From Ruania halotolerans (GTDB lineage: Bacteria > Actinomycetota > Actinomycetes > Actinomycetales > Beutenbergiaceae): a DNA stretch of 64,000 nt. Of this stretch, positions 1 through 64,000 are shown one piece after another. Position 1 is the first letter of the stretch, and each line of letters starts with the position of its first letter. Both the position numbers and the translations under genes were made by a program. The notes below the pieces were generated by a model. That model saw nothing but the letters and a program-made list of their open reading frames with translations, searched no databases and was not told the origin of the DNA. Where the stretch lies: assembly GCF_021049285.1 (NCBI RefSeq), contig NZ_CP088017.1, positions 2,863,380 to 2,927,379 on the forward strand, read 5' to 3'.

Positions 1-1483
1 CGCGGGCGGCTCCGTCAAGTCCCACGGCCGCCGCCTCCACCATGGCGACCTTGCCGGCGGCATCGAGACCGGCGTCGTCATTGGTGAAGGTGAGGGTGCC
101 GCACAGCTCGGCCACCACGTCATCCCACTCGGAGAAGAGCATGGTGAGCCGTTCGGATCGGCCGCTCGCACACGTGGCGGCGGTGACGGCCTCGGTGACT
201 TGACGCCCAGCGCGGGACTCCTCAGCCGCCGTCCGGAGGGCGCGCTCGGCACGTTCGCCCGCTTCCTGGATCAGGGTGTAGGTGGCGCTCACGGCGATCT
301 CACGCAGGGACCGCACCGACTCCAGGCGGGCAGCGTTGGCGCGGCGGTAACGCCACGACTCGAACAGGTTGGCAGGCGGGGCCACGAGGGGGGCCAGGAT
401 GCCGCCGCTGCTGGCGCCGGCCAGCCATGCCGTGGTCGGTGCACCGGTGGCTGCGGCGCCAGAGGTGAGGTCTTTCTTGACCCGGTCAGCCGAGGCGGTG
501 GTCGCCGAGGTGAGCTGATTGCGCAGGGCCACATTGGTACGCCGCTGCTCCTCCAGGGCCAAGGCCACTTCTTGAACGTCCTGACGCAGCGCCGGCCACG
601 CCCCCCGCACCGTGCGCGCGATGATGCTGCGGGACTGACTCTTCGCACCCAGCACCGTGAGCCATTGCGTGAACTCCCGGATACGGTTCTCCGGCAATGC
701 TCCTTCGTGCGGGCCCACGTCGGGGATCACGAAGAACGGCACGGAGCCGAACCCCTGCGCCTCCAAACGTTCGAACAGGTCCCGCCGCACGGTCGACAGT
801 GCCGCTGGGTCTACGCGGTTGAGGATCACCGAGAGCGATACACCGCGTTCGGACGCTGCCTGCAGCCGGGTCCAGGGCACGGCGTCACCGTAGCGAGAGC
901 CGGTGGTCACGAAGACCCAGAGATCGGCCAGCTCCACGAGCTCATCAGCGAGGCCACGGTTCCCGGCGTGCACGGAGTCGAGATCCGGTGCGTCGAGGAG
1001 GGCCATTCCGCGAGGGACCGCCTCGCTCGGGCTCACCCGTGCCACCTCGATCACCGGGTGGGTGTCCATCAGCTCAGCATCCAAGGGGTGCACCACGAGG
1101 ATCGGCTCTCGCGTGGTGGGGCGTAACACGCCGGCCTCAGTGACTTCCTGGCCGACCACTGAATTGACGATGGTGGACTTGCCCGCACCGGTGGAGCCGC
1201 CCACCACCACGATCACGGGAGCGGCAACCTGCTTCAACCGGGGCAACAGATGGTGGCGTACCTGCGTGGCAAGCCGGTCGCGCTTGGCGCGGAACTCCTC
1301 CACGCCGGGAGCCTCGAGCGGGAGCGAGGCAGCGTCGAGGTTGTCGAGCAGGTGCTCGATCACCTCGACCATGGGAACGCGACCATCGACCTGATCGGCG
1401 GCGGCCAGCTCGTCGTGCTCGTCCGGCGCACCATGGTCCTCCGCGCTCGGGTCGGGCAACGGAGTCGCGGAGGAGGGGGTCAC
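1..1483 (-). CDS. Dynamin-like/YfjP-type GTPase (3' end outside window)
   Basis: An uninterrupted frame runs from a GTG at 1483 to the window edge, about 494 codons, so the C-terminus is missing. The P-loop GGSTGAGKST lies near residues 94-103. A G3-like LLDAPDLDS follows, and then a G4-like NRVDP. These are the elements of TRAFAC-class dynamin/Era-like GTPases. The second half is alanine/arginine-rich and helical, and has a short apolar stretch (TAWLAGASSGGILAPL) that could touch a membrane. Actinobacteria often encode such GTPases in pairs; the partner would lie beyond position 1. Substrate and cellular role are unknown. Opposite-strand open frames here are shadows of this gene. Family placement rests on motifs only. 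Confidence 0.8.
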   Translation of the reverse strand, partial: MTPSSATPLPDPSAEDHGAPDEHDELAAADQVDGRVPMVEVIEHLLDNLDAASLPLEAPGVEEFRAKRDRLATQVRHHLLPRLKQVAAPVIVVVGGSTGAGKSTIVNSVVGQEVTEAGVLRPTTREPILVVHPLDAELMDTHPVIEVARVSPSEAVPRGMALLDAPDLDSVHAGNRGLADELVELADLWVFVTTGSRYGDAVPWTRLQAASERGVSLSVILNRVDPAALSTVRRDLFERLEAQGFGSVPFFVIPDVGPHEGALPENRIREFTQWLTVLGAKSQSRSIIARTVRGAWPALRQDVQEVALALEEQRRTNVALRNQLTSATTASADRVKKDLTSGAAATGAPTTAWLAGASSGGILAPLVAPPANLFESWRYRRANAARLESVRSLREIAVSATYTLIQEAGERAERALRTAAEESRAGRQVTEAVTAATCASGRSERLTMLFSEWDDVVAELCGTLTFTNDDAGLDAAGKVAMVEAAAVGLDGAAR

Positions 1484-1590
1484 GTACCTAGCCTGCCGTT
1501 TCGTAGGTCACAGGGCCAACTCTTGCTCACCACCTGGTCGCCGACGACGTCGCAAACGTTGAGGTGAGCCTGTCGATATCCTAGGTGGAC

Positions 1591-1807
<217 letters not shown>

Positions 1808-1851
1808 GCGACGGAGGAGCTGAGCCCCGGACAGGACGAGAGGGACACGGC

Positions 1852-1971
1852 GACGGTGTGCAGGGCACGCTGAGTGCAGTCGGTGGTCTTCTGATGTCGG
1901 CCGGCGCAGACGAAGTAGGGGTGGATGGTGCCGCTGTCCGAGCGGGCGTGGTTGATCATCAGCCGAGCTTC
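1852..1971 (-). pseudogene. Serine recombinase C-terminal relic (zinc-ribbon part)
   Basis: One minus-strand frame encodes EARLMINHARSDSGTI followed by HPYFVCAGRHQKTTDCTQ. This matches the zinc beta-ribbon of large serine recombinases, where YFVC-GRH-K-TDC is characteristic. No resolvase catalytic domain or recombinase domain is present upstream and the reading frame around it is not gene-like, so only a fragment survives. It sits about 190 bp from tRNA-Arg and its duplicated 3' end, consistent with remains of an integrated element. The match is from memory of the family; no alignment was run. Confidence 0.6.
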
Positions 1972-2059
1972 GCCCTGCCCGCAGGACGCTCCGGGGTCGG
2001 CAGAGTCGTCAAGCCCCGGCCGGTGGGTTCTTTGTGGAGTGCAGAGAGGCTGTAGTAGT

Positions 2060-2222
2060 TCCCGGACGCATACGCCTGGAACGCCAGCCGCCGTGTCCAG
2101 CGCGAGGACGCTGATCGGATGCTCCCAGGGCAATATCCGTGGCGGACCATGCCGGGGATCAGCACCGTCACGAAGAACATGGGGCCGGCGACGGCGCCGC
2201 TGATCAGCGATGCACGAATCAT
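2060..2222 (-). pseudogene. DUF998 membrane protein relic (frameshifted)
   Basis: Starting at an ATG at 2222 the frame reads AVAGPMFFVTVLIPGMVRHGY, then shifts to a second frame reading CPWEHPISVLAL, then to a third reading LGHGGW. Joined, these give the N-terminus of a DUF998 protein: first membrane helix, then HPxSxLALGxxGW. The intact DUF998 gene at 25.8 kb has the same order (GYRPCYHPVSALALGSRGW). At least two frameshifts and the missing remainder make this a decayed gene. The stretch 2223-2304 holds nothing recognisable. Confidence 0.6.
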
Positions 2223-2304
2223 GTAGCGGGTCGTGCATCATTCATGCGAGCGGCCACGGATCCTCCTCAAAACCGGCTGGTCGGGGCGGTAGCTGTCTCT
2301 CGCC

Positions 2305-4509
2305 CTAGTGAATCGCGTTCACCTCAGATAGGGGACAGTTGGTGGAGGATGCGGCCCCGTTCTCGCTGAGGCCGATGCGCTGGTGGAGCCTGCGTAGGGG
2401 TGCGGGCGCCCACCAGTTGGCACCTCCGGCGAGCCTCATCGAGGCGGGGAGCAGAAGACCTCGGATGATGGTGGCGTCGATGGCTACTGTGAGCGCCATT
2501 CCGATGCCCAGTTGCTGGAGGAAGGAGACTTGGCTGGTCGCATAGACCGCGAAGGAGACCGCCAAGATCAGTGCCGCGCCGGTGACCAGGGAGGCGGAGC
2601 GGGCGATGCCGCGCGGAATCGAACCGACCGGGTCACCGGTGCGGTGGTAGTCGTCTTTGATCCGAGAGAGCAGGAAGACCTCGTAGTCCATCGAGAGTCC
2701 GTAGGCAATACAGAACATCAAGATCGGGATGCTCGGTTCGATCGCCCCGGTGGGGGTGAACCCGAGCAGCGGAGCGAGCCCGCCTTCTTGGAATCCCCAG
2801 ACCAGGACACCGAACATCACGCTCAGCGAGAGCAGATTGAGCACCGAGGCCTTGACCGGGGCGAAGACGCTTCCGGTCATCACGAACAGCACGACGAAGG
2901 TGACGATGAAGATCAGTACCGCGACCAAAGGCAGCCGTTCGATGACGCCGTCACGGTAGTCAGCCAGTTCGGCCGGGTATCCCCCCACCATTACTTCGGC
3001 GGGCGTGTCCAGGGCGCGGATGTCCGCGACGAGTCCGCCCGGGTCCTCGGCCAGCCGTTCTCCGGTGGGAACCACGGCGAGCCAGCGCGCCTCACCGTCG
3101 GTGAAACGTTCCGGGCCGAAGGGGCCTGGTTCACCGGACCAGGAGCCGTCTGCGAAGGTACCTGTGGCGGAGTCCACCCGCAGGACCCCGGGAATCTCTG
3201 AGAGCTCGGTGGCGTACTCGGTGATCTCTTCATCTGTCGCGTTTGCGGTGACGGCGTACAGGGCGTCAGCGTCTTCCGTCTCGAAGTCCTCTCGGATGGT
3301 GTCGTACATGTCGCGGACGGGCTGACCGGCTGGCAGGACCCGGTCATCGGGGGCGCCGAAACTGATCCCGAAGGCGGGAGCGCCCAGGCCGAGCAGGATG
3401 AGCACGCCGAGCAAGCCTCCTGCGACGGGGCGGCGCATCACCGCTGAGGAGAGCCGGAACCAGAATGTTCGCTCATCCGTTCTGGGCGCGGTCTTCCGCG
3501 CGACCCGATGGCCCAGCAGGTGTAGTGCGGCGGGCAGGATCACCAGGGCTCCGAAGACCGCAGTGATGACCACAGCGATTCCGGCGTAGGCGAAGGAAGA
3601 CAGGAACGGGTATGGGAACACGAACAGGACCGAGAGGGACCCCGCTACTGTCAGCCCGCTGAAGACGACGGTCCGCCCAGCCGTGGCGATGCTCCGCTTG
3701 ACTGCATCGGGCACTGTTCTTCCTGCGGCGAGCTCTTCGCGGAACCGGTAGATCATGAACAGGCTGTAGTCGACGCCGAGGCCGATCCCCATCACCAATG
3801 CGATGTTGGCGGTGAAGGTGCTCACGTCAGTGAAGACGGAGATACCGCGCAGAATCGCCAGAGTGCCCACGACGGAGAAGAGCCCGACCCCCAGGGTGAC
3901 CAGGGCGGGAGCGGCCCGCCGATACATGATCCATAGCAGGAGCGTGACCAGCGGGAGGATAATGAGCTCCGCTCGCAGGAAACCGGTGCGCGACTGCTCG
4001 GCGACCACTCGGAAGACCTCATCACCGCCACCGAGCTGCACCTGCACTGCAGGGTTGCCGAACGCTTCGAGGAGGTCGGTTTCGATCCCAGGGAGAACCT
4101 CCCCGCGCACCTGATCGGCGTCGCCGGGAACCCAAGCGAGGATCAGAGCGTGCCGGCCGTCCTCGCTGGCCAGGGAGTCAGGGGCGTTCTGGCTCCAGTA
4201 GGACCAGGCATCGCCTACACCCGGGTAGTCCGCCAACGTCTCGGTAAGCTCGCTGCCGAACTCGGCCACCTCGGGGGCATCGACATCACCGTCCTGCGCA
4301 GTGACCAGCACCGCCACGTTCGGGCTGGAGGTGCCGAACTGCTCTCCGAGAAAGTCCCTGGCGGCCACCGACTCCGACTCCGGCGCCTCGAAGCGACTCA
4401 AGGCCAGCGCATCGATTGAAGTGACCGCGATCCCGGCGAGCAAGATGAACAGAACGGCGGACCCAGAGACCATCCGGCGTGGGAAGCGGGTCACAAGTCT
4501 GCCGAGCAC
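2305..4509 (-). CDS. MMPL/RND-family membrane transporter
   Basis: About 734 residues with the duplicated RND layout: an N-terminal helix (GSAVLFILLAGIAVTS), a large extracytoplasmic loop, a block of five or six helices including GLGVDYSLFMIYRFREEL, and then the same order repeated with YGLSMDYEVFLLSRIKDDY. The D-Y pairs in the two GxxxDY motifs are the conserved proton-relay signature of MMPL proteins. It is predicted to export lipids or drugs across the inner membrane. I chose GTG 4509 because GGAAGG lies six bases upstream; a TTG at 4539 is also open. It is divergent from a TetR gene and the shared spacer holds its likely operator. The cargo cannot be read from sequence. Confidence 0.88.
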   Translation of the reverse strand: MLGRLVTRFPRRMVSGSAVLFILLAGIAVTSIDALALSRFEAPESESVAARDFLGEQFGTSSPNVAVLVTAQDGDVDAPEVAEFGSELTETLADYPGVGDAWSYWSQNAPDSLASEDGRHALILAWVPGDADQVRGEVLPGIETDLLEAFGNPAVQVQLGGGDEVFRVVAEQSRTGFLRAELIILPLVTLLLWIMYRRAAPALVTLGVGLFSVVGTLAILRGISVFTDVSTFTANIALVMGIGLGVDYSLFMIYRFREELAAGRTVPDAVKRSIATAGRTVVFSGLTVAGSLSVLFVFPYPFLSSFAYAGIAVVITAVFGALVILPAALHLLGHRVARKTAPRTDERTFWFRLSSAVMRRPVAGGLLGVLILLGLGAPAFGISFGAPDDRVLPAGQPVRDMYDTIREDFETEDADALYAVTANATDEEITEYATELSEIPGVLRVDSATGTFADGSWSGEPGPFGPERFTDGEARWLAVVPTGERLAEDPGGLVADIRALDTPAEVMVGGYPAELADYRDGVIERLPLVAVLIFIVTFVVLFVMTGSVFAPVKASVLNLLSLSVMFGVLVWGFQEGGLAPLLGFTPTGAIEPSIPILMFCIAYGLSMDYEVFLLSRIKDDYHRTGDPVGSIPRGIARSASLVTGAALILAVSFAVYATSQVSFLQQLGIGMALTVAIDATIIRGLLLPASMRLAGGANWWAPAPLRRLHQRIGLSENGAASSTNCPLSEVNAIH

Positions 4510-4530
4510 GGGCATCCTTCCGATATAATT

Positions 4531-4571
4531 TACGAGCAACTACTCACATAACAATACGAGCAAACGCTCGT
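4531..4571. promoter_or_regulatory. TetR operator and divergent promoter region
   Basis: A perfect inverted repeat ACGAGC-AAAC-GCTCGT lies at 4556-4571 and a lone half site ACGAGC at 4532-4537. Both sit between the divergent MMPL and TetR genes. A TATAAT hexamer (4524-4529, plus strand) could be a -10 element for the regulator. Autoregulation and repression of the exporter by the adjacent TetR protein is the expected arrangement. Confidence 0.6.
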
Positions 4572-4590
4572 GTTGTCGAGAAGGGACCCT

Positions 4591-5250
4591 GTGTCTCCCA
4601 GCAGCAACACCCCACGCCCCACCCAGCCACGCCGGCAGGAGCGAGGTCAACGGCGCATCGTTCAGATCCTCCAGGCGGCGGCGACGGTCTTCGCCGAGCG
4701 GGGGTATGACGCGGCGACGACGAACGCGATCGCTGCTGAGGCAGGGATCTCACCGGGTTCGCTGTACCAGTTCTTCAAGAACAAGGACGAGATCGCCCAC
4801 AGTCTCGCCAAGCACTACGCCGCACAACTGAAAGTGCTTTCCGAGACGACCTTCTCCGTGAGCGTCGGCGACGACCCGGATGTGGAGGTCCTCGTCGGCT
4901 CCCTGCTGGAGCAGCTCATCGCGTTCAACCGTACCCATCCCGGATTCAAGGCACTGTTCTCCCGCACTGATATGCCCGCCGGGCTACGATCAGCCGTCTC
5001 GCCGGTGCAGGAGACGGTGCACGCACGGGTACGCACGCTCGTTTCGGACCTGCTCCCCGACAGCGCACCGAAGGAGTCGGACCGCATCGCCACCGTCGCG
5101 ATCCAGATCGTCCGGGGCATGATGCCTCTGATCGCCGACGCCGACGCGGACCACGAGGACACCGAGGCTCTCACGGAGGAACTGCGCCGGGTGCTTATCG
5201 GATATCTGCGCCCTCGACCCATCCTCACCCCTCGACCTGCGGACGCATGA
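4591..5250 (+). CDS. TetR/AcrR-family transcriptional regulator
   Basis: About 219 residues. The N-terminal helix-turn-helix is clear: RRIVQILQAAATVFAERGYD, then TNAIAAEAGISPGSLYQFFK with KDEIA. The C-terminal half is a helical ligand/dimer domain of the usual length. The start is placed at GTG 4591, preceded by GAGAAGG at suitable spacing; the in-frame GTG at 4570 falls inside the inverted repeat and is less likely. It is divergent from the MMPL transporter, so it most likely represses that exporter and itself until a ligand binds. The ligand is unknown. Confidence 0.9.
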   Translation: MSPSSNTPRPTQPRRQERGQRRIVQILQAAATVFAERGYDAATTNAIAAEAGISPGSLYQFFKNKDEIAHSLAKHYAAQLKVLSETTFSVSVGDDPDVEVLVGSLLEQLIAFNRTHPGFKALFSRTDMPAGLRSAVSPVQETVHARVRTLVSDLLPDSAPKESDRIATVAIQIVRGMMPLIADADADHEDTEALTEELRRVLIGYLRPRPILTPRPADA

Positions 5251-5420
5251 GTCCGACGAACTCGGCTACCAACTCCGTCGTACGAGCGTTGCCGCCCTTG
5301 CCCAGGAGGCCAGACAGGGTCAGCTCGACGGCGCTGTGGGTGACCGCGCGAAGCAGGTCGGCCCATCGCCGGTGATAGTGCCATAGCGTTGCTCCGCCAC
5401 GATGAGTACCTCCAGAGCGG
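5225..5420 (-). pseudogene. Decayed C-terminal part of a second TetR-type regulator
   Basis: The minus strand carries HRRWADLLRAVTHSAVEL followed by a glycine/leucine stretch and LVAEFVGLMRPQVEG before a TGA at 5225-5227. Just upstream, a different frame reads SALEVLIVAEQRYG. Together they resemble the ligand-binding half of a TetR protein broken by a frameshift near 5380. No DNA-binding half with a consistent frame was found further upstream. The relic overlaps the end of the intact TetR gene by 26 bp on the other strand. Confidence 0.45.
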
Positions 5421-5862
5421 ACGTCGCACGCCCGGCCCCCAGACCCAGTTCCTCAGAGTCGATACCGCGCACGCGATCGTGCATTCACCGGTCGCAGTCG
5501 CAGTCGCACCGATCACCGCGGCCCGGCCCTGCCTCGATCGCCGCAGGCCAGTAGGCACCTCGGTGCTCTTCTCGGACGTGCTGGAACCTCCGGGAACACG
5601 GGGCTGACATTGTGAGGCCGATGCGTGTGCCTCCACCAACGCGGGCCACATCCGCACGCCACGTTCCTCCTCGCGCGCCTCGGCGTGGTGGTAGGTGACG
5701 ATGTCGGAGTAGGAACAGGCATGTCGCGGATGATTGGGGGCTTGGCGGAACGTTCCCAGGCGCCACGAAGCGGGTCGCTCACATGTAGCGCTGAGCCGTC
5801 AGGGTGGGTGGCCGATCCTGACGCGATATCGACAGAGCCGACTGCCGCGTCGCTCGCCATGC
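5421..5862. other. Gene-free stretch
   Basis: Several overlapping open frames exist on both strands but none shows a recognisable domain or a convincing ribosome binding site. It may hold more debris of the decayed TetR region. A minus-strand segment near 5590-5700 (YSDIVTYHHAEAREEERG) is the only part with protein-like composition. I see no RNA gene or strong hairpin here. Confidence 0.5.
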
Positions 5863-6564
5863 TCACTCGCCAGGGCTGACGAGTCCGGTCTCGTACCCGA
5901 TCACCACGAGCTGGGCGCGGTCGCGCGCGTTCAGCTTGCCGAGGATGCGACTGACGTGCGTCTTGGCCGTGAGCGGCGACATGTAGAGCGACTCGCCGAT
6001 CTCAGAGTTGGTCTTGCCTCGTGCCACCTCGGCGAGCACTTCGCGTTCTCGCTCGCTCAGGACATCGAGTGGACCCGACTCTCCCGGACGGCTGATCGGT
6101 CGGCGAACGAAGTCGGCGACCAACCGCTTGGTCATGGCCGGTGAGATGAGGACGTCACCGTCGGCAGTGGCGGCGATCGCCTCGAGCAGGAGTCGCGGTG
6201 GGGTGTCCTTGAGTAGGAATCCGGAGGCTCCGGCTCTGAGCGCTTCGTAGACGTACTCATCGAGCGCGAAGGTGGTGAGCACGAGCACCTTGGTGGCGCT
6301 GAGGCGTTCGTCTCCGCAGATCGCTCGGGTCGCGTCGAGCCCGTCCATGCGAGGCATGCGGATGTCCATCAACGCGACGTCGGGGCGTGTCCGCCGGGTC
6401 TCGGCGACCGCCTGCGCTCCGTCGCCGGCCTCACCGACGACCTCGATGCCGGGTTCGTTGGCGAGCAGGGCTGCGAACCCGCGACGCACCAACTCCTGGT
6501 CATCGACGAGCAGCACGCGGATGTCGCGTCTCGCCGTGGTTGGTGCGTCGAGCCGGGCGGTCAT
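5863..6564 (-). CDS. NarL/FixJ-family response regulator
   Basis: About 233 residues: an N-terminal receiver (RVLLVDDQELVRRGFAALL; phosphoacceptor Asp67 in VALMDIRMP; conserved Lys in GFLLKDTPP) and a C-terminal LuxR helix-turn-helix (LSEREREVLAEVARGKTNSE, then MSPLTAKTHVSRIL). I chose ATG 6564, which overlaps the kinase stop as ATGA; a GTG at 6573 is an alternative. It is the last gene of an ATPase-permease-kinase-regulator run and presumably controls that exporter in response to the kinase's signal. Confidence 0.92.
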   Translation of the reverse strand: MTARLDAPTTARRDIRVLLVDDQELVRRGFAALLANEPGIEVVGEAGDGAQAVAETRRTRPDVALMDIRMPRMDGLDATRAICGDERLSATKVLVLTTFALDEYVYEALRAGASGFLLKDTPPRLLLEAIAATADGDVLISPAMTKRLVADFVRRPISRPGESGPLDVLSEREREVLAEVARGKTNSEIGESLYMSPLTAKTHVSRILGKLNARDRAQLVVIGYETGLVSPGE

Positions 6565-7691
6565 GCCTCCCACCCGCCGGGTATTTGGTAGGGCACGAAC
6601 GCGCGCACCGTGAACCCGCCGTTGTCGGTGGGTCCGGCGTGGACGGTTCCACCGAGGAGCTCGGCTCGCTCACGGATCGCGACCAGACCGATGCCGGTGC
6701 CCGGCGCCGCAACGCGCGCTGTGGCCGGGGCGTCGTTCGACACGGTGAGGTGCACGCCGCCGTCCGCGTGCCGGAGCCGGACGATCGCGGGAACGTCGCC
6801 AGCGTGGCGGGCGACGTTAACGAGGCATTCGTGCACGATGCGGTGCACCGTCACCACGGTGCTCTCCGCCACGCCCGCAGGATAGTGACCGTCCTCGACC
6901 ACCTGGACCTGCCTGGAGTGTCCGACGGCAGTGACGACGTCGCTGACGGTCGTGGTGGCCGCCGGTACCGGGCGAAGCGGGACCGACTCATCGGACCGGA
7001 GGAGCCCGAGGAGGGATCTCAGTTCATCGAGCGACCGCCTGCCTGCCTGGTTGATGTCGACGAGCGCAGTTCGAGCGGCGGCGGGATCGCGCTCGAGCAC
7101 GTGGACGGCGATACCGGACTGGACGGTGATCGCCGACAGCGAATGGGAGACGATGTCGTGCAGGTCGTAGGCAATGCGAAGGCGCTCCGCCTGGAGCCGC
7201 TCGGCGACCTGGCGTTCCACTGCATCGGATCGACGACGCAGGTTGGAGCGACGGGCCTCAGCTGCGGCAATCGGGAGCAGGAAAACCGCTGAGTAGGTGG
7301 CCCATTCGAACCAGAACGACTCACCGCCAGCCAGCGCCCCGAAGGCTGCCACGACGATCGCGACGACCGATCCGAACCAGATCACAGAGCGATCGTCGCT
7401 CCGGCGCACGAGACGGAACAGCGCGAGAGCCAGCATGGGGGCCAGCGCGACCGGGCTGGAGGTCCATGCGACGGTGACGACGGTCAGCACACCGATCGCG
7501 GCGACGGTGACCCGACCGAACCGACCGGCGACGACGAGCAGCACTGCGGCGACGGCGGCGATCGCGATGCCTAGGAGCTGCCGTCCGGCCAGGACGTCCG
7601 GATCGAATACGAACACGCCGATTGACACCGCCAACCCGGCGGCGAGCGCAGCGAGATCGGCGCGACCGGTGCGGGCAGTGGTGTGCGTCAC
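6561..7691 (-). CDS. NarL-type sensor histidine kinase
   Basis: About 376 residues. Four or five N-terminal membrane helices occupy the first ~150 residues (for example GLAVSIGVFVF and AIAAVAAVLLVVAG). They are followed by the HisKA_3 dimerisation box RLRIAYDLHDIVSHSLSAIT with the phosphoacceptor His, and a HATPase domain with VNVARHAGD and GIGLVAIRERAELLGG. No extracellular sensor domain is visible, so sensing is probably within the membrane or through the neighbouring ABC permease. GTG 7691 is preferred over a TTG at 7748 because the protein then begins close to the first helix. It overlaps the response-regulator start by four bases. Confidence 0.88.
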   Translation of the reverse strand: MTHTTARTGRADLAALAAGLAVSIGVFVFDPDVLAGRQLLGIAIAAVAAVLLVVAGRFGRVTVAAIGVLTVVTVAWTSSPVALAPMLALALFRLVRRSDDRSVIWFGSVVAIVVAAFGALAGGESFWFEWATYSAVFLLPIAAAEARRSNLRRRSDAVERQVAERLQAERLRIAYDLHDIVSHSLSAITVQSGIAVHVLERDPAAARTALVDINQAGRRSLDELRSLLGLLRSDESVPLRPVPAATTTVSDVVTAVGHSRQVQVVEDGHYPAGVAESTVVTVHRIVHECLVNVARHAGDVPAIVRLRHADGGVHLTVSNDAPATARVAAPGTGIGLVAIRERAELLGGTVHAGPTDNGGFTVRAFVPYQIPGGWEA

Positions 7692-7794
7692 GGGACCATC
7701 ATCGTCGCAACCGATGGGGTCGCGTACTCCGAAGGGCGGTCTTTGCACCGGGACCGGCCGTGGGCCGCCCGGCCCCGGTGCAGAGACTCTCGCA

Positions 7795-10329
7795 TCAGCG
7801 GTCCCCGCTCACCAGTTCGAGCACTGGCTTCCGGGAGACCCGGAACGCGGGCCATGCCGCGGCGACCACACCCGCTGCGACTGCGACAATCAGCGTCACT
7901 GCCAGACGGGGCCAGGGTAGGACGACGGATGGGATCTCCGTGCCTCCGGCGACATCGATCATCACCCAGCCCAAGCCTGCTGCGACGGCGATACCGATCG
8001 ATGCTGTCACGAACGACAGAAGTGCCATCTCGAGCCGCACAATGCGACGCAACGCGCGGCGAGTCGCGCCGACCGCTCGCAGCAGCCCGATCTCTCCAGA
8101 GCGTTCTTTGATCGCGAGCGCCGTAGTGTTGGCGACTCCGAGCACCGCGATGAAGCTCGCCAGGATGAGCATCCCGTCAATGAAGTTCCCGAACGCTGCG
8201 ATCTCGCTCCCGCTGTTGGCGACGTGTTCGTCTCTGGTCTCAAAGAATGACCCGGGCGTGGCTTCGACCAGCGCCCGAACATCTTCCTCGGCGGCCGCGG
8301 CCGCTCCGTCGTTGAGGTTGACGAACACCAGCGCGTCGAGCAGATGACCGACCGAGGCGTCGAGTGTCGCGGCATCGACGAAGTACAGAGGGGCTTCGAA
8401 ACCACCGGTGCTCCTTTCAACCACAGCGACGATCGGCGCTTCGAGCGTCGTTCTCTCGAATTCGATATCCAGGGTTCCGCCAAGCAGCGTCGGATCATCG
8501 CCGACCACGGCCACGCCTCCCGTGCTCAGGTCGGTGAGGTCTCCGGCGATCGGGTTGAGGTCGACCATGGCGGGCAGTGCCGTCGGGTCGATGCCGCCAA
8601 TCGCCTCAGCTCTTCCTGCCACGATCCCTTCGGCGATAGACAGGGAAGTGACCGCGTCGACGTCGGGCTGCTGAGCAATTCGGTCAGCCAGAGTGGGGTC
8701 GATCGTCGCGAAGTCGGGGGTCGCCGACGTGACCACCAGGTCCGACTTCAGCCCCTCACGGACGTCCGACCCGATGCCGCTGGTCAGAGAGCTCGCGAAG
8801 ATCGCGAAGATCGTCACCATCGCGGTGCCGAGCATCAGCGCGAGCGCCGTCGACGCCGATCGACGGGGGCTCGCAGCCAGGTTGCCCGTTGCGATTGAGC
8901 CAGATACACCGGCGGCGCGGCGGGCCACCGGAGCGCTCCAACGCGCTGTGGCGGTGACGATCGCCGGGCCGCACAACACGAGTGCCGGGATGATGGCAGC
9001 GGCGAGCCCGAGCCACATCGGGCTCGAGGTCCACACAGCGAGCGCTCCTCCAGCGATCGCCGCCGTGGCGAGCACGAGTCCGCTTGCAGTCCGCGCTCGG
9101 CTCACGACCCGGGGTTCCGCCGCGCTTTCACGTAGCGCCTCGATCGGCGCAGTCGCCGCCGCGCGGCGAGCCGGGATCCATGCCGAGAGGATCGTTGCGC
9201 CGACACCGACGGTAGCGGCGATCGCTAGTGAGGTCGTGCTCACTATCGAAGGCCCGGTCAGCAGGCTGACCCCGGTGAGTCCGACGACCCAGCGCAGCGC
9301 GCCCACTCCCGCCACGCCAAGCACGACGCCGAGGAGCGTGGCGATCGTTCCGACGAACACAGACTCGATCACCACTCCACCGAGGACTTGGCGTCGTTCC
9401 GCACCGATCGCACGTAGCAGCCCCGACTCCCGCTGGCGGCGGGCGACGGTAAGGGTGAACGTGTTGAAGATGATCGTGACGCCGATCAACACCGCGACCA
9501 CGGAGAAGGCCAGGAGGAACACGTTCAGGAACTCCAACGGTGACGTCGCGTCGGTCTGCATCGTCTGGATGTAGTCGGGTCCGTGGACGACCTCGGCGTC
9601 GGACAGCGCCGACAGTCGGCGGAGCACCTCGGTGCGGTCGGCTCCCTCCGCGATGCCCACGAGCACCTCGGTCGGCGCCGCCGTGTCAAGCCATGCGGAC
9701 GCCGCTGGGTCGGGCAATAGAACCGTTCGCTGCAGCGGTGCCGCGTCTGTCTGTGCGAACGTTGCGACGCCGGTGACCGTCGCGTCGTGCATGCCCGTCG
9801 CGGTCAGGACCTGGACGGTGTCACCCGGAGCCACGCCTGTGTCGTCGGCGAGCGAACGATCGATCACGATCTCTCCGGCTTCAGTCGGTGCTTGCCCGCT
9901 GGCGAGCTGGAACGGGTTGAGCGCCGGGTCGGCGACCCAGTTGCGACCGATGTCGCTCGCCGTGCCGGTTCCGACCGACGATCCGTCGACGACCAGCTTG
10001 GCGAAACCGACCCATTGCGAGGCGGCTGCGTCGACGCCGTCGACCTCAGCCACGCGCTCAGTGATGTCGGGATCCAGTGATTGCCGAACCGACCTGGCAG
10101 GGTCGCCCGGTCCCCCGCCGGGTTCGCCGAGGGCAACGCCCTGCACCACGGCATCCGTCCCGGCCATCGCTTCGGCGATATCGCTGGCCGCTCGGCCGCG
10201 CATTGAGTCGGACAGCACCAGCGTCGCGACGAGGAACGCCACGGACAGCATGATCGCCGTGGCCGTGAGTACGAACCGCCCCCTACTCGCGAGCACGTTC
10301 CGGGCTGCGCTCCGCACCATCTGGCTCAT
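7795..10329 (-). CDS. FtsX/MacB-family ABC transporter permease
   Basis: About 844 residues. The N-terminal helix (RGRFVLTATAIMLSVAFLVA) is followed by a periplasmic-type MacB core domain. Then comes a first FtsX domain of three helices, a further helix pair, a second extracytoplasmic domain, and a C-terminal FtsX domain containing LGVANTTALAIKERSGEIGL. This is the ten-helix duplicated layout common in actinobacteria. The start ATG 10329 overlaps the ATPase stop (ATGA), so the two are translationally coupled. Such pairs extrude peptides or lipoproteins or do mechanical work in the envelope; the substrate is unknown. Confidence 0.9.
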   Translation of the reverse strand: MSQMVRSAARNVLASRGRFVLTATAIMLSVAFLVATLVLSDSMRGRAASDIAEAMAGTDAVVQGVALGEPGGGPGDPARSVRQSLDPDITERVAEVDGVDAAASQWVGFAKLVVDGSSVGTGTASDIGRNWVADPALNPFQLASGQAPTEAGEIVIDRSLADDTGVAPGDTVQVLTATGMHDATVTGVATFAQTDAAPLQRTVLLPDPAASAWLDTAAPTEVLVGIAEGADRTEVLRRLSALSDAEVVHGPDYIQTMQTDATSPLEFLNVFLLAFSVVAVLIGVTIIFNTFTLTVARRQRESGLLRAIGAERRQVLGGVVIESVFVGTIATLLGVVLGVAGVGALRWVVGLTGVSLLTGPSIVSTTSLAIAATVGVGATILSAWIPARRAAATAPIEALRESAAEPRVVSRARTASGLVLATAAIAGGALAVWTSSPMWLGLAAAIIPALVLCGPAIVTATARWSAPVARRAAGVSGSIATGNLAASPRRSASTALALMLGTAMVTIFAIFASSLTSGIGSDVREGLKSDLVVTSATPDFATIDPTLADRIAQQPDVDAVTSLSIAEGIVAGRAEAIGGIDPTALPAMVDLNPIAGDLTDLSTGGVAVVGDDPTLLGGTLDIEFERTTLEAPIVAVVERSTGGFEAPLYFVDAATLDASVGHLLDALVFVNLNDGAAAAAEEDVRALVEATPGSFFETRDEHVANSGSEIAAFGNFIDGMLILASFIAVLGVANTTALAIKERSGEIGLLRAVGATRRALRRIVRLEMALLSFVTASIGIAVAAGLGWVMIDVAGGTEIPSVVLPWPRLAVTLIVAVAAGVVAAAWPAFRVSRKPVLELVSGDR

Positions 10330-11114
10330 CGCCCCAGGCCCTTCATCACGTCGAGCACCGAATCGGCCGAGGGGGAATCCATCACCTCGTGCACTCGGCC
10401 GTCGACAACGAACACGACGTGGTCGGCCCAAGCAGCGGCGTTCGGATCGTGGGTGACCATCACGATCGACTGATCATGCTCATCGACCGCTGACCGCAGA
10501 AAGCCGAGGATCTCCTGTCCGGACCGGGTGTCGAGGTTGCCGGTCGGCTCGTCGGCGAACACCACCTGCGGCCGGGCGACAAGCGCCCGGGCGATGGCAA
10601 CGCGCTGTTGCTGGCCGCCCGAGAGCTCCGCCGGCCGATGATGCATACGATCACCCAGGCCCAGCATCGACACGACCTGATCGAGCACTTCACCGCTCGG
10701 GCGACGGCCCGACAACGTCAACGGCAGGCAGATGTTCTCCTCGGCCGTGAGCGTCCCCACGAGATTGAACGACTGGAACACGAACCCGATCCGTTCTCGG
10801 CGCAGCATGGTCAGATCGCGGTCGTCGAGGGCCGACAGATCGGTATTGCCGACGAAGGCGCGGCCCGACGTCAGTCGATCCAGCCCGGCGGCGCAGTGCA
10901 TCATCGTCGACTTTCCCGAACCCGACGGGCCCATCACGGCCGTGAACTTCCCCGCCGGGAACGCGATCGTGACGTCGTCGAGAGCAGCGACGGCCGACTG
11001 GCCGGAGCCGTATCGCTTGACTGCTCCGACGAGCATCACCGCAACGTCATCACCGTTGGATGACTGCGCGTTCCCGAACGGATCAACGACTGTGGAATCT
11101 GGATGTGGGGACAC
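10326..11114 (-). CDS. LolD/MacB-type ABC transporter ATP-binding protein
   Basis: About 262 residues with Walker [11 protein letters not shown]-loop region [10 protein letters not shown], signature LSGGQQQR, Walker [10 protein letters not shown] and switch His in VMVTHDP. The DEPTGNLD sequence and the FQSFNL Q-loop are typical of the MacB/LolD subfamily that pairs with FtsX permeases, and the next gene is such a permease. GTG 11114 has GGAGG four bases upstream and is chosen over an upstream methionine at 11213. It heads the four-gene exporter/two-component operon. Confidence 0.92.
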
Positions 11115-11318
11115 GAGACCTCCGAAGAGTGGTTGGTGCCCACCACGATTCCGGCAGCCGCCGGCGGCCGAATCCGCCCACAGAAGGTGACGCGTACTCG
11201 CACGGGAGTACACGAGCGACCCGAACGGCCGACCTTGGTGGCAACGATCGGCCGAGGATGGTGAAGGCAGTCACGCTCGATAACCGCACACCCCAGGCAC
11301 ACGCACCGTTATGTCTAA

Positions 11319-11340
11319 TTCTGTCGGTCAGTAGACAGAA
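11319..11340. promoter_or_regulatory. Inverted repeat upstream of the ROK gene
   Basis: TTCTGTC-(8 bp)-GACAGAA is a perfect 7-bp dyad that ends 50 bp before the ROK regulator start. It is a good candidate operator for that regulator, although it could also serve the divergent ABC operon. Confidence 0.5.
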
Positions 11341-11390
11341 GTTCCGTCACCTATTGACGCAATGCATCGTCCAGCCCCAGACTCCCCCTC

Positions 11391-12557
11391 ATGGCAATGA
11401 CGTCACCCGGTTCGCGGCGCTCCCCCCGTGCCCACCATGAGGCCCGGGTGTTGGATGTGCTTCGAGTGCACGGCAGTGCAAGCCGTGCCCAACTGGCCGC
11501 CAGCACCGGACTGTCCCGGGCGACAATCTCGGCGATCACCTCCGACCTTCGGCAGTCCGGACTCATCATTCGCTCGAACTCGGTTGCCGCACATCCCGGT
11601 GTAGGCCGGACCCCGGAGCGCCTCACGTTGAACCCCGGCTCGTGCGTGATTGTCGGCGTGGAGTTCAGCCACACGCGCGTGACGGTCGCTGTCTCCGACG
11701 TGACACACCGCATTCTCGGATCCAAGGCGCGCGAGCACGGCCGCGACGAGCCATGGGTGCGACGGCTGGGCACAGCGACGGCATTCATCGACTCGCTCGT
11801 TGCCGCACCGTCGGAACCGATCGCCATCGGACTCGGCGTTCCGGGAGCGATCACCGGCCGAGAGACGGTCATGACGGGCCTCGAACAGCAGCTCGGCGAG
11901 AAATACGGTGTGCCGATCCGGATGGAGAACAATGCGCGCCTGGCAGGGCTCGCCGAGTTCTCCTGGGGGGCGGGCCGCGAGATGACGGACCTCATCTACC
12001 TCCGACTGTCCGAGGGTGTCGGAGGCGTGCTGATCGTCGACGGCGAGCCGCGCCTGGGAACCACCGGCTCAGCCGGGGAGCTGGGACACGTCTGTATCAA
12101 TCCGGACGGACCCATCTGCCGGTGCTCGAACCGCGGTTGCCTCGAGGCCTACGTCGGACTGGGCGCCTTGCTCGCCACCGCCGGTGCGAGCTCTGTCCCT
12201 GAGCTCATCGAGGCACTGGACCGCGCCGAACCGGGCGCGCAGGCCGCTATCACCGAGGCAGGTTCGCACATCGGTCTCGTGTTGGCGAACACGTGCCGCA
12301 TCCTGGATCTGTCGTCCATCGTCCTCGGTGGTCCGCTGGCACAGGTCGGCGAGCATCTCGTTCGCGTGGTGAAACAGACGATCATGCGACACGTGCACAG
12401 CACCGCTGCAGAACGCCTGCAGATTCGGGCCGCCGAGCTCGGAAACCTCGATGGCGCCTTGGGCGGTGTCGCGCTAGTACTTCGGGACCGGACGATCCCG
12501 GTCGGAACTCGCCCACTGCCTGCCCACGCTCGACGTACCGCAGACGCAGCGATATGA
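11391..12557 (+). CDS. ROK-family (NagC/XylR-type) transcriptional regulator
   Basis: About 388 residues. The N-terminal winged helix-turn-helix reads ARVLDVLRVHGSASRAQLAA followed by STGLSRATISAITSDL. The ROK sugar-kinase-like domain follows, with the zinc motif CRCSNRGCLE and the GLGVPGAI segment. The phosphate-binding motif at the domain start is degenerate (VGVEFSHTRVT lacks the DxGGT pattern), as expected for a repressor rather than a kinase. The next gene is a secreted GH43 enzyme, so the regulator likely responds to arabinose-type sugars or oligosaccharides. ATG 11391 and ATG 11397 are both possible starts. Confidence 0.9.
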   Translation: MAMTSPGSRRSPRAHHEARVLDVLRVHGSASRAQLAASTGLSRATISAITSDLRQSGLIIRSNSVAAHPGVGRTPERLTLNPGSCVIVGVEFSHTRVTVAVSDVTHRILGSKAREHGRDEPWVRRLGTATAFIDSLVAAPSEPIAIGLGVPGAITGRETVMTGLEQQLGEKYGVPIRMENNARLAGLAEFSWGAGREMTDLIYLRLSEGVGGVLIVDGEPRLGTTGSAGELGHVCINPDGPICRCSNRGCLEAYVGLGALLATAGASSVPELIEALDRAEPGAQAAITEAGSHIGLVLANTCRILDLSSIVLGGPLAQVGEHLVRVVKQTIMRHVHSTAAERLQIRAAELGNLDGALGGVALVLRDRTIPVGTRPLPAHARRTADAAI

Positions 12558-12693
12558 GATCGGCCGCCGTCCTGGCTCTTTGTTCCTGCCCGGTCGATCA
12601 GCGCGGTGGAACTGTCGGGACTTGCCCGGCGATGACGGGCCCGGCACCGGGACAACGAATACGGATGTGTGACATGAACAAGGGAGTAGTGGA

Positions 12694-14991
12694 ATGCGAA
12701 GGTCCATCAGCATCACAGGTGCCCTGGTCTTGCTGGCCGGCCTCCTCGTCCCGGGTCACGGCAACGCACAGGCGGATGACGCAATGACGACCTACACCAA
12801 CCCGGTATCGAGCAGCTTCACCGAGAACTTCGCCGACCCAACGATCATCCGCGGCCAGGACGGCTACTGGTACGCCTACGGCACCAATGGACGGCGCTTC
12901 GAGGGCGACGAGAAGCAGAACATGATGATCAGCAGGTCCCCAGACCTGGTGAACTGGGAGTGGGTCGGCCCGGTCTTCACACCCGAGACGATCCCCACCT
13001 ACGACGGGAAGCCCGCCGATGCGAACCGGCAGTTCTGGGCACCAGAGATCGCCTACCTCGATGGCCGCTACGTGCTCTACTACTCCTACGTCGTCCAGGG
13101 ACCAGGAACCCCGTGGCGGACCGTGGCCGCCGCCACAGCGGAGCATCCGGCGGGCCCGTGGACTGACACGGGCGAGGTCGTCGTCGGCAACGAGACCTGG
13201 GAGGTGCGACCTGGCGTCACGCAGATTCGCAACAACATCGATCCCGAGCTCGTCACGACCCCCGATGGCACGCGCTACCTCTATTACGGGTCGGTCCAGG
13301 GTGGCGTCCGAGTCGTCGAACTCTCTGCCGATGGTTTGCGCGCGGAAGGCGAACCCGTCCAACTGACCGATGCGCACCGCTACGAGGCCCCCTACGTGGT
13401 CTATCGCGACGGGTACTACTACATGTTCCTCTCGGTAATCGGCGGATGTTGTGCGGGCGCTGCATCCGGCTACCCCATCATGGTCGGCCGCTCGACGGAC
13501 CCCACCGGCCCGTTCCTCGATCGCGACGGCCACACGGTCAACGGCCCACAGGGCGGTGGGACACCCGTGCTGGCACCCAACGGCAACGAGTTCGTCAGCA
13601 CCGGCCACAATGCGATCGCCACCGACTTGTCCGGCCAGGACTGGATCGTCAGCCACGCGACCGATCGCTTCACCCCTTACGTGACGGGGACCGAGAACGC
13701 ACGAGGTCTCGCGCTCACGCGTCTCGACTGGATCGACGGATGGCCGATCGGCAACGCCGGTGAAGGCATGCCGTCCGGGCCCACGATCGGACCGGACAAC
13801 AGGTCCTTCATCAACGACCCGTTCGAAGACGGACTCGCCGGCTGGGAGACCGCGGAGGGATGGTCCCATCGTCAGGGACCGACCGGTGGGTACGTTCACA
13901 CGGAATCCGATGCTCCGCTGCGTTCGGCAGTCACCGTCGAGGGTGATCTGCGTGCCCGCGGGCTCGTGCGGTTGTCGGAAGGCACGGGCGGGCGGGCCGG
14001 CCTCTCCCTCCCGGCACAAGGTCGTCACCGCGTGACCGCGACGATCGACCGAGAGTCCGCGCAACTCGTCGTCACCGGCCCACCGGGAAGGAGAAGCCGC
14101 GAAGCCACTGCATCGCTGCCAGCGAACTTCAGCTACGGCACCTGGCACGAGATCGAGATGACCGTCTCCGACGGGCACCTCCGCGTCGCAGTCTCCGAAT
14201 CCGGGCAATACGACCCGGTCGCCGAGATCACGATCGACCTGCCGCGTGGTGTGCGCGATGGGCACGTGACTCTGCAGGCGGCGGGCACCGCTGCCGATTT
14301 CGACGACGTGACTGTCGCGCCCCTGTTCGCTCCAGTGACCGAGGCCGCACCCGACCCCACGGTCGGTTCACTCGATGAGTCCTACTCGGACGAGTTCGAC
14401 GGCGATCTCGCTGCGCAATGGCAGTGGTTGCGTGACCCTGGTGCCACGATCAGCGACGGCGGACTCGACTTCGCCATCCAGCGCTCAACCCTGATCAACC
14501 GGCGACCCCAGGCAGACACACTGCCCTCGCTCCTGCTGCGCGACATGCCAGAGGGCACCTGGACGGCCGAGACAAGAGTGACGGTTCCGTTCGATGACTC
14601 CATCCCCTACGGGTGGCCCCAGGCCGGGCTGATCGCCTACACCGATGATGACGAGTGGGTCGAGCTCGCGTATACGACCCGTGAATCGCGACGCTTCGTC
14701 GCCTTCGCGAGGGAAACCGACAGTGCCGGACCCGTTGCCTACGGGCATGCGGCGCTCGGGCCGAGCCGTGACACGATGTGGCTCCGGCTCAGGCATACGG
14801 TGGCCGCGAACGGCGAGCACCTCTACCGCGCCGCGATCAGCATGGACGGAGAGCACTGGGTCTGGCACGGCACACGTGTGCTCCCGGCCGGTCCGCAGCC
14901 CCAGGTCGGTCTGGTAGCGCAAGATCTGGCACAGCTGCCTGAGCAGGAACCGATCACCGCGCGATTCGACTGGTTCCGTACGTACCGCTAG
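12694..14991 (+). CDS. Secreted GH43 glycosidase (arabinanase-like) with C-terminal beta-sandwich
   Basis: About 765 residues. A Sec signal peptide spans roughly residues 1-26. The five-bladed propeller domain follows with the GH43 catalytic triad in recognisable context: Asp48 (NFADPTII), Asp183 (NNIDPELV) and Glu231 (RYEAPYVV). The NxIDP motif is like that of endo-arabinanases. From about residue 370 there is a LamG-like/jelly-roll segment, and from about 560 a GH43_C2/DUF1349-type sandwich (DEFDGDLAAQWQWLRDP). It probably cleaves arabinan or arabinoxylan outside the cell. It follows the ROK regulator by 136 bp. The exact GH43 subfamily and linkage cannot be fixed by eye. Confidence 0.88.
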   Translation: MRRSISITGALVLLAGLLVPGHGNAQADDAMTTYTNPVSSSFTENFADPTIIRGQDGYWYAYGTNGRRFEGDEKQNMMISRSPDLVNWEWVGPVFTPETIPTYDGKPADANRQFWAPEIAYLDGRYVLYYSYVVQGPGTPWRTVAAATAEHPAGPWTDTGEVVVGNETWEVRPGVTQIRNNIDPELVTTPDGTRYLYYGSVQGGVRVVELSADGLRAEGEPVQLTDAHRYEAPYVVYRDGYYYMFLSVIGGCCAGAASGYPIMVGRSTDPTGPFLDRDGHTVNGPQGGGTPVLAPNGNEFVSTGHNAIATDLSGQDWIVSHATDRFTPYVTGTENARGLALTRLDWIDGWPIGNAGEGMPSGPTIGPDNRSFINDPFEDGLAGWETAEGWSHRQGPTGGYVHTESDAPLRSAVTVEGDLRARGLVRLSEGTGGRAGLSLPAQGRHRVTATIDRESAQLVVTGPPGRRSREATASLPANFSYGTWHEIEMTVSDGHLRVAVSESGQYDPVAEITIDLPRGVRDGHVTLQAAGTAADFDDVTVAPLFAPVTEAAPDPTVGSLDESYSDEFDGDLAAQWQWLRDPGATISDGGLDFAIQRSTLINRRPQADTLPSLLLRDMPEGTWTAETRVTVPFDDSIPYGWPQAGLIAYTDDDEWVELAYTTRESRRFVAFARETDSAGPVAYGHAALGPSRDTMWLRLRHTVAANGEHLYRAAISMDGEHWVWHGTRVLPAGPQPQVGLVAQDLAQLPEQEPITARFDWFRTYR

Positions 14992-15069
14992 ATGGTGTGC
15001 GTCATGAGCCTGGTGACACCAGCGGGGGTGTGAGGGAAGGGAGGCGGATCGAGCGCTGCCGGCGCACCG

Positions 15070-15085
15070 AGGCGCGTCAGCGCCT
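15070..15085. terminator. Small perfect hairpin between convergent genes
   Basis: AGGCGC-GTCA-GCGCCT forms a perfect 6-bp stem with a four-base loop between the convergent GH43 and methyltransferase genes, overlapping the latter's stop. It lacks a T-tract. The same GTCA-loop hairpin occurs in the tRNA-Arg repeat near 1.74 kb. Confidence 0.4.
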
Positions 15086-15667
15086 ATCCGCGAGCATCTG
15101 GAATGCACGACCGGCCATGATGCTGGGAGGATCCCACTCACCAGCGTGCCGGACGGTGAATCCCGCCTCCTTGACGGTTCCGATCAGGCTCCGCGCAGGC
15201 AGCGGCAAAGCTCGAACGTGGCTGGAGATCACCAACTGCCCATCGGCCCGGAGTACTCGGCGAGCCTCGGCGAGCCCCCGGCCGACTGTCGACCACAGGT
15301 GGATGTTGTTGACAGAGACGATGACGTCGACCGAGTCGTCCTCCGCTCCGGTTTCCTCAGCAGTGCCAAAGCCACAAAGGACCTGTCTGCCGGGATGAGC
15401 CTTGATCCGCCTCAACGTCGCCCGCAACATGGGTTCGGAGGGGTCCAGAGCTACGACCCGGGCACCGCACTCGGCAGCCGCGGATACACCCACCCCCGGC
15501 CCGCAGCCGACGACGACTACGCGATCACCGACGCAGGGCGCTGCCAGTTCAACGGCTCGCCGTTCCGTGGCCTCGTTGCCGCGAGCCATCAGAGCACCCC
15601 CGAGATGCCCGAGTAGGCCGCTGGGGGTGGCGAACATCCGGCGGAACATGCGATCGGCGAACGTCAT
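15077..15667 (-). CDS. Class I SAM-dependent methyltransferase
   Basis: About 196 residues. SAM-binding motif I is VVVVGCGPGVGVSAA, followed by an acidic strand end (VALDPSEPML). Motif IV is VDVIVSVNNIHLW. This is a ubiE/arsM-like Methyltransf_11 fold. The start is placed at ATG 15667, which has GAGGGAG just upstream; the frame is open to 15886 but the extra residues are arginine/proline-rich and have no domain. The stop lies within a small hairpin (15070-15085). Substrate unknown. Confidence 0.78.
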   Translation of the reverse strand: MTFADRMFRRMFATPSGLLGHLGGALMARGNEATERRAVELAAPCVGDRVVVVGCGPGVGVSAAAECGARVVALDPSEPMLRATLRRIKAHPGRQVLCGFGTAEETGAEDDSVDVIVSVNNIHLWSTVGRGLAEARRVLRADGQLVISSHVRALPLPARSLIGTVKEAGFTVRHAGEWDPPSIMAGRAFQMLADRR

Positions 15668-15886
15668 CGCTCCCTCGTGGGTGAAGCCGAGGGCTGGCTC
15701 GACCATCAGGTCACCGGACGTCGCCGGACGCGGTGGCCACAGGTTGCACACGAGGAATCCGCCTCCTTGATTGGGCAGATTCAGGGTACGGATCGGCCCC
15801 TGAGGGGGTGAGTGCCAGAAGTCACGCCGACGATGGCGACCTGCACGCTGTGAGCCGGCCGTCCGCCCACGGGGCGGACGACGCAC

Positions 15887-16732
15887 TCACTCAACGAACA
15901 TGGACGGGTCGAGAGCGGACAGGAGCTGAAGCTTCTCGTAGCTCTCGGTCCCGGGCGCCGCCGTGTACACCAGGAGGAAGTGCGACTGGTCTGGATCAAG
16001 GAGCCTCTGGCAAGCCAGGTCCAGTGCTCCGAGCTCGGGGTGGATGAAGTGCTTGTCCTCGCGGGGACGGATGCCCACTTCATGGTCGTTCCACACCTGG
16101 CGGAACTCTTCACTTCGAGCGAGTAACACCTCGGTCAGGTGCGCTGCGCGGGAGGCAGGGCCCCGCAACGTGGTCACCTCGCGCAGGCCCGATACCCACA
16201 TGCGGGTCAGGAAGGAGTGGTCGTCCGGGGCGTAGCGCCGTCTCGAGGTGGGGTCGGTGAACCATCGGTAGCCCATGCTGCGGGATGGCCCGCTGTACGT
16301 GGTCAGATCGCCGGTGAGCGCGACGCCAAGCTCGGTTTGACGCAGGGTCTCGCCGAGTTCGGTGACGATCTCCGCGGGTGTGTCGTGCAGACGGTCGAAG
16401 ATGCGCAGCAAGCCCGGGCTGATGTGCTCACCGGCCGATCCGCGCGTGGGTGGATGGTGCCCGGAGAGCCGGAAGAGATGGTCGCGCTCATCGAGAGTGA
16501 GGTGTAGGCCTTGGGCAATTGCGGCAATCATCTGCTCGGACGGCTGGGGGCCACGCTCGCGCTCGATCCGGGAGTAGTAGTCGGTTGACATGTGGCAGAG
16601 CGATGCCACTTCCTCCCGGCGCAGACCGCTCGTCCGGCGGCGCTGTCCGCGCGGGAGGCCAACGTCTTCGGGTTGCAATGATTCGCGGCGGTGCCGGAGA
16701 AAGTTCGCCAGGCCGGTGCGGTCGATGGTCAC
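15887..16732 (-). CDS. XRE-family regulator with MmyB-like ligand-binding domain
   Basis: About 281 residues. The N-terminal helix-turn-helix contains LANFLRHRRESLQPEDVGLP, then RTSGLRREEVASLCHMSTDY and YSRIERERG, which is the signature of the actinobacterial XRE group with a C-terminal MmyB-like (PAS-like) domain. That domain covers about residues 105-270 (YRWFTDPTSRRRYAPDD; HPELGALDLACQRLLDPDQS). GTG 16732 has GAGGAGG at good spacing. It is divergent from an SDR gene; regulators of this group usually control the adjacent dehydrogenase. The inverted repeats between them are its likely sites. Confidence 0.9.
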   Translation of the reverse strand: MTIDRTGLANFLRHRRESLQPEDVGLPRGQRRRTSGLRREEVASLCHMSTDYYSRIERERGPQPSEQMIAAIAQGLHLTLDERDHLFRLSGHHPPTRGSAGEHISPGLLRIFDRLHDTPAEIVTELGETLRQTELGVALTGDLTTYSGPSRSMGYRWFTDPTSRRRYAPDDHSFLTRMWVSGLREVTTLRGPASRAAHLTEVLLARSEEFRQVWNDHEVGIRPREDKHFIHPELGALDLACQRLLDPDQSHFLLVYTAAPGTESYEKLQLLSALDPSMFVE

Positions 16733-16775
16733 GGACGCCTCCTCGGTGCTAGGACCTTTCTACCGCCAGCGCCCC

Positions 16776-16859
16776 TATCCATCCACGCCTTGACGATCCC
16801 ACGATCGACGCCCGGACTGCTCGGCCCTTCGATCGTGGGATCCTCAGGCCCTGGATAGC
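16776..16859. promoter_or_regulatory. Nested inverted repeats between XRE and SDR genes
   Basis: Perfect 14-bp arms GATCCCACGATCGA (16796-16809) and TCGATCGTGGGATC (16830-16843) are separated by 20 bp. Outside them lies a second dyad, CTATCCA (16776-16782) and TGGATAG (16853-16859), nearly co-centred. The spacing by about three helical turns between inner arm centres would suit a cooperative dimer pair of the divergent XRE regulator. Confidence 0.65.
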
Positions 16860-16911
16860 CCCTTCGGACTCGACGACGGTAGACGCAACGACCCGACGTT
16901 CAGGAGCGACC

Positions 16912-17856
16912 ATGCCACGCAGAATGATCGACATCACCGTCCCCGACCTCTCCGGTACACGCACAGTCATCACCGGAGCCAGTGATGGCATCGGGCTCCG
17001 GATCGCCACAAGACTCGCAGCTGCGGGCGCCGAGGTGATCATGCCCGTGCGCAACCTGCACAAGGGTGAGGCTGCGATCGCCACAATCCGGCAGACGATG
17101 CCACAGGCGAACGTGGCGTTGCGCGAACTCGATCTGTCCTCGCTGAGCTCCGTCGCTGCGCTCGCAGAGGGTCTGCGCAACGAGGACCGGCCCATCCACC
17201 TCCTCGTCAACAACGCCGGCGTGATGACACCACCCGAGAGGCAGACGACCGCCGACGGGTTCGAGCTCCAGTTCGGCACCAACCACCTCGGACATTTCGC
17301 ACTGGTGGCTCACCTCTTCCCGCTGCTACAGGCCGGTCGCGCCCGCGTGACGTCACAAATCAGCATCGCGGCGAACCACGGAGCCATCAACTGGGACGAC
17401 CTGAACTGGGAACAGTCCTACGCTGGTATGAAGGCCTACAGCCAATCGAAGATCGCGTTCGGGCTGTTCGGACTCGAACTCGACCGGCGCAGCCAGGCGG
17501 GCAACTGGGGAATCACGAGCAACATCTCGCACCCTGGCATCGCTCCCACCCGCCTGCTCGCCGCTCGCCCAGAACTCGGCCGCGCTGAGGAAACGAGCGG
17601 GCGACGAATCATCGGCGCACTGGCCAAACGAGGCATTCTGGTCGGTACTGTCGAAACGGCAGGTCTGCCTGCCCTCTACGCCGCGACCTCTCCCGATGCC
17701 ATGCGTGGCGGCCTTTACGGACCGCGCGGTCCGGGCCGCGTGGGCGGCCCTCCTGCAGCGCAGCAGCTCTACTCCCGGCTCCGCAGCGCGGAGGATGCCG
17801 AGCGCATCTGGAGGGCATCCGAAGAGCTCACCGACCTCCGCTTCCCCCGCGGTTGA
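16912..17856 (+). CDS. Short-chain dehydrogenase/reductase (retinol-dehydrogenase-like)
   Basis: About 314 residues. The NAD(P)-binding motif TGASDGIG is at 21-28, the NNAG motif at 100-103, a serine near 151, and the catalytic YxxxK is Tyr176-Lys180 (YSQSK). Length and the D-L-S-S ([11 protein letters not shown]) segment fit the extended RDH11/WWOX-like group. An oxidoreductase acting on an alcohol or carbonyl is expected; substrate unknown. It is divergent from an XRE regulator of the type that normally controls such genes. Confidence 0.9.
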
Positions 17857-18094
17857 CCAAGACGCGCCCGGTCCCCTGACGTGGTCATCTCTATGAAGAA
17901 CGGTCGATACCTGTCTCGGGGGCGGTGGCGCTGGCTGCGCCGATCTCTCTCGTGAGGATTCGGCAAGGACCTCCACCAGGAACGGACGTCGATCGAGGTC
18001 TGGTGATATCCCCCTATGAGGTCGAGACTCACCCATCTGGGGGAGTTCCTCAGACACTGGGGGCATCAGGACCACCTCGTCGTGGGGTACGCGA

Positions 18095-18676
18095 GTGCCG
18101 GCTTGGTTGGTGTACCTCAGTTTCGCTGCGCAAGCGGTGGGTCTGACTGCATCGTTCGTTCTCTACGCCCGCGATCGGTGGGCTCCTGTGTTCGCCGGTG
18201 GCACCGCGGAGCGTCCAGGTGGTTCGTTGCGGTCAGCTCTCGTGCTCGCTAGGAGCGTGATCGCGGCCCTGGGCGCCGTGGTGGTCATCGTGCATCTGCT
18301 CTGGGGACTGGGTGTGGTGTGGGCGCTCCCGCACCACCTGATCGAAAGCCGCGGGCTCGCTGAACGGCTCGCCGATGTGGCGGCGGCCCTGTTCGCCTCG
18401 GCCGCGATCATCGGGTTCCTCCTGCTGTCCTCAAATCGCCTTCACCGAACACCTCCGTGGGTGCCGGTGGCGCTCGCCTGGGTGGGCAGTGGGGCCACGT
18501 TCACCAGCGGCGCCTATGCGCTGGCACTGGTTCTGGCCAGCCGCACCGGGACCGACGCCTCAACGCTCCCGCTCGGTTTCGTGCCCGTCGTCGACGTCAT
18601 CCACGTCGTCGTCGGGATCGCCATCGCCGCTACCGGCGTGGCACACCTGAGCAGATCTCGACTGGATCTGAGGTGA
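18095..18676 (+). CDS. Small integral membrane protein, function unknown
   Basis: About 193 residues starting at GTG 18095. Five or so hydrophobic segments are visible: LVYLSFAAQAVGLTASFVLY, VIAALGAVVVIVHLLWGLGV, VAAALFASAAIIGFLLL, a segment at GSGATFTSGAYALALVLAS, and VVDVIHVVVGIAIAATGV. No enzymatic motif is visible. It stands alone, 240 bp after the SDR gene and about 190 bp before an ABC exporter. The stretch 17857-18094 holds no gene that I can recognise. Confidence 0.6.
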   Translation: MPAWLVYLSFAAQAVGLTASFVLYARDRWAPVFAGGTAERPGGSLRSALVLARSVIAALGAVVVIVHLLWGLGVVWALPHHLIESRGLAERLADVAAALFASAAIIGFLLLSSNRLHRTPPWVPVALAWVGSGATFTSGAYALALVLASRTGTDASTLPLGFVPVVDVIHVVVGIAIAATGVAHLSRSRLDLR

Positions 18677-18741
18677 CGTCGAGCTCCCCACCACGGACTC
18701 GTGGCCAGTGGTGGAGGTTCCCAGGCACCGGAGTTGAACGA

Positions 18742-18773
18742 TTGACAGGAGTGTCAGACCGTCCGCCTAGGGT
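18742..18773 (+). promoter_or_regulatory. Possible promoter with embedded dyad before ABC exporter
   Basis: TTGACA at 18742-18747 is a consensus -35 hexamer. It overlaps the dyad TGACA-GGAG-TGTCA (18743-18756). TAGGGT (18768-18773) resembles an actinobacterial -10 but the spacing of 20 bp is longer than ideal. A repressor bound at the dyad would block the -35 box. Confidence 0.45.
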
Positions 18774-18868
18774 GAAATCCAGTGGACGCCGTTCCCTCTC
18801 CTGCAGAGGATGGAACGAGACGACCCGCCGTCAGAACCCGCAACGTGCGGCTAAGAGAGAGGACACCC

Positions 18869-19882
18869 GTGAGCATCCCCACGGACCAGCTCGCCATCCA
18901 TACCGAAGGGCTGGTGAAGAAGTTTGGCGACAACGTCGCCGTCGACGGTATCGACCTCGCCATCGAGCGCGGAGGCGTCTACGGCGTCCTCGGGCCCAAC
19001 GGCGCAGGCAAGACCACCGCGATCCGCATGCTCGCTACCTTGCTCCGCCCAGATGCGGGCCACGCACACGTGCTCGGGCACGACGTGTTCGCCGAGCCGG
19101 CGACGATCCGCAGCAAGATCGCACTCACCGGGCAGTTCGCCTCGCTCGACGAGGATCTCACCGGCATCGAGAACCTCATCCTGCTGGCCAAGCTGCTTGG
19201 CTTCCGCACCCGAGCCGCTCGCCTGCGCGGTATGGAGCTGCTGGAGGCGTTTGGCCTCTCCGACGCCGCGAACCGGCAGGTGAAGAAGTACTCCGGCGGG
19301 ATGCGCCGCCGCCTGGACATCGCCGGCTCGCTCTTGGTGACACCCGAACTGATCTTCCTGGACGAACCGACCACGGGGATCGACCCGAGGAGCCGTAACC
19401 AGGTGTGGGACATCATTCGCACGCTGGTGGCATCCGGCACCACGGTGTTGCTCACCACGCAGTACCTGGAGGAGGCCGACCAGCTCGCCGACCGACTGGC
19501 CGTGATCGACCATGGCAAGGTCATCGCGGAAGGGACGCCTGGCCAACTCAAGGCGCAGGTGGGTTCGGGAGCGTTGAAGGTGCGGGTGACCGATCCGGCC
19601 CAACGAGAGCTGGCCGCAGAGATCCTCAGCAGCACGATCCACGCCGACGTCTCCCGGGAGTCCGACAACGCCTCCCTGCTGGTGCGCCTCAACGAGAATT
19701 CCCGGGCTGCCGAGGCACTGACCGCGCTGGAGCAGGCTGAGGTCGGCATCGAGACCTTCGCGCTCGGGCACCCCAGCCTCGACGAGGTCTTCCTCGCGCT
19801 GACCGGCAAGCGAACAGACGAGGACCCCGAAGACTCTGCTGGTGCCGACGCGCGCAGCGATGACGAGAAAGTGAACGCCTGA
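18869..19882 (+). CDS. DrrA-type ABC transporter ATP-binding protein
   Basis: About 337 residues. Walker A GPNGAGKTT, signature YSGGMRRRLD, Walker B LIFLDEPTTG and the C-terminal DUF4162-like region (LKVRVTDPAQRELAAEIL) are as in daunorubicin-resistance ATPases. The FASLDEDLTGIENL segment after the Q-loop is also typical. GTG 18869 is preceded by AGAGAGAGGA. Its stop overlaps the permease start by one base (TGATG). It likely powers export of a hydrophobic drug or lipid. Confidence 0.92.
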   Translation: MSIPTDQLAIHTEGLVKKFGDNVAVDGIDLAIERGGVYGVLGPNGAGKTTAIRMLATLLRPDAGHAHVLGHDVFAEPATIRSKIALTGQFASLDEDLTGIENLILLAKLLGFRTRAARLRGMELLEAFGLSDAANRQVKKYSGGMRRRLDIAGSLLVTPELIFLDEPTTGIDPRSRNQVWDIIRTLVASGTTVLLTTQYLEEADQLADRLAVIDHGKVIAEGTPGQLKAQVGSGALKVRVTDPAQRELAAEILSSTIHADVSRESDNASLLVRLNENSRAAEALTALEQAEVGIETFALGHPSLDEVFLALTGKRTDEDPEDSAGADARSDDEKVNA

Positions 19883-20733
19883 TGACCGCCACCACGTCCA
19901 CACGGACGATCGAGACACGTGCAGAACCGGAGAAGATCCGGAAGATCCTGGTCAGCGCCAGCGACCGCCCACATCGAGCGGGTCCCGTCAGCGCGTCCCT
20001 CACCTATGGCTGGCGCGCGCTGCTGAAGATCAAGCACGTGCCGGAGCAGCTCTTCGACGTGACAGTCTTCCCCATCATGATGACCGTCATGTTCACGTAC
20101 ATCTTCGGTGGCGCCCTCGCCGGCTCCGTGGGTGAGTACGTGCAGTGGCTGATCCCGGGCATCTTCGTCCAGACGCTGATCATGATCACGATGTACACCG
20201 GCCTGACGCTCAACAAGGACATCTCCAAAGGAGTCTTCGACCGGTTCCGCTCTCTGCCCACGTGGCGGCCCGCCCAGCTCGTGGGTGCGCTGCTCGGGGA
20301 TCAGGTGCGTTACACCCTGGCTGGAATCATCATCCTGGCGGTCGGCTTCGTGATGGGCTTCCGCCCTGACGGCGGTCTGCCCGGTGTGGTCGCCGCGTTC
20401 GTGCTGCTGCTGGTGTTCTCGTTCAGCGTCTCCTGGATCTGGACAGTGGTCTCACTGTCGGTACGCAGCGAGCAGGCAGCGATGGGGATCTCGATGTTCA
20501 TTCTGATGCCGCTGACGTTCGCCTCGAACATCTTCGTGGACCCGTCGACGATGCCCAGCTGGCTCGAGGGAGTGGTTGAGGTCAACCCGGTTTCGGTGGT
20601 GGTCACCTCGGTGCGCGAGCTGATGACCGGCGTCTACGACGCCGGATCGTTGATGACGGTCCTGGTGTATTGCGTGGTCTTGGTGGCCGTGTTCGGGCCG
20701 ATCTCAATGTTCATCTACAACCGCAAGTCCTGA
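19882..20733 (+). CDS. DrrB-type ABC-2 transporter permease
   Basis: About 283 residues with a soluble N-terminal ~55 residues and six predicted helices. The ABC-2 permease core is visible in VFPIMMTVMFTYIFGGAL, GVFDRFRSLPTW, and the region containing FASNIFVDPSTMPSWLEG. This is the membrane partner of the preceding ATPase, coupled through a one-base overlap. Drug or lipid export is expected from the family; the cargo is unknown. Confidence 0.9.
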   Translation: MTATTSTRTIETRAEPEKIRKILVSASDRPHRAGPVSASLTYGWRALLKIKHVPEQLFDVTVFPIMMTVMFTYIFGGALAGSVGEYVQWLIPGIFVQTLIMITMYTGLTLNKDISKGVFDRFRSLPTWRPAQLVGALLGDQVRYTLAGIIILAVGFVMGFRPDGGLPGVVAAFVLLLVFSFSVSWIWTVVSLSVRSEQAAMGISMFILMPLTFASNIFVDPSTMPSWLEGVVEVNPVSVVVTSVRELMTGVYDAGSLMTVLVYCVVLVAVFGPISMFIYNRKS

Positions 20734-20760
20734 CGGGCCGCTCGCCGGACCGATGGAGCG

Positions 20761-20800
20761 GCGTACTCAGCCCTTGCCGTGATGCTTGGGTTGAGTACGC
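20761..20800. promoter_or_regulatory. 9-bp inverted repeat just before the toroid-protein start
   Basis: GCGTACTCA (20761-20769) and TGAGTACGC (20792-20800) are perfect arms with a 22-bp spacer. The right arm ends seven bases before the start codon at 20808, so the element could be an operator or an RNA hairpin that limits translation. It may also end transcription of the exporter operon. Confidence 0.45.
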
Positions 20801-20807
20801 TGCGGCC

Positions 20808-21773
20808 ATGACGGCGTCGTCCCTGACCGACTGGTTACTCGATTCCGATCCGGCTCTGCGCTGGCAGGTGGAACGCGACCTCGTCCACGCGCCTGAACAT
20901 GTGTGGGCGGCCACGCGTGACCGGGTGACAACTGAAGGTTTCGGCGCCAGGTTGCTCGCCCACCAGGACCCCGACGGGCAGTGGGCCGGTGGTGCCTACT
21001 TCCCCTCGGACTTCTCCGAGGACCTCTTCGAACAGGAGGGACAGCCGTGGACGGCGACCACCTGGAGCCTGAATGCGCTGCGAGAGTGGGGAGTTCCGCC
21101 GTCGGCGTTGGGTGACACGGCGCAGCGGCTGGCGGCGAACAGCCGCTGGGAGTACGACAGTCTGCCGTACTGGGACGGGGAGGTGGACGCCTGTATCAAC
21201 GGGTACACGCTGGCCAACGGCGCGTGGCTCGGGGTGGACGTCACGGGCATCGCGGCCTGGTTCGTTGAGCATCAACTGCCCGAGGGCGGATGGAACTGTG
21301 AGTGGGTGGAGGGATCAACGCGAACCTCCTTCCATTCCACACTGAACAGCCTGTCCGGGATCCTGGCGTGGGAGAACACCACCGGTGGCACGGACGCCGT
21401 CCGCGCGGCCCGGCACGCCGGCGAGGAGTACCTGCTTCAACGAGACCTCTACCGGCGATTGAGCACCGGCGAACCGGTGGGCAAGTGGGTAAGTCAGTTC
21501 CGCTATCCGGTGCGGTGGTCCTACACGGTGCTCCGGGCCGCCGACTACTTCCGCGCGGCCTGCCTCGCGGACGGCCGGGATCCCGACCCCCGGATGACTC
21601 GCGCCATCGAGATGGTCCGGGAGGCCGAGCAACCGGACGGCACCTGGTTGCAAGCGGGCCGCCACCCCGGGCGGATGTGGTTCGAGGTTGACGTTCCAGC
21701 GGGCGAGCCATCCAAGTGGCTGACCTTCTACGCCCGCCGCGTGCTGGACTGGTGGGACACCGCTACCCGCTGA
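20808..21773 (+). CDS. Alpha/alpha-toroid protein (prenyltransferase/squalene-cyclase-like)
   Basis: About 321 residues. QW-like repeats typical of terpene-cyclase and protein-prenyltransferase toroids recur: QDPDGQWAGGAYF, EHQLPEGGWNCEW and EQPDGTWLQAG. No DxDD (class II cyclase acid) motif is visible, so cyclase activity is doubtful; many actinobacterial homologues are uncharacterised. Translation probably starts at ATG 20808, which follows the inverted repeat. The upstream neighbour is an ABC-2 exporter; a functional link is possible but unproven. Confidence 0.75.
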   Translation: MTASSLTDWLLDSDPALRWQVERDLVHAPEHVWAATRDRVTTEGFGARLLAHQDPDGQWAGGAYFPSDFSEDLFEQEGQPWTATTWSLNALREWGVPPSALGDTAQRLAANSRWEYDSLPYWDGEVDACINGYTLANGAWLGVDVTGIAAWFVEHQLPEGGWNCEWVEGSTRTSFHSTLNSLSGILAWENTTGGTDAVRAARHAGEEYLLQRDLYRRLSTGEPVGKWVSQFRYPVRWSYTVLRAADYFRAACLADGRDPDPRMTRAIEMVREAEQPDGTWLQAGRHPGRMWFEVDVPAGEPSKWLTFYARRVLDWWDTATR

Positions 21774-21839
21774 TTGGTCGCAATACGCGGATACGAGGTC
21801 GCCACGATCCACGAGGCGTGTCACCTCGGCGCGAGTTGA

Positions 21840-22364
21840 TCAGGTGAGGAGTTTGCGTACGGTGCGCAGGTTGCGGGTGGTGGTGTCCGCCTTGAACCGC
21901 TTCCGGGCGAGCAGCTTCGCCACCGGTGTGTCCAGACTGTGCCCCTTGGGCGTCTCCCAGTAGAGCACCCGCTCCCCCGCGGCCACCCGTTCGCGGTCGT
22001 CACCGGGCTGGGGGAGATCCGCCACCAGCATCGTCAGTGCCGCACTATCCCGGCAGAACACCACGTACGGGTGGTGGGTGGACTCATCGGTGTCGAATGG
22101 ATAGGCCTCGGCGATCCGAGCGAGTTCATCGTGCTCGATCACCTGCACCCAGGCGTCATATCCGAACTGTTCTCGCAACGCGGCCTCGACGAGCTCACGG
22201 ACCTGTGCACCGGGCCGGTCGTCCTCGAGGAGTACATTCCCACTCGCGAGGACGGTTCGCACGCCCGGGAACCCGGCATGCTGCAGGGTGGCCCGTAGAT
22301 CAGCCATCGTCATCGTCGTACCCTGTACGTTCACCCCGCGCAGCAGCACCGTGTAGGCCGTCAT
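21840..22364 (-). CDS. DUF1697 family protein
   Basis: About 174 residues. The N-terminus TAYTVLLRGVNVQGTTMTMA with LRATLQHAGFPGVRTVLASG is the family hallmark (LLRGINVGG...M..L...L...G...V.TYI.SGN). The C-terminus with K-x-F...TTRN is likewise typical. Cytosolic, length normal for the family. The biochemical function of DUF1697 proteins is not established. It lies 11 bp upstream of the response regulator gene that follows on the same strand but is not clearly in its operon. Confidence 0.88.
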   Translation of the reverse strand: MTAYTVLLRGVNVQGTTMTMADLRATLQHAGFPGVRTVLASGNVLLEDDRPGAQVRELVEAALREQFGYDAWVQVIEHDELARIAEAYPFDTDESTHHPYVVFCRDSAALTMLVADLPQPGDDRERVAAGERVLYWETPKGHSLDTPVAKLLARKRFKADTTTRNLRTVRKLLT

Positions 22365-22375
22365 GGGTCCGGACG

Positions 22376-23020
22376 CTATCGCAGGATCCCGTGATGCAGG
22401 GCCCGCAGCACGGCATTGGTCCGGTCTCGGGCGCCGAGCTTGACCAGCACCGTGGAGACGTGGTTCTTCACCGTGCCCTCCGCGAGGTGGAGCGTCTGCG
22501 CGATCTCCCGATTGCTGTGCCCCTCGGCCACGAGTCGCAGCACATCCCGTTCCCTCCCGGTCAGTTCCTCGATCGGCCCGCCTGCCGCTCCCGTGGGTGC
22601 TGGGCCTGACCTGATCGTGCGCAGCAGGCGATCGGTGATGGACGGGGAGACCAGCGTGCCGCCGTCGGCAAGGGTGCGCACTGCATGGCCCAGCTGGTCG
22701 ACGGTCACGTCCTTCAGGAGGTACCCCCTCGCGCCGGCTCGAAGTGCCTCCAGTACGAGGGAGTCGTCATCGAAGGTGGTCAGCACCAACGCAGGCACGT
22801 CGAGCTCGCGCGCACGCAACTCCTCCAGCACCCAGATCCCGTCCTGACCGGGCATCCGCAGATCAAGCAGGACGACGTCGGGCCGGGTCGCCGCCACCAC
22901 CTCGATGGCTCGCGCACCGTCGTCGGCCTCCCCGACCACATCGAACTCGGCGATGGTGAGCAACGTCCGGATCCCGTGCCGTACCAGTGCTTGGTCATCG
23001 ACCACCACCACCCGGATCAT
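22376..23020 (-). CDS. NarL/FixJ-family response regulator
   Basis: About 214 residues. Receiver with phosphoacceptor Asp53 (VVLLDLRMPG) and Lys103 (GYLLKDV), then a LuxR helix-turn-helix (LTGRERDVLRLVAEGHSNRE, LAEGTVKNHVSTVL). Its ATG overlaps the kinase stop (ATGA). The pair is divergent from an ABC-2 exporter (24.2-25.7 kb) with about 110 bp between, and probably controls it. Confidence 0.92.
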   Translation of the reverse strand: MIRVVVVDDQALVRHGIRTLLTIAEFDVVGEADDGARAIEVVAATRPDVVLLDLRMPGQDGIWVLEELRARELDVPALVLTTFDDDSLVLEALRAGARGYLLKDVTVDQLGHAVRTLADGGTLVSPSITDRLLRTIRSGPAPTGAAGGPIEELTGRERDVLRLVAEGHSNREIAQTLHLAEGTVKNHVSTVLVKLGARDRTNAVLRALHHGILR

Positions 23021-24114
23021 GTGGCCGGTACCCGTACGGTCACCGTGAATCCCGACGTCCCATCCACTCGCACCTCTCCCCCAAGCCCAGCGACGCGCTC
23101 GGCCATCCCCCGCAGTCCATTGCCCCAGGAAGGGCGCGCGGCACCCCGGCCATCGTCCGAACCGGCGAGAACCACCTCGTCCCCCTCCTGCGCCATCGTC
23201 AACGTGAGGGTCTTCGCTTCGGCATGGCGCACCGTGTTGGTGACGATCTCCTGGACCGCTCGCAGGACGGCCGCGGCACGTTCTTCATCGAGCATGAGGT
23301 CATCGTCGATATCGAGGGAGACGTCGAGGCCCGGGATATCCCGGGTGAGGCGAACCACCGCCTCGGCCAGGTCCGTGGGTTCGGCCCGTAGCTCACCCAC
23401 GGTGTGCCGGACGTCGGCCAGCAGGTCCCGGGCCACCTGATCAGCTCGTTCGATGTGCTCAACGGCGGCACTGCCTTGACGATGGCGCGCCGCTTCCAGT
23501 TCCAGGGTCAGCACGGTGAGCTGGTGGCCAATCAGATCGTGCAGGTCGCGGGAGATCCGCAGACGCTCCGCCGAACGGGCCGATTCCTCCAGGAGTACGG
23601 AGGTGGTCTTCAGGGTGACGTGGGTGCGCGCCAGGTCGCGACGCATCGCCTGCTCGCGAATCAGTGCGAGTGAGCTCAACACCGAGGCCACCTGGATCAT
23701 CAGGTAGAAGCCGACCATGATCAGCGGCTCCGGCAGTGACCCCAATGGCAGGTGCGCCAGCCAGAGCACCACCGTGTTGCCGGCCACGATGCCCGCCACC
23801 ACCCGGACCGGGACAAGGTAGGCGCTCACCGCTGCGACCACCACGAGGAGAACGGGCAGGAGGCCGGAAGCGTCGACGGTCAGCACGAGCACCCAGGACG
23901 TGATCACAGCACCGGCCAGAGCGAGGAACTGGCCCCGCCCGGATTCGGCCACCACCGCGAGCAGCAGCGTGATCACGAAGGCGCTCAGGACCGCGATCCA
24001 TGCACCGTGGGGGATCTGGGTGGGCACGAGTCCCAACAGCGCCGGCGCCGACACACCGATGGCGACGACGAGCATCACCAGGCCCGCCCATTCGTCCGAG
24101 CCCATCCGCCGCAT
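23017..24114 (-). CDS. NarL-type sensor histidine kinase
   Basis: About 365 residues. Roughly five membrane helices occupy the first 140 residues. The dimerisation box is LRISRDLHDLIGHQLTVLTL and the ATPase domain contains VTNTVRHAEAKT, DDGRG and GNGLRGMAERVAGLGG. No extracellular domain is evident, which is usual for kinases that sense through an ABC exporter or in the membrane. Coupled to the response regulator downstream. Confidence 0.9.
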   Translation of the reverse strand: MRRMGSDEWAGLVMLVVAIGVSAPALLGLVPTQIPHGAWIAVLSAFVITLLLAVVAESGRGQFLALAGAVITSWVLVLTVDASGLLPVLLVVVAAVSAYLVPVRVVAGIVAGNTVVLWLAHLPLGSLPEPLIMVGFYLMIQVASVLSSLALIREQAMRRDLARTHVTLKTTSVLLEESARSAERLRISRDLHDLIGHQLTVLTLELEAARHRQGSAAVEHIERADQVARDLLADVRHTVGELRAEPTDLAEAVVRLTRDIPGLDVSLDIDDDLMLDEERAAAVLRAVQEIVTNTVRHAEAKTLTLTMAQEGDEVVLAGSDDGRGAARPSWGNGLRGMAERVAGLGGEVRVDGTSGFTVTVRVPAT

Positions 24115-24226
24115 CCGTCCACTCTACGAGGCGGCTCCTGCAGATGACCCGTGCCAGAAGTCATGGGTGCACCTCATGACGTCCGGCACATGTGCGGGCG
24201 CACTCTCCGCTCCTACCGTCACATTC

Positions 24227-24964
24227 ATGAGTTCCACAGATCTCGCGATCGACGCTGTCGGCCTATGCAAGCGGTACCGCCACACCACTGCAGTCGAGGA
24301 CGTCTCCCTTGCGGTGGAGCGTGGCGAGGTGTTCGGCATCCTCGGCACGAACGGTGCGGGGAAGACCACTACGGTGGAGATGATCGCCGGACTGCGACGA
24401 CCCGACCATGGGCAGGTGCGGGTGCTCGGCCTCGATCCCGTCCGCGAGCGGGCGAAAGTCCGGCAAATCCTCGGCGTCCAACTTCAAGAAGCGTCTCTGC
24501 ACAACGCGCTCACGGTGACCGAGTTGCTCGCTCTGTACGCCAGCCTCTATCCCCGACCGTTCACTGCTGAGGACCTGCTCGAACGAGTCGGTTTGACCGA
24601 CCAGCAGGGAGTCCGGTTCGAGAACCTCTCCGGCGGCCAGCAGCAGCGGCTCTCCATTGCCCTCGCACTGGTTGGTCGCCCACGCGTGGTGATCCTGGAT
24701 GAACTCACCACCGGCCTCGATCCGCGGGCACGGCGTCAGATGTGGAAGACCATCGCCAGTCTTCGTACGGAAGGAGTGACCGTGCTGCTCGTCAGCCATG
24801 CGATGGAAGAGGTGGAAGAGCTGTGCGACCGCGTCGCACTGCTGGAGTCGGGGCGGGTGAGTGCACTCGGCACACCCCGGGAACTGACCGAGGCAGCTGG
24901 CGCGGCCACGCTCGACGAGGCGTTCGTCACGCTGACAGGCAGCGAGCCGGGAGAGGACTCATGA
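24227..24964 (+). CDS. ABC-2 type transporter ATP-binding protein
   Basis: About 245 residues. Walker A GTNGAGKTTT, signature [10 protein letters not shown], and Walker B VVILDELTTGLD, in which Leu replaces the usual Pro after the catalytic Glu. Switch His in LLVSHAMEEVEE. ATG 24227 is 112 bp from the divergent kinase start. The stop overlaps the permease start as ATGA. The group is the export type (CcmA-like) found with two-component systems. Confidence 0.9.
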   Translation: MSSTDLAIDAVGLCKRYRHTTAVEDVSLAVERGEVFGILGTNGAGKTTTVEMIAGLRRPDHGQVRVLGLDPVRERAKVRQILGVQLQEASLHNALTVTELLALYASLYPRPFTAEDLLERVGLTDQQGVRFENLSGGQQQRLSIALALVGRPRVVILDELTTGLDPRARRQMWKTIASLRTEGVTVLLVSHAMEEVEELCDRVALLESGRVSALGTPRELTEAAGAATLDEAFVTLTGSEPGEDS

Positions 24965-25728
24965 GCGCCGCCGTCGAGATCCATCGGCCAGGACTGCGGG
25001 CCTGGCGCACGCTCGTGGTGTGCGAAGCGAAGATGGTGGCACGAGACACCGCCGGACTGATCGTGCCGCTGGGCCTGCCGCTGCTGATCCTGCTGATGAG
25101 CTCCTCGGGGGCCACCGCCCAGGTGGTGCAGAACGGGCGGACAGCTCTGGAGGTGTTCGTACTCCCCCTGGCGCTGACCATCGTGATCGCCATGATCGCG
25201 ATCGTGAACATGCCCAGCTTCCTCGCCTCCTATCGCCGCACGGGTATTCTGCGCCGACTGGCGGTGACGCCGGCCTCACCCGCGCTCGTGCTTGTCGCAC
25301 AACTGATCGTGAGCCTGATCCAGGCGGCACTCGGCATCGGCCTCGCCATCGCCGTGGCGGTACTCGCGTTCGGTGCCCGCGCGCCAGAGAACATGGGCGC
25401 GGCGATCGGATCGTTCCTCCTGGCAAGCCTGGCGATGTACAGCATGGGGATGGTGGTGGCGTCAGTGGCACCGACGCCGAACTCGGCCGTGGCGATCGGC
25501 CTGGTGGCGTTCTTCGCACTCGGTGCCCTCGGCGGCATGTTCGGGGGCCCGAACTCGCTACCCGAAGCGCTGGAGACGGTGGGGCACGTGCTCCCGTTCG
25601 GCGGCGCCGTTCAGTCGCTCGGCGCGGCCTGGGTCGGTGCCCCACTCGAGATGGCGCCTCTGATCGGGATGGTGGTAACGACGGTGCTCGGGTTCGGCAT
25701 CTCTGCCACCCTGTTCCGGTGGGAGTAG
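24961..25728 (+). CDS. ABC-2 type transporter permease
   Basis: About 255 residues and six predicted helices: IVPLGLPLLILLMSS, VFVLPLALTIVIAMIAI, LVAQLIVSLIQAALGIGLAI, FLLASLAMYSMGMVVAS, VAIGLVAFFALGALGGMFGG and a final one near LIGMVVTTVLGFGISATL. The YRRTGILRRLAVTP loop is the conserved coupling element of this family. It forms an exporter with the preceding ATPase; cargo unknown. Confidence 0.9.
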   Translation: MSAAVEIHRPGLRAWRTLVVCEAKMVARDTAGLIVPLGLPLLILLMSSSGATAQVVQNGRTALEVFVLPLALTIVIAMIAIVNMPSFLASYRRTGILRRLAVTPASPALVLVAQLIVSLIQAALGIGLAIAVAVLAFGARAPENMGAAIGSFLLASLAMYSMGMVVASVAPTPNSAVAIGLVAFFALGALGGMFGGPNSLPEALETVGHVLPFGGAVQSLGAAWVGAPLEMAPLIGMVVTTVLGFGISATLFRWE

Positions 25729-25780
25729 GCGCGTGGGGCACACTGAGCGCCGTCGGCGCGGCGAGCACAGGTGAGACCTA

Positions 25781-26365
25781 GTGGGCACAATGGGCGCAAT
25801 CTCGGCGGTCCTGTTCATGCTCGTCTTCACCCTCGATGGATGGAGCCGTTCCGGATACCGGCCGTGCTATCACCCCGTCAGCGCCCTTGCGCTGGGGAGC
25901 AGGGGGTGGTTGCAGAAGGCCAACTTCATCATCTGCGGTGGCGGGATCGCCGTCGGTGGTCTCGCTCTGATGGGCACCAGCACTCTGCTGGCTGCTGTGA
26001 TCGGGATCTTCGGACTGGCCCTTGTCGCCTCCGGCGTCTTCACGATGGATCCGATGCGGGGGTACCCACCCCGAACGCCTGCCGGGGATCCGGCGACGTT
26101 CTCGCGCCAGCACCAATTACACGACTATGCCGGCGTGGTGGTCTTCGCGGCGGTGCCGATCGCCGCAACGGTTGCTGCCGTCACGCCCGAGCTGGGTGGC
26201 GTTCTTCGGGCCTATTCGGCGGTGGCGGCGGCGGCCGGCACTGCGGGGTTCCTCATCTTCGGCCAGGCGTGGGAGCAGGACTCGCCACGCGCGGGGCTGT
26301 GGCAGCGCGTGACCATCCTGGTCGGGTGGTCATGGGTCGCGGCGGTCCTCACGGCCGGCTCCTGA
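25781..26365 (+). CDS. DUF998 family membrane protein
   Basis: About 194 residues (GTG 25781; ATG 25790 is an alternative). The family signature GYRPCYHPVSALALGSRGW follows the first helix and FTMDPMRGYPP follows the fourth. Six helices are likely. Function of DUF998 is not established. It lies 53 bp after the ABC permease. A decayed paralogue is found at 2.1-2.2 kb, which suggests DUF998 genes have been duplicated or moved in this genome. Confidence 0.82.
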   Translation: MGTMGAISAVLFMLVFTLDGWSRSGYRPCYHPVSALALGSRGWLQKANFIICGGGIAVGGLALMGTSTLLAAVIGIFGLALVASGVFTMDPMRGYPPRTPAGDPATFSRQHQLHDYAGVVVFAAVPIAATVAAVTPELGGVLRAYSAVAAAAGTAGFLIFGQAWEQDSPRAGLWQRVTILVGWSWVAAVLTAGS

Positions 26366-26468
26366 TCGCTGACGGCGGAAAATGCCGTGACGTGCGCGTC
26401 ATCGCCCTGCCAAGGTGGTCACCGTGCCCGGCCGGGTACCCACACCACCACGAAGGCAGGAATCACCC

Positions 26469-26702
26469 ATGCACCCGATCGTCGTCTACGACATACACCG
26501 ACTCGAGCAGACACAGCGACTCGCCGAGCTCACCCATCGCAGGGCAATCCTGCGGGAACTGAGGCTCCGGCAGTTGATAGCACGACTCACTCGAGGCGGT
26601 CGGTCCACCGGCCGCCTTTTTGCTGCCACCAGCGCAGGTGCTGACTCCAGCGAACGTCCTGCCCAGCAGAAGGTGAACACCGACTACATCCGAGCCAGCT
26701 GA
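26469..26702 (+). CDS. Small basic hypothetical protein
   Basis: Seventy-seven residues starting at ATG 26469, preceded by AGGCAGGA at good spacing. The N-terminal half is a charged amphipathic helix (RLEQTQRLAELTHRRAILRE), while residues 41-77 look disordered. No domain is recognisable. The real end of the conserved part may be earlier. I keep it because of its start context, its helical composition and the terminator that follows. Confidence 0.45.
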   Translation: MHPIVVYDIHRLEQTQRLAELTHRRAILRELRLRQLIARLTRGGRSTGRLFAATSAGADSSERPAQQKVNTDYIRAS

Positions 26703-26759
26703 CGCACCCGCGCCAGTCGTTCGGTGGTGGCGGCTGGCGCCGAAGCGTTGAATGAACAT

Positions 26760-26794
26760 CAGGGCCCCGCAGGATTCGTTCCTGCGGGGCCCTG
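26760..26794. terminator. Bidirectional hairpin terminator
   Basis: CAGGGCCCCGCAGGA and TCCTGCGGGGCCCTG form a perfect 15-bp stem with loop TTCGT between the small ORF and the convergent glycosidase operon. It has no long T-tract, as is common in high-GC actinobacteria. Confidence 0.75.
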
Positions 26795-26831
26795 AGGCGT
26801 TCCTGCGGTCCTACCCCCGGTGAGGGCGCCG

Positions 26832-28850
26832 CTATCGCGTGATGGAGAATCCTCCGCCGAGGATGCGTACACGACGTCCGGCACGAGCCTGCCCGCGCTG
26901 GATCCCTCTGATGGTGAAGGTGCGACCGCTGCCGCCGGCGAGTGCGTCGATGAGCTGGGTGCGGTCGGAGGCGTTGACGTAGAGCGCCGCTTCCCCGGTC
27001 TCGGTGCGATAGACGGCGCTGGCCACTGCGGGGCGAATCAGCACCCCGTCCAGGCGCAGGTCGCCGGTGCTGGTGCACCGCACCCGCGTCCGCCCAGCCG
27101 GCAGCGGACGCTCCAGCGGGAGCGGCCGCAGCGCGCCGGGCGCCTCGGTCAGCCCGGCATCCCCGAGGCCGCCGGCTGGTGTAAATCCAAGAACGGGACC
27201 GTCGATGACCTCCCACCGGGCGTCGCCCGCCTCCTCGGCACGCTGCCAGACGATCGGGTGCAGCTCGGCATCGCCCGGAAGATCCACCTCGAACTCGACC
27301 CACTCCCCCGCCGGCACGCTCACGTACGCACCACCGGACAGGTTGCCCTCTCCGGTCCATGCACCGCTATCGGGGAGTTCCACCACGCATCCGGCGCTCA
27401 GCGTCGCCGCCTCGGCCTCCACCACGCTGACCCCGTGGGTGGACTCGATGCCGCTCATCGACCGTGCGATGGCAGCCACCTCAGGATGCTCGTCCAGTAG
27501 CAGCATCGTGAGCAAGGCGTGAATGGTGGACTCAGCCCCGCTGTTGCGGTTGATCCGCCCATCCGGCTCGATCCCGTCCACCGTGATTCCGGTGTCCGGG
27601 TCGTACACCTGCGCACCGGCGGGGTTGGCACCGAAGAACCAGCCGGCGGCGAGCGCCGCCACCTCGGCGAGCCCGGGACCTCCGGTTGCCTCCGAGGCTG
27701 CGAGCGCAGCGGCCACCCGCCCGTGCACGCCATAGGCGATCTGCGCCTCGGCCGGTGTGGGTGCCCAGGCGTTCACCGGACCGCCGGTGGCGAGCAGCAG
27801 TGGGGTGAAGGAGCCGGCGTCGGCTACTGCCACGTCCACCAGGTCGGGACGGCCGAGCACCGTCCCGGCGCGGGCAAGTGCCTCGGGGGCAGCCGCTCCC
27901 CACCCGTGCCAGAACCCGAGCGAGCCGGTCCACGGCAGCACGGCGCCGAACGGCCACGCATCGGTGCTGGTGCCCATCCGGGCGATGCCCTCGGCGTACT
28001 CGCGCAGTGCACCCGCCACCACGGCATCATCGGGGTCAGCTTCATGCGCGGCGGCCAGCCCGAGCACGGCCTCCGCGGTGGCGTCCGCTCCGCCGGCAAT
28101 GAGCCAGTCGGGCAGTTCCACGCCGTCACTTCGCACCAGGTCTCCGACCCGGGCGAGCGACTCCTCGCCCAGTGCCGTCAGAGCCAGGTGCAGCCGGCCG
28201 CGGAGGAACTCGGCGAATTCTGCGAACTGCCGTCCCGCGCCGGCGAATACGGCATAACCCTCGCCGAACGCCCACACGGTGCGGGCGAGCCAGTAAGACT
28301 CGGCCGAGTCCGACGGGTCCGGAAGCTCCACGGGTTCGGCGCTCGGGTTCAGGGTGCCGTCGCTCTGCTGCCAGAGCACCACGCGCCCGGCGTCGGGACC
28401 GGTGTCGTTCTGCAGGTAGGCGAGGGTGCGCAAGGTCCCGACGGCGTGGTCCCGGCTGCGTGGATCACCGCTGGCCTGCCAGTCACGCAGGAAGACGACG
28501 GCGGCCCGTGCGATGTCGTCGGCGTTATAGGCGCCCTGGGTCCAGTGCCCGGTGGCAGGGTCGAGGGTGCCGCCGCCGACGCGGGTGAACCTCTGGCCGT
28601 CGAAGTCCGCGTAGGTCCACGGGGCGAGCCCGGGCGTTCCCTGGTCGAACGTGCGGTGATGCGCCAGTTCAGGCAGTGACACCTCATCGGTCAAGAAGCG
28701 CAGGTGGTCCAGGTTTGTCAGGCGCGCAGGGCCGCCGGGGCCACGCGGGCTGGCCTGAGCCGGGGCGGCCAGGGCGGCAGAGGAACCGGTGGCGAGGGCC
28801 GCCGTCGTGCCGGCAGCGAGCCCCAGGAATGTTCGACGTGAGGCGCTCAT
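26832..28850 (-). CDS. Tat-exported glycosidase-like protein with C-terminal carbohydrate-binding module
   Basis: About 672 residues. The N-terminus has a Tat signal (SRRTFLG at 4-10, then an alanine-rich core ending APAQA). Residues ~45-430 form a helical domain with repeated Trp/aromatic segments (WLARTVWAFGEGYAVF; GFWHGWGAAAPEALARAG), fitting an alpha/alpha six-hairpin barrel. Residues ~450-620 read like a CBM6/35 beta-sandwich (GGAYVSVPAGEWVEFEVDLP). The gene is the last of a sugar-import operon and its ATG overlaps the GH130 stop (ATGA). It probably releases oligosaccharides outside the cell for uptake. The precise GH family could not be assigned and catalytic residues were not identified. 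Confidence 0.72.
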   Translation of the reverse strand: MSASRRTFLGLAAGTTAALATGSSAALAAPAQASPRGPGGPARLTNLDHLRFLTDEVSLPELAHHRTFDQGTPGLAPWTYADFDGQRFTRVGGGTLDPATGHWTQGAYNADDIARAAVVFLRDWQASGDPRSRDHAVGTLRTLAYLQNDTGPDAGRVVLWQQSDGTLNPSAEPVELPDPSDSAESYWLARTVWAFGEGYAVFAGAGRQFAEFAEFLRGRLHLALTALGEESLARVGDLVRSDGVELPDWLIAGGADATAEAVLGLAAAHEADPDDAVVAGALREYAEGIARMGTSTDAWPFGAVLPWTGSLGFWHGWGAAAPEALARAGTVLGRPDLVDVAVADAGSFTPLLLATGGPVNAWAPTPAEAQIAYGVHGRVAAALAASEATGGPGLAEVAALAAGWFFGANPAGAQVYDPDTGITVDGIEPDGRINRNSGAESTIHALLTMLLLDEHPEVAAIARSMSGIESTHGVSVVEAEAATLSAGCVVELPDSGAWTGEGNLSGGAYVSVPAGEWVEFEVDLPGDAELHPIVWQRAEEAGDARWEVIDGPVLGFTPAGGLGDAGLTEAPGALRPLPLERPLPAGRTRVRCTSTGDLRLDGVLIRPAVASAVYRTETGEAALYVNASDRTQLIDALAGGSGRTFTIRGIQRGQARAGRRVRILGGGFSITR

Positions 28851-29884
28851 CGTGACCCTCCGCCGTCGGGGATCGTGACCGTGGAACCCCAGCCCTGGGC
28901 GGGATCGTGCACGGCCACAGCGAGTGTGGTGTCGGACTGGCCGTAGTAGGCAAACCACGTGCCGCCGAACTTCACCAGGCCCTCCACGAAGGTGACGTTG
29001 GAGACAAGTCCGTGGGTGTCCTCGAAGGTCTGTGGGCGCAGCCAGGGTTCCTGTAGCCGGGCGAGTACGCGGGTGGGGTTGTCCGGGTCGATGGCGATCT
29101 GCCCGCATCGGTAGTCGACATCGACGCGGCCGTCGGCGTGCACGGTGCGGGTGGCGCCGTTGGTGAGGAAGACGAGCAGCCCGTTGCCGGTGAGCACCGG
29201 GGAGGTGCCGATCTCCACGAGGTCGGCGTCGAAGGAGCCGGGGGTGGGCGCGTACATCGGCTCGGTGTCGGGTGTGCCGGGCGTCCAGTGGATCAGGTCC
29301 TCGCTGGTGGCCCAGTAGATCGCACCTTCGCCGAAGTACATCCACCACGTGCCCTGCATCTGGAACGGCACGATCACGCCGGCCTTGGACCAGTTGAACC
29401 CGCGAGGATCCACGGTGGCGAAGCTGTCGAAGTCCTCGAACAGCGGCCCGTGCTTGGTCCAGGTGCGCAGGTCGGTGGAGGTGGCCAGGCACAGCTGGGC
29501 GCTGTGGCGGTCCCAGCCGGTGTAGGTGAGGTAGTAGGTGCCGTCGATGACGGCGATGCGCGGGTCCTCACAGCCGTAGCGTTCGTAGTCCTCGCTCGGG
29601 GAGAGGATCGGGGCATCCTCGCGCTCGAAGTGGTACCCGTCTGAGCTCCTGGCCAGGCCGATATGGGAGACGATGTCGTCGGCGTGGGCGCGGTAGAGCA
29701 GCAGCACCTGATCGCCGTCTACGAGGGCGGCCGGGTTGTACAGGTTGGCCGACTCCCAGGAGTTCCCGCGGGGGCGCAGGATCGGGTTGTTCTCGTACGG
29801 GGTGAACGGGCCGAGCGGGAAGGTGGCCCCGGTGAAGATGCCAGGTTCGCTGACGGCGGGCTCGGTGATGGGAACAGTAGACAT
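28847..29884 (-). CDS. GH130 family glycoside phosphorylase/hydrolase
   Basis: About 345 residues, no signal peptide, so cytosolic. GH130 markers are present in order: NLYNPAALVDGDQVLLLYRA (~48-67), GCEDPRI (104-110, with Asp107 the expected proton donor), FNWSKAGVIVPF, and VEIGTSPVLTGNG. GH130 enzymes phosphorolyse or hydrolyse beta-mannosides such as beta-1,2- or beta-1,4-mannobiose and Man-GlcNAc. In this operon with a sugar importer it probably processes the imported disaccharide. The linkage cannot be told from motifs alone. Confidence 0.88.
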   Translation of the reverse strand: MSTVPITEPAVSEPGIFTGATFPLGPFTPYENNPILRPRGNSWESANLYNPAALVDGDQVLLLYRAHADDIVSHIGLARSSDGYHFEREDAPILSPSEDYERYGCEDPRIAVIDGTYYLTYTGWDRHSAQLCLATSTDLRTWTKHGPLFEDFDSFATVDPRGFNWSKAGVIVPFQMQGTWWMYFGEGAIYWATSEDLIHWTPGTPDTEPMYAPTPGSFDADLVEIGTSPVLTGNGLLVFLTNGATRTVHADGRVDVDYRCGQIAIDPDNPTRVLARLQEPWLRPQTFEDTHGLVSNVTFVEGLVKFGGTWFAYYGQSDTTLAVAVHDPAQGWGSTVTIPDGGGSR

Positions 29885-29893
29885 GGATTCCTT

Positions 29894-30724
29894 TCAGCCT
29901 TTGACGGCAGCGCCGATGTCGGAGGCGGTGAAGTAGCGCTGGAACAGCAGGAAGAGGATCACCACGGGGAACGCGAGCGCGGTGGCGCCGGCGAGGATGG
30001 CCCCGTTCGGGTTGGCGGTGGACTGGGCCACATTGGAGATGTAATTCGCCAGGGAGACGGCCAGGGGTTGCAGGGAGGTGTCCTTGGTGACCAGGAACGG
30101 CCAGAGGAACTCATTCCACGGACCGATGAAGGTCACGAGCAGCACGGTCACGAGCGCGGGCCGCACCATGGGCACGGCCACCGAGCGCAGGATCCGCAGT
30201 TCGGAGGCGCCGTCGATGCGGGCGGCCTCGAAGATCTCCTTCGGCAGCGCACGGAAGAACTGGGTGAAGATGAACACGGCGGTGGTGTTGATCAAGAACG
30301 GCAGGATCATCCCGAGATAGGTGTCGCCGAGGCCATAGCTGCGGGTGATCTGGACATACAACGGGATCATCAGCAGTTGGAAGGGCACCATCTGCACGAG
30401 CATCATCAGCACCCACGTGGCGCTCTTGCCGCGGAAGTCCAGCCGGGCCAGGGCGTACCCGGCGAGTAGGCCGAAGGTCACGGTCCCGAGCAGCACACCG
30501 GCGGTGAAGATCAGTGAGTTCGTCAGCGAGCCGAGCAGGTCGATCCGTGAGTCGATCGCGGTGAAATTCCCGAGCGTCCACCCCTCTCGCGGGAACATCT
30601 CGTCCGGGGTGTTGGTGGGGTTCTGCTGGAATGCACCCACCACCATGAAATAGAACGGGAACGCGAAGACGAGGGCGGCAGCGGCGAGAATGGCGTAGCG
30701 CCACCAGGCAGTGGTCCGGGTCAT
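29894..30724 (-). CDS. Carbohydrate ABC transporter permease (MalG-like)
   Basis: About 276 residues with six helices. The EAA loop is EIFEAARIDGASELRILRSV, which contacts the ATPase. MalG/UgpE group by length and by the N-terminal FAFPFYFMVVGAF. No ATPase gene is present in this operon; CUT1 importers in actinobacteria commonly share a MsmK-type ATPase encoded elsewhere. It is one base downstream of its partner permease. Confidence 0.92.
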   Translation of the reverse strand: MTRTTAWWRYAILAAAALVFAFPFYFMVVGAFQQNPTNTPDEMFPREGWTLGNFTAIDSRIDLLGSLTNSLIFTAGVLLGTVTFGLLAGYALARLDFRGKSATWVLMMLVQMVPFQLLMIPLYVQITRSYGLGDTYLGMILPFLINTTAVFIFTQFFRALPKEIFEAARIDGASELRILRSVAVPMVRPALVTVLLVTFIGPWNEFLWPFLVTKDTSLQPLAVSLANYISNVAQSTANPNGAILAGATALAFPVVILFLLFQRYFTASDIGAAVKG

Positions 30725-30725
30725 C

Positions 30726-31664
30726 TCACTTCTCCCTGGTGAGGCGGTTGGCAGTGAGCGAGAGCAGCCCGACGATGATCACGAGGATCATGCCCATCGC
30801 TGCGGCGGTGTCCGGGTTCTGCTGCTGGATGCCCTTCTGGTAGATGAGCAGTACGGGTGTGAGGCTCGCTCCGTCCGGACCGCCGCCGTTGGTGAGCAGG
30901 TAGGGCTCGGTGAACAGGTTCGCGCCGGTGATGATGGCCAGGATGAGTACCAGCGTGGTGGCGTTGCGTACCCCGGGGATGGTCACATGCCGGAACCTCT
31001 GCAGCGCACTGGCGCCGTCGGTAGCGGCAGATTCGTGCAGCTCGGCCGGGATGTTCTGCAGGGCTGCGAGGTAGAGCAGGATGTAGAAGCCGAGCTGCTT
31101 CCAGGTGACGTAGAGGGCAATGCTGGGCATCGCCAGTGCGGAGTTGACCAGCCAGGACGGCTCCGGAGCGAGTGGCCCGAGCACACTGTTCACCAGCCCA
31201 CCAGAGGAGAACAGCAGCATCCACACGCCCACCAGCGAGACGCTCGCCGTCAGGTAGGGCACATAGAACGCCACCCGGAACGCGGCCGCCCAACGAATCC
31301 CCGCGTTCAGGGCACTGGCCAGGACCAGGGCGGCCACCGCCGTCAACGGCACGTTGATCACCAGGAACACCGCAGTGTTGCGGAATGACTCCAGCACCTG
31401 GGGGTCGGTGAGCACGTCGATGAAGTTCGCCAGCCCCACGAACGGGCGCTCCATCTCCACCCCGGGTGCGGTGAAGAAGTAGTCGTGGAAGGCGATGTAG
31501 CAGGCGAACACGAGCGGGTAGGCGAAGATCAGCGCCACGAACACCATGTACGGCAGCGCGAACAGGGAGCCAATGGGATGGCGGCCCAACACCTTCCGGC
31601 GGCCTCCCGTGCGCGACCCCGGTGACGACGGAGTGCGCACGGGAGGGGTGACCACGTCCGTCAT
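30726..31664 (-). CDS. Carbohydrate ABC transporter permease (MalF-like)
   Basis: About 312 residues, six helices with the first at PYMVFVALIFAYPLVFACYI. The EAA loop reads ELHESAATDGASALQRFRHV. MalF/UgpA group. ATG 31664 lies one base after the end of the solute-binding gene; the upstream in-frame codon at 31700 would overlap that gene and lacks support. It forms the translocation path together with the next gene. Confidence 0.92.
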   Translation of the reverse strand: MTDVVTPPVRTPSSPGSRTGGRRKVLGRHPIGSLFALPYMVFVALIFAYPLVFACYIAFHDYFFTAPGVEMERPFVGLANFIDVLTDPQVLESFRNTAVFLVINVPLTAVAALVLASALNAGIRWAAAFRVAFYVPYLTASVSLVGVWMLLFSSGGLVNSVLGPLAPEPSWLVNSALAMPSIALYVTWKQLGFYILLYLAALQNIPAELHESAATDGASALQRFRHVTIPGVRNATTLVLILAIITGANLFTEPYLLTNGGGPDGASLTPVLLIYQKGIQQQNPDTAAAMGMILVIIVGLLSLTANRLTREK

Positions 31665-31665
31665 C

Positions 31666-32943
31666 TCAGCCCACGAGCCCGTTGATCTCTTGTGCGGCAC
31701 CGGAGAGGAACTCGTCGACTGTGGTGTTACCGAAGATCACTGCCGAGGAGTAGGACTCGCGGAACACCTGCCAGGCCTCCACGGAATTCGGGATGCTCGG
31801 TACGTCGGCCACCCGCTCGGTCTGATCGGCGAACGCCGCATACATCGGGTTGGCCTCGAAATAGTCCGGGAACGTGCCGGCAAGATCGGTACGCATCGGC
31901 ATCTGCCCGGTGGCCTCCAGAAGCTGCCCGTCGGAATCGACGCTGGTGGAGAACTTCAGGAACTCCCAGGCGGTGGCCTGGTTCTCACATGCGGTGAACA
32001 TGGAGATGTTCTTGGAGTCGGCAAAGGTGACCACCTCCTCGCTCCCACCGGAGGTGGGTACCGGCATGAAGCCAACGTCAATGTTCCCGTCGTAGGCCGC
32101 GATCGCCCACGGGCCGGCGAGCTGCATGGCAGTGGTGCCGGCCACCATCGCATCATCGGTGGCCGCCTCCTGCGGGGCGAGGCCCTCGGTGTAGATCGTG
32201 GACCAGAAGTCGGCCACTGCGGTTCCGGCGTCGCTGTCGAAGGTCGCGGCGCCATCCTCGACCAGCTGGGTGCCGCCGGTTTCGGCGAGGTAGAGCGGGT
32301 AGAAGTCGAACCAGGGCTGGTAGAACTCATTCGTCGGAGAGGGCCAGATGGCGGACTCCACGCCGGAGTCGACGATCTGCCGGGCACCGTCGAGGAAGTC
32401 CGCGTGGGTGCTCATCTCCGGGTTCTCCGGGTCGAGCCCGGCCTGTTCGAACAGATCCTTGTTGTACATCACCATGACCGGGTTCGACTTCCAAGGCAGC
32501 TGGTAATAGCTGCCCTCGCTCTGGTAGGCCGTGGTGGACTCGCCGCCGCGCTCGGTGATGTAGGAGGCGCCGTCCTCGAAGGTGTTCAGGTCCACCAGAC
32601 CGCCTTGCTGCACCCAGCCGGAGACGGCGGCGGTGGCGATGTTGTAGACCAGGCACGGGGCCGTGCCCGCGGTGATCGCCGCGGTGATGGCCTCTTCCGA
32701 GGAGGAACCGGCAGGGATCTCCTGGGCGGTGACCTGGGCGTCGGGGTTCTCGGCGTTCCACGCCTCCACCACGGCCTCGCCCCAGGCGATCTCCGCCTCG
32801 TTGTTGGAGAGCCAGATCTCGATCGGGCCGGTACCGGTCGCAGCACCGCCACCGTCACCTCCAGATTCTTCGCCGCCGCCGGAACAGGAGGCGAGCATCA
32901 AGGTGGTGGCGCCGAGTAGCGCCGCAGTCTTCGTGAACTTCAT
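31666..32943 (-). CDS. Sugar ABC transporter substrate-binding lipoprotein
   Basis: About 425 residues. Lipobox LASC (Cys20) follows a short lipoprotein signal, then a glycine/glutamate-rich linker and a bilobal family 1 (MalE-like) binding domain: PIEIWLSNNEAEIAWGEAVV, LPWKSNPVMVMYNKDLFEQA and SVEAWQVFRESYSSAVIFG. It binds the imported sugar, possibly a manno-oligosaccharide given the GH130 gene. ATG 32943 overlaps the stop of the LacI gene (ATGA), placing the regulator first in the operon. Confidence 0.93.
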   Translation of the reverse strand: MKFTKTAALLGATTLMLASCSGGGEESGGDGGGAATGTGPIEIWLSNNEAEIAWGEAVVEAWNAENPDAQVTAQEIPAGSSSEEAITAAITAGTAPCLVYNIATAAVSGWVQQGGLVDLNTFEDGASYITERGGESTTAYQSEGSYYQLPWKSNPVMVMYNKDLFEQAGLDPENPEMSTHADFLDGARQIVDSGVESAIWPSPTNEFYQPWFDFYPLYLAETGGTQLVEDGAATFDSDAGTAVADFWSTIYTEGLAPQEAATDDAMVAGTTAMQLAGPWAIAAYDGNIDVGFMPVPTSGGSEEVVTFADSKNISMFTACENQATAWEFLKFSTSVDSDGQLLEATGQMPMRTDLAGTFPDYFEANPMYAAFADQTERVADVPSIPNSVEAWQVFRESYSSAVIFGNTTVDEFLSGAAQEINGLVG

Positions 32944-33977
32944 CGTTCTTCTCCTTGGAGGGTGGGGTCGGTGAGCGTGCTGGCACGCAGCTGGAGTCGG
33001 TTGCAGTCGAGTTCGATATGGCGCGCAGGTTCGCCGGCGATATCGGCGAGCAGTGCCTGGGCGCTGACCCGGCCGCGTTCGATGGGGTCGGTGGCCACGG
33101 TGGTCAGGGCCGGCGAGAGGTGCGCGGAGAGATGGTCATCGTCGAAGCCGGCGACGGCGAGGTCCCTCGGGACGGACAGGCCGATACTGCGGGCGTAGGA
33201 CAGGCCGGCGATGGCCATCGTGTCGTTGGCGTACACGATGGCGGTGGGCGGTTCGGGCCGGGCGAGCAGTTCAGCGGTGCGGTCTCGCCCGCTGGCCGCG
33301 CCGAAATCCCCCTCAGCGAGCAGATCGTCGCTCCCGACGGCGCTGAGGTACGCCTGGGCACGCACGCGGGAGTGCACGTAGTCCAACGGGCCCGCCACGT
33401 GGGCGATGCGGGTGTGGCCCTGCGCACGCAGGTGGTCGATCAGGCCCACTGTGGGGGTCGCGTCGTCGGTGCGGACGCAGGTGAACGGGCTGGGTGCGTC
33501 GTAAGCGCCCAGCACCACGGCGTGCAGCCCGAGGTGGTGCACATAGGGCACCCGCCAGTCGGCGCGGTGCAGATCGAGGATGATGACGCCGTCGGCACGG
33601 CCGCTGGCCATGGCTCGGTAGGCGCGTTCTTCGGCGTCACGGCTGCCGGCCACCTGGAGCACGAGCGCGATCTCGGCCGTGGCGAGTACGGACTCCACCC
33701 CGGCGATGAAGGCGGGAAAGAAGGTGTCCGAGGCAATGATCGCCGGGTCCCGGGCGAGCACGATGCCGATCGCGTTGGCGCGGCGGGTGGCCAACGCGCG
33801 TGCACTGGCGCTGGGCAGCCACTGCAGTTCCTCAGCCGCAGCGAACACACGCGCCTTGGTCGGATCCGAGATCGGACGGCGGCCGCTGAAGGCGTGCGAG
33901 ACCGTCGCCTTGGTCACGCCCGCCCTGGCGGCGACGTCACCAATGGTCGGTTTCGCCGAGATCGGCTGCTGGGGCAC
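32940..33977 (-). CDS. LacI-family transcriptional regulator
   Basis: About 345 residues. The helix-turn-helix is PTIGDVAARAGVTKATVSHA followed by FSGRRPIS and the hinge helix LPSASARALATRRA. The rest is a periplasmic-binding-protein-like effector domain (AVAGFDDDHLSAHLSPALTT). GTG 33977 lies seven bases after AGGAGG; a GTG three bases earlier is equally in frame. Its gene leads the sugar operon and two near-palindromic sites lie just upstream, so it is autoregulated and represses uptake until a sugar binds. Confidence 0.92.
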   Translation of the reverse strand: MPQQPISAKPTIGDVAARAGVTKATVSHAFSGRRPISDPTKARVFAAAEELQWLPSASARALATRRANAIGIVLARDPAIIASDTFFPAFIAGVESVLATAEIALVLQVAGSRDAEERAYRAMASGRADGVIILDLHRADWRVPYVHHLGLHAVVLGAYDAPSPFTCVRTDDATPTVGLIDHLRAQGHTRIAHVAGPLDYVHSRVRAQAYLSAVGSDDLLAEGDFGAASGRDRTAELLARPEPPTAIVYANDTMAIAGLSYARSIGLSVPRDLAVAGFDDDHLSAHLSPALTTVATDPIERGRVSAQALLADIAGEPARHIELDCNRLQLRASTLTDPTLQGEER

Positions 33978-34012
33978 CACAACGCCTCCTCCGCTGGACT
34001 GTGGATCGGACG

Positions 34013-34047
34013 TTAACCGGTTTGACGATGCCAGGTCAACCGGTTTG
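34013..34047. promoter_or_regulatory. Two LacI-type operators
   Basis: AACCGGTT, the usual LacI-family core with a central CG, occurs twice: 34015-34022 (in TTAACCGGTTTGAC) and 34038-34045 (in TCAACCGGTTTGAT). The centres are 23 bp apart, near two helical turns. They lie just upstream of the LacI gene, and on the other side about 85 bp before orn. Confidence 0.8.
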
Positions 34048-34131
34048 ATGAGTTTGATAAAAAGTCCATCGTGAGGCGCTGCGTGGCCGCTGTGGTGAGC
34101 CCTGTCGGCGGGCATGGCTACAGTGAGGCGT

Positions 34132-34791
34132 GTGAGTTCTTCGTCCAAGACCCCAGGCCGCGGCGATCCGATCGTCTGGATCGACTGCGAGATGACCGGC
34201 CTCGACCTGCACAATGACGCGCTGATCGAAATCGCCGTGATCGTGACCGACTCCGAGCTGCACACGCTCGATGCCGGGCTCGACCTGGTGATCGCACCGC
34301 CGGAGGGCGCGGTGGAGCAGATGAACGAGGTGGTGCGCACCATGCACACCACCTCAGGGCTGCTCGAGGAACTCGCGAACGGGATGCCGTTGGCTGACGC
34401 ACAGGCGCAGACGCTCGAGTACATCAGGCAGTTCGTGCCAGATCCGGGCAAGGCGCCGCTCGCGGGCAACTCGGTGGGCACAGACAAGGCGTTCCTGGAG
34501 CGGGACATGCCCGAGCTGACCGGCCACCTGCACTACCGGATCATCGATGTCTCCTCGATCAAAGAACTGGCGCGGCGCTGGTACCCACGGGCGTACTTCA
34601 ACTCCCCGAAGAAGGGGGGCGGGCACCGCGCCCTGGCCGACATCGCCGAGAGCATCGACGAGTTGCGCTACTACCGCGCCGTGTTGTTCCCGGACGACTC
34701 CAAGCAACCGGACTCCAAGTCGGCACAGCGGACGGCAGCGCTGATCGCCTCCTCCCCCACGCTGCCCGCACAGGTGGAACCGACAGCCTGA
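34132..34791 (+). CDS. orn: Oligoribonuclease
   Basis: About 219 residues. It is a 3'-5' exoribonuclease that degrades di- to pentanucleotides, including pGpG, in the cytosol. The DEDDh exonuclease motifs are all visible: IVWIDCEMTGLD (Asp, Glu), GNSVGTDKAFLERDMP (Asp) and GGGHRALADIAESIDEL (His and Asp). The segment YPRAYFNSPKKGGGHRAL is typical of Orn. Length is slightly above the usual ~200 because of a C-terminal tail. GTG 34132 is chosen over ATG 34114; both are in frame. Confidence 0.95.
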   Translation: MSSSSKTPGRGDPIVWIDCEMTGLDLHNDALIEIAVIVTDSELHTLDAGLDLVIAPPEGAVEQMNEVVRTMHTTSGLLEELANGMPLADAQAQTLEYIRQFVPDPGKAPLAGNSVGTDKAFLERDMPELTGHLHYRIIDVSSIKELARRWYPRAYFNSPKKGGGHRALADIAESIDELRYYRAVLFPDDSKQPDSKSAQRTAALIASSPTLPAQVEPTA

Positions 34792-34909
34792 TTTCGGCGC
34801 CGGGAGCACCAGCGAAGGTGTGCCGACGCACACATCATGGGGCGTACAGGAACCGACTGATCGTTCGCTACACTGGTGGATCGCAGCCGCCCACGCGCGG
34901 ATGCACTTG

Positions 34910-34985
34910 GTGGCTATAGCTCAGTTGGTAGAGCACCGCGTTGTGGTCGCGGGGGTCGCGGGTTCAAGCCCCGTTAGCCACCCCA
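34910..34985 (+). tRNA. tRNA-His (anticodon GTG)
   Basis: Acceptor GTGGCTA pairs with TAGCCAC; the loop TTGTGGT carries GTG at 34943-34945; the T-loop is TTCAAGC between GCGGG and CCCGT (one non-Watson-Crick pair). The base before position 1 is G and the discriminator is C, as histidine tRNA identity requires. CCA is encoded (34983-34985). A TACACT hexamer about 40 bp upstream may be the -10 element. Confidence 0.96.
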
Positions 34986-34992
34986 TGCATTG

Positions 34993-35038
34993 AAGCGCGA
35001 GGGCCGGCCGAGCAATTCGGCCGGCCCTCGCGCTTTTC
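34993..35038 (+). terminator. Strong intrinsic terminator after tRNA-His
   Basis: A perfect 19-bp stem (34993-35011 with 35017-35035), loop GCAAT, is followed by TTTTCTC. It is the clearest intrinsic terminator in the window. The following 100 bases to 35141 contain no gene. Confidence 0.9.
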
Positions 35039-35141
35039 TCTGGCGCCGGGCGATATCGGCGCACCGGAACGCGTGTGCTGCCCCATCGATCGATGTATCG
35101 CGCTCAACGCGGGTCAAGGCCCGGCGTCGCTGGCAGGGGGA

Positions 35142-35351
35142 TCATGCCTGTGGATACGGACCGGGCCCGGCCCGGGTAGATCCGCCTGTGGCGGAGTTCC
35201 GTACGCTGAAGATCAGCCCTTTGCGCTCGTAGAAGTGCAGCGCTGAGGCCGATACGCCTGTTCGCCTGATCACCTCGCCGATAGTGAGAGGTGCGGTCGA
35301 GTCGACGTGATTCCTGAGGCCTGAGCCCACTTCACTGGTGTTACCCGTCAC
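35142..35351 (-). CDS. Truncated MerR/SoxR-like DNA-binding protein
   Basis: Sixty-nine residues starting at GTG 35351, which overlaps the stop of the MFS gene as GTGA. The MerR head is clear: [20 protein letters not shown] followed by [11 protein letters not shown], closest to SoxR ([12 protein letters not shown]). After this the match ends: the residues that should read NQRRY and the whole dimerisation helix and Fe-S cluster are absent, replaced by a short Gly/Pro-rich tail. It is either a remnant (frameshift or deletion) or a minimal DNA-binding protein. A remnant is more likely. Confidence 0.6.
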
Positions 35352-36847
35352 GGATTGCCGCCTTCTTCGCGCCTGGTTCGTGGCGATCCCGAGAACAACA
35401 GCGCGGCGACGGCGGTAGAAAGCAGAAAGCAGATGCCGCCTACGCCCATCTGGGTGAGGTGCCACGAGGTCGTCAACGCGTCAATCTCGACGCCGTCAAC
35501 AAAGCTCAAGCGCCCTGCGCTCACTGCTGCGGCATGGTCGACGTCACCGAGCCGATGGGTGAGGAACCCGAGGAGTGCGGCACTGAAAGCTGCGATCACG
35601 AGAGCTTCGGCCGCGCCTCGCAGGGTGTTCAGGAAACCTGCGGCCGTCCCGACAAGACGTGTAGGGACGAGGCTCATGGCCTGGCCGTCGGTGATGCCGA
35701 ACGATGCTCCCATGCCAATACCGATCATCACTAGCGGTGCCGCGATCAACGCAGTCGTATTGTCGGGACCGAGCGCGAGTAGTCCGAAGTTTCCGGCGAC
35801 GACCAGAGCCAGAGCGACCATCATCACCCATCGCGCGTCGACGCCTCTGTTGACCAAGCCGCCGGCGAGGACGGGGGCAAACAGAACCGGTGCGGTCAAC
35901 AGCAGCATCGCGAGTCCCGCACTGGCGGGCGTGAGGTGAGCCGCCGTTTGCAGGTAGGTCGGCAGGAATACCAGAACCCCGAGGAAGCCGATCGATGTGG
36001 TCAGCGTTCCCAGGCACCAGCCCATGAACCCGCGGTGGTGGATGAGTTCGGGCGCCAGCACTGGGGCTTCGCTGCGGCGTTGCGTCATGGCGAAGGCGAT
36101 GAGGCCGACTGCGCCGAGCGTGAGGGCGAGAAGAACTGCCGAATGAGTCCAGCCGAGCGCGGGTGCTTCCAAGAAGACGAACATCAGGCAGCTCAAAGTG
36201 ATGACGAACAGGATGCTCCCGATCCAATCGGTGCGGCTCTCGCTCGCGCGGGACTCGGCGAGGCGCCCGGAACCCAGGACGATGACGACACCGAGGACAG
36301 CGAACACGACGAAACTCCCACGCCAGCCCGCCAACGAGATCAATCCTCCGACGAGGGTAGGACCGACTGCGATGCCAACCCCTGCCATAGTTCCCATGAA
36401 CGCGAATGCGCGATTGCGGGCGGCACCGTCATAGTTCGAGGCCAGGAGTGCGCCGCCGGCGGCCATCATGCCCGCGCCGCCCGCGCCGGAGACAATGCGG
36501 GCGATATCCACCACCAGGATCGTCGGCGCCAGCGCCGTCGCCAGGAACCCGACTGAGAAGACCACCGCTGCGGCGATGAAAATCCGGCGACGACCGGCGC
36601 GGTCCGCCGCAGCGCCGGCAACGAGGGTCATCGCTGCGAACGCGAGATTGTAGCCAGCGACCACCCAGTTCAGAGGCGAGCCCGAAGCGTCGAGGTCACG
36701 TCCGATGCTCGGCAGCGCGATCGCGGTGCCGGAAATCGACATCGCCACTAGGCCGACCCCTGTCAACACCACCGGCAACGTCAACGGTGACGGCGTCTTG
36801 AGTGGTGCGGGTGTCGAAACATCGGAGACGGTCGTGGAAGATTCCAC
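35348..36847 (-). CDS. MFS drug-efflux transporter (DHA2, 14-helix type)
   Basis: About 499 residues with roughly 14 hydrophobic segments. The motif A loop reads [13 protein letters not shown] and the motif C region [20 protein letters not shown], both typical of drug:proton antiporters. GTG 36847 has AAAGGA six bases upstream. It is divergent from an ArsR regulator and followed by a truncated MerR gene, both plausible past or present controllers. Confidence 0.9.
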
Positions 36848-36984
36848 GGAGTGTCCTTTCTTCGCGGCCTGACTGCTGGTCACGCGACCACTCCACTGCC
36901 TCAACCGAAGTTGAGGTCAACTCGCGACTATCCGCGGATGGCGGCGGATCACACGATGCGACCAGAGTGCGCCCTTCAACACGT

Positions 36985-37021
36985 CATATTCCTTGACAGG
37001 CATATTCCGTATAGGGAATGC
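36985..37021. promoter_or_regulatory. Direct and inverted repeats at the ArsR promoter
   Basis: CATATTCC occurs at 36985-36992 and 37001-37008, and the second copy is mirrored by GGGAATGC (37014-37021) across five bases. TTGACA (36993-36998) lies between the direct repeats as a possible -35 box. The set ends eight bases before the ArsR start, so it is a likely operator for autoregulation and for the divergent MFS gene. Confidence 0.55.
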
Positions 37022-37028
37022 TTAATAG

Positions 37029-37364
37029 ATGCCAACTCGCGATGCATTCACTGTGCTGGCCGACCCGACCAGGCGCCAGATCCTGGACCTCCTGCGTGAG
37101 CGTGACCTGATGGTTTCGGAGCTGGTCGGGGCACTCCGGACGGCGCAGCCGAACGTCTCCAAACACCTCAAGATGTTGGGCGAGGCCGAGTTGGTCGAGG
37201 CACGTGTTGACGGACCTCGACGACACTACGCACTCGCTCCGGAGCCGCTCCGCGAGCTTGACCTGTGGCTCGAGCCCTATCGGCGCACCTGGGCGAGCCG
37301 CCTCGACGCACTCGAGGCACACCTGGACGAGATGACCGACGAACAAGACTCACGAGGAGAGTGA
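37029..37364 (+). CDS. ArsR-family transcriptional regulator
   Basis: One hundred and eleven residues. The winged helix reads FTVLADPTRRQILDLLRERD, then SELVGALRTAQPNVSKHLKM and LGEAELVEARVDGPRRHYAL. No cysteine metal site is present (there is no CxC in the recognition helix), so it is of the non-metal ArsR type that commonly precedes an SRPBCC gene. It is followed after two bases by such a gene and is likely cotranscribed. Confidence 0.92.
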   Translation: MPTRDAFTVLADPTRRQILDLLRERDLMVSELVGALRTAQPNVSKHLKMLGEAELVEARVDGPRRHYALAPEPLRELDLWLEPYRRTWASRLDALEAHLDEMTDEQDSRGE

Positions 37365-37366
37365 CG

Positions 37367-37903
37367 ATGTCCGAGACACCACTGGGTGAGGCCACCCGCG
37401 ACGGCGAGACAGTAGTTCTGCGCTACGAACGCCGGCTCATGCACTCCCCGGGAAAGGTATGGCGAGCGATCACCGAGTCTGCGCACCTGCGCCATTGGTT
37501 CCCCGCCGACATCATTGGCGAACGGGCCGCAGGAGCCGACCTCACGATCGTGTTCTGGCCCGAGTCGATCGAGCAGGCCGGAGACGAGATCGAGGCGGCG
37601 GGGCTCTCCCTCGACGAAGCCAGTCTTCCTGGTCGGTTACTGACCTGGGACCCTCCCCGCACCTTCGCGTTCACGTGGGACACCGAAGAGCTGCGGTTCG
37701 ACCTGGCGGAGGACGACGGCATCACCCTCCTGACCCTGACAGTCCGGGCTGACAAGCCGGCTCCTCGCGGATTCGCCAGTACGGCGACCGGCTATCACCT
37801 GTGCCTCGATGCGCTCGTGGCTCACGTGGAGAACCATCACGTCAACCTCTTCGACGAGAAGCGGACGGCCGCGCTCGAAAAGAGGTATGCAGCGACGCTG
37901 TGA
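37367..37903 (+). CDS. SRPBCC (AHSA1-like) domain protein
   Basis: About 178 residues. ERRLMHSPGKVWRAITESAH followed by LRHWFPADIIG is the start of the AHSA1/START-like fold, and TVRADKPAPRGFASTATGYH continues to the long C-terminal helix (LCLDALVAHVENH). It binds a small hydrophobic ligand or acts as an enzyme in unknown chemistry. ArsR-SRPBCC pairs are a common bacterial arrangement. ATG 37367 has GAGGAG upstream. Confidence 0.9.
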   Translation: MSETPLGEATRDGETVVLRYERRLMHSPGKVWRAITESAHLRHWFPADIIGERAAGADLTIVFWPESIEQAGDEIEAAGLSLDEASLPGRLLTWDPPRTFAFTWDTEELRFDLAEDDGITLLTLTVRADKPAPRGFASTATGYHLCLDALVAHVENHHVNLFDEKRTAALEKRYAATL

Positions 37904-37928
37904 ACGACTCCCCCCGGTCGCCGATCGC

Positions 37929-38564
37929 TCACTGCCACATCCTGGGATCGTGAGTGGGATCGGGGTACATCTCGGGACAGCCCTGCTCGATCGCTGCGGA
38001 CCGCAGCTCGTAATGCCAGGACTCGTTGCCGTAGATCTGGCACAGGCCGTACCTGGCGCCATGCTGGGCGAGCCATGACGTCGCATCGACGGGCCCGATG
38101 TCTATCGCGTCGCCAGACACGTGTGCGGAGGTCTGTGCCGTTGCCACCCAGCGCGCGGCCTCCTCCTCCGAGCCGTAATCGGATACCGCGTCCTGGAGCA
38201 GTTGCTGCTGGAAATGGGCCGAACGCCAGCCGCTGTTCACGTGGAACTCCACGCCGCTCTCGGCGGCATCACTTGCCGCCCGGCGGACCGCATCGAGCAG
38301 GTCCGGGTCAAGGTTGGCCACCGCCGGGACCTGGTCATCGAAAACGGACACCGTGACGCCGTCGGGAATGACGCCGTCTGCCTCGCCAGGCGCACCACGC
38401 TGCTCACCGCGCAGAATCTCGAGGGGTGAGGGCGCTGGCGATGACGGGGACTGCAGCACCTGATGGCCAATGAAACCGATGACGGCGACGATTGCGGCCA
38501 GGCCGACCACCGCGATTCGGGAAGTTCGGCGAGGCGTGCTTCGTTCTGGTGTGCGGGTGTTCAT
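37929..38564 (-). CDS. M15 family D-Ala-D-Ala carboxypeptidase (VanY-like)
   Basis: About 211 residues. An N-terminal signal anchor (SRIAVVGLAAIVAVIGFIGH) precedes the peptidase domain. The zinc ligands are in place: SAHVSGDAIDIG with His148 and Asp155, and ESWHYEL with His184. SGWRSAHFQQQL is the VanY/VanX hallmark. It removes terminal D-Ala from peptidoglycan precursors outside the membrane. It is divergent from a kinase/regulator pair and might be its target, as with vanY-vanRS arrangements. No vanHAX genes are nearby, so glycopeptide resistance is not implied. Confidence 0.9.
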   Translation of the reverse strand: MNTRTPERSTPRRTSRIAVVGLAAIVAVIGFIGHQVLQSPSSPAPSPLEILRGEQRGAPGEADGVIPDGVTVSVFDDQVPAVANLDPDLLDAVRRAASDAAESGVEFHVNSGWRSAHFQQQLLQDAVSDYGSEEEAARWVATAQTSAHVSGDAIDIGPVDATSWLAQHGARYGLCQIYGNESWHYELRSAAIEQGCPEMYPDPTHDPRMWQ

Positions 38565-38597
38565 GAGTCCAGTCAATGCAGCCCGGCGTTGCCACCA

Positions 38598-38617
38598 CGT
38601 ATGCGAATTCCGATACG
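38598..38617. promoter_or_regulatory. Palindrome in the VanY-regulator divergent spacer
   Basis: CGTATGCGAATTCCGATACG is a 20-bp dyad with 16 of 20 positions symmetric (arms CGTAT/ATACG, centre GAATTC). It lies midway in the 87-bp spacer between the VanY-like gene and the response regulator and is a likely operator for that regulator or RNA-polymerase-proximal control. Confidence 0.5.
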
Positions 38618-38651
38618 CCGGCGATAGGCGCCGGCCCGTACGCTCAACCTC

Positions 38652-39347
38652 ATGCGCGTGCTGATCGTCGAGGACGAGCCCTATCTTGCGGGTGCCATCC
38701 GCGATGGCTTGCGCCTCGAGGCGATCGCCGCCGACATTGCGGGCGACGGTGACACCGCACTGGAAATGCTGAGCATCAACGTCTACGACGTTGCCGTACT
38801 GGACCGCGATGTGCCCGGGCCCTCCGGTGATGAGATCGCGGCGCACATCGTCGCATCCGGCAGCGGGACACCAATCCTGATGCTCACCGCTGCCGACCGG
38901 CTCGACGACAAGGCCACCGGATTCGAGCTCGGCGCCGATGACTACCTGACGAAACCCTTCGAGCTCCGCGAGCTCGTCCTGAGGCTCCGCGCTCTCCACC
39001 GCCGACGCTCCCACCACCGGCCCCCAGTTCTGGACATCGCAGGCTTGCGGGTGGACCCGTTCCGCCGTGAGGTCTTCCGGGATGGTCGCTACGTGCCACT
39101 CACCCGCAAGCAGTTCGCCGTGCTCGAAGTACTCGCAGGTGCCGCGGGAGGTGTTGTCAGTGCCGAGCAGTTGCTGGAAAGGGCGTGGGACGAGAACGCC
39201 GACCCGTTCACCAACGCGGTCCGGATCACCGTCTCGGCGTTGCGCAAACGACTCGGCGAACCGTGGGTGATCGAGACGGTGCCTGGCGTCGGGTATCGCA
39301 TCGATCCGGCTCCCACTGCCGAACGCGGCAGCGGTGGCCGTGGATAG
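38652..39347 (+). CDS. OmpR/PhoB-family response regulator
   Basis: About 231 residues. Receiver with acidic pair Glu7-Asp8, phosphoacceptor Asp51 (VLDRDVPGPSG) and Lys101 (DDYLTKPF). The winged helix domain (~125-222) ends with VIETVPGVGYRID. The VLDRDVPG form of the phosphorylation site is typical of the VanR/CutR subgroup in actinobacteria. It is transcribed with the following kinase (14-base overlap). Confidence 0.93.
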   Translation: MRVLIVEDEPYLAGAIRDGLRLEAIAADIAGDGDTALEMLSINVYDVAVLDRDVPGPSGDEIAAHIVASGSGTPILMLTAADRLDDKATGFELGADDYLTKPFELRELVLRLRALHRRRSHHRPPVLDIAGLRVDPFRREVFRDGRYVPLTRKQFAVLEVLAGAAGGVVSAEQLLERAWDENADPFTNAVRITVSALRKRLGEPWVIETVPGVGYRIDPAPTAERGSGGRG

Positions 39348-40425
39348 GCGGCCGGGCTTGAGCGTTCGCGTCAAGCTCACCCTCAGCTACGCCGGCTTCC
39401 TCATGATCGCGGGCACGCTCCTGCTTGCCGTGGTGTGGGTGTTCTTGCTCCGGTACGTGCCCGACGGCCCCATCAACACCGGAGGACCGTTCGTCCCCAA
39501 CCGCTCGGACCTTGAGCGCGCATTCGCTCCTCGGGTGGCACTAGCGCTCGCCTTCCTGTTGGTGTTCGGACTGGTTGGCGGATGGATTCTCGCGGGCCGC
39601 ATGCTGGCACCGCTGGTTCGAATCAGCGCAGCCACCCGCTCGGTGGCGAACGGATCGCTGTCACACCGCATCCACCTCGACGGCCGCAGGGACGAGTTCC
39701 GTGAACTCGCCGATGCCTTCGACGCGATGCTCATCCAGCTCGAAGCACACGTCGCCGAACAACAGCGATTCGCTGCCAATGCCTCCCATGAACTGCGTAC
39801 CCCGTTGGCGATCTCGCAGACTCTTCTCGAGGTCGCACGTGATGATCCCCACCGGAACACCGACGAACTCATCGATCGCCTGCACACGGTGAATACGCGC
39901 GCGATCGATCTCACTGAGGCGCTGCTCGTGCTCAGCCGCGCTGACCGGAGATCCTTCACCCGCGAGAGGGTCGACCTCTCCCTGGTAGCAGAAGAGGCCG
40001 CCGAAACGCTCCTGACTCTGGCCGAAGAACGTGACATCACACTCGACGCCTCCGGCGATGTCGCGCCAACCATCGGCTCGCCACCACTCCTGCTGCAGAT
40101 GGCCACGAACCTCGTGCACAACGCGATCGTCCACAACATCGGCGACCACGGCAGGGTGTGGGTACGGTGCGCCGCCCATTCCGGCTCCGTCACTCTCACG
40201 ATCGAGAACACCGGGGAGCGAATCTCACCACGGCTGGCCACGACACTCACTGAACCCTTCCAGCGCGGCCACGACCGCATCCGAGACCACGACCATGCAG
40301 GAGTCGGCCTCGGCCTGGCAATCGTGACGAGCATCGTCCGCGCACACGACGGAACACTCACCATCGACCCACGGCCCACTGGCGGGCTCCGCATCACAGT
40401 GCGCCTTCACGCCGCCACGGTCTAA
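39334..40425 (+). CDS. Sensor histidine kinase (two-helix, HAMP)
   Basis: About 363 residues. Helices at SYAGFLMIAGTLLLAVVWVF and ALAFLLVFGLVGGWILAGRM bracket a short extracytoplasmic loop (~35 residues). HAMP follows, then the H-box FAANASHELRTPLAI, N-box NLVHNAIVHN and G-box GVGLGLAIVTSIV. The small loop argues for membrane or intramembrane sensing of envelope stress. GTG 39334 is used; GTG 39340 is an alternative. Confidence 0.92.
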   Translation: MAVDRRPGLSVRVKLTLSYAGFLMIAGTLLLAVVWVFLLRYVPDGPINTGGPFVPNRSDLERAFAPRVALALAFLLVFGLVGGWILAGRMLAPLVRISAATRSVANGSLSHRIHLDGRRDEFRELADAFDAMLIQLEAHVAEQQRFAANASHELRTPLAISQTLLEVARDDPHRNTDELIDRLHTVNTRAIDLTEALLVLSRADRRSFTRERVDLSLVAEEAAETLLTLAEERDITLDASGDVAPTIGSPPLLLQMATNLVHNAIVHNIGDHGRVWVRCAAHSGSVTLTIENTGERISPRLATTLTEPFQRGHDRIRDHDHAGVGLGLAIVTSIVRAHDGTLTIDPRPTGGLRITVRLHAATV

Positions 40426-40504
40426 CCGAGTCCCGGCGCTGCGAGCCCTTCCCGAGCACGGGACACTCCGTGGAGGACACCCTGGCGAGGCACGGAATCA
40501 TCCA

Positions 40505-41284
40505 TCAGCACCCGGTGAACGTCTCGTCCGAGGACCAGCCGGCGTTCGCCCATTCATCGGCGTCGGCAGGCTCGAACCCTGGGTACAAGCCGGCGAGCTC
40601 CTCAAGCAGCCAGCTGGTGAAGTGTGCGGCCCCCTGCGGGCAGGTGTGGATCCCGTCGCTGCTGCGGTGGACCTGTCCGTCCTGCTCACGGGAGTACTGC
40701 TCGCCCCATACCTCGGTCGCGTCGAGGAACTCGACGCCCTCGTCGTCCGCGGCTACATCGGCGGCCCGCTCGGCGGCGGTGGCCAACTCATCCATGTGAT
40801 CGGCATAGAACTCATCGGGTTCGATCGGTGGCATGGAGACGACGATCAGGTCCGCACCGGCGTCAGCAGCGGCTGTCGCGAGCCGCTGGTAGGCCTGCTC
40901 CTGCTCCTTCGGTGTGCCCCAGTCGTAGCTGGTGATCTGATAGACGACCGTGCCTCCGTCCGCTTCTGCCAGCCGCTCCGGGAGGTCCTCCCACTGTGAG
41001 GCCGCGTCGGGCCCGACCACATTGCCGCCACCGGTGGACGTCTCGTTGATGAAGTACGCCCCGCTCTCAGCCATGGCCTGGCTCAATGGCAGAGCCTGAC
41101 CGGCAGCGACCGAGTCTCCGAGGAACAGCAACGGTGAGACGCCGGATTCGGCAGCGGCCGACGATTCGGTCCAGCCGCCCTCGCTGTCCGATCCCCCACC
41201 CAGCCCGCTGGAGCATGAGGTGAGAGCGAGCGCTGCGATCAGACCGGCGGCGATACGTGTGGTTGTCGTGTGTTGATTCATCAT
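40505..41284 (-). CDS. SGNH-family hydrolase lipoprotein
   Basis: About 259 residues. Lipobox LTSC with Cys24. The nucleophile block FLGDSVAAG carries Ser58, and the catalytic acid/base pair is Asp210/His213 (SDGIHTCPQG). An acyl esterase or acyltransferase of the cell envelope is expected; the central WDLP-like segment and length fit the O-acetyl-glycan SGNH group. Two tandem ATG codons (41284, 41281) could start it. It is divergent from the next response regulator. Confidence 0.85.
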   Translation of the reverse strand: MMNQHTTTTRIAAGLIAALALTSCSSGLGGGSDSEGGWTESSAAAESGVSPLLFLGDSVAAGQALPLSQAMAESGAYFINETSTGGGNVVGPDAASQWEDLPERLAEADGGTVVYQITSYDWGTPKEQEQAYQRLATAAADAGADLIVVSMPPIEPDEFYADHMDELATAAERAADVAADDEGVEFLDATEVWGEQYSREQDGQVHRSSDGIHTCPQGAAHFTSWLLEELAGLYPGFEPADADEWANAGWSSDETFTGC

Positions 41285-41407
41285 GAGGACCACTCTCGGC
41301 GGCCGATGTCGCCACAGGTCAGCGCTGCTGTCACAGTCGTGTCGCAAACTCTCCCCATACCCAGAACCAGTGCGGTCATCCCTGACGCCGTTCCTAGACT
41401 GGCGAGC

Positions 41408-42082
41408 GTGACCTCCGTTCTCCTCATCGAAGACGACCCACTGGTCCGGCGCAGCCTGGAGCTGGCATTGGGCCGGTACGGCTACGCCATCCGCACGTCC
41501 GCCACAGGCGAGGAAGGACTAGCCGCCCTGGCCCAGGAGCCTCCCGACCTCGTGGTTCTCGATCTGATGCTCCCGGGCATCGACGGCTTCGAGGTGTGCC
41601 GCCGTCTCCGCGTGGACTCGCAGGCACCGGTCATCATGCTCACCGCCCGCGGCGACGACCTCGACGTCGTCGGCGGTCTGGAGGCAGGGGCCGACGACTA
41701 CGTCATCAAACCCGTCCAGCCGGCCGTGCTGGACGCTCGGATCCGTGCGGTGCTGCGCCGTGCGGTGAGCGACCCCGACGGCGTCCGGGCGCACCGCGGG
41801 CTGCGCATCGACACCGAGTCCCTCACTGTGACCCTGGGCGGCACCCCGATACCGCTCACCCCGACCGAGTTGCGTCTGCTGCTGACGCTCTCTCGCTCAC
41901 CGGGGCGCGTCTTCAGCCGGCAACAGCTGCTCGAAGAGGTTTGGGAACACGGATATCTCGGTGACTCGCGGCTGGTGGACAACGGGATCATGCGGCTGCG
42001 CGGGAAGATCGAGGGCGACCCCTCCCGCCCCGAGTTCATCCAGACGGTGCGTGGGTTCGGCTACCGGTTCGGACCGGTGTGA
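41408..42082 (+). CDS. OmpR/PhoB-family response regulator
   Basis: About 224 residues. Phosphoacceptor Asp52 (VVLDLMLPGIDG), Lys101 (YVIKPVQP), and a winged helix from ~130 with RVFSRQQLLEEVWEH and VRGFGYRFGPV. GTG 41408 is the start. It overlaps the kinase start by four bases (GTGA), and is the first gene of a regulator-kinase-lipoprotein trio. Confidence 0.93.
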   Translation: MTSVLLIEDDPLVRRSLELALGRYGYAIRTSATGEEGLAALAQEPPDLVVLDLMLPGIDGFEVCRRLRVDSQAPVIMLTARGDDLDVVGGLEAGADDYVIKPVQPAVLDARIRAVLRRAVSDPDGVRAHRGLRIDTESLTVTLGGTPIPLTPTELRLLLTLSRSPGRVFSRQQLLEEVWEHGYLGDSRLVDNGIMRLRGKIEGDPSRPEFIQTVRGFGYRFGPV

Positions 42083-43572
42083 GAGCCGGCCCGGTGCGGC
42101 AACGGCTGCTGCCCCTCGGGATCCGTGGCCTGCGGGGGCGGTTCATCCTGGTGTTCGTCCTGGTCGCCGTGCTGGGGGCGAGCGTGGCGGCGTGGGCGGG
42201 TGCGCGACAGGCCTCCGGGGCTCTCACCGAGTCCAGCCAGCAGCAGCATGCCGACGCCCTCGTCGCGCAGGTGACGGCGGTGGCACCGACGGTGGAGTAC
42301 CCGCCGAGCCAGGACGCACTGGACCAGCTGCGCGCCGCTGTCGGGACGAACTCCATGGCCCGCTACCAGGAGGTGCAATCAGCATCGGGCATCTTCATCG
42401 CCGACGACGGCCTGCTCACCAGCGAGCTGCGCGCGGCAGTCGGCGGCGACACTGCCCCGGGCCACACCGTCACCCAACGGGTGATGGTGGCGGACACCCC
42501 GTGGCTGGTCATCGGTGCACCGGTGATGATCACCGCGCCCGACGGCAGCCGCACCCCCTCGGGGGTAGAGGTCTACAGCGCCCAGGATCTCTCCGCCGTC
42601 GAAAGCGACATCAGCGCCCTGACCCGGGCGGCAATCGGCACCTCGGCGTTGGTGCTCCCGGTCGCCGTCCTCCTCGCCCTGCTGGCCTCCCGCACCGTGC
42701 TGGCGCCGGTACGACGGCTGCGCACCACGGCCCGGCGGCTCGCCGACGGCGACCTCGACGCCCGCACGCAGCCACGCGGCGTCGACGAACTCGCCCAGCT
42801 CACCCATACGGTGAACGAGATGGCCGAGTCCCTGCAGGGGTCAATGGTGGCGATGGCCCGGATGCAGGAGGACGCCAAACGCTTCGCCGCCGACGTCTCC
42901 CACGAGCTGCGCACTCCCCTGTCCACGCTCACCGCAGCCGTGGAGATCCTCCACGATGCCCTCAAGCATCAGAACGCCCAGAGCGACGACGAGGCTGCGG
43001 CCCAGGAGTCGGCCCGGATGGCGCTGATCGAGACCCGGCGGCTGGTACATCTCGTGGAGGACATCATGGAGATCGCCCGGTTCGACGCCGGCACGGCGCC
43101 CATGCGCTGGGAATCCACGGACATTCTCACCCTCACCCGTGACTGTGTGCGGGCCCGCGGCTGGACGCAGGACGTCGCCATCGCCGCACCCGACGGCGCC
43201 GATCTCGTGGTGCAGGCAGATCGTCGCCGTCTCGACGTGGTGCTGGCAAACCTCGTCGGCAATGCCCGCTCCCACGGCGCACCGCCCGTGCACATCACCT
43301 TCGCCGCCACCACGTCGGGCGTCCGTGTGACGGTCACCGACTCCGGGCCGGGCATCCCCGAGGACGTACTGCCGCGGATTTTCACACGCTTCTACAAGGC
43401 CGACGCCGCCCGCACCCGCAGCAGCGGCAGCGGGCTCGGGATGGCCATCGCCTGGGAGAACACCAGGCTGCACGGCGGCGAACTCACCGCGGCGAACGCC
43501 TCCGGCGGCGGTGCCCAGTTCACCGTGTGGTTACCGCGTGCGGGCGGCAACCAGGAGAGTGAGGACCGGTGA
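42079..43572 (+). CDS. Sensor histidine kinase (HAMP, HisKA)
   Basis: About 497 residues. The first helix (FILVFVLVAVLGASVAAWA) and the second near SALVLPVAVLLALLASRTVL bracket a ~150-residue extracytoplasmic sensor domain. HAMP follows, then DVSHELRTPLSTLT (H-box), LVGNARSHG (N-box) and GSGLGMAIAWENTRLHGG (G-box). The layout matches MtrB/CseC-type kinases. Its stop overlaps the lipoprotein start. Confidence 0.93.
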   Translation: MRAGPVRQRLLPLGIRGLRGRFILVFVLVAVLGASVAAWAGARQASGALTESSQQQHADALVAQVTAVAPTVEYPPSQDALDQLRAAVGTNSMARYQEVQSASGIFIADDGLLTSELRAAVGGDTAPGHTVTQRVMVADTPWLVIGAPVMITAPDGSRTPSGVEVYSAQDLSAVESDISALTRAAIGTSALVLPVAVLLALLASRTVLAPVRRLRTTARRLADGDLDARTQPRGVDELAQLTHTVNEMAESLQGSMVAMARMQEDAKRFAADVSHELRTPLSTLTAAVEILHDALKHQNAQSDDEAAAQESARMALIETRRLVHLVEDIMEIARFDAGTAPMRWESTDILTLTRDCVRARGWTQDVAIAAPDGADLVVQADRRRLDVVLANLVGNARSHGAPPVHITFAATTSGVRVTVTDSGPGIPEDVLPRIFTRFYKADAARTRSSGSGLGMAIAWENTRLHGGELTAANASGGGAQFTVWLPRAGGNQESEDR

Positions 43573-44066
43573 TGAACAGACGGCTCCGCCCAGTCGCGCT
43601 CCTGGTTTCGATGCTGGCGCTTGCCGGCTGTGGGGTGCAGCCCTCTCAGGTACAGCAGGGCCCGGAGGCACCGACGGGCCTGGCGCCGGGTTCGACGCTC
43701 TACTTCCTCGATGATGGCGGCGATCTCGTCGCACAGGAGCGCCAGACGCGCCGGCTCGGCTCCATTCAGGAGGCGGTCTCCCTGTTGCTGACGGGGCCCG
43801 GGAGTTCTGGTCTGGGCACCGGGATCGCGGAGACGGCGGTGCGCACCACCCCGGTAACGCTCGGCGAGGAGATCATCTCGGTACGCCTCCCGCTGGCGAC
43901 GCCCGAAGTCGATTCGGACGGTGTGGATCAGATCGTGTGCACCGTGCTGGCCACGCACATCCAGGCCGGAGGATCACCGGCGATGCAGGTGCGCCTGACG
44001 TTCACCGACATCCCGGCCAGCAGCACGGACCCGCGGACGGGCCCACGGTCCTGCCCCGTCTTGTGA
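43569..44066 (+). CDS. GerMN-domain lipoprotein (LpqB/CseA-like)
   Basis: About 165 residues with lipobox LAGC (Cys21). The rest is a single GerMN-type domain (LYFLDDGGDLVAQERQTRRL, QEAVSLLLTGP and a C-terminal strand set). In MtrAB-LpqB and CseABC systems a lipoprotein with this domain modulates the kinase. Translational overlap with the kinase supports the same role here. It lacks the beta-propeller half found in full-length LpqB. Confidence 0.8.
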   Translation: MMNRRLRPVALLVSMLALAGCGVQPSQVQQGPEAPTGLAPGSTLYFLDDGGDLVAQERQTRRLGSIQEAVSLLLTGPGSSGLGTGIAETAVRTTPVTLGEEIISVRLPLATPEVDSDGVDQIVCTVLATHIQAGGSPAMQVRLTFTDIPASSTDPRTGPRSCPVL

Positions 44067-44070
44067 GGTA

Positions 44071-45363
44071 TCACAGATCGCCGATGTCGACCTGCGGGGC
44101 GGTCGGCTCCGGCAGCAGGAACCACAGTGCCAGCAGTGCCCCGCTGGCGAGGAGGAACACCATCGCACCGGTGCGACCGCGCGCCCAGGAGGCCCGGAAC
44201 CGCACTGGGTTCTCCACCAGGTGTGTCGATGCCGCTGCCAAGCCCACCGAGACGCCGAGCACCAGAAGAGTGTGCGCCCATCCGCCGAGGCCGGTGAGCT
44301 CCGGCGGAAGCAGGACGATCACCGGCCAGTGCCAGAGGTAGAGGCTGTAGGAGACCCGCCCGAGCCAGCGCAGCGGGGTCGCCTCGAGCAGGGAGCCGAG
44401 CACTCCCGGGGCTCGGCCGGTGCGCGCATGAGCGGCGGCGCACAGCCCGATGAGCACCGCCGCAGTCGTTGCGTGCAGGAACAGCCCACCGGTGTACAGC
44501 CACGTTGAGCTGGTGCCGTCGGTGAGGAACCAGGAGGTGAGCAGGCCCGCAGCTAGCAGCGCGATCACGCTGCCGGCCGCTCGGCCGAGAATCCTCAGCA
44601 GCGCGTCGAAGCAACGCCGCGCAGGTTCGGTCGCGGCAGCCGCACCGAGCAACAAAGAGAACGCACGGGTGTCGGTGCCGGTGTAGACGCGCGTGGGATC
44701 AGCCGGATCGGTCAGCACCACCATCAGCGCCAGGGACAAGGCCGCCAGCACGGCGCACACCCCCAGCACCACCCACGGCACAGTGCGCGGGGACCGGCCG
44801 CGCAGGACTGCCAGCACGAGGATCAGGACGAGCGGCCAGAGGAGGTAGAACTGCTCCTCGACGGCGACGCTCCACAGGTGGGCGAAGATCCTCGCCTGCC
44901 CGAACGCCTCCCAGTAGCTCGCGTCCTGGGCCAGCAGGTGCCAGTTCACCAGGTTCAGCTGCACCCACAGACCGTCGGTGAGCGTGGTCCGCACCAGGTC
45001 GGTGCCGATGGCCGTGCCTGCCCGCTGCAGTCCCCACACCGTGAGCGTGACGACGGCGAGCATGGTGGCCAGTGCCGGGAAGAGCCGGCGCAGGCGGCGT
45101 GCCCAGAATCTCGTCAGCGAGATCGCACCGGTGGTCATCTCACGAAGCAGCAGGGAGGTGATGAGGAAACCGGAGAGCACGAAGAACAGGTCCACGCCGA
45201 GGAACCCGCCCCTGAGATGGCCGGTGTGAAAGAGCAGAACCCCGGCGACGGCGATTCCGCGCAGCCCGTCGAGCGCCGTGATGTGCCTCGACGCTCTGAG
45301 CCCAGGCTGGGCAGCGGACGGCTGGACTGGATGGTGCGTTCGCGCGACGGCTGAGGAGCTCAT
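44071..45363 (-). CDS. Acyltransferase 3 (OafA/YrhL) family membrane protein
   Basis: About 430 residues and ten or more helices. The acyltransferase-3 opening ITALDGLRGIAVAGVLLFHT (catalytic His) is followed by FFVLSGFLITSLLL, RFWARRLRRLFPAL and WSVAVEEQFYLLWPL, which are the family hallmarks. It lacks the C-terminal SGNH domain. It likely acylates a surface polysaccharide or peptidoglycan. ATG 45363 is chosen because GGGAGG precedes it. It is convergent with the lipoprotein gene. The SGNH lipoprotein at 40.5 kb could be a partner in trans. Confidence 0.88.
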   Translation of the reverse strand: MSSSAVARTHHPVQPSAAQPGLRASRHITALDGLRGIAVAGVLLFHTGHLRGGFLGVDLFFVLSGFLITSLLLREMTTGAISLTRFWARRLRRLFPALATMLAVVTLTVWGLQRAGTAIGTDLVRTTLTDGLWVQLNLVNWHLLAQDASYWEAFGQARIFAHLWSVAVEEQFYLLWPLVLILVLAVLRGRSPRTVPWVVLGVCAVLAALSLALMVVLTDPADPTRVYTGTDTRAFSLLLGAAAATEPARRCFDALLRILGRAAGSVIALLAAGLLTSWFLTDGTSSTWLYTGGLFLHATTAAVLIGLCAAAHARTGRAPGVLGSLLEATPLRWLGRVSYSLYLWHWPVIVLLPPELTGLGGWAHTLLVLGVSVGLAAASTHLVENPVRFRASWARGRTGAMVFLLASGALLALWFLLPEPTAPQVDIGDL

Positions 45364-45495
45364 ACGGGCGAGCCTCCCGATGCGCGATCGGCCCCTCGTC
45401 GCCATCACGTCGCAGTTCTGTCACAGACCCCGGCTGCGACATGACTGCGACCTTCCCGTCACGTGCCTGCACCACCAGCCGGCCACCGTCGAGGC

Positions 45496-46329
45496 ATGAC
45501 CAACACACACTCCCCCGCCCCTACGCACCATCATCCGCACCGTGACATCCACGTTCGCCGGAAGAACCGTCGTCGCCTGATCGCCTTGGCAGCGACGGCC
45601 CTGGTGCTGGCCGGTGGTGCCACAGTGGCCACCGCCGTCGGCCCCGACACGCTCCGCGAGACGTTCCGCGAAACGGTGGGAAGTACCCCGCCCCTGGAAT
45701 CGAAGGATGACACAGCTCAGACCGGCCACACCGATCATGCCCCTGCACCAGACGCGCCCCCGGTGATCCATCGGGTCGATACCGACGACCGCGTGATCTT
45801 CGTGACCATCGACGACGGTCACTACCCCAGTGAGCAGGCGCTCGACCTCGTCACGGAGCACGAGATGCCCGTCTCCCTGTTCCTCAACGCCGACCCGGTG
45901 CGCCTGCACGCGTCCTACTTCGAGGAGTACATCGCCCTCGGCAACACGGTGCACACGCACACACTGAGTCATCCGGATCTCACGCAGCACGGTGTGGCCG
46001 AGCAACGGGCGGAAATCTGCGGCATGGTGGACCTGCTGAAGGAGCGTTTCGGTGGCTCCGGCGCGGTGGGATCCCTGCTCCGCGCCCCGTACGGCGCCTC
46101 GGACGGCAACACCGCCGAGGCCGCTGCCGCGTGCGAAACCACCGCCGTGGTGCACTGGAGCGGCACCGCCGAGGATGGCAAGGTCTCGCTCGCCCACGGG
46201 AACGAGTTGGTCCCGGGCGAGATCATCCTCACCCACTTCACCGACGATCTTCCGGCGAACCTTCAGCAGATCCAGCAGCTGGCCGATGAGGCTGACTTCA
46301 CCATCGCCCGGTTAGAGGACTACCTCTGA
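45496..46329 (+). CDS. Polysaccharide deacetylase (NodB-type, CE4)
   Basis: About 277 residues. A histidine-rich cytosolic N-terminus (residues 1-20) and a basic stretch precede a membrane anchor (RLIALAATALVLAGGATVAT). The NodB domain has TIDDG (Asp106-Asp107) and HTHTLSHPDL (His155, His159), with LLRAPYGASDG and IILTHFTDD as the later catalytic motifs. It probably deacetylates cell-wall N-acetyl groups. The TFDDG motif has Ile in place of Phe. Nearest neighbours are the acyltransferase and a third two-component/ABC module. Confidence 0.9.
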   Translation: MTNTHSPAPTHHHPHRDIHVRRKNRRRLIALAATALVLAGGATVATAVGPDTLRETFRETVGSTPPLESKDDTAQTGHTDHAPAPDAPPVIHRVDTDDRVIFVTIDDGHYPSEQALDLVTEHEMPVSLFLNADPVRLHASYFEEYIALGNTVHTHTLSHPDLTQHGVAEQRAEICGMVDLLKERFGGSGAVGSLLRAPYGASDGNTAEAAAACETTAVVHWSGTAEDGKVSLAHGNELVPGEIILTHFTDDLPANLQQIQQLADEADFTIARLEDYL

Positions 46330-46377
46330 GCGGCAGTCACGGTCGAGCCGCAGTCACGGTCGAGCCCTGGTCGAGCG

Positions 46378-47082
46378 TCAGCGGCCAAGGTGCTGACCGC
46401 CGTCGCCCTCCCCGACCCCCACGAGCCCATACTCATACGCGGCGATCACCGCCTGCACCCGATCGCGCACTCCGAGCTTGGCCAGGATCCTGCCGACGTG
46501 AGTCTTCACCGTGGTGGCGGAGAGCACGAGATGCTCGGCGATCTCCGCATTGGAGAGTCCTTCCGCCACGCACCGCAGCACCTCGAGCTCCCGAGGAGTG
46601 AGCGCTCGAAGGCGAGGATCGAGTCCGTCCTCAGAGTGACCGGCATCCGCATCGGTGGGCAGGTGCGCAGCGAACAAGTCGAGCATGCGCCGCACCACCC
46701 GCGGCGCGACGACGGAACTGCCCGAGGCCACGGTCCGGATCGCCTCCACCAGCTCGTCCGGCCTGGCGTTCTTCAGGAGAAATCCACTCGCTCCCGCGCG
46801 CAACGCGGCGAAGGCGTACTCGTCAACATCGAAGGTGGTCAGCACCAGAACCCTCGTGGTGGGGTGTTCCACTGCCAGGCGCTGCGTGGCCTCGATACCG
46901 TCCATACCCGGCATCCGGATGTCCATCAGCACAATGTCGGGTGAGAGTGCCGCTACCTGCTCGAGCGCGACTGCACCGTCCGACGCCTCCCCGACCACCT
47001 CGAGGTCGGGCTCGGACTCGATCACGAGGCGAAAGCCCATCCGCAACAGCGCCTGATCGTCCACCAGCAACACCGTCGTCAT
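46378..47082 (-). CDS. NarL/FixJ-family response regulator
   Basis: About 234 residues. Phosphoacceptor Asp54 (IVLMDIRMPGMDG), the receiver Lys in GFLLKNARPD, and a LuxR helix-turn-helix (LTPRELEVLRCVAEGLSNAE, LSATTVKTHVGRIL). It is the last gene in an ATPase-permease-permease-kinase-regulator operon. Its ATG overlaps the kinase stop (ATGA). Confidence 0.93.
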   Translation of the reverse strand: MTTVLLVDDQALLRMGFRLVIESEPDLEVVGEASDGAVALEQVAALSPDIVLMDIRMPGMDGIEATQRLAVEHPTTRVLVLTTFDVDEYAFAALRAGASGFLLKNARPDELVEAIRTVASGSSVVAPRVVRRMLDLFAAHLPTDADAGHSEDGLDPRLRALTPRELEVLRCVAEGLSNAEIAEHLVLSATTVKTHVGRILAKLGVRDRVQAVIAAYEYGLVGVGEGDGGQHLGR

Positions 47083-48488
47083 CCGTGTTCTCCGTCCTCA
47101 CTACCGGTCCATGGCAAGGCGACCCGCACGCGCCACCCTCCGCCCGGCCGGGGGCCGACCTCGGCATGGCCCCCCAGGAGCGCAACCCGCTCGCGGATAC
47201 CGACGACACCCCGTCCGGTTCCGCCGCCTGTCCCTGGCCGCGTGCCACCCGAATCGAGGATCTCCACCTCAAGGACCTCGCCGCTGCGCCGCAGCGCGAC
47301 TTCCACCGATGGAGTGCCCGGGGCGTGCCGGAGCACGTTGGTCAGGCTCTCGGTCACGATGCGCACCACGGCCAGACGCAGTGAGGTGTCCTGCGGGAGT
47401 CCGGTGTCGAGTCCGGTGGCCGTCACGGGTAGGCCAGCCACCCGGAATCGCTCGACGACGGTCCTCAGATCGGTCGCAGCGGTGTCCGTCAGCTCGGGGT
47501 GCGCGTTGCCGTCGGCGTCCTCCGGGTCGAACACGTGGAGCACGCGCTGCATATCCGACAGGGCCGTCCTGCCGGTACTGGAGAGCTCACGAAGGGCCTC
47601 GCGTGAACTGTCCGGGGCCCGTTCCAGGGCCGCTCCTGCGCCGTCGGACAGGGCCACCATCACCGAGACGCTGTGTGCGACGACATCGTGCAGCTCGCGT
47701 GCGATGCGAGCGCGCTCGGCAGCGCGCGCGAGTGCCGCACTGTTGTCCCGATCTCGGGCCATCGCCTCGTATCGCTCCATGAGCCCGAGGGCGTGCAACC
47801 GGCGGGCACGCACTCCTGAGCCGGCAGCCACTCCCAGCAGTAAGAGAGCGAGCAGGAGAAACACCGACGCCGATCGGCGCCCTGGCGAGAAGTCGGGTTC
47901 GGGGAGCTGGTGGAACGGATCACCGGTGGGCGTGGTCATCGGGTCGCTCCAGAGCAGAATCTCTGCGAGACCGAGATCTTGCCACCACCACAGGGCGATC
48001 GACACCGTGACGAACACGGCCGCACAACTGATCCAGGCGGTACGCGCCGTGCGGGTGGCCGCGACTGTGTAGAGCGCACAGGCGAGGCACACGCCCACCA
48101 CCCCCAGAACGCCGGCAGTGGCGAGTGAGACCACCGCCAGGACGCACAGCGCCACTGTGACGCCCATCGGCCGCGCTCGCCGGGCGGCCACCAGCATCGC
48201 CCCGACGGCCGCGCCGGCGAGCCACACGGTCGGAATCAACCAGGCCGCACGCGCGTCCGGCGGGTACAAGCCCAGACCAGTCGCCCCTCGAACCGTCAGT
48301 GACGCGAAGAGCACAGTAAGCAATCCGAGCACCAGCACGGCGACAACAAGGGCCGCGTCGGCGATGCGGGGATGAGCGGCGACCAGACGACCCAGCGGCC
48401 CCCGCCGCTGGACCTGCGTCTCCGTCAGTGGCGGGGCCGAGCCCGCGCCCTGAACGCGCGCGGATCCGGCGGCGCGCGGAATCGTCAC
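47079..48488 (-). CDS. NarL-type sensor histidine kinase
   Basis: About 469 residues starting at GTG 48488 (GGAG upstream). Six or so helices occupy the N-terminal ~250 residues. HisKA_3 box RARIARELHDVVAHSVSVMV and a HATPase domain with TNVLRHAPGTP and GRGVVGIRERVALLGG. The frame is open further upstream to 48653, but the longer form would overlap the permease gene and lacks features. Confidence 0.9.
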   Translation of the reverse strand: MTIPRAAGSARVQGAGSAPPLTETQVQRRGPLGRLVAAHPRIADAALVVAVLVLGLLTVLFASLTVRGATGLGLYPPDARAAWLIPTVWLAGAAVGAMLVAARRARPMGVTVALCVLAVVSLATAGVLGVVGVCLACALYTVAATRTARTAWISCAAVFVTVSIALWWWQDLGLAEILLWSDPMTTPTGDPFHQLPEPDFSPGRRSASVFLLLALLLLGVAAGSGVRARRLHALGLMERYEAMARDRDNSAALARAAERARIARELHDVVAHSVSVMVALSDGAGAALERAPDSSREALRELSSTGRTALSDMQRVLHVFDPEDADGNAHPELTDTAATDLRTVVERFRVAGLPVTATGLDTGLPQDTSLRLAVVRIVTESLTNVLRHAPGTPSVEVALRRSGEVLEVEILDSGGTRPGTGGGTGRGVVGIRERVALLGGHAEVGPRPGGGWRVRVALPWTGSEDGEHG

Positions 48489-48561
48489 GCTCCTACTCTC
48501 CCATCCTTCATCCCGCCGGCGCCCGGGCATACCGCTCGGGGTGGGTATCGCCGCACCGCCT

Positions 48562-49428
48562 TCACGTGAGGTCATGGCGTCGCAGCCGGTACCCTCCGGC
48601 CACAAGGAGCGCGAGAACCCAGGCACCGAGAACGGCTCCCCCGCCCCACGCACTAAGGTGCGGTCCTAGGCTCGTCGCGTCCAGGGCGGTGAGTCCGGCG
48701 TCATCGATGAGCAGCCGCGCCCCAGAGCCCGGCAGGAGCGCGCGGACCGTGTCGGTGATCAGCCCGGGGTTCACTGCGAGCAGGTGGTCGATCACGATGA
48801 GCACCATCACCCCCGAAACGAGCGCGGCGCTGGGACGGCGCAGCAGTGCCCCGATTCCGAGCCCGACCAGCGCGACACCCGTCAGGTAGACCGCGAATCC
48901 GGACATCAGGCGGACGGTCTCACCATCGGTGAGGTCGACCGTGAGCCCGTGGCCAGCCCGCAGACCGATGGTGACCAGGAACGACGCGACGAGCGCAGCA
49001 GCCGCCGTCCCGAGCGCGGCAATGATCGTAACGACCACCTGCGCCACGAGCACGGGCACGCGCCGCGGGATGGCGGTGAACGTGGCCTTGAACGTGCCCG
49101 TGCTGTACTCACCCGTTCCCACCTGAACGCCGAGGACCAGAGTGCCGAGCTGGGCGAGCAGGTAGCCGGAGACGATCAGCGACGCCCCGGACTGCGCGTC
49201 GCCGGGTCGGACGAACAGACCCAATGCGTACGCGAGCAAGGCCGCCGCGACGATCGTGCCCACTGCGGTCCACACAGTCGAACGCAGGCTGAGCAGTTTG
49301 GTCCACTCTGCCGCGAGAACCCGGGCGAACGTGACGCCAGGCCGCGCGCGGGCTGAGGCAGAGATCGGCCACCTGGAGCGCCTGGGCACCGATCGGTGCC
49401 GGGGGGTACTGGTCACCTCGTGGGTCAT
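48562..49428 (-). CDS. ABC-2 type transporter permease (first of two)
   Basis: About 288 residues and six helices. FARVLAAEWTKLLSLRSTVW is the conserved start of the ABC-2/BcrB-like group, followed by GVQVGTGEYSTGTFKATFTA and RRVPVLVAQVVV. The same pattern recurs in the next upstream gene, so the pair are paralogues that probably form a heterodimer. It exports an unknown compound, possibly a peptide antibiotic. Confidence 0.9.
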   Translation of the reverse strand: MTHEVTSTPRHRSVPRRSRWPISASARARPGVTFARVLAAEWTKLLSLRSTVWTAVGTIVAAALLAYALGLFVRPGDAQSGASLIVSGYLLAQLGTLVLGVQVGTGEYSTGTFKATFTAIPRRVPVLVAQVVVTIIAALGTAAAALVASFLVTIGLRAGHGLTVDLTDGETVRLMSGFAVYLTGVALVGLGIGALLRRPSAALVSGVMVLIVIDHLLAVNPGLITDTVRALLPGSGARLLIDDAGLTALDATSLGPHLSAWGGGAVLGAWVLALLVAGGYRLRRHDLT

Positions 49429-49442
49429 CGAGCGTCCACGCC

Positions 49443-50327
49443 TCAGGTCACGTCTCGGGTGCGCAGGGCCGCCGCGGCCCCCGCGAGCGGGAGGAGGATC
49501 CAGGCACCGAGGACACCTGCCCCGCCTCCCGGGCCAAGGTCCGGGGCGCCATCGATGCCACTGCCCTCCGGTGTGGTCAGCAGTGACCCGGCGCCGCTCG
49601 GCGAGAAGGTGACGGCGGTGTTGACCACGGTCTGCGCCGTCGACGGCCCTCCGGACTCGCTCATGGCCATCGGATCAGTCGCCATATCGGCCGCGAGCAT
49701 GAGCACGACGGGCAACACGAGGGTCAGCGTGACCGCGGCGAGGACGGCGCGAGCCGGGCGGCGCAGGAGCGCCCCGATGGCCATACCAAACATCGCCATG
49801 CCCACGAGATAGCACACCATTCCGGCAAGGATCAGGACCGTTCCCTCCCCCATCAGGTTCGGGGTGATCCCCCGCGAACCGGCCGCCGGCAGAATGCCGG
49901 CCACCGCCGCACCCACGGCCAGCAGCGAGGTCAGGAGCGCGAACGCGGCGGTGACCACCACCTGCGCGGCGAGCACGGGCAGCCGCCGCGGCACCGCCGT
50001 GAAAGTCGCGCGGAAGGTGCCCGTGCTGAATTCCCCCGTCCCTATCAGCACGCCCAGCACCATGAGGCTGACCGGGGAAAGAACGAGCGCCGAGGTGAGC
50101 GAGCCAAGCGGGTCGAAGCCTGGATCACCGGAGGAAGCGTTCGCTGACACATAGGTGAGCGCTCCGGACACCGCGATCGTGGCGGCTGCGAGCAGGTACG
50201 AGGACCGCAGACTGGTGAGCTTGGTCCACTCCGCGGCCACGACCCGTGGAAAGGTCGCACCACGACGGGTCGCTGCAACCAGCTGACGGGCGGGAGCGTC
50301 GGTGGACGACGAGGCGGGCGCGCTCAC
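49443..50327 (-). CDS. ABC-2 type transporter permease (second of two)
   Basis: About 294 residues. It is clearly paralogous to the neighbour: FPRVVAAEWTKLTSLRSSYL, GVLIGTGEFSTGTFRATFTA and RRLPVLAAQVVVTAAFA. Six helices are predicted. ATG 50327 overlaps the ATPase stop by four bases. The duplication is recent enough for the loops to remain alike. Confidence 0.9.
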   Translation of the reverse strand: MSAPASSSTDAPARQLVAATRRGATFPRVVAAEWTKLTSLRSSYLLAAATIAVSGALTYVSANASSGDPGFDPLGSLTSALVLSPVSLMVLGVLIGTGEFSTGTFRATFTAVPRRLPVLAAQVVVTAAFALLTSLLAVGAAVAGILPAAGSRGITPNLMGEGTVLILAGMVCYLVGMAMFGMAIGALLRRPARAVLAAVTLTLVLPVVLMLAADMATDPMAMSESGGPSTAQTVVNTAVTFSPSGAGSLLTTPEGSGIDGAPDLGPGGGAGVLGAWILLPLAGAAAALRTRDVT

Positions 50328-51274
50328 CGGGCACCTCCCGTGGCCGGCAGGGCGGTCGAGTCCTCGGCACTGCGGCCCCGGTACTGCACCGCATCGGCCG
50401 TCAGCTGCAGGTAGGCATCCTCGAGCGTCCCGCCCTCGGTGGCCAGCTCGAGAACCGTGGCGCCATGCCGGCGCGCCGCGCCCCCGACCTGATCGACCGA
50501 CATCCCGCGCACCTCGAGCACCCCGGGAGCCTGGGGCGCCACGTCTGCACCGAGTTCAAGCAGCGCGCGGGCAAGGACCTCGGGCTCTGCCGTGCGGACC
50601 CGGACCGTACCCGCACGCTCGGAACGGTCAACGATCTCCTGGACCGAGGCGTCGGCGAGCAGACGACCCTTGCCGATGATCACCACCCGGTCGGCGCACA
50701 GTGCCAGCTCGTGCATGAGGTGGGAGGAGAGAAGTACGGTCCGGCCCTGCGCCGCAAGGTCACGGACGAGCCTGCGCACCCACAGGACGCCATCGGGGTC
50801 GAGGCCATTGACCGGTTCGTCGAGGATCAGTGTGTGCGGATCACCAAGGAGCGCACCGGCGATCCCGAGCCGCTGGCCCATACCGAGCGAGAACGTCCCC
50901 GCCCTGCGGCCCGCGACGGACTCCAGACCGGTCATCGCGATCACCTCGTCCACGCGCGAGCGGGAGATGCCGTGGGTCCGGGCCTGCGCCAGCAGGTGGC
51001 GAAAGGCTGTGCGCCCTGGATGCACGGAGCGGGCGTCGAGCATGACACCGACGGCGTGTAGAGGAGCGGCCAGATCGGCGTACCGCTGGCCGTCGATCGT
51101 CGCAGCGCCCGACGTTGCGCGTTCGAGTCCCACGATGATCCGCATCGTGGTCGACTTGCCGGCGCCATTCGGACCGAGGAATCCGGTCACGGTCCCCGAC
51201 TGTGCCGTGAAGCTCAGCTCATCCACGGCCCTGGTGGTCCCGTAGCACTTCGTCAGTGCCGCCACCTCGATCAT
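50324..51274 (-). CDS. ABC transporter ATP-binding protein (BcrA/antibiotic-exporter type)
   Basis: About 316 residues. Walker A GPNGAGKST, signature FSLGMGQRLG (the S-L-G-M form of BcrA/lantibiotic-immunity ATPases), Walker B LILDEPVNGLDP and switch His in LLSSHLMHELA. ATG 51274 has AGGAGA upstream. It heads the five-gene operon ending with the response regulator; such units confer resistance to peptide antibiotics or act in export. Confidence 0.92.
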   Translation of the reverse strand: MIEVAALTKCYGTTRAVDELSFTAQSGTVTGFLGPNGAGKSTTMRIIVGLERATSGAATIDGQRYADLAAPLHAVGVMLDARSVHPGRTAFRHLLAQARTHGISRSRVDEVIAMTGLESVAGRRAGTFSLGMGQRLGIAGALLGDPHTLILDEPVNGLDPDGVLWVRRLVRDLAAQGRTVLLSSHLMHELALCADRVVIIGKGRLLADASVQEIVDRSERAGTVRVRTAEPEVLARALLELGADVAPQAPGVLEVRGMSVDQVGGAARRHGATVLELATEGGTLEDAYLQLTADAVQYRGRSAEDSTALPATGGAR

Positions 51275-51384
51275 GAGTTCTCCTGTCGTCAACGGACGAG
51301 AGCCTCATGGCCCGTCCGTCAACGACGCTACGGAGACCGGCCGAGATCGCTCGACCTTCCAGCGACCGATATCGGCCCTGCGAA

Positions 51385-51408
51385 GGGGTCGTCCTTCAGG
51401 AGGACCCC
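51385..51408. terminator. Imperfect hairpin between two minus-strand genes
   Basis: GGGGTCGTCCT and AGGAGGACCCC pair in ten of eleven positions around two bases. It lies between the VOC gene (51489-51935, same strand) and the ABC operon start (51274), so it probably ends the VOC transcript. The rest of 51275-51488 holds nothing recognisable. Confidence 0.45.
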
Positions 51409-51488
51409 GTGCACCCGCGGGAGGGTGTGGTGAGGATGGCAGTACCCGGCGAGCGGAGGCGGGACCGCTCAGACCCGCCCTTGTCCGC

Positions 51489-51935
51489 TCAGCTCTCTCC
51501 CAGCTCCTGGAACAGCGTGACTTCCAGGTCCGCAGGCGCATGCAGACGCGAGTTGAGTGATCGCCATGGGGTCTCGCGCGGCTCGGCGATGAGCTCGGCG
51601 CCCGCATCGACGAGTTCCATGGTTGATGCCGCACTGTCGTCGACCTCGAAAGCGATACGGATGCGGGCGCTGGGCCGGCCCTCCGCCTCGACCGCGTCGA
51701 TCATCTTCACCTGGGCCGGGTTCGCCAACTCCAGTGTCGCCATACCGGCGTCGAGGATCGCCACTCGGGCGTCTCCTTCGCCTTCGAAGGCTGCCCGCTC
51801 GGGCAGGCCGAGCACGTCCCGGTAGAAGGTCACGGCTGCGTCGAAGTCCTCGGCCTCGACGACGAGGCGGAGCTGCCTCACGCGGGCGGGAGCGTCATGG
51901 GTGGGGACGTGGTGAGCGGGTGCGTCGTCTACCAT
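51489..51935 (-). CDS. VOC-superfamily (glyoxalase/dioxygenase-like) protein
   Basis: About 148 residues: RQLRLVVEAEDFDAAVTFYR and DVLGLPERAAF open a typical VOC beta-alpha-beta-beta-beta module, and EPRETPWRSLNSRLHAPADL is the second-module ending seen in glyoxalase-like resistance proteins. It might be a metal enzyme or a ligand binder (bleomycin-resistance style); the metal ligands are not clear. It is divergent from a MerR gene with 42 bases between; such pairs are often coregulated. An upstream ATG at 51959 is an alternative start. Confidence 0.85.
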   Translation of the reverse strand: MVDDAPAHHVPTHDAPARVRQLRLVVEAEDFDAAVTFYRDVLGLPERAAFEGEGDARVAILDAGMATLELANPAQVKMIDAVEAEGRPSARIRIAFEVDDSAASTMELVDAGAELIAEPRETPWRSLNSRLHAPADLEVTLFQELGES

Positions 51936-51977
51936 GCTGGCGACGATAGAACCTGACATCAGTGTGAGGGGCAAGCG

Positions 51978-52328
51978 ATGCGCATCGGTGAACTCGCACA
52001 GCGCACCGGAGCGAGCATCCGATCGCTGCGCTACTACGAGAACCGGGGACTGCTCGCACCCGCTCGCACCGTGAGCGGACAGCGGCAGTTCGACGAGTCG
52101 GATGTCCATCGGGTCTCCCTCATCCGGCAACTCCTTGCGGCCGGCTTGGGCACCGCGGCCATCGCCGATGTACTGCCGTGCATGTCCGATCCTGCTGCGC
52201 AAACGTCTCTGCTCACGGCGCGGTTGATGAAAGAACGGGACCGGCTCACCAAGGAGATCGAGGAGCGAGTCACCACACGTGAGGCACTCACCGGGCTCAT
52301 TGACGCCGCACCTCCTCTGCATACCTGA
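51978..52328 (+). CDS. MerR-family transcriptional regulator
   Basis: One hundred and sixteen residues. MRIGELAQRTGASIRSLRYY followed by ENRGLLAPARTVSGQRQFDE is the complete MerR DNA-binding head, and the C-terminal coiled-coil helix is MKERDRLTKEIEERVTTREA. No cysteine effector site except a single Cys (VLPCMSD), so a small-molecule rather than a thiolate-metal sensor is likely. Divergent from the VOC gene and convergent with the sigma-factor gene, whose 3' end it overlaps by 32 bp. Confidence 0.92.
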   Translation: MRIGELAQRTGASIRSLRYYENRGLLAPARTVSGQRQFDESDVHRVSLIRQLLAAGLGTAAIADVLPCMSDPAAQTSLLTARLMKERDRLTKEIEERVTTREALTGLIDAAPPLHT

Positions 52329-53382
52329 TCGAGCCACCGTGGGGGCGCTCACGTGAGCGCGAAACCGGCGGACTTTCCCCTTCCCCACGCTCACCGTGAG
52401 CTGCTGTATCCACGAGACCGAAAGGGGCGAAGAGACGCTGATCGAAGAAGGCGACGACGCGGGAGATTCCCTCCTGAGTCAGGGTGAGCACTTGCAGGTT
52501 GAAGGGCCGGTGCACGCCGTCGTGGTCGGGTAGATACAACCCGAAGGCGGGCTGCCCGTTGGCCGAGGTGGGCACGAGCAGGTGATCACCAGGCCGCTGC
52601 GCGGGACTCTGTGCGGCGATCATCTGCCCGATCGTGCGCGCGCCGTGGAACCAGTCCGGATAAGGCGGCATTTCCCAGACGGCATCCTCGGTCAGGGTCG
52701 AGACGAGCGCTTCGACGTCGTTGGCGTGCATTGCGGTGACATAGCGATCGAGCAGCTCCCGCTGTTCAGGAGCGTCTGGTTCGATCACGTCGCTCTCGAG
52801 CAGTGGTGCCCGATCGAAATGTGCACGGGCCCGCTGCATCAGGCTGTTCACCGCGACTGGGCTCACCTCCAACATGTCAGCAACTTCGGCCGCACTGAAG
52901 GTCAGCACCTCTCGCAAGATGAACACGGCGCGCTGGCGGGGAGTAAGGCGCTGCAGGGCAGCGATGAACGCCAACCTGACGCTCTGGCGCTGAGCCACAG
53001 TGGCGAGTGGATCCTCTGCGCCGCCGGTACCGGCACCGAGCATGCTGTCGGAGAGAGGCTCCAACCAGGTGAGTTCCGGCGATTCGGTCAGTAGCGCCGC
53101 AGGATCCTGGCCCGGACCACCTAGACCGGTGGGCAGCACTCGGCGGCTGCGGTGTTCCAGTGACCGCAGGCACGTATTGGTGGCAATCCGATACAGCCAG
53201 GTGCGGATCGATGAGCGTCCTTCGAAACGGTGATAACCGCGCCAGGCGCGCACATAGGTCTCCTGAACCGCATCCTCGGCATCGTCGATCGAGGCCAACA
53301 TCCGATAGCTGTGGGCAAGTAGCTCAGCCCGATAAGGTCCGGCCCGCTCCTCGAAGTCATCCTCAACAACTCGCACAGTCAT
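52297..53382 (-). CDS. ECF sigma factor with SnoaL-like C-terminal domain
   Basis: About 361 residues. Region 2 covers ~18-84 (YRMLASIDDAEDAVQETYVR, then AWRGYHRFEGRSSIRTWLYR) and region 4 ~140-190 (LTPRQRAVFILREVLTFSAA, EVADMLEVSPVAVNSLMQRA). Residues ~205-320 form a SnoaL-like fold (LDRYVTAMHANDVEALVSTL; WFHGARTIGQMIAAQ), which marks the SigG/SigX5-type ECF group that is often regulated by its own extension rather than an anti-sigma factor. Its start overlaps the MFS stop (ATGA), so both come from one transcript. The 3' end overlaps a convergent MerR gene. Confidence 0.92.
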   Translation of the reverse strand: MTVRVVEDDFEERAGPYRAELLAHSYRMLASIDDAEDAVQETYVRAWRGYHRFEGRSSIRTWLYRIATNTCLRSLEHRSRRVLPTGLGGPGQDPAALLTESPELTWLEPLSDSMLGAGTGGAEDPLATVAQRQSVRLAFIAALQRLTPRQRAVFILREVLTFSAAEVADMLEVSPVAVNSLMQRARAHFDRAPLLESDVIEPDAPEQRELLDRYVTAMHANDVEALVSTLTEDAVWEMPPYPDWFHGARTIGQMIAAQSPAQRPGDHLLVPTSANGQPAFGLYLPDHDGVHRPFNLQVLTLTQEGISRVVAFFDQRLFAPFGLVDTAAHGERGEGESPPVSRSRERPHGGSIRYAEEVRRQ

Positions 53383-54803
53383 GACCTGATGGCCTGCTCT
53401 TGAGGGACATGGCGCAACAGGACCACTGCGAGTACTGCCCCGAGGGCAGCGATGGCGGCCAGCGCCAAGAGAGCGGCCCCGAACCCCTCGGTCAACTCGG
53501 CAACTGACGGCGTAGCGACGTTTCCTCGGGTGGCGTAGCCGATCGCAATCGCCGAGGCCAGTGCCGCACCTACCGTCGTGCCGACGGCGAAGGACGTCTC
53601 CTCCACCCCCGCCGCCAGCCCCGCGTGCTCCTGCGCAACACCGGTCAACGCGGCGATCTGGCCGGCAACGAACGCGGCACCCATCCCAGCACCGAAGACG
53701 AGAAGTCCAGCCAGCAGGTTCTTCACCACGGTGCCGTCAGGGGTGAGGCTGCTGAGCAGCACACAGGCGATGGCCAACAAGACCAGGCCCCCGCTCGCCA
53801 CGCGACGAAAGCCGGCCCGCGTGACCAGATGCTGCCCGGCAAAGACTGCGATCACGGAGGTGACTGTCATGATCGCCATCGTCAGGCCGAACTGGATCGC
53901 CGAGAGGCCGAGCACTTGCTGGGCGTAGAGGGTCACGATAATCAGCAGACCATCAACGGCGACACCGGCGACCAGAATGACGAGGTTGCCGCCGACGAGC
54001 GTTCGCGAGGCGAAGATGCTCAGCGGCACCAGCGGGACCGGGCTGTACCGCTCGATCACGACGAACATAGCCGTCAAGATCACGGCACCGGCACCGAAGG
54101 CCAAGGTGAACGGGCCGATTCCGTGCTCAGCGATGCGGAACAACGCCAAGAGCGTCAGCACTAGTGCACCGGTGGCGGTGATTGCGCCCGGCAGGTCAAG
54201 CGCCCGCCTATTGCGTACTCCGCGCGGAAGCAGAACGGGGCATACGATCACCACGATCACGCAGACCGGCACGTTCGTGTAGAAGATCCAGGCCCACCCG
54301 ACCCAGTCAGTCAGCACGCCTCCAAGCAGTAGTCCGGCTGATGCGCCGATCCCGCCCAAACCTCCCCAGAGACCGAGCGCTTTGTTGCGCTCAGGTCCTT
54401 CAGGAAAGACGTGCATCAGGATCGATAGCCCGGCCGGTGTCATCACCGCAGCACCCACCCCCTGGAGGACCCGTGCGGCGATCAGCATCTCGCTCGAAAC
54501 GGCCAGGCCGCACCCCAGCGAGGCTGCGGCGAACACCGCGACGGCGGCCATGAACACCCGTCGTTGCCCCATATGGTCTGCCAACCGGCCGCCCAAGAGC
54601 AGCAGCCCGCCCACTGCCACCCCGTAGGCCGTGATCACCCACTGGATCTCCGCCGGTGCGAACCCGACGTCGCGCGCGATAGCCGGTAGCGCGGCGTACA
54701 CGCTCGTGGAGTCCAGGACGCCCATGAACATCGCCATACAGACCACGGCCAGCACCCACCATCGCCGTACCGTCTCCATCACCTGAGTTTCAGTGCTGAC
54801 CAC
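53379..54803 (-). CDS. MFS drug-efflux transporter (DHA2, 14-helix type)
   Basis: About 474 residues with roughly 14 helices. Motif A is GGRLADHMGQRRVF, and motif C-like GGLGGIGASAGLLLGGVL follows. GTG 54803 sits four bases after AGGAGG. The last four bases overlap the sigma factor start, giving an exporter-sigma operon. This differs from the MFS gene at 35-37 kb in sequence but is the same family. Confidence 0.9.
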   Translation of the reverse strand: MVSTETQVMETVRRWWVLAVVCMAMFMGVLDSTSVYAALPAIARDVGFAPAEIQWVITAYGVAVGGLLLLGGRLADHMGQRRVFMAAVAVFAAASLGCGLAVSSEMLIAARVLQGVGAAVMTPAGLSILMHVFPEGPERNKALGLWGGLGGIGASAGLLLGGVLTDWVGWAWIFYTNVPVCVIVVIVCPVLLPRGVRNRRALDLPGAITATGALVLTLLALFRIAEHGIGPFTLAFGAGAVILTAMFVVIERYSPVPLVPLSIFASRTLVGGNLVILVAGVAVDGLLIIVTLYAQQVLGLSAIQFGLTMAIMTVTSVIAVFAGQHLVTRAGFRRVASGGLVLLAIACVLLSSLTPDGTVVKNLLAGLLVFGAGMGAAFVAGQIAALTGVAQEHAGLAAGVEETSFAVGTTVGAALASAIAIGYATRGNVATPSVAELTEGFGAALLALAAIAALGAVLAVVLLRHVPQEQAIRS

Positions 54804-54997
54804 CGCGCCTCCTCTATGGGCCCTGAGCGAACCGGTCCGTTCGGACCGCTCGTAGAGATAGACCCAGGCGAGCCCTCAGAGTCATCGGGTAGCCGGAAAA
54901 GATCCGTCACCGCAGAGAGCGGCGCGGCCAAGGACGCTCCCCCTGCCCGCCGAGCGGCGCTGCTGTACCGGACGCCATCAGGCCAGCACTCAGTTTC

Positions 54998-55014
54998 ATG
55001 ATATTGATAGTCAT
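54998..55014. promoter_or_regulatory. Candidate metal-repressor (Zur/Fur-like) box
   Basis: ATGATATTGATAGTCAT is a partial dyad (ATGA..T.TGA..TCAT) of the size and AT-richness of Fur-family operators in an otherwise GC-rich 328-bp spacer. It lies about 118 bp before the surface-protein gene of the metal-type ABC cluster. Assignment to Zur rather than another Fur-family protein is an inference from the neighbouring genes. The spacer 54804-55131 otherwise shows no hairpin or small gene. Confidence 0.4.
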
Positions 55015-55131
55015 GCGCATTAAGATGTGATCTTCTGGTGCTCGCGTTCGCCTCCGCACCGATGACTCGCGCACATCCACGCCTCATCCGCATTCACACG
55101 TGCCGCTGGACCGGCGCCTGAAAGGACCACG

Positions 55132-57900
55132 ATGCATCACAGACCTGTCACGATCGGTGCCACGACGGGGGTACTGGCACTCGCCCTCAGCGGCCTCATA
55201 CTGGTCTCCCCCGCGGCGGCCCTCGACGGCCACGCACCGGCACCCACCGAGGTGCGCGTCCTCTCCCGCATCCACACCGACGCCGTCTCCACTTTCATCG
55301 ACGATGGCGCGCTGGCGCTGGCGTCACAAGCCGATGTGCCCGAGGGCGACGGCACCCGCCTGGATCCTGCGGCCACCATCTTCCACCTCGACGACGACGC
55401 GAGGACCACGGTCCCACCTGGCTACGACTTCATCGCCGAACCTGGCAGCGAGGTGTGGGTAGCACCTGAGGGCAATCCCATGGGAAGCGAGGGCTATGAA
55501 CAGCTCTGGCCCGGCTTCTCAACCGAATCGGTGCCCGCGGGCGCCCTGGAGAACGATCGGACCGCGTTCACGCTGACCGAGGTCACAGGCCCAGGCGACC
55601 TGGAACTGTACACCGGTAGCGGAGAGAACCTCGATCGACTGTGGTCCAGTGACGACAACGTCGACACCTTCACCATGGGCCGCACGCACATGCACGCGAA
55701 CTGGGCCTTCACCGAACCGGGCACGTATCAGATCGATGTGACCGCCACCGCGGCCGGCACCGGCGGCTCAACTCTCTCGGCGAGTGCGACCTACACGTTC
55801 GTGGTCGGCGATCTCGCCGCTCCGAGGGCCACCAGCACCGACCTGTCCGTCGATGTGAGTGCCATCACCGAGAACGAACGGGTGACACTCACCGCGAGCG
55901 TCCTCCCCGCCGATCTGGACGGCTATGTCGAGTTCTACGACGGTGAGAGGATCCTGGGTCACGAGCGGCTGGACAGTGGCTCGACGAGCATCCAGACCAC
56001 TGCCGTGCGGTTAGGAGTTCGCGAGCTGACAGCGCATTACGTGCCCATGGACACACGCACCGCTGCGCCATCGACGTCCGAGCCGGTCACCGTCACAGTC
56101 CTGGAAGAGGGTGCCGAGGACCAGTTCGGCATCGCCGGCTGGAAGGACACCTACGCCGCCGGCGAGAACGTCGAGCTTTCGGCGCAGGGCGTCAGTCTCG
56201 AGCAGAACGAAGAGCTGCGGTGGCACACCCGTCGATCGGCGTCCGCCGACCAGACCTACGTGAGCATCGGATCCGACCCCCGGATGCTCCCGAATATCTC
56301 GACCCACTGGAACGAGGTGCAGATCCGGCTGTCGGTATGGGACGCGGTGGAGAAGGAGTACACCCAGGAGACGGCATGGCACACCTTCACCGTCAGCGGT
56401 GCCAACCAGGGCTCCGGCGAGCAGCTCACCATCTCGGGGATGAACGAGAGGTACTACCTCGGCGACACGTGGAGCGTCACCGTCGAGCACTCCGGTCTGG
56501 ACGAGGGCGAGACAATCCGTTTCGCCACCCGCTCCTTCCCCTACGGCACCGAATACGACTCGATGGAGTCCCAGCAGGTGCAGGTCGAAGGCACCAGCGT
56601 CACCCTGCAGACGTCATGGATGGACAGCTCGTGGACCGACCAGCCCACGAGTGAGGGGGTGTTGCAGATCGTGTCCTCGGACGGCACGGTCCTGGGACAG
56701 TCGGCACCCTTCGCGCCCTACATCAGCAAGCGCGAGCTCATCCTCACGGGTGGTCAGGACATCTATCGCGTCGGTCAGACGATCGAGCTGAACAGTAGCC
56801 TCGAGCCGGGCCGCGAGGGCCTCGAGTACCAGTGGGGTTACGGCATCAGCCAGTGGCAATTCGAGCCGATTGACGGTGCCACCTCCACCACCGTCTCCCT
56901 GCCGGTGACGGCAGAGATGGACGGCAGGACGCTCGGCCTGCTCGTGAGCGACGCCGCAACCGGCGCGAGTGTCAACTACGCCCCCTTCGAACTCCGGGTG
57001 GTCGACGCTGCCGACGGTGAACAGGTGGTCATCATCGACGGGCTCGGAGCCCACGGCAGCCACTATCACCAGGGCACCACCATCGAACTGCGAGCACTGG
57101 CGGACCCGGCGGCAGCCGATACGGATACCTTCCGCTGGGAGTGGCAACGCCCGGACCAGGCTGACTGGCATCTCATGGAAACAGCGACGGCCGCAGAGCA
57201 CGAGGTCATCGCCGAGCAGGCGCTGGACGGAACTCTGGTTCGGGTCACCATGATGAACGAGGCCGGTGAGGCGCTCGCAACCAGCCCGTCGGCAACGATT
57301 CTCGTCGATGACCACGGCGCCGATCCTCGCCAGAACGTCCAGATCGCCGGGCTCGAGGAGTCGTATACCGCGGGCGAGGAGATCACCCTGACCGCCTCGG
57401 TCGACCCGGACTCGGTGCTGTCGCGGTACGCCTGGACCCTCACCCCGCACGGTGGTGAGCCACGAACCATCGACAGTGGCGGATCCGCACAGCTGGTCCT
57501 GCCCGCCACCGAGGATCTCGACGGCGCCGCGATCAGCGCCGCTCTCGTCTTCGATGACGCCTCGACCTACGTCGCCTCAGAGCCCGTGACACTCGCCGTC
57601 ACCCCAGCACCAGCGGACCCGGACGACGGCACCACCGCCCCGGATGACGACATCACCACTCCGACCGAGGACGGCGCGGCGCCTGGGCAGCAGGAACCCA
57701 GGGACGGCGCAACGCAGGACGAGTCCGGGGACGACGCAGCGCAGGGTGAGAGTGGCACAGGAGGCCCGGGCGCCGGCGCCGCACTTGCGGAGACAGGATC
57801 CGAGAGTATCGGCGCGGGGCTCGTCATGGCCTGCGTGCTGCTCCTGCTCGCAGGTGCCGCGCTCGTGGCACGAGCCAAGCACGCTGGTGAATATCGCTGA
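55132..57900 (+). CDS. LAxTG-anchored surface protein with choice-of-anchor M domain
   Basis: About 922 residues. A Sec signal peptide ends after SPAAA (~residue 30). Residues ~40-235 form a choice-of-anchor M/actinobacterial surface-anchored domain ending at THMHANWAFTEPGTYQIDV (His186, His188). An Ig-like domain (~240-330) follows, then about five ~90-residue Ig-like repeats, several opening with GL/GM..Y..GE/GD (for example GLEESYTAGEEITLTASV). A Thr/Asp/Gly-rich spacer leads to LAETG (885-889), a transmembrane segment and a short basic tail: a class E sortase (LAxTG) signal. It is convergent with the metal-type ABC operon and probably part of the same system. Function is inferred only. 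Confidence 0.88.
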   Translation: MHHRPVTIGATTGVLALALSGLILVSPAAALDGHAPAPTEVRVLSRIHTDAVSTFIDDGALALASQADVPEGDGTRLDPAATIFHLDDDARTTVPPGYDFIAEPGSEVWVAPEGNPMGSEGYEQLWPGFSTESVPAGALENDRTAFTLTEVTGPGDLELYTGSGENLDRLWSSDDNVDTFTMGRTHMHANWAFTEPGTYQIDVTATAAGTGGSTLSASATYTFVVGDLAAPRATSTDLSVDVSAITENERVTLTASVLPADLDGYVEFYDGERILGHERLDSGSTSIQTTAVRLGVRELTAHYVPMDTRTAAPSTSEPVTVTVLEEGAEDQFGIAGWKDTYAAGENVELSAQGVSLEQNEELRWHTRRSASADQTYVSIGSDPRMLPNISTHWNEVQIRLSVWDAVEKEYTQETAWHTFTVSGANQGSGEQLTISGMNERYYLGDTWSVTVEHSGLDEGETIRFATRSFPYGTEYDSMESQQVQVEGTSVTLQTSWMDSSWTDQPTSEGVLQIVSSDGTVLGQSAPFAPYISKRELILTGGQDIYRVGQTIELNSSLEPGREGLEYQWGYGISQWQFEPIDGATSTTVSLPVTAEMDGRTLGLLVSDAATGASVNYAPFELRVVDAADGEQVVIIDGLGAHGSHYHQGTTIELRALADPAAADTDTFRWEWQRPDQADWHLMETATAAEHEVIAEQALDGTLVRVTMMNEAGEALATSPSATILVDDHGADPRQNVQIAGLEESYTAGEEITLTASVDPDSVLSRYAWTLTPHGGEPRTIDSGGSAQLVLPATEDLDGAAISAALVFDDASTYVASEPVTLAVTPAPADPDDGTTAPDDDITTPTEDGAAPGQQEPRDGATQDESGDDAAQGESGTGGPGAGAALAETGSESIGAGLVMACVLLLLAGAALVARAKHAGEYR

Positions 57901-57918
57901 CCCGGCGCCACGATGGAC

Positions 57919-57954
57919 GAGAAGGGCGCGGCCCCGCGGGGCCGCGCCCTTCTC
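57919..57954. terminator. Bidirectional hairpin terminator
   Basis: GAGAAGGGCGCGGCCCC and GGGGCCGCGCCCTTCTC form a perfect 17-bp stem with a two-base centre, between the converging surface-protein gene and the ABC permease gene. No T-tract on the plus side. Confidence 0.85.
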
Positions 57955-57968
57955 CGTGTCGCTCCGCG

Positions 57969-58880
57969 TCAGACCTTGGCGTCCGCCGGCTCCTGGTGCG
58001 CGGCTCCCACCTGGCCGGTGCGCGCGGATCCGGCCCGCAGCTTGCCGAGGAGACCGTGGCGCGGTGCGAGCACCCAGGTGAGCAGGAAGACCGCCGTCGA
58101 GAGCAGCACGATCGAACCGCCGGTCGGCAGATCGATGGCCCAGGAGAGGTACAGCCCCACGAACGCGCAGGAGGCACCGATCGCCGGGGCGAGGACCATC
58201 ATGGCGCCGAGCCGGTCGGTGAGCAGGCGGGCCGTGGCTGGTGGCACCACCAGCAGCGCAACCACCAGCACATTGCCGATCACCTGCACCGAGACCACGA
58301 CAGCGATCGCGACCATCACATAGAGCGCGACGTCCAGTGCAAGCACGGGCAACCCTGCCGAACGGGCCATCTCCCGGTCCAGGCTGACCGCCACGAGTTC
58401 CTTGTGCAGCGCGAACGCCGCACCCAGCATCGCCAGGCCGGCGATCGCGACGACGTACACGTCCGAGTCCGGGATGCCGGTGATCGAGCCGAAGAGAAAA
58501 CTCTGTAACGAACCGGAATAGCCCGGTGCCGTGGAGATGATCACGATGCCGAGCGCGAACGAGGCAACGAAGAAGATCCCGATGATCGAGTCCTCCTTCA
58601 GCCGCCGGTTCTGCGCGACGATCGCCACGCAGATCGCGGTGACGACGCCTGCGACCATGCCGCCCAGCACGAGCGATCCCTGCAGTACGAACGCAACGGC
58701 CAATCCGGGGAACACGGCGTGCGCCACGGAGTGGCCCACGAAGACCATGCCGCGCAACACCACATGAGTGCCGATCACTCCGCAGATGATCGCCGACATC
58801 GCCGCCACCAGCAGCGCCTTCGGCAAGAAGGTCAACATGGGGTTGGTCAGGTCCTGGAAGAACTCGCCGAGGGTCAGCAT
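57969..58880 (-). CDS. Metal-type ABC transporter permease (anchored-repeat system)
   Basis: About 303 residues and eight or nine helices. The ABC-3 (ZnuB/MntB) signature is visible: GMVFVGHSVAHAVFPGLAVA, RRLKEDSIIGIFFVASFALG and the final VVALLVVPPATARLLTDRLG. This is the membrane channel of an importer for zinc, manganese or a related ligand. ATG 58880 shares one base with the ATPase stop (TGATG). The cytosolic C-terminal tail is longer than usual and ends in EPADAKV. Confidence 0.92.
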   Translation of the reverse strand: MLTLGEFFQDLTNPMLTFLPKALLVAAMSAIICGVIGTHVVLRGMVFVGHSVAHAVFPGLAVAFVLQGSLVLGGMVAGVVTAICVAIVAQNRRLKEDSIIGIFFVASFALGIVIISTAPGYSGSLQSFLFGSITGIPDSDVYVVAIAGLAMLGAAFALHKELVAVSLDREMARSAGLPVLALDVALYVMVAIAVVVSVQVIGNVLVVALLVVPPATARLLTDRLGAMMVLAPAIGASCAFVGLYLSWAIDLPTGGSIVLLSTAVFLLTWVLAPRHGLLGKLRAGSARTGQVGAAHQEPADAKV

Positions 58881-59683
58881 CACGCCACCCCCAGCGCGTC
58901 CAGCAGCGGGGAGCCTGCTCGGAAGCCGAACGCCCGGATCCACACGTCAGGGTTGCGCAACTCGGCAGGGGCACCATCGGCCACCACGGTGCGATTGATG
59001 AGGTAGAGCCGATCGAAGGTGTACATGGCCGCCGCGAGATCGTGGGTGGTCATCACCAGAGACCGACCCTCACCGCTCAGTTCGGTGAACAGGTCGGTGA
59101 GGAGCTCCTGGGTGGGGATGTCCAGTCCGGTGAATGGTTCGTCGAGCAGGAGCAACGCGGGGCGCAGTGCGAGGGCACGAGCGACCAGGACGCGCTGGCG
59201 CTGCCCACCGGAGAGCTCTCCGACCGGTCGCCTGGCCAGATGCGACATTCCCACTCGGTCCAATGCCTCATTCGCCGCGCGATAGTCCGCAACCCCGGCC
59301 CGGCGCAGCCACCCGATGGCGCCGACCCGGCCGGAGAGGACCACGTCCGCCACACTGATCGGAAAGTCCCAGGCGAACTCGTGCCGTTGTGGCACGTAGC
59401 CCACCCGGCTCCTGGCCGCCCTGGCGGAGCCGTCGCCAAGGGTGATCTCCCCCGCACGGACCGGGATGAGCCCAAGCACCGAGCGGATCAGGGTGGTCTT
59501 GCCCGCACCGTTCGGCCCGATGAGCCCGGTGAGCTCGCCGGCGCCGGCCGTCAGATTCACGTCTCGCAACACGCTACGCCCGCCGAGATCTACGGCCAGG
59601 CCCCGCACTGAGAGCTCACTCGCGGTGCCAGCACCTGCGGTGCTCATCGGTCTGGCCTCATTCGCGGTGCTCGTCTCAGTCAT
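58880..59683 (-). CDS. Metal-type ABC transporter ATP-binding protein
   Basis: About 267 residues. Walker A GPNGAGKTTL, signature LSGGQRQRVL, Walker B LLLLDEPFTGLD and switch His in LVMTTHDLAAAM. The PQRHEFAWDFPISVADVVLS segment after the Q-loop is characteristic of ZnuC/MntA-like ATPases. ATG 59683 overlaps the end of the upstream surface gene by eight bases. It works with the permease that follows. Confidence 0.92.
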   Translation of the reverse strand: MTETSTANEARPMSTAGAGTASELSVRGLAVDLGGRSVLRDVNLTAGAGELTGLIGPNGAGKTTLIRSVLGLIPVRAGEITLGDGSARAARSRVGYVPQRHEFAWDFPISVADVVLSGRVGAIGWLRRAGVADYRAANEALDRVGMSHLARRPVGELSGGQRQRVLVARALALRPALLLLDEPFTGLDIPTQELLTDLFTELSGEGRSLVMTTHDLAAAMYTFDRLYLINRTVVADGAPAELRNPDVWIRAFGFRAGSPLLDALGVA

Positions 59684-60671
59684 CGCTGTGCTCCCTAGCG
59701 CTCTCACGGTGCGCTTCGGCACGAGCCCGCCGCGAGCGCACCGTACTGACGGTGATCACCGCCCCCAGGAGCACCACCGCTGCAGTGGTGACGATGGCGA
59801 CGATCGGGATCGAGCCCGAGTCGTCCTGATCGGCGACCGGTCGCGCGTCTGCCTCGGACTCGGAGTCGCCTCCATTCGCCGTCGTTGTTCCCTCACCACC
59901 ACGCTCCTGGTCGCCCTCGGCGGCGGGGTAGATGGCCGAGAAGGCCTCGGCCGGGTCCGTTTCCTGCCCGACGGCGAAGCGCAGGATATCCCGGTCGCTC
60001 GCCGTGGTCCCGTCCACCAGTTCCGCGGTGAGTTCGACATCGAGCAGGTAGATGCCGGGTTCGGTGAAGATCCAGTTTCCGTGCACATGCGTGTTGGTAT
60101 CGGCCCAGATGTCCTGCGCTTCGCTCGTATCGGAGGACCACAACAACTCGGCGTCGTCGAAGTTCCCGCTCTGCAAGAACAGGGTGAACTGCCCAGGCCC
60201 GTCCATCCCGTGGAACCGCAAGGTCATCCCCCTGGCCAGTTCGGCCACTACTTCCGGGTCCTGGCTGTTCCAGCCCACCCACGGTGCGTCGAAGTTCTCC
60301 GTTTGCGGCACCACGTAGAGGTCGGCGCCGGCTTCGGCGTCGATGAAGGCGAACTGCTCCTCCTCGGGGGCGGGCAGTACGGCCGCGTCGCCGAGGTGGA
60401 ACACGACGTCGTCCAGTTGCCGCCACACCGCAGGTGCGGTGGTGTCGTCGCGGGCGAGAATCTGCCACTGACCATCGATCAGGCGCGGGCCGACATCGAC
60501 ATGGCCCTCGGTCACGACTACTTGTTCATCGCCGATCTCCTCCCCGGACCCGACGGTCTGGTCCAGCGAGTCGTCAGTGGCGGCCAGTGCCGGGGCGGTG
60601 GTGCCGATGATGACACCGGCGGCAAGCACGCTCGCGCCGAGGAGGCAGGGTACGGTCCGTGTGGGAGACAA
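59676..60671 (-). CDS. Membrane-anchored choice-of-anchor M domain protein
   Basis: About 331 residues. Signal peptide (ends APALA, ~30). Residues ~50-235 are the complete surface-anchored domain: GHVDVGPRLIDGQWQ, DDTTAPAVWRQLDDVVFHLG, APWVGWNSQD and NTHVHGNWIFTEPGIYLLDV (His195, His197). There is an acidic Gly/Ser-rich spacer, and then a single transmembrane helix (SIPIVAIVTTAAVVLLGAVI) with a basic cytosolic tail. There is no LAxTG motif, so this protein stays in the membrane rather than the wall. Its position between solute-binding protein and ATPase genes suggests a ligand relay to the importer. Confidence 0.88.
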   Translation of the reverse strand: MSPTRTVPCLLGASVLAAGVIIGTTAPALAATDDSLDQTVGSGEEIGDEQVVVTEGHVDVGPRLIDGQWQILARDDTTAPAVWRQLDDVVFHLGDAAVLPAPEEEQFAFIDAEAGADLYVVPQTENFDAPWVGWNSQDPEVVAELARGMTLRFHGMDGPGQFTLFLQSGNFDDAELLWSSDTSEAQDIWADTNTHVHGNWIFTEPGIYLLDVELTAELVDGTTASDRDILRFAVGQETDPAEAFSAIYPAAEGDQERGGEGTTTANGGDSESEADARPVADQDDSGSIPIVAIVTTAAVVLLGAVITVSTVRSRRARAEAHRESAREHSDD

Positions 60672-60690
60672 CGCGGGGTCCTCGAATTCT

Positions 60691-62289
60691 CTAGGTCAGG
60701 CATTCGTGTAGGGAATCGGCATTGGCACGCATCATCTCGACGTAAGTGGTGACCTCTTCGTCGAATGCGTCGCCGTAGATCGGGCACACCCGCACGCCCA
60801 GCTCGTCGGCGGTCTGCGTCAGCGTGGAGGATCGGCTGATCAGATTGGGTTCGAGGAAGACCGCGGGGATCTGCAGGTTCTGAATCGTCTGAACGAGGCG
60901 CCTGCGCTCCTGGATACTGGGCTCGGTCGACGGGTTCGGGGTCACGAATCCCGCGATCTCGATGTCGTAGGCCGAACCGAGGTAGCCGAATGCATCATGC
61001 GTGGTGACGAGGTGTCGACGCGGGGCAGGGATATCGGCGATCGTCTCCTCGACGTAGGTGTCGAGCTCCTCCAGCTCGCGGAGATAGTCGCGCGCATTGG
61101 CGCGATACTCCTCAACCCCGTCCGGATCGATCTCGATCGCCGTGTCGCGGATGATCTCCACGTACGCCTGGGCATTGCCGACGTTCTGCCACAGGTGCGG
61201 GTCGATCTCACCGTGCACGTGAGCGCCGAGGACGGCCTGGGGCAACTGGTAGATCTGCTCTCCGGCGCGCCCGAGGAACCGGTACACCGGATCGGGCGGG
61301 ATCTCGTGCAGCGCACGCGTGGGCACGTCGATCACGACATCCTCTGCTGCGTACTCCTGCTGCGTGTGGTCACCACCGCCGTGCGGGTCCGCGAACAGAT
61401 AGATCTGGTCGGAGTCGATGTCAACGGTCACATCGGCGTGGCCTCGGGACAGGACGGTGGAGTCCTCGTGTCCGGGCACTGAGTGCGGATCGACGCCGAC
61501 GGCGAAGGTGAACGTGGTCTCCTCCCCGACGCCCGCAGTGGTAGCGGAGTCCACGGCAACCTCGGCCCGTACGGTGAGCTCGTAGATACCCGGCTCGGTG
61601 AATGCCCAGCTCATGTGGGTGTGGGCATCTGGAGGCAACCGTGTGAGGTCACCGGCATCGAAGCCATCAGTGGAGTCAAGGGAGAACGCCGGTTCACCGA
61701 ACGTCTGCGTGAGATAGGCGAACATGTCCCCCGGGCCGCTCACATCCACGGCATAGAGATTCACCTGGGAACTCCGGTCGGCTCCCAGCTCCGCCCCAGT
61801 TCCGCGCACCCGCATGCCGAGCCAGATCGTGTCCAGGGAGACGTTCTCCACCAGCGGGATGATCTCCGCGGCGTAGCGGACGGCGGACTCGGCGAGGGAG
61901 ACGTTCGGGACGCCGTCGGGAAGGTTCGCGTCCACGGTGCGGATGATCGACTGGTCCTCGAGCATCATGTAGTTCGAAAAGGCCGCATCGGCGTAGGCCA
62001 CGGACCGCACGTCCCGCAGGGTGGGCTCATAGCTGTGCGGATCGGCTCCCTCGGGAACGAGCTGGGTCACCTCCATCCGGTCGCCCACCACATTCTCGGC
62101 GAGATCTGCCACGATGCCCGTGGTGGTGACGATGGAGAGCCCTTCGTCCTCGCTCTGCGCGGCGGGCGCGGCACACCCGGCAAGTCCGGTTCCGAAAGCG
62201 GCGAAGGCTGCGACGATCAGGGCAGGCCGGCGCCGTCCCCACCCGGAATGGACCGGGTGGCGACGAAGATCCCGATCAGCGCCGGACAC
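60691..62289 (-). CDS. Metal-binding lipoprotein with inserted anchor-M domain (solute-binding protein)
   Basis: About 532 residues. Lipobox LAGC (Cys39). The ZnuA/TroA fold is split. Lobe 1 (~51-140) has the first ligand His85 (EGADPHSYEPT). Lobe 2 (~320-532) has His365 (EIDPHLWQNV), His431 (VTTHDAFGYLG), and Asp507 (YGDAF), the usual His-His-His/Glu-Asp set. Between them (~145-300) lies an anchor-M-type domain with DAHTHMSWAFTEPGIYEL (His223, His225) and a His-containing loop (DPHGGGDHTQQEY). GTG 62289 is the start, overlapping the upstream gene by 14 bases. The TIGR-type anchored-repeat solute-binding family has this build. It would capture metal, or a metal-bearing ligand, at the membrane surface. 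Confidence 0.88.
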   Translation of the reverse strand: MSGADRDLRRHPVHSGWGRRRPALIVAAFAAFGTGLAGCAAPAAQSEDEGLSIVTTTGIVADLAENVVGDRMEVTQLVPEGADPHSYEPTLRDVRSVAYADAAFSNYMMLEDQSIIRTVDANLPDGVPNVSLAESAVRYAAEIIPLVENVSLDTIWLGMRVRGTGAELGADRSSQVNLYAVDVSGPGDMFAYLTQTFGEPAFSLDSTDGFDAGDLTRLPPDAHTHMSWAFTEPGIYELTVRAEVAVDSATTAGVGEETTFTFAVGVDPHSVPGHEDSTVLSRGHADVTVDIDSDQIYLFADPHGGGDHTQQEYAAEDVVIDVPTRALHEIPPDPVYRFLGRAGEQIYQLPQAVLGAHVHGEIDPHLWQNVGNAQAYVEIIRDTAIEIDPDGVEEYRANARDYLRELEELDTYVEETIADIPAPRRHLVTTHDAFGYLGSAYDIEIAGFVTPNPSTEPSIQERRRLVQTIQNLQIPAVFLEPNLISRSSTLTQTADELGVRVCPIYGDAFDEEVTTYVEMMRANADSLHECLT

Positions 62290-64000
62290 GGAGGCGACGA
62301 GAGCCCACCACTGCGAGCACACCGATGATCGCGGCCAGTGCACTTGCCATGGCGAGACTACCGAGGTCGGTCTGCGTTCCGGTCGAGGCCAGTGAGCAGG
62401 GCTGCCCAGAGGCAGTGCGGCCAGTCGTCGCATCATCGCCGCTCTCCTCCTCCGCGGCCGCGCCGTCTGCACTGTCTTCACTGCCGTCAGGCGCAGCGCT
62501 CTCCTCCTCGGAGGTGTCGTCACCAGAAGCGAAGGTGATCACCCCGGCCCCGGCGCTCACCTGGGCCGCGGAGGACGGGTCGTCCTGACCCACCGAGAAG
62601 CGCAGCGTGTCCGTGGCACTTTCGCCATCGGCGCTGAGCGTGAAGGTCACCGCGTAGGCGCCCGGCTCGGTGAAGACCCAGTTGCCGTGCTGGTGGGTGT
62701 TCGCCGGGATGGTGTAGGAGAGCGGACCCCCGACGGTGTCGACCACCCGTTCTCCGACCAGCTGACCGAAATTGCCGTTGAGGAAGATGGCCAGCTCACC
62801 CGGCCCTTCCACGGACTCGAGCGTCATCTCGACGCCGTTCGCCCCCGGGCCGTTGACGATCGTCTCGTGCTGGGTGTTCCAGCCCAGCCACGGCACCCCG
62901 GCCTCCTGGTTCTGCTGGATCATCCACACGTCCTGACCCTGCGGTGCGATGAAGGACAGGTCGTCCGGGACGATATCTGCATCCCGGCGTGCGTGGGAGT
63001 CGTCCAGGACGAAGACGACCGTGCTCGGATCGCGCCAGACCGGCGGTGCGGTCCGATCGTCCTTGACCTGCATCTCGAAGGTGCCGTCATCGACCACGGC
63101 GCCGAAGTCGAAGTGGCCTTCGGTGCCGTAGACCACCGATCCGGTCGCTCCGGACGAGCCACCCGAACCACTGCCGGAGTCAGAGCCCGATCCGGAGCCA
63201 TTGGACTCCACGGGGAAGCACTGAGGCGGCGTCCCGGACCCGTTGTCCTTCTGCGGCTGCACCGGGGTCGGTCCCGCGTCTGAACCGTCCGGATCCGGGA
63301 CCTCCTCATCCGGTGTCGGCCTCGGCGTCGGGTCCGGGGTCTCCTCGTCCGGATCCGGCGTCTCGTCCACGGCCGCCGGAAGGACTGTCAGTGCCGTCCA
63401 GCCGACGAGGGTGTTCTCGCGGTCCACCACGGCCACACGGTGCTCACCGGGCGCGGTGCCTGCCGGGATCGCTGCCTGGAAGGCGCCCTCACCATCGGTC
63501 AGCACCCAGTCGTTCGTCACGGCCGCCGGGTCGGAGTACAGGAACGCCGCTCCGTACGCGTCAGCCACCGCAGGCGCCAAGATGGTGACCTGCTCGCCTG
63601 CGCGAACCTCGTTCGGGTCGACGGAGACGTCACCACTCGTGGCCTCAGTCAGCTCGCCGGCATCGGGGGCCTGAGGTGAAGTTGCTGGTGGTTGCAAGCA
63701 GTCCCGATAGTCGTCGGGCAACTCATCACCCACGCTGAAGAGATACCGCGCAGTGTCCGTCGTGGTCTCGGCACCCGTCCCCGAGTTCGTCGCTGTCGCG
63801 CTCACGGTGAGGTAGTAGGCACCCGGTTCGGTGAACGCCCAGTTGGCGTGCACGTGTGCCAGGTAGTCCTGGTGGATCGTCCCGGGCAGCTGGTATCGCT
63901 CATCGGTCAGCACCGAGCGCAGCTCACCGAAGGATCCATTGGTCCACAGGTAGACCTCGCCCGGGCCGTCGACATCGGTGATGTCGATATCGACAGTGTC
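62276..64000 (-). CDS. LAxTG-anchored surface protein with two anchor-M domains (5' end outside window)
   Basis: The frame is open to the window edge; 574 codons are visible. Domain 1 is partial and contains AHVHANWAFTEPGAYYLTV (in-window His49, His51). A short Ig-like segment (VDPNEVRAGEQVTILAPAVA) and a long Pro/Asp/Glu and Gly/Ser spacer follow. Domain 2 is complete: GHFDFGAVVDDGTFEMQV, DDRTAPPVWRDPSTVVFVLD, VPWLGWNTQH and NTHQHGNWVFTEPGAYAVTF. A TEESG-rich spacer leads to LASTG at ~537-541, a hydrophobic segment and an Arg-rich tail. It is the most upstream gene of the cluster seen here. The wall form is likely sortase-linked. Confidence 0.88.
   Translation of the reverse strand, partial: DTVDIDITDVDGPGEVYLWTNGSFGELRSVLTDERYQLPGTIHQDYLAHVHANWAFTEPGAYYLTVSATATNSGTGAETTTDTARYLFSVGDELPDDYRDCLQPPATSPQAPDAGELTEATSGDVSVDPNEVRAGEQVTILAPAVADAYGAAFLYSDPAAVTNDWVLTDGEGAFQAAIPAGTAPGEHRVAVVDRENTLVGWTALTVLPAAVDETPDPDEETPDPTPRPTPDEEVPDPDGSDAGPTPVQPQKDNGSGTPPQCFPVESNGSGSGSDSGSGSGGSSGATGSVVYGTEGHFDFGAVVDDGTFEMQVKDDRTAPPVWRDPSTVVFVLDDSHARRDADIVPDDLSFIAPQGQDVWMIQQNQEAGVPWLGWNTQHETIVNGPGANGVEMTLESVEGPGELAIFLNGNFGQLVGERVVDTVGGPLSYTIPANTHQHGNWVFTEPGAYAVTFTLSADGESATDTLRFSVGQDDPSSAAQVSAGAGVITFASGDDTSEEESAAPDGSEDSADGAAAEEESGDDATTGRTASGQPCSLASTGTQTDLGSLAMASALAAIIGVLAVVGSRRLRVRR

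Follow-up and report, generated by a model that had tools for sequence, protein, structure and literature searches.

Introduction

The anchored repeat ABC transporters, as NCBIfam names the protein families concerned, offer a zinc version of the question how scarce metals are brought across the thick Gram-positive wall. The best-known case of such passage is heme, for which staphylococci possess the Isd relay, with the NEAT domain repeated at the wall and the membrane, and a lipoprotein and a permease for uptake.

The closest described system is that of Corynebacterium diphtheriae, in which znuAECB, znuF and znuG were tied to zinc uptake and found to be zinc-repressed (PMC12445094, J Bacteriol, August 2025), and in which the dip0438-dip0445 cluster was placed under Zur and zinc control (PMC6711530). 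These papers and the others cited here were available as partial texts, and what is said of them refers to those parts. Where growth in zinc-poor medium depends on znu, ZnuE is required, and complementation requires its histidines, the His-to-Ala version failing; ZnuE, ZnuF and ZnuG all give zinc-dependent thermal shifts, and His-to-Ala ZnuE still shifts with zinc, the mutant proteins leaving the binding role of the motif undecided (PMC12445094). In a znu-only strain, single deletion of znuF or znuG left growth in zinc-poor medium unaffected and deletion of znuA had a modest effect, and deletion of znuF-445 restored the peak growth of a znuAECB mutant (PMC12445094). Given these deletions and the zinc shift of His-to-Ala ZnuE, the HxD/HxH site need not act as a compulsory relay. 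Supplying ZnuF or ZnuG from a plasmid lowered growth, and sequestration and storage are options raised by the authors (PMC12445094).

Beyond this species, anchored-repeat genes of Gardnerella vaginalis are among the most induced in medium simulating genital secretions (PMC11979175), members in Cutibacterium acnes are regulated (PMC10045295) and such wall proteins in C. pseudotuberculosis were linked to predicted Zur sites (PMC3022926). With a family name at NCBI and these published relatives, the anchored-repeat kind is therefore already known, and the remark in an earlier, sequence-only reading of the DNA considered here that the function of such clusters is poorly described has been overtaken by the experiments of August 2025 (PMC12445094). 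New here are the two best Zur-like sites in front of the wall genes, the co-occurrence, in the genomes sampled, of the M domain, a putative zinc-binding domain, with the solute-binding protein (SBP), and a permuted M domain in the SBP at the place where some ZnuA carry a His-rich loop.

The locus and its parts

The window, i.e., the whole stretch of 64,000 nucleotides that was analysed, covers positions 2863380-2927379 of a single-contig genome of 4.27 Mb, and open reading frames and family scans place a six-gene set at its right end:

55132..57900, plus strand: wall2, an LAETG-anchored surface protein of 922 aa with one M domain (residues 43-225; NF038134 141.9 bits, cut-off 55) and Big_3_5; motifs LAETG (57784-57798), IHTD (55270-55281) and HMHANW (55687-55704)
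57969..58943, minus strand: ABC-3 permease, ZnuB-like (TIGR03770 423.7 bits, cut-off 296.8; PF00950), the gene probably starting near 58880
58880..59722, minus strand: ATPase, ZnuC-like (TIGR03771 349.6 bits, cut-off 268.8)
59676..60671, minus strand: ZnuE-like membrane-anchored M-domain protein of 331 aa (NF038134 173.3 bits, cut-off 55); motifs GHVD (60495-60506) and HVHGNW (60072-60089), helix and tail at the C-terminus
60691..62289, minus strand: SBP, a ZnuA-type solute-binding lipoprotein with an LAGC lipobox and an inserted domain (TIGR03772 745.5 bits, cut-off 350.45; NF038134, the M domain, 90.4 bits, cut-off 55)
62276..64000, the frame extending outside the window as far as the position equivalent to 65899, minus strand: wall1, an LASTG-anchored surface protein of 1207 aa with three M domains (LASTG at 62378-62392; in-window part NF038134 220.5 bits, cut-off 55, and TIGR03773 283.3 bits, cut-off 190.3)

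The minus strand thus reads wall1, SBP, ZnuE-like protein, ATPase and permease, and wall2 lies on the plus strand, convergent with the permease, all six genes being as the sequence-only reading had described them: two LAxTG wall proteins, a membrane-anchored protein and an SBP with a common M domain, next to a ZnuB-like permease and a ZnuC-like ATPase. Its naming of the set as an anchored-repeat ABC transporter also holds, since TIGR03770-TIGR03773 and NF038134 are all matched over their cut-offs at the locus; the ZnuE-like protein (176.1 bits) and wall2 (115.8 bits) miss the TIGR03773 cut-off of 190.3 and both pass NF038134. To be added to that gene set are the continuation of wall1 beyond the window end (its full frame is 8656-12279 in L008, the 19.9-kb stretch around the locus), which brings the wall-anchored M-domain copies to four in total, and a start of the SBP that is probably the GTG at 62289. 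This probable start overlaps the wall1 stop (window 62276-62289), which suggests coupled translation of the wall protein and the SBP.

The ZnuE-like protein, encoded between the SBP and the ATPase, carries one HxD/HxH motif, its H27, D29, H165 and H167 being invariant in 35 aligned sequences, and AlphaFold2 predicts strands and a helix at 260-299 with a mean pLDDT of 88 (301-residue form modelled). Two sortase matches were found in the genome, and the one scanned passes the model for class E, the class that reads LAxTG.

Compared by description, the locus resembles C. diphtheriae znuAECB-znuF-znuG (PMC12445094; dip0438-dip0443, PMC6711530) in combining an SBP, ZnuE, ATPase, permease and wall M proteins, and shares with it the HxD/HxH motifs and a ZnuA-type SBP in which the motifs are reversed; control by zinc and by Zur is known for the C. 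diphtheriae cluster. It differs in that wall1 precedes the SBP and the second wall protein converges on the permease, and in that both wall proteins carry LAxTG signals, whereas ZnuF, in the available text, has none. With the canonical ZnuABC and AdcABC zinc importers it has in common an ABC-3 permease, an ATPase and a ZnuA-family SBP with conserved His motifs; unlike them, it possesses a permuted M domain where some ZnuA have a His-rich stretch, as well as wall and membrane partner proteins.

Two further ZnuA-type SBPs are encoded in this genome at 3677650 and 4193323 (L013, L014), neither with an M domain or a His-rich stretch, which may bring the organism's importers of this type to as many as three. 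Adjoining the locus, at window 52297-54803, an MFS exporter-like gene is overlapped by the gene of a SigX5-type sigma factor that also has a SnoaL-like match.

A permuted domain inside the solute-binding protein

The sequence-only reading was right that the SBP carries an M domain, and passed over the order of its halves, which is swapped:

61237..61833 (ends approximate), minus strand: circularly permuted M domain in the SBP, the C-terminal half (HTHMSW, 61606-61623) followed by the N-terminal half (GHAD, 61432-61443), shortly before HVHGEIDPHLW

Positions 74-184 of the M profile come first and 1-73 second, and when the profiles of the ZnuE-like protein and the SBP are aligned with hhalign, M119-205 pairs with SBP138-227 (E 2e-16) and M10-93 with SBP228-313 (E 4e-10). 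The same kind of split recurs in 9/9 SBPs of a 59-genome survey, the first piece running from about 51-77 on and the second covering about 1-74. A scan of genome contigs yielded 417 relatives, the best 80 of which were kept as named loci, and in these best 80 of 417 HxH stands before HxD in all 80 SBPs (median distance 60), whereas among 396 ordinary M-domain envelopes outside the SBP in the same best 80 of 417 HxD stands before HxH in 340 and the reverse occurs in none, one of the two motifs as written being absent from the other 56. Because the named loci were retrieved by peptide patterns around VHGE[IV]DPH, the presence of that stretch in them is not independent evidence; the motif order is. 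Judged by sequence, then, the M domain of the SBP is a circularly permuted copy with its halves swapped. In the structure predicted for the ZnuE-like protein (mean pLDDT 88) the cut, at about M93-98, lies after strand 87-91 and before strand 100-105, so that the new ends are neighbours, as an inserted domain requires. The reversed order is noted for C. diphtheriae, and the available text does not mention a permuted, inserted domain (PMC12445094; compared by description, not by sequence).

The host protein is not a canonical ZnuA fold free of an insert, as its match to PF01297 (1-82 and 97-263) breaks off at profile position 82 and resumes at 97 about 176 residues later, the insert ending shortly before HVHGEIDPHLW. 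At that place a His-rich stretch, defined as at least 5 His in the 60 residues before the same (second) ligand motif, is found in 14 and absent from 24 of the 38 canonical ZnuA proteins parsed (52 loci had ZnuA-type matches and 40 were parsed, 2 being anchored-repeat SBPs). In ZnuA this His-rich loop serves the cleft. The ZnuA motifs DPHSY, DPHLW, THDAF and YGDAF, with three His and the acidic fourth ligand, are kept in the SBP, and I take H47, H327, H393 and D469 of its mature form to be the ZnuA ligands. These four are invariant in 34 aligned SBPs, together with H185, H187, H246 and D248 of the M site and with H319 and H321. Three ligand His are likewise stated for C. diphtheriae ZnuA (PMC12445094).

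The stretch HVHGE lies at window 61207-61221, just before the second ligand motif, and occupies the same place in relatives, HxH[GE][ED]x[DN]PHx[WF] being present in 79/80 SBPs (best 80 of 417, retrieved with patterns that favoured this stretch). It is a possible hand-off site.

Zur-like sites in front of the wall genes

54999..55013, no strand assigned: candidate Zur operator with the sequence TGATATTGATAGTCA, lying 118 nt ahead of the wall2 ATG; 15.3 bits, the top score of the window and the 19.9-kb L008
65 nt before the wall1 start, between wall1 and a COG0523 remnant: second Zur-like site AGATAGTGGTTTTCA; 14.7 bits

The scores at the locus are moderate, and come from a corynebacterial weight matrix built from 5 distinct C. 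glutamicum Zur sites given in the available text of PMC2823685. The two best sites of L008 precede the two wall genes and the third-best reaches 9.8 bits; a score of 15.3 bits was reached in 3/200 Markov copies of L008 and in 9/100 of the 64-kb window, and a match to TGATAATNATTATCA equal to that of TGATATTGATAGTCA, which has 3 mismatches, arose at least once in 8/200 L008 shuffles and 15/100 window shuffles. Scanning the locus with the consensus TGAAAATSATTTTCA gave no match, and neither of the genome's two Fur-family proteins passes the NCBIfam Zur model.

Relatives carry such sites as well: among the named loci (best 80 of 417), a site of at least 15 bits is present in 64, against a mean of 3.8 over ten rounds of Markov copies, and absent from 16, and a site of at least 20 bits is present in 42, against 0.1 in Markov copies. 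The best site lies near the start of an M-domain or SBP frame in 41/81 loci (that of the window included, by a rough interval rule) versus about 17% expected by area; when the neighbours of 12 sites, mostly outside these intervals, were read by eye, some sites were found to precede COG0523-like, L28-like or L31-like genes, kinds that are listed among Zur targets (PMC2823685). COG0523-like frames lie inside 11/80 named loci (best 80 of 417).

Outside the window, at L008:12435-12971 (genome 2929434 on), a broken COG0523 (cobW) GTPase remnant reads away from wall1, and the second operator-like site falls in the gap that separates them; PF02492 (180 positions) matches the remnant at 1-57 only (genome 2929446-2929610).

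Taken with a Zur- and zinc-regulated C. diphtheriae relative whose ZnuE, ZnuF and ZnuG respond to zinc, the Zur-like sites make zinc most likely the metal at this locus.

Supply, storage and other readings

That the locus imports zinc I hold with high confidence, and I lean, a little beyond even, towards its being an anchored-repeat zinc importer like znuAECB-FG that is under Zur regulation and in which M domains supply the SBP. When zinc is scarce, release of Zur from the promoters of both wall genes would allow production of the ABC transporter, the wall proteins and the ZnuE-like protein; the four wall-anchored M domains would bind zinc through the HxD/HxH site and raise the local supply, the membrane-anchored ZnuE-like protein would bring it to the membrane face, and the SBP, with its own permuted M domain, would take it and, by means of the conserved HVH close by, deliver it to the ZnuA cleft for import by the permease and ATPase. 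Zur binding at the locus and each transfer from domain to domain are steps that I infer, and hand-off between M domains seems plausible, if short of probable. More tentative still is the full proposal that a permuted wall-type zinc domain has replaced the His-rich loop of a ZnuA to give the anchored-repeat SBP, zinc being relayed from wall to membrane to SBP to cleft in a counterpart of the NEAT relay with its last station fused.

The likeness to Isd is one of working only, with one domain type at the wall and membrane and a lipoprotein and permease; unlike Isd, the cargo here would be zinc and the SBP itself carries a copy of the repeated domain, and the NEAT domain is not among the Pfam matches of the locus proteins (E 0.001). 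Streptococcal Pht with AdcAII, in which surface zinc-binding proteins are proposed to feed a zinc SBP, is alike by description, although the motif there is HxxHxH (both per the available text of PMC12445094). What the permuted SBP domain contributes is to turn a loose idea, that like domains hand zinc on, into a specific and testable one. The sequence-only reading had proposed that proteins at three depths pass metal inward: metal uptake with M proteins at the wall, the membrane and the SBP is supported, the hand-off keeps its conditional form, and an obligatory chain is disfavoured by the C. diphtheriae data.

The main rival, which I consider less likely though by no means remote, is that the M-domain proteins of the wall keep zinc in store or compete for it, buffering it or sequestering it from neighbours instead of supplying it, with import by ZnuE and the ABC parts only. 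The C. diphtheriae genetics fit this at least as well as a supply account, for plasmid-borne ZnuF or ZnuG lowered growth, loss of znuF-445 gave the znuAECB mutant its peak growth back, and sequestration or storage is what the authors themselves name (PMC12445094). It is opposed by the overlap of the wall1 and SBP genes at stop and start, and by the fact that M domains go with the SBP in the sampled genomes, as a pure store needs no such domain in the SBP. Among 59 genomes (our own and 58 relatives) the M domain occurs in exactly the 9 whose SBP passes TIGR03772, namely our own, 0/7 congeners, 4/16 other members of the family and 4/35 from elsewhere in the order. At the level of the class, 20 of 246 genomes carry the SBP (E up to 1e-60) and 21 the M domain (E up to 1e-10), the 20 SBP genomes all being among those 21. 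The sole M-match genome of the 246 without an anchored-repeat SBP holds two fragments in different frames, a broken remnant (G569:C4:3368944-3369362).

A cargo other than Zn2+ itself, whether another metal such as manganese or a small ligand that carries zinc, is very improbable: the SBP does also match manganese SBP models (MntC, EfaA), and among solved structures MntA is its best relative in sequence, yet against this stand the Zur-like sites here and in relatives, the COG0523-like, L28-like and L31-like genes (identified by eye) next to some of them, and the zinc effects in C. diphtheriae (PMC6711530, PMC12445094). Of the cargoes suggested by the sequence-only reading (zinc, manganese or a metal-bearing ligand), zinc is thereby preferred to manganese. 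Slightly less credible again is the notion that the wall proteins are adhesins merely in one regulon with the transporter, given that HxD/HxH is conserved in the ZnuE-like proteins, that the M domain also sits within the SBP and that His-to-Ala ZnuE fails in C. diphtheriae (PMC12445094).

Range of the locus

In a sample of the phylum, 3/396 genomes pass TIGR03772, our own included. Among the best 80 of 417 relatives, the range extends from Streptomyces and Micromonospora to Conexibacter and Solirubrobacter, and the closest named SBPs (best 80 of 417) are those of Georgenia, Nesterenkonia and Occultella; a second look (VIA) found no convincing relative. The order SBP, ZnuE-like protein, ATPase, permease is kept in the 26 loci listed, and most of them have a wall gene ahead of the SBP; L082 and L083 showed no such gene at that place, and L091 starts at a contig end. 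At G015:C2:748343-749781 (L024, L077) the SBP reading frame is interrupted near profile position 375 in an otherwise retained locus. Finally, Microbacterium esteraromaticum strain B Mb 05.01 (L128) and Frigoribacterium sp. JB110 (L129) have 16.2 kb in common, the locus included, at 98.4% identity, which suggests a recent transfer between genera.
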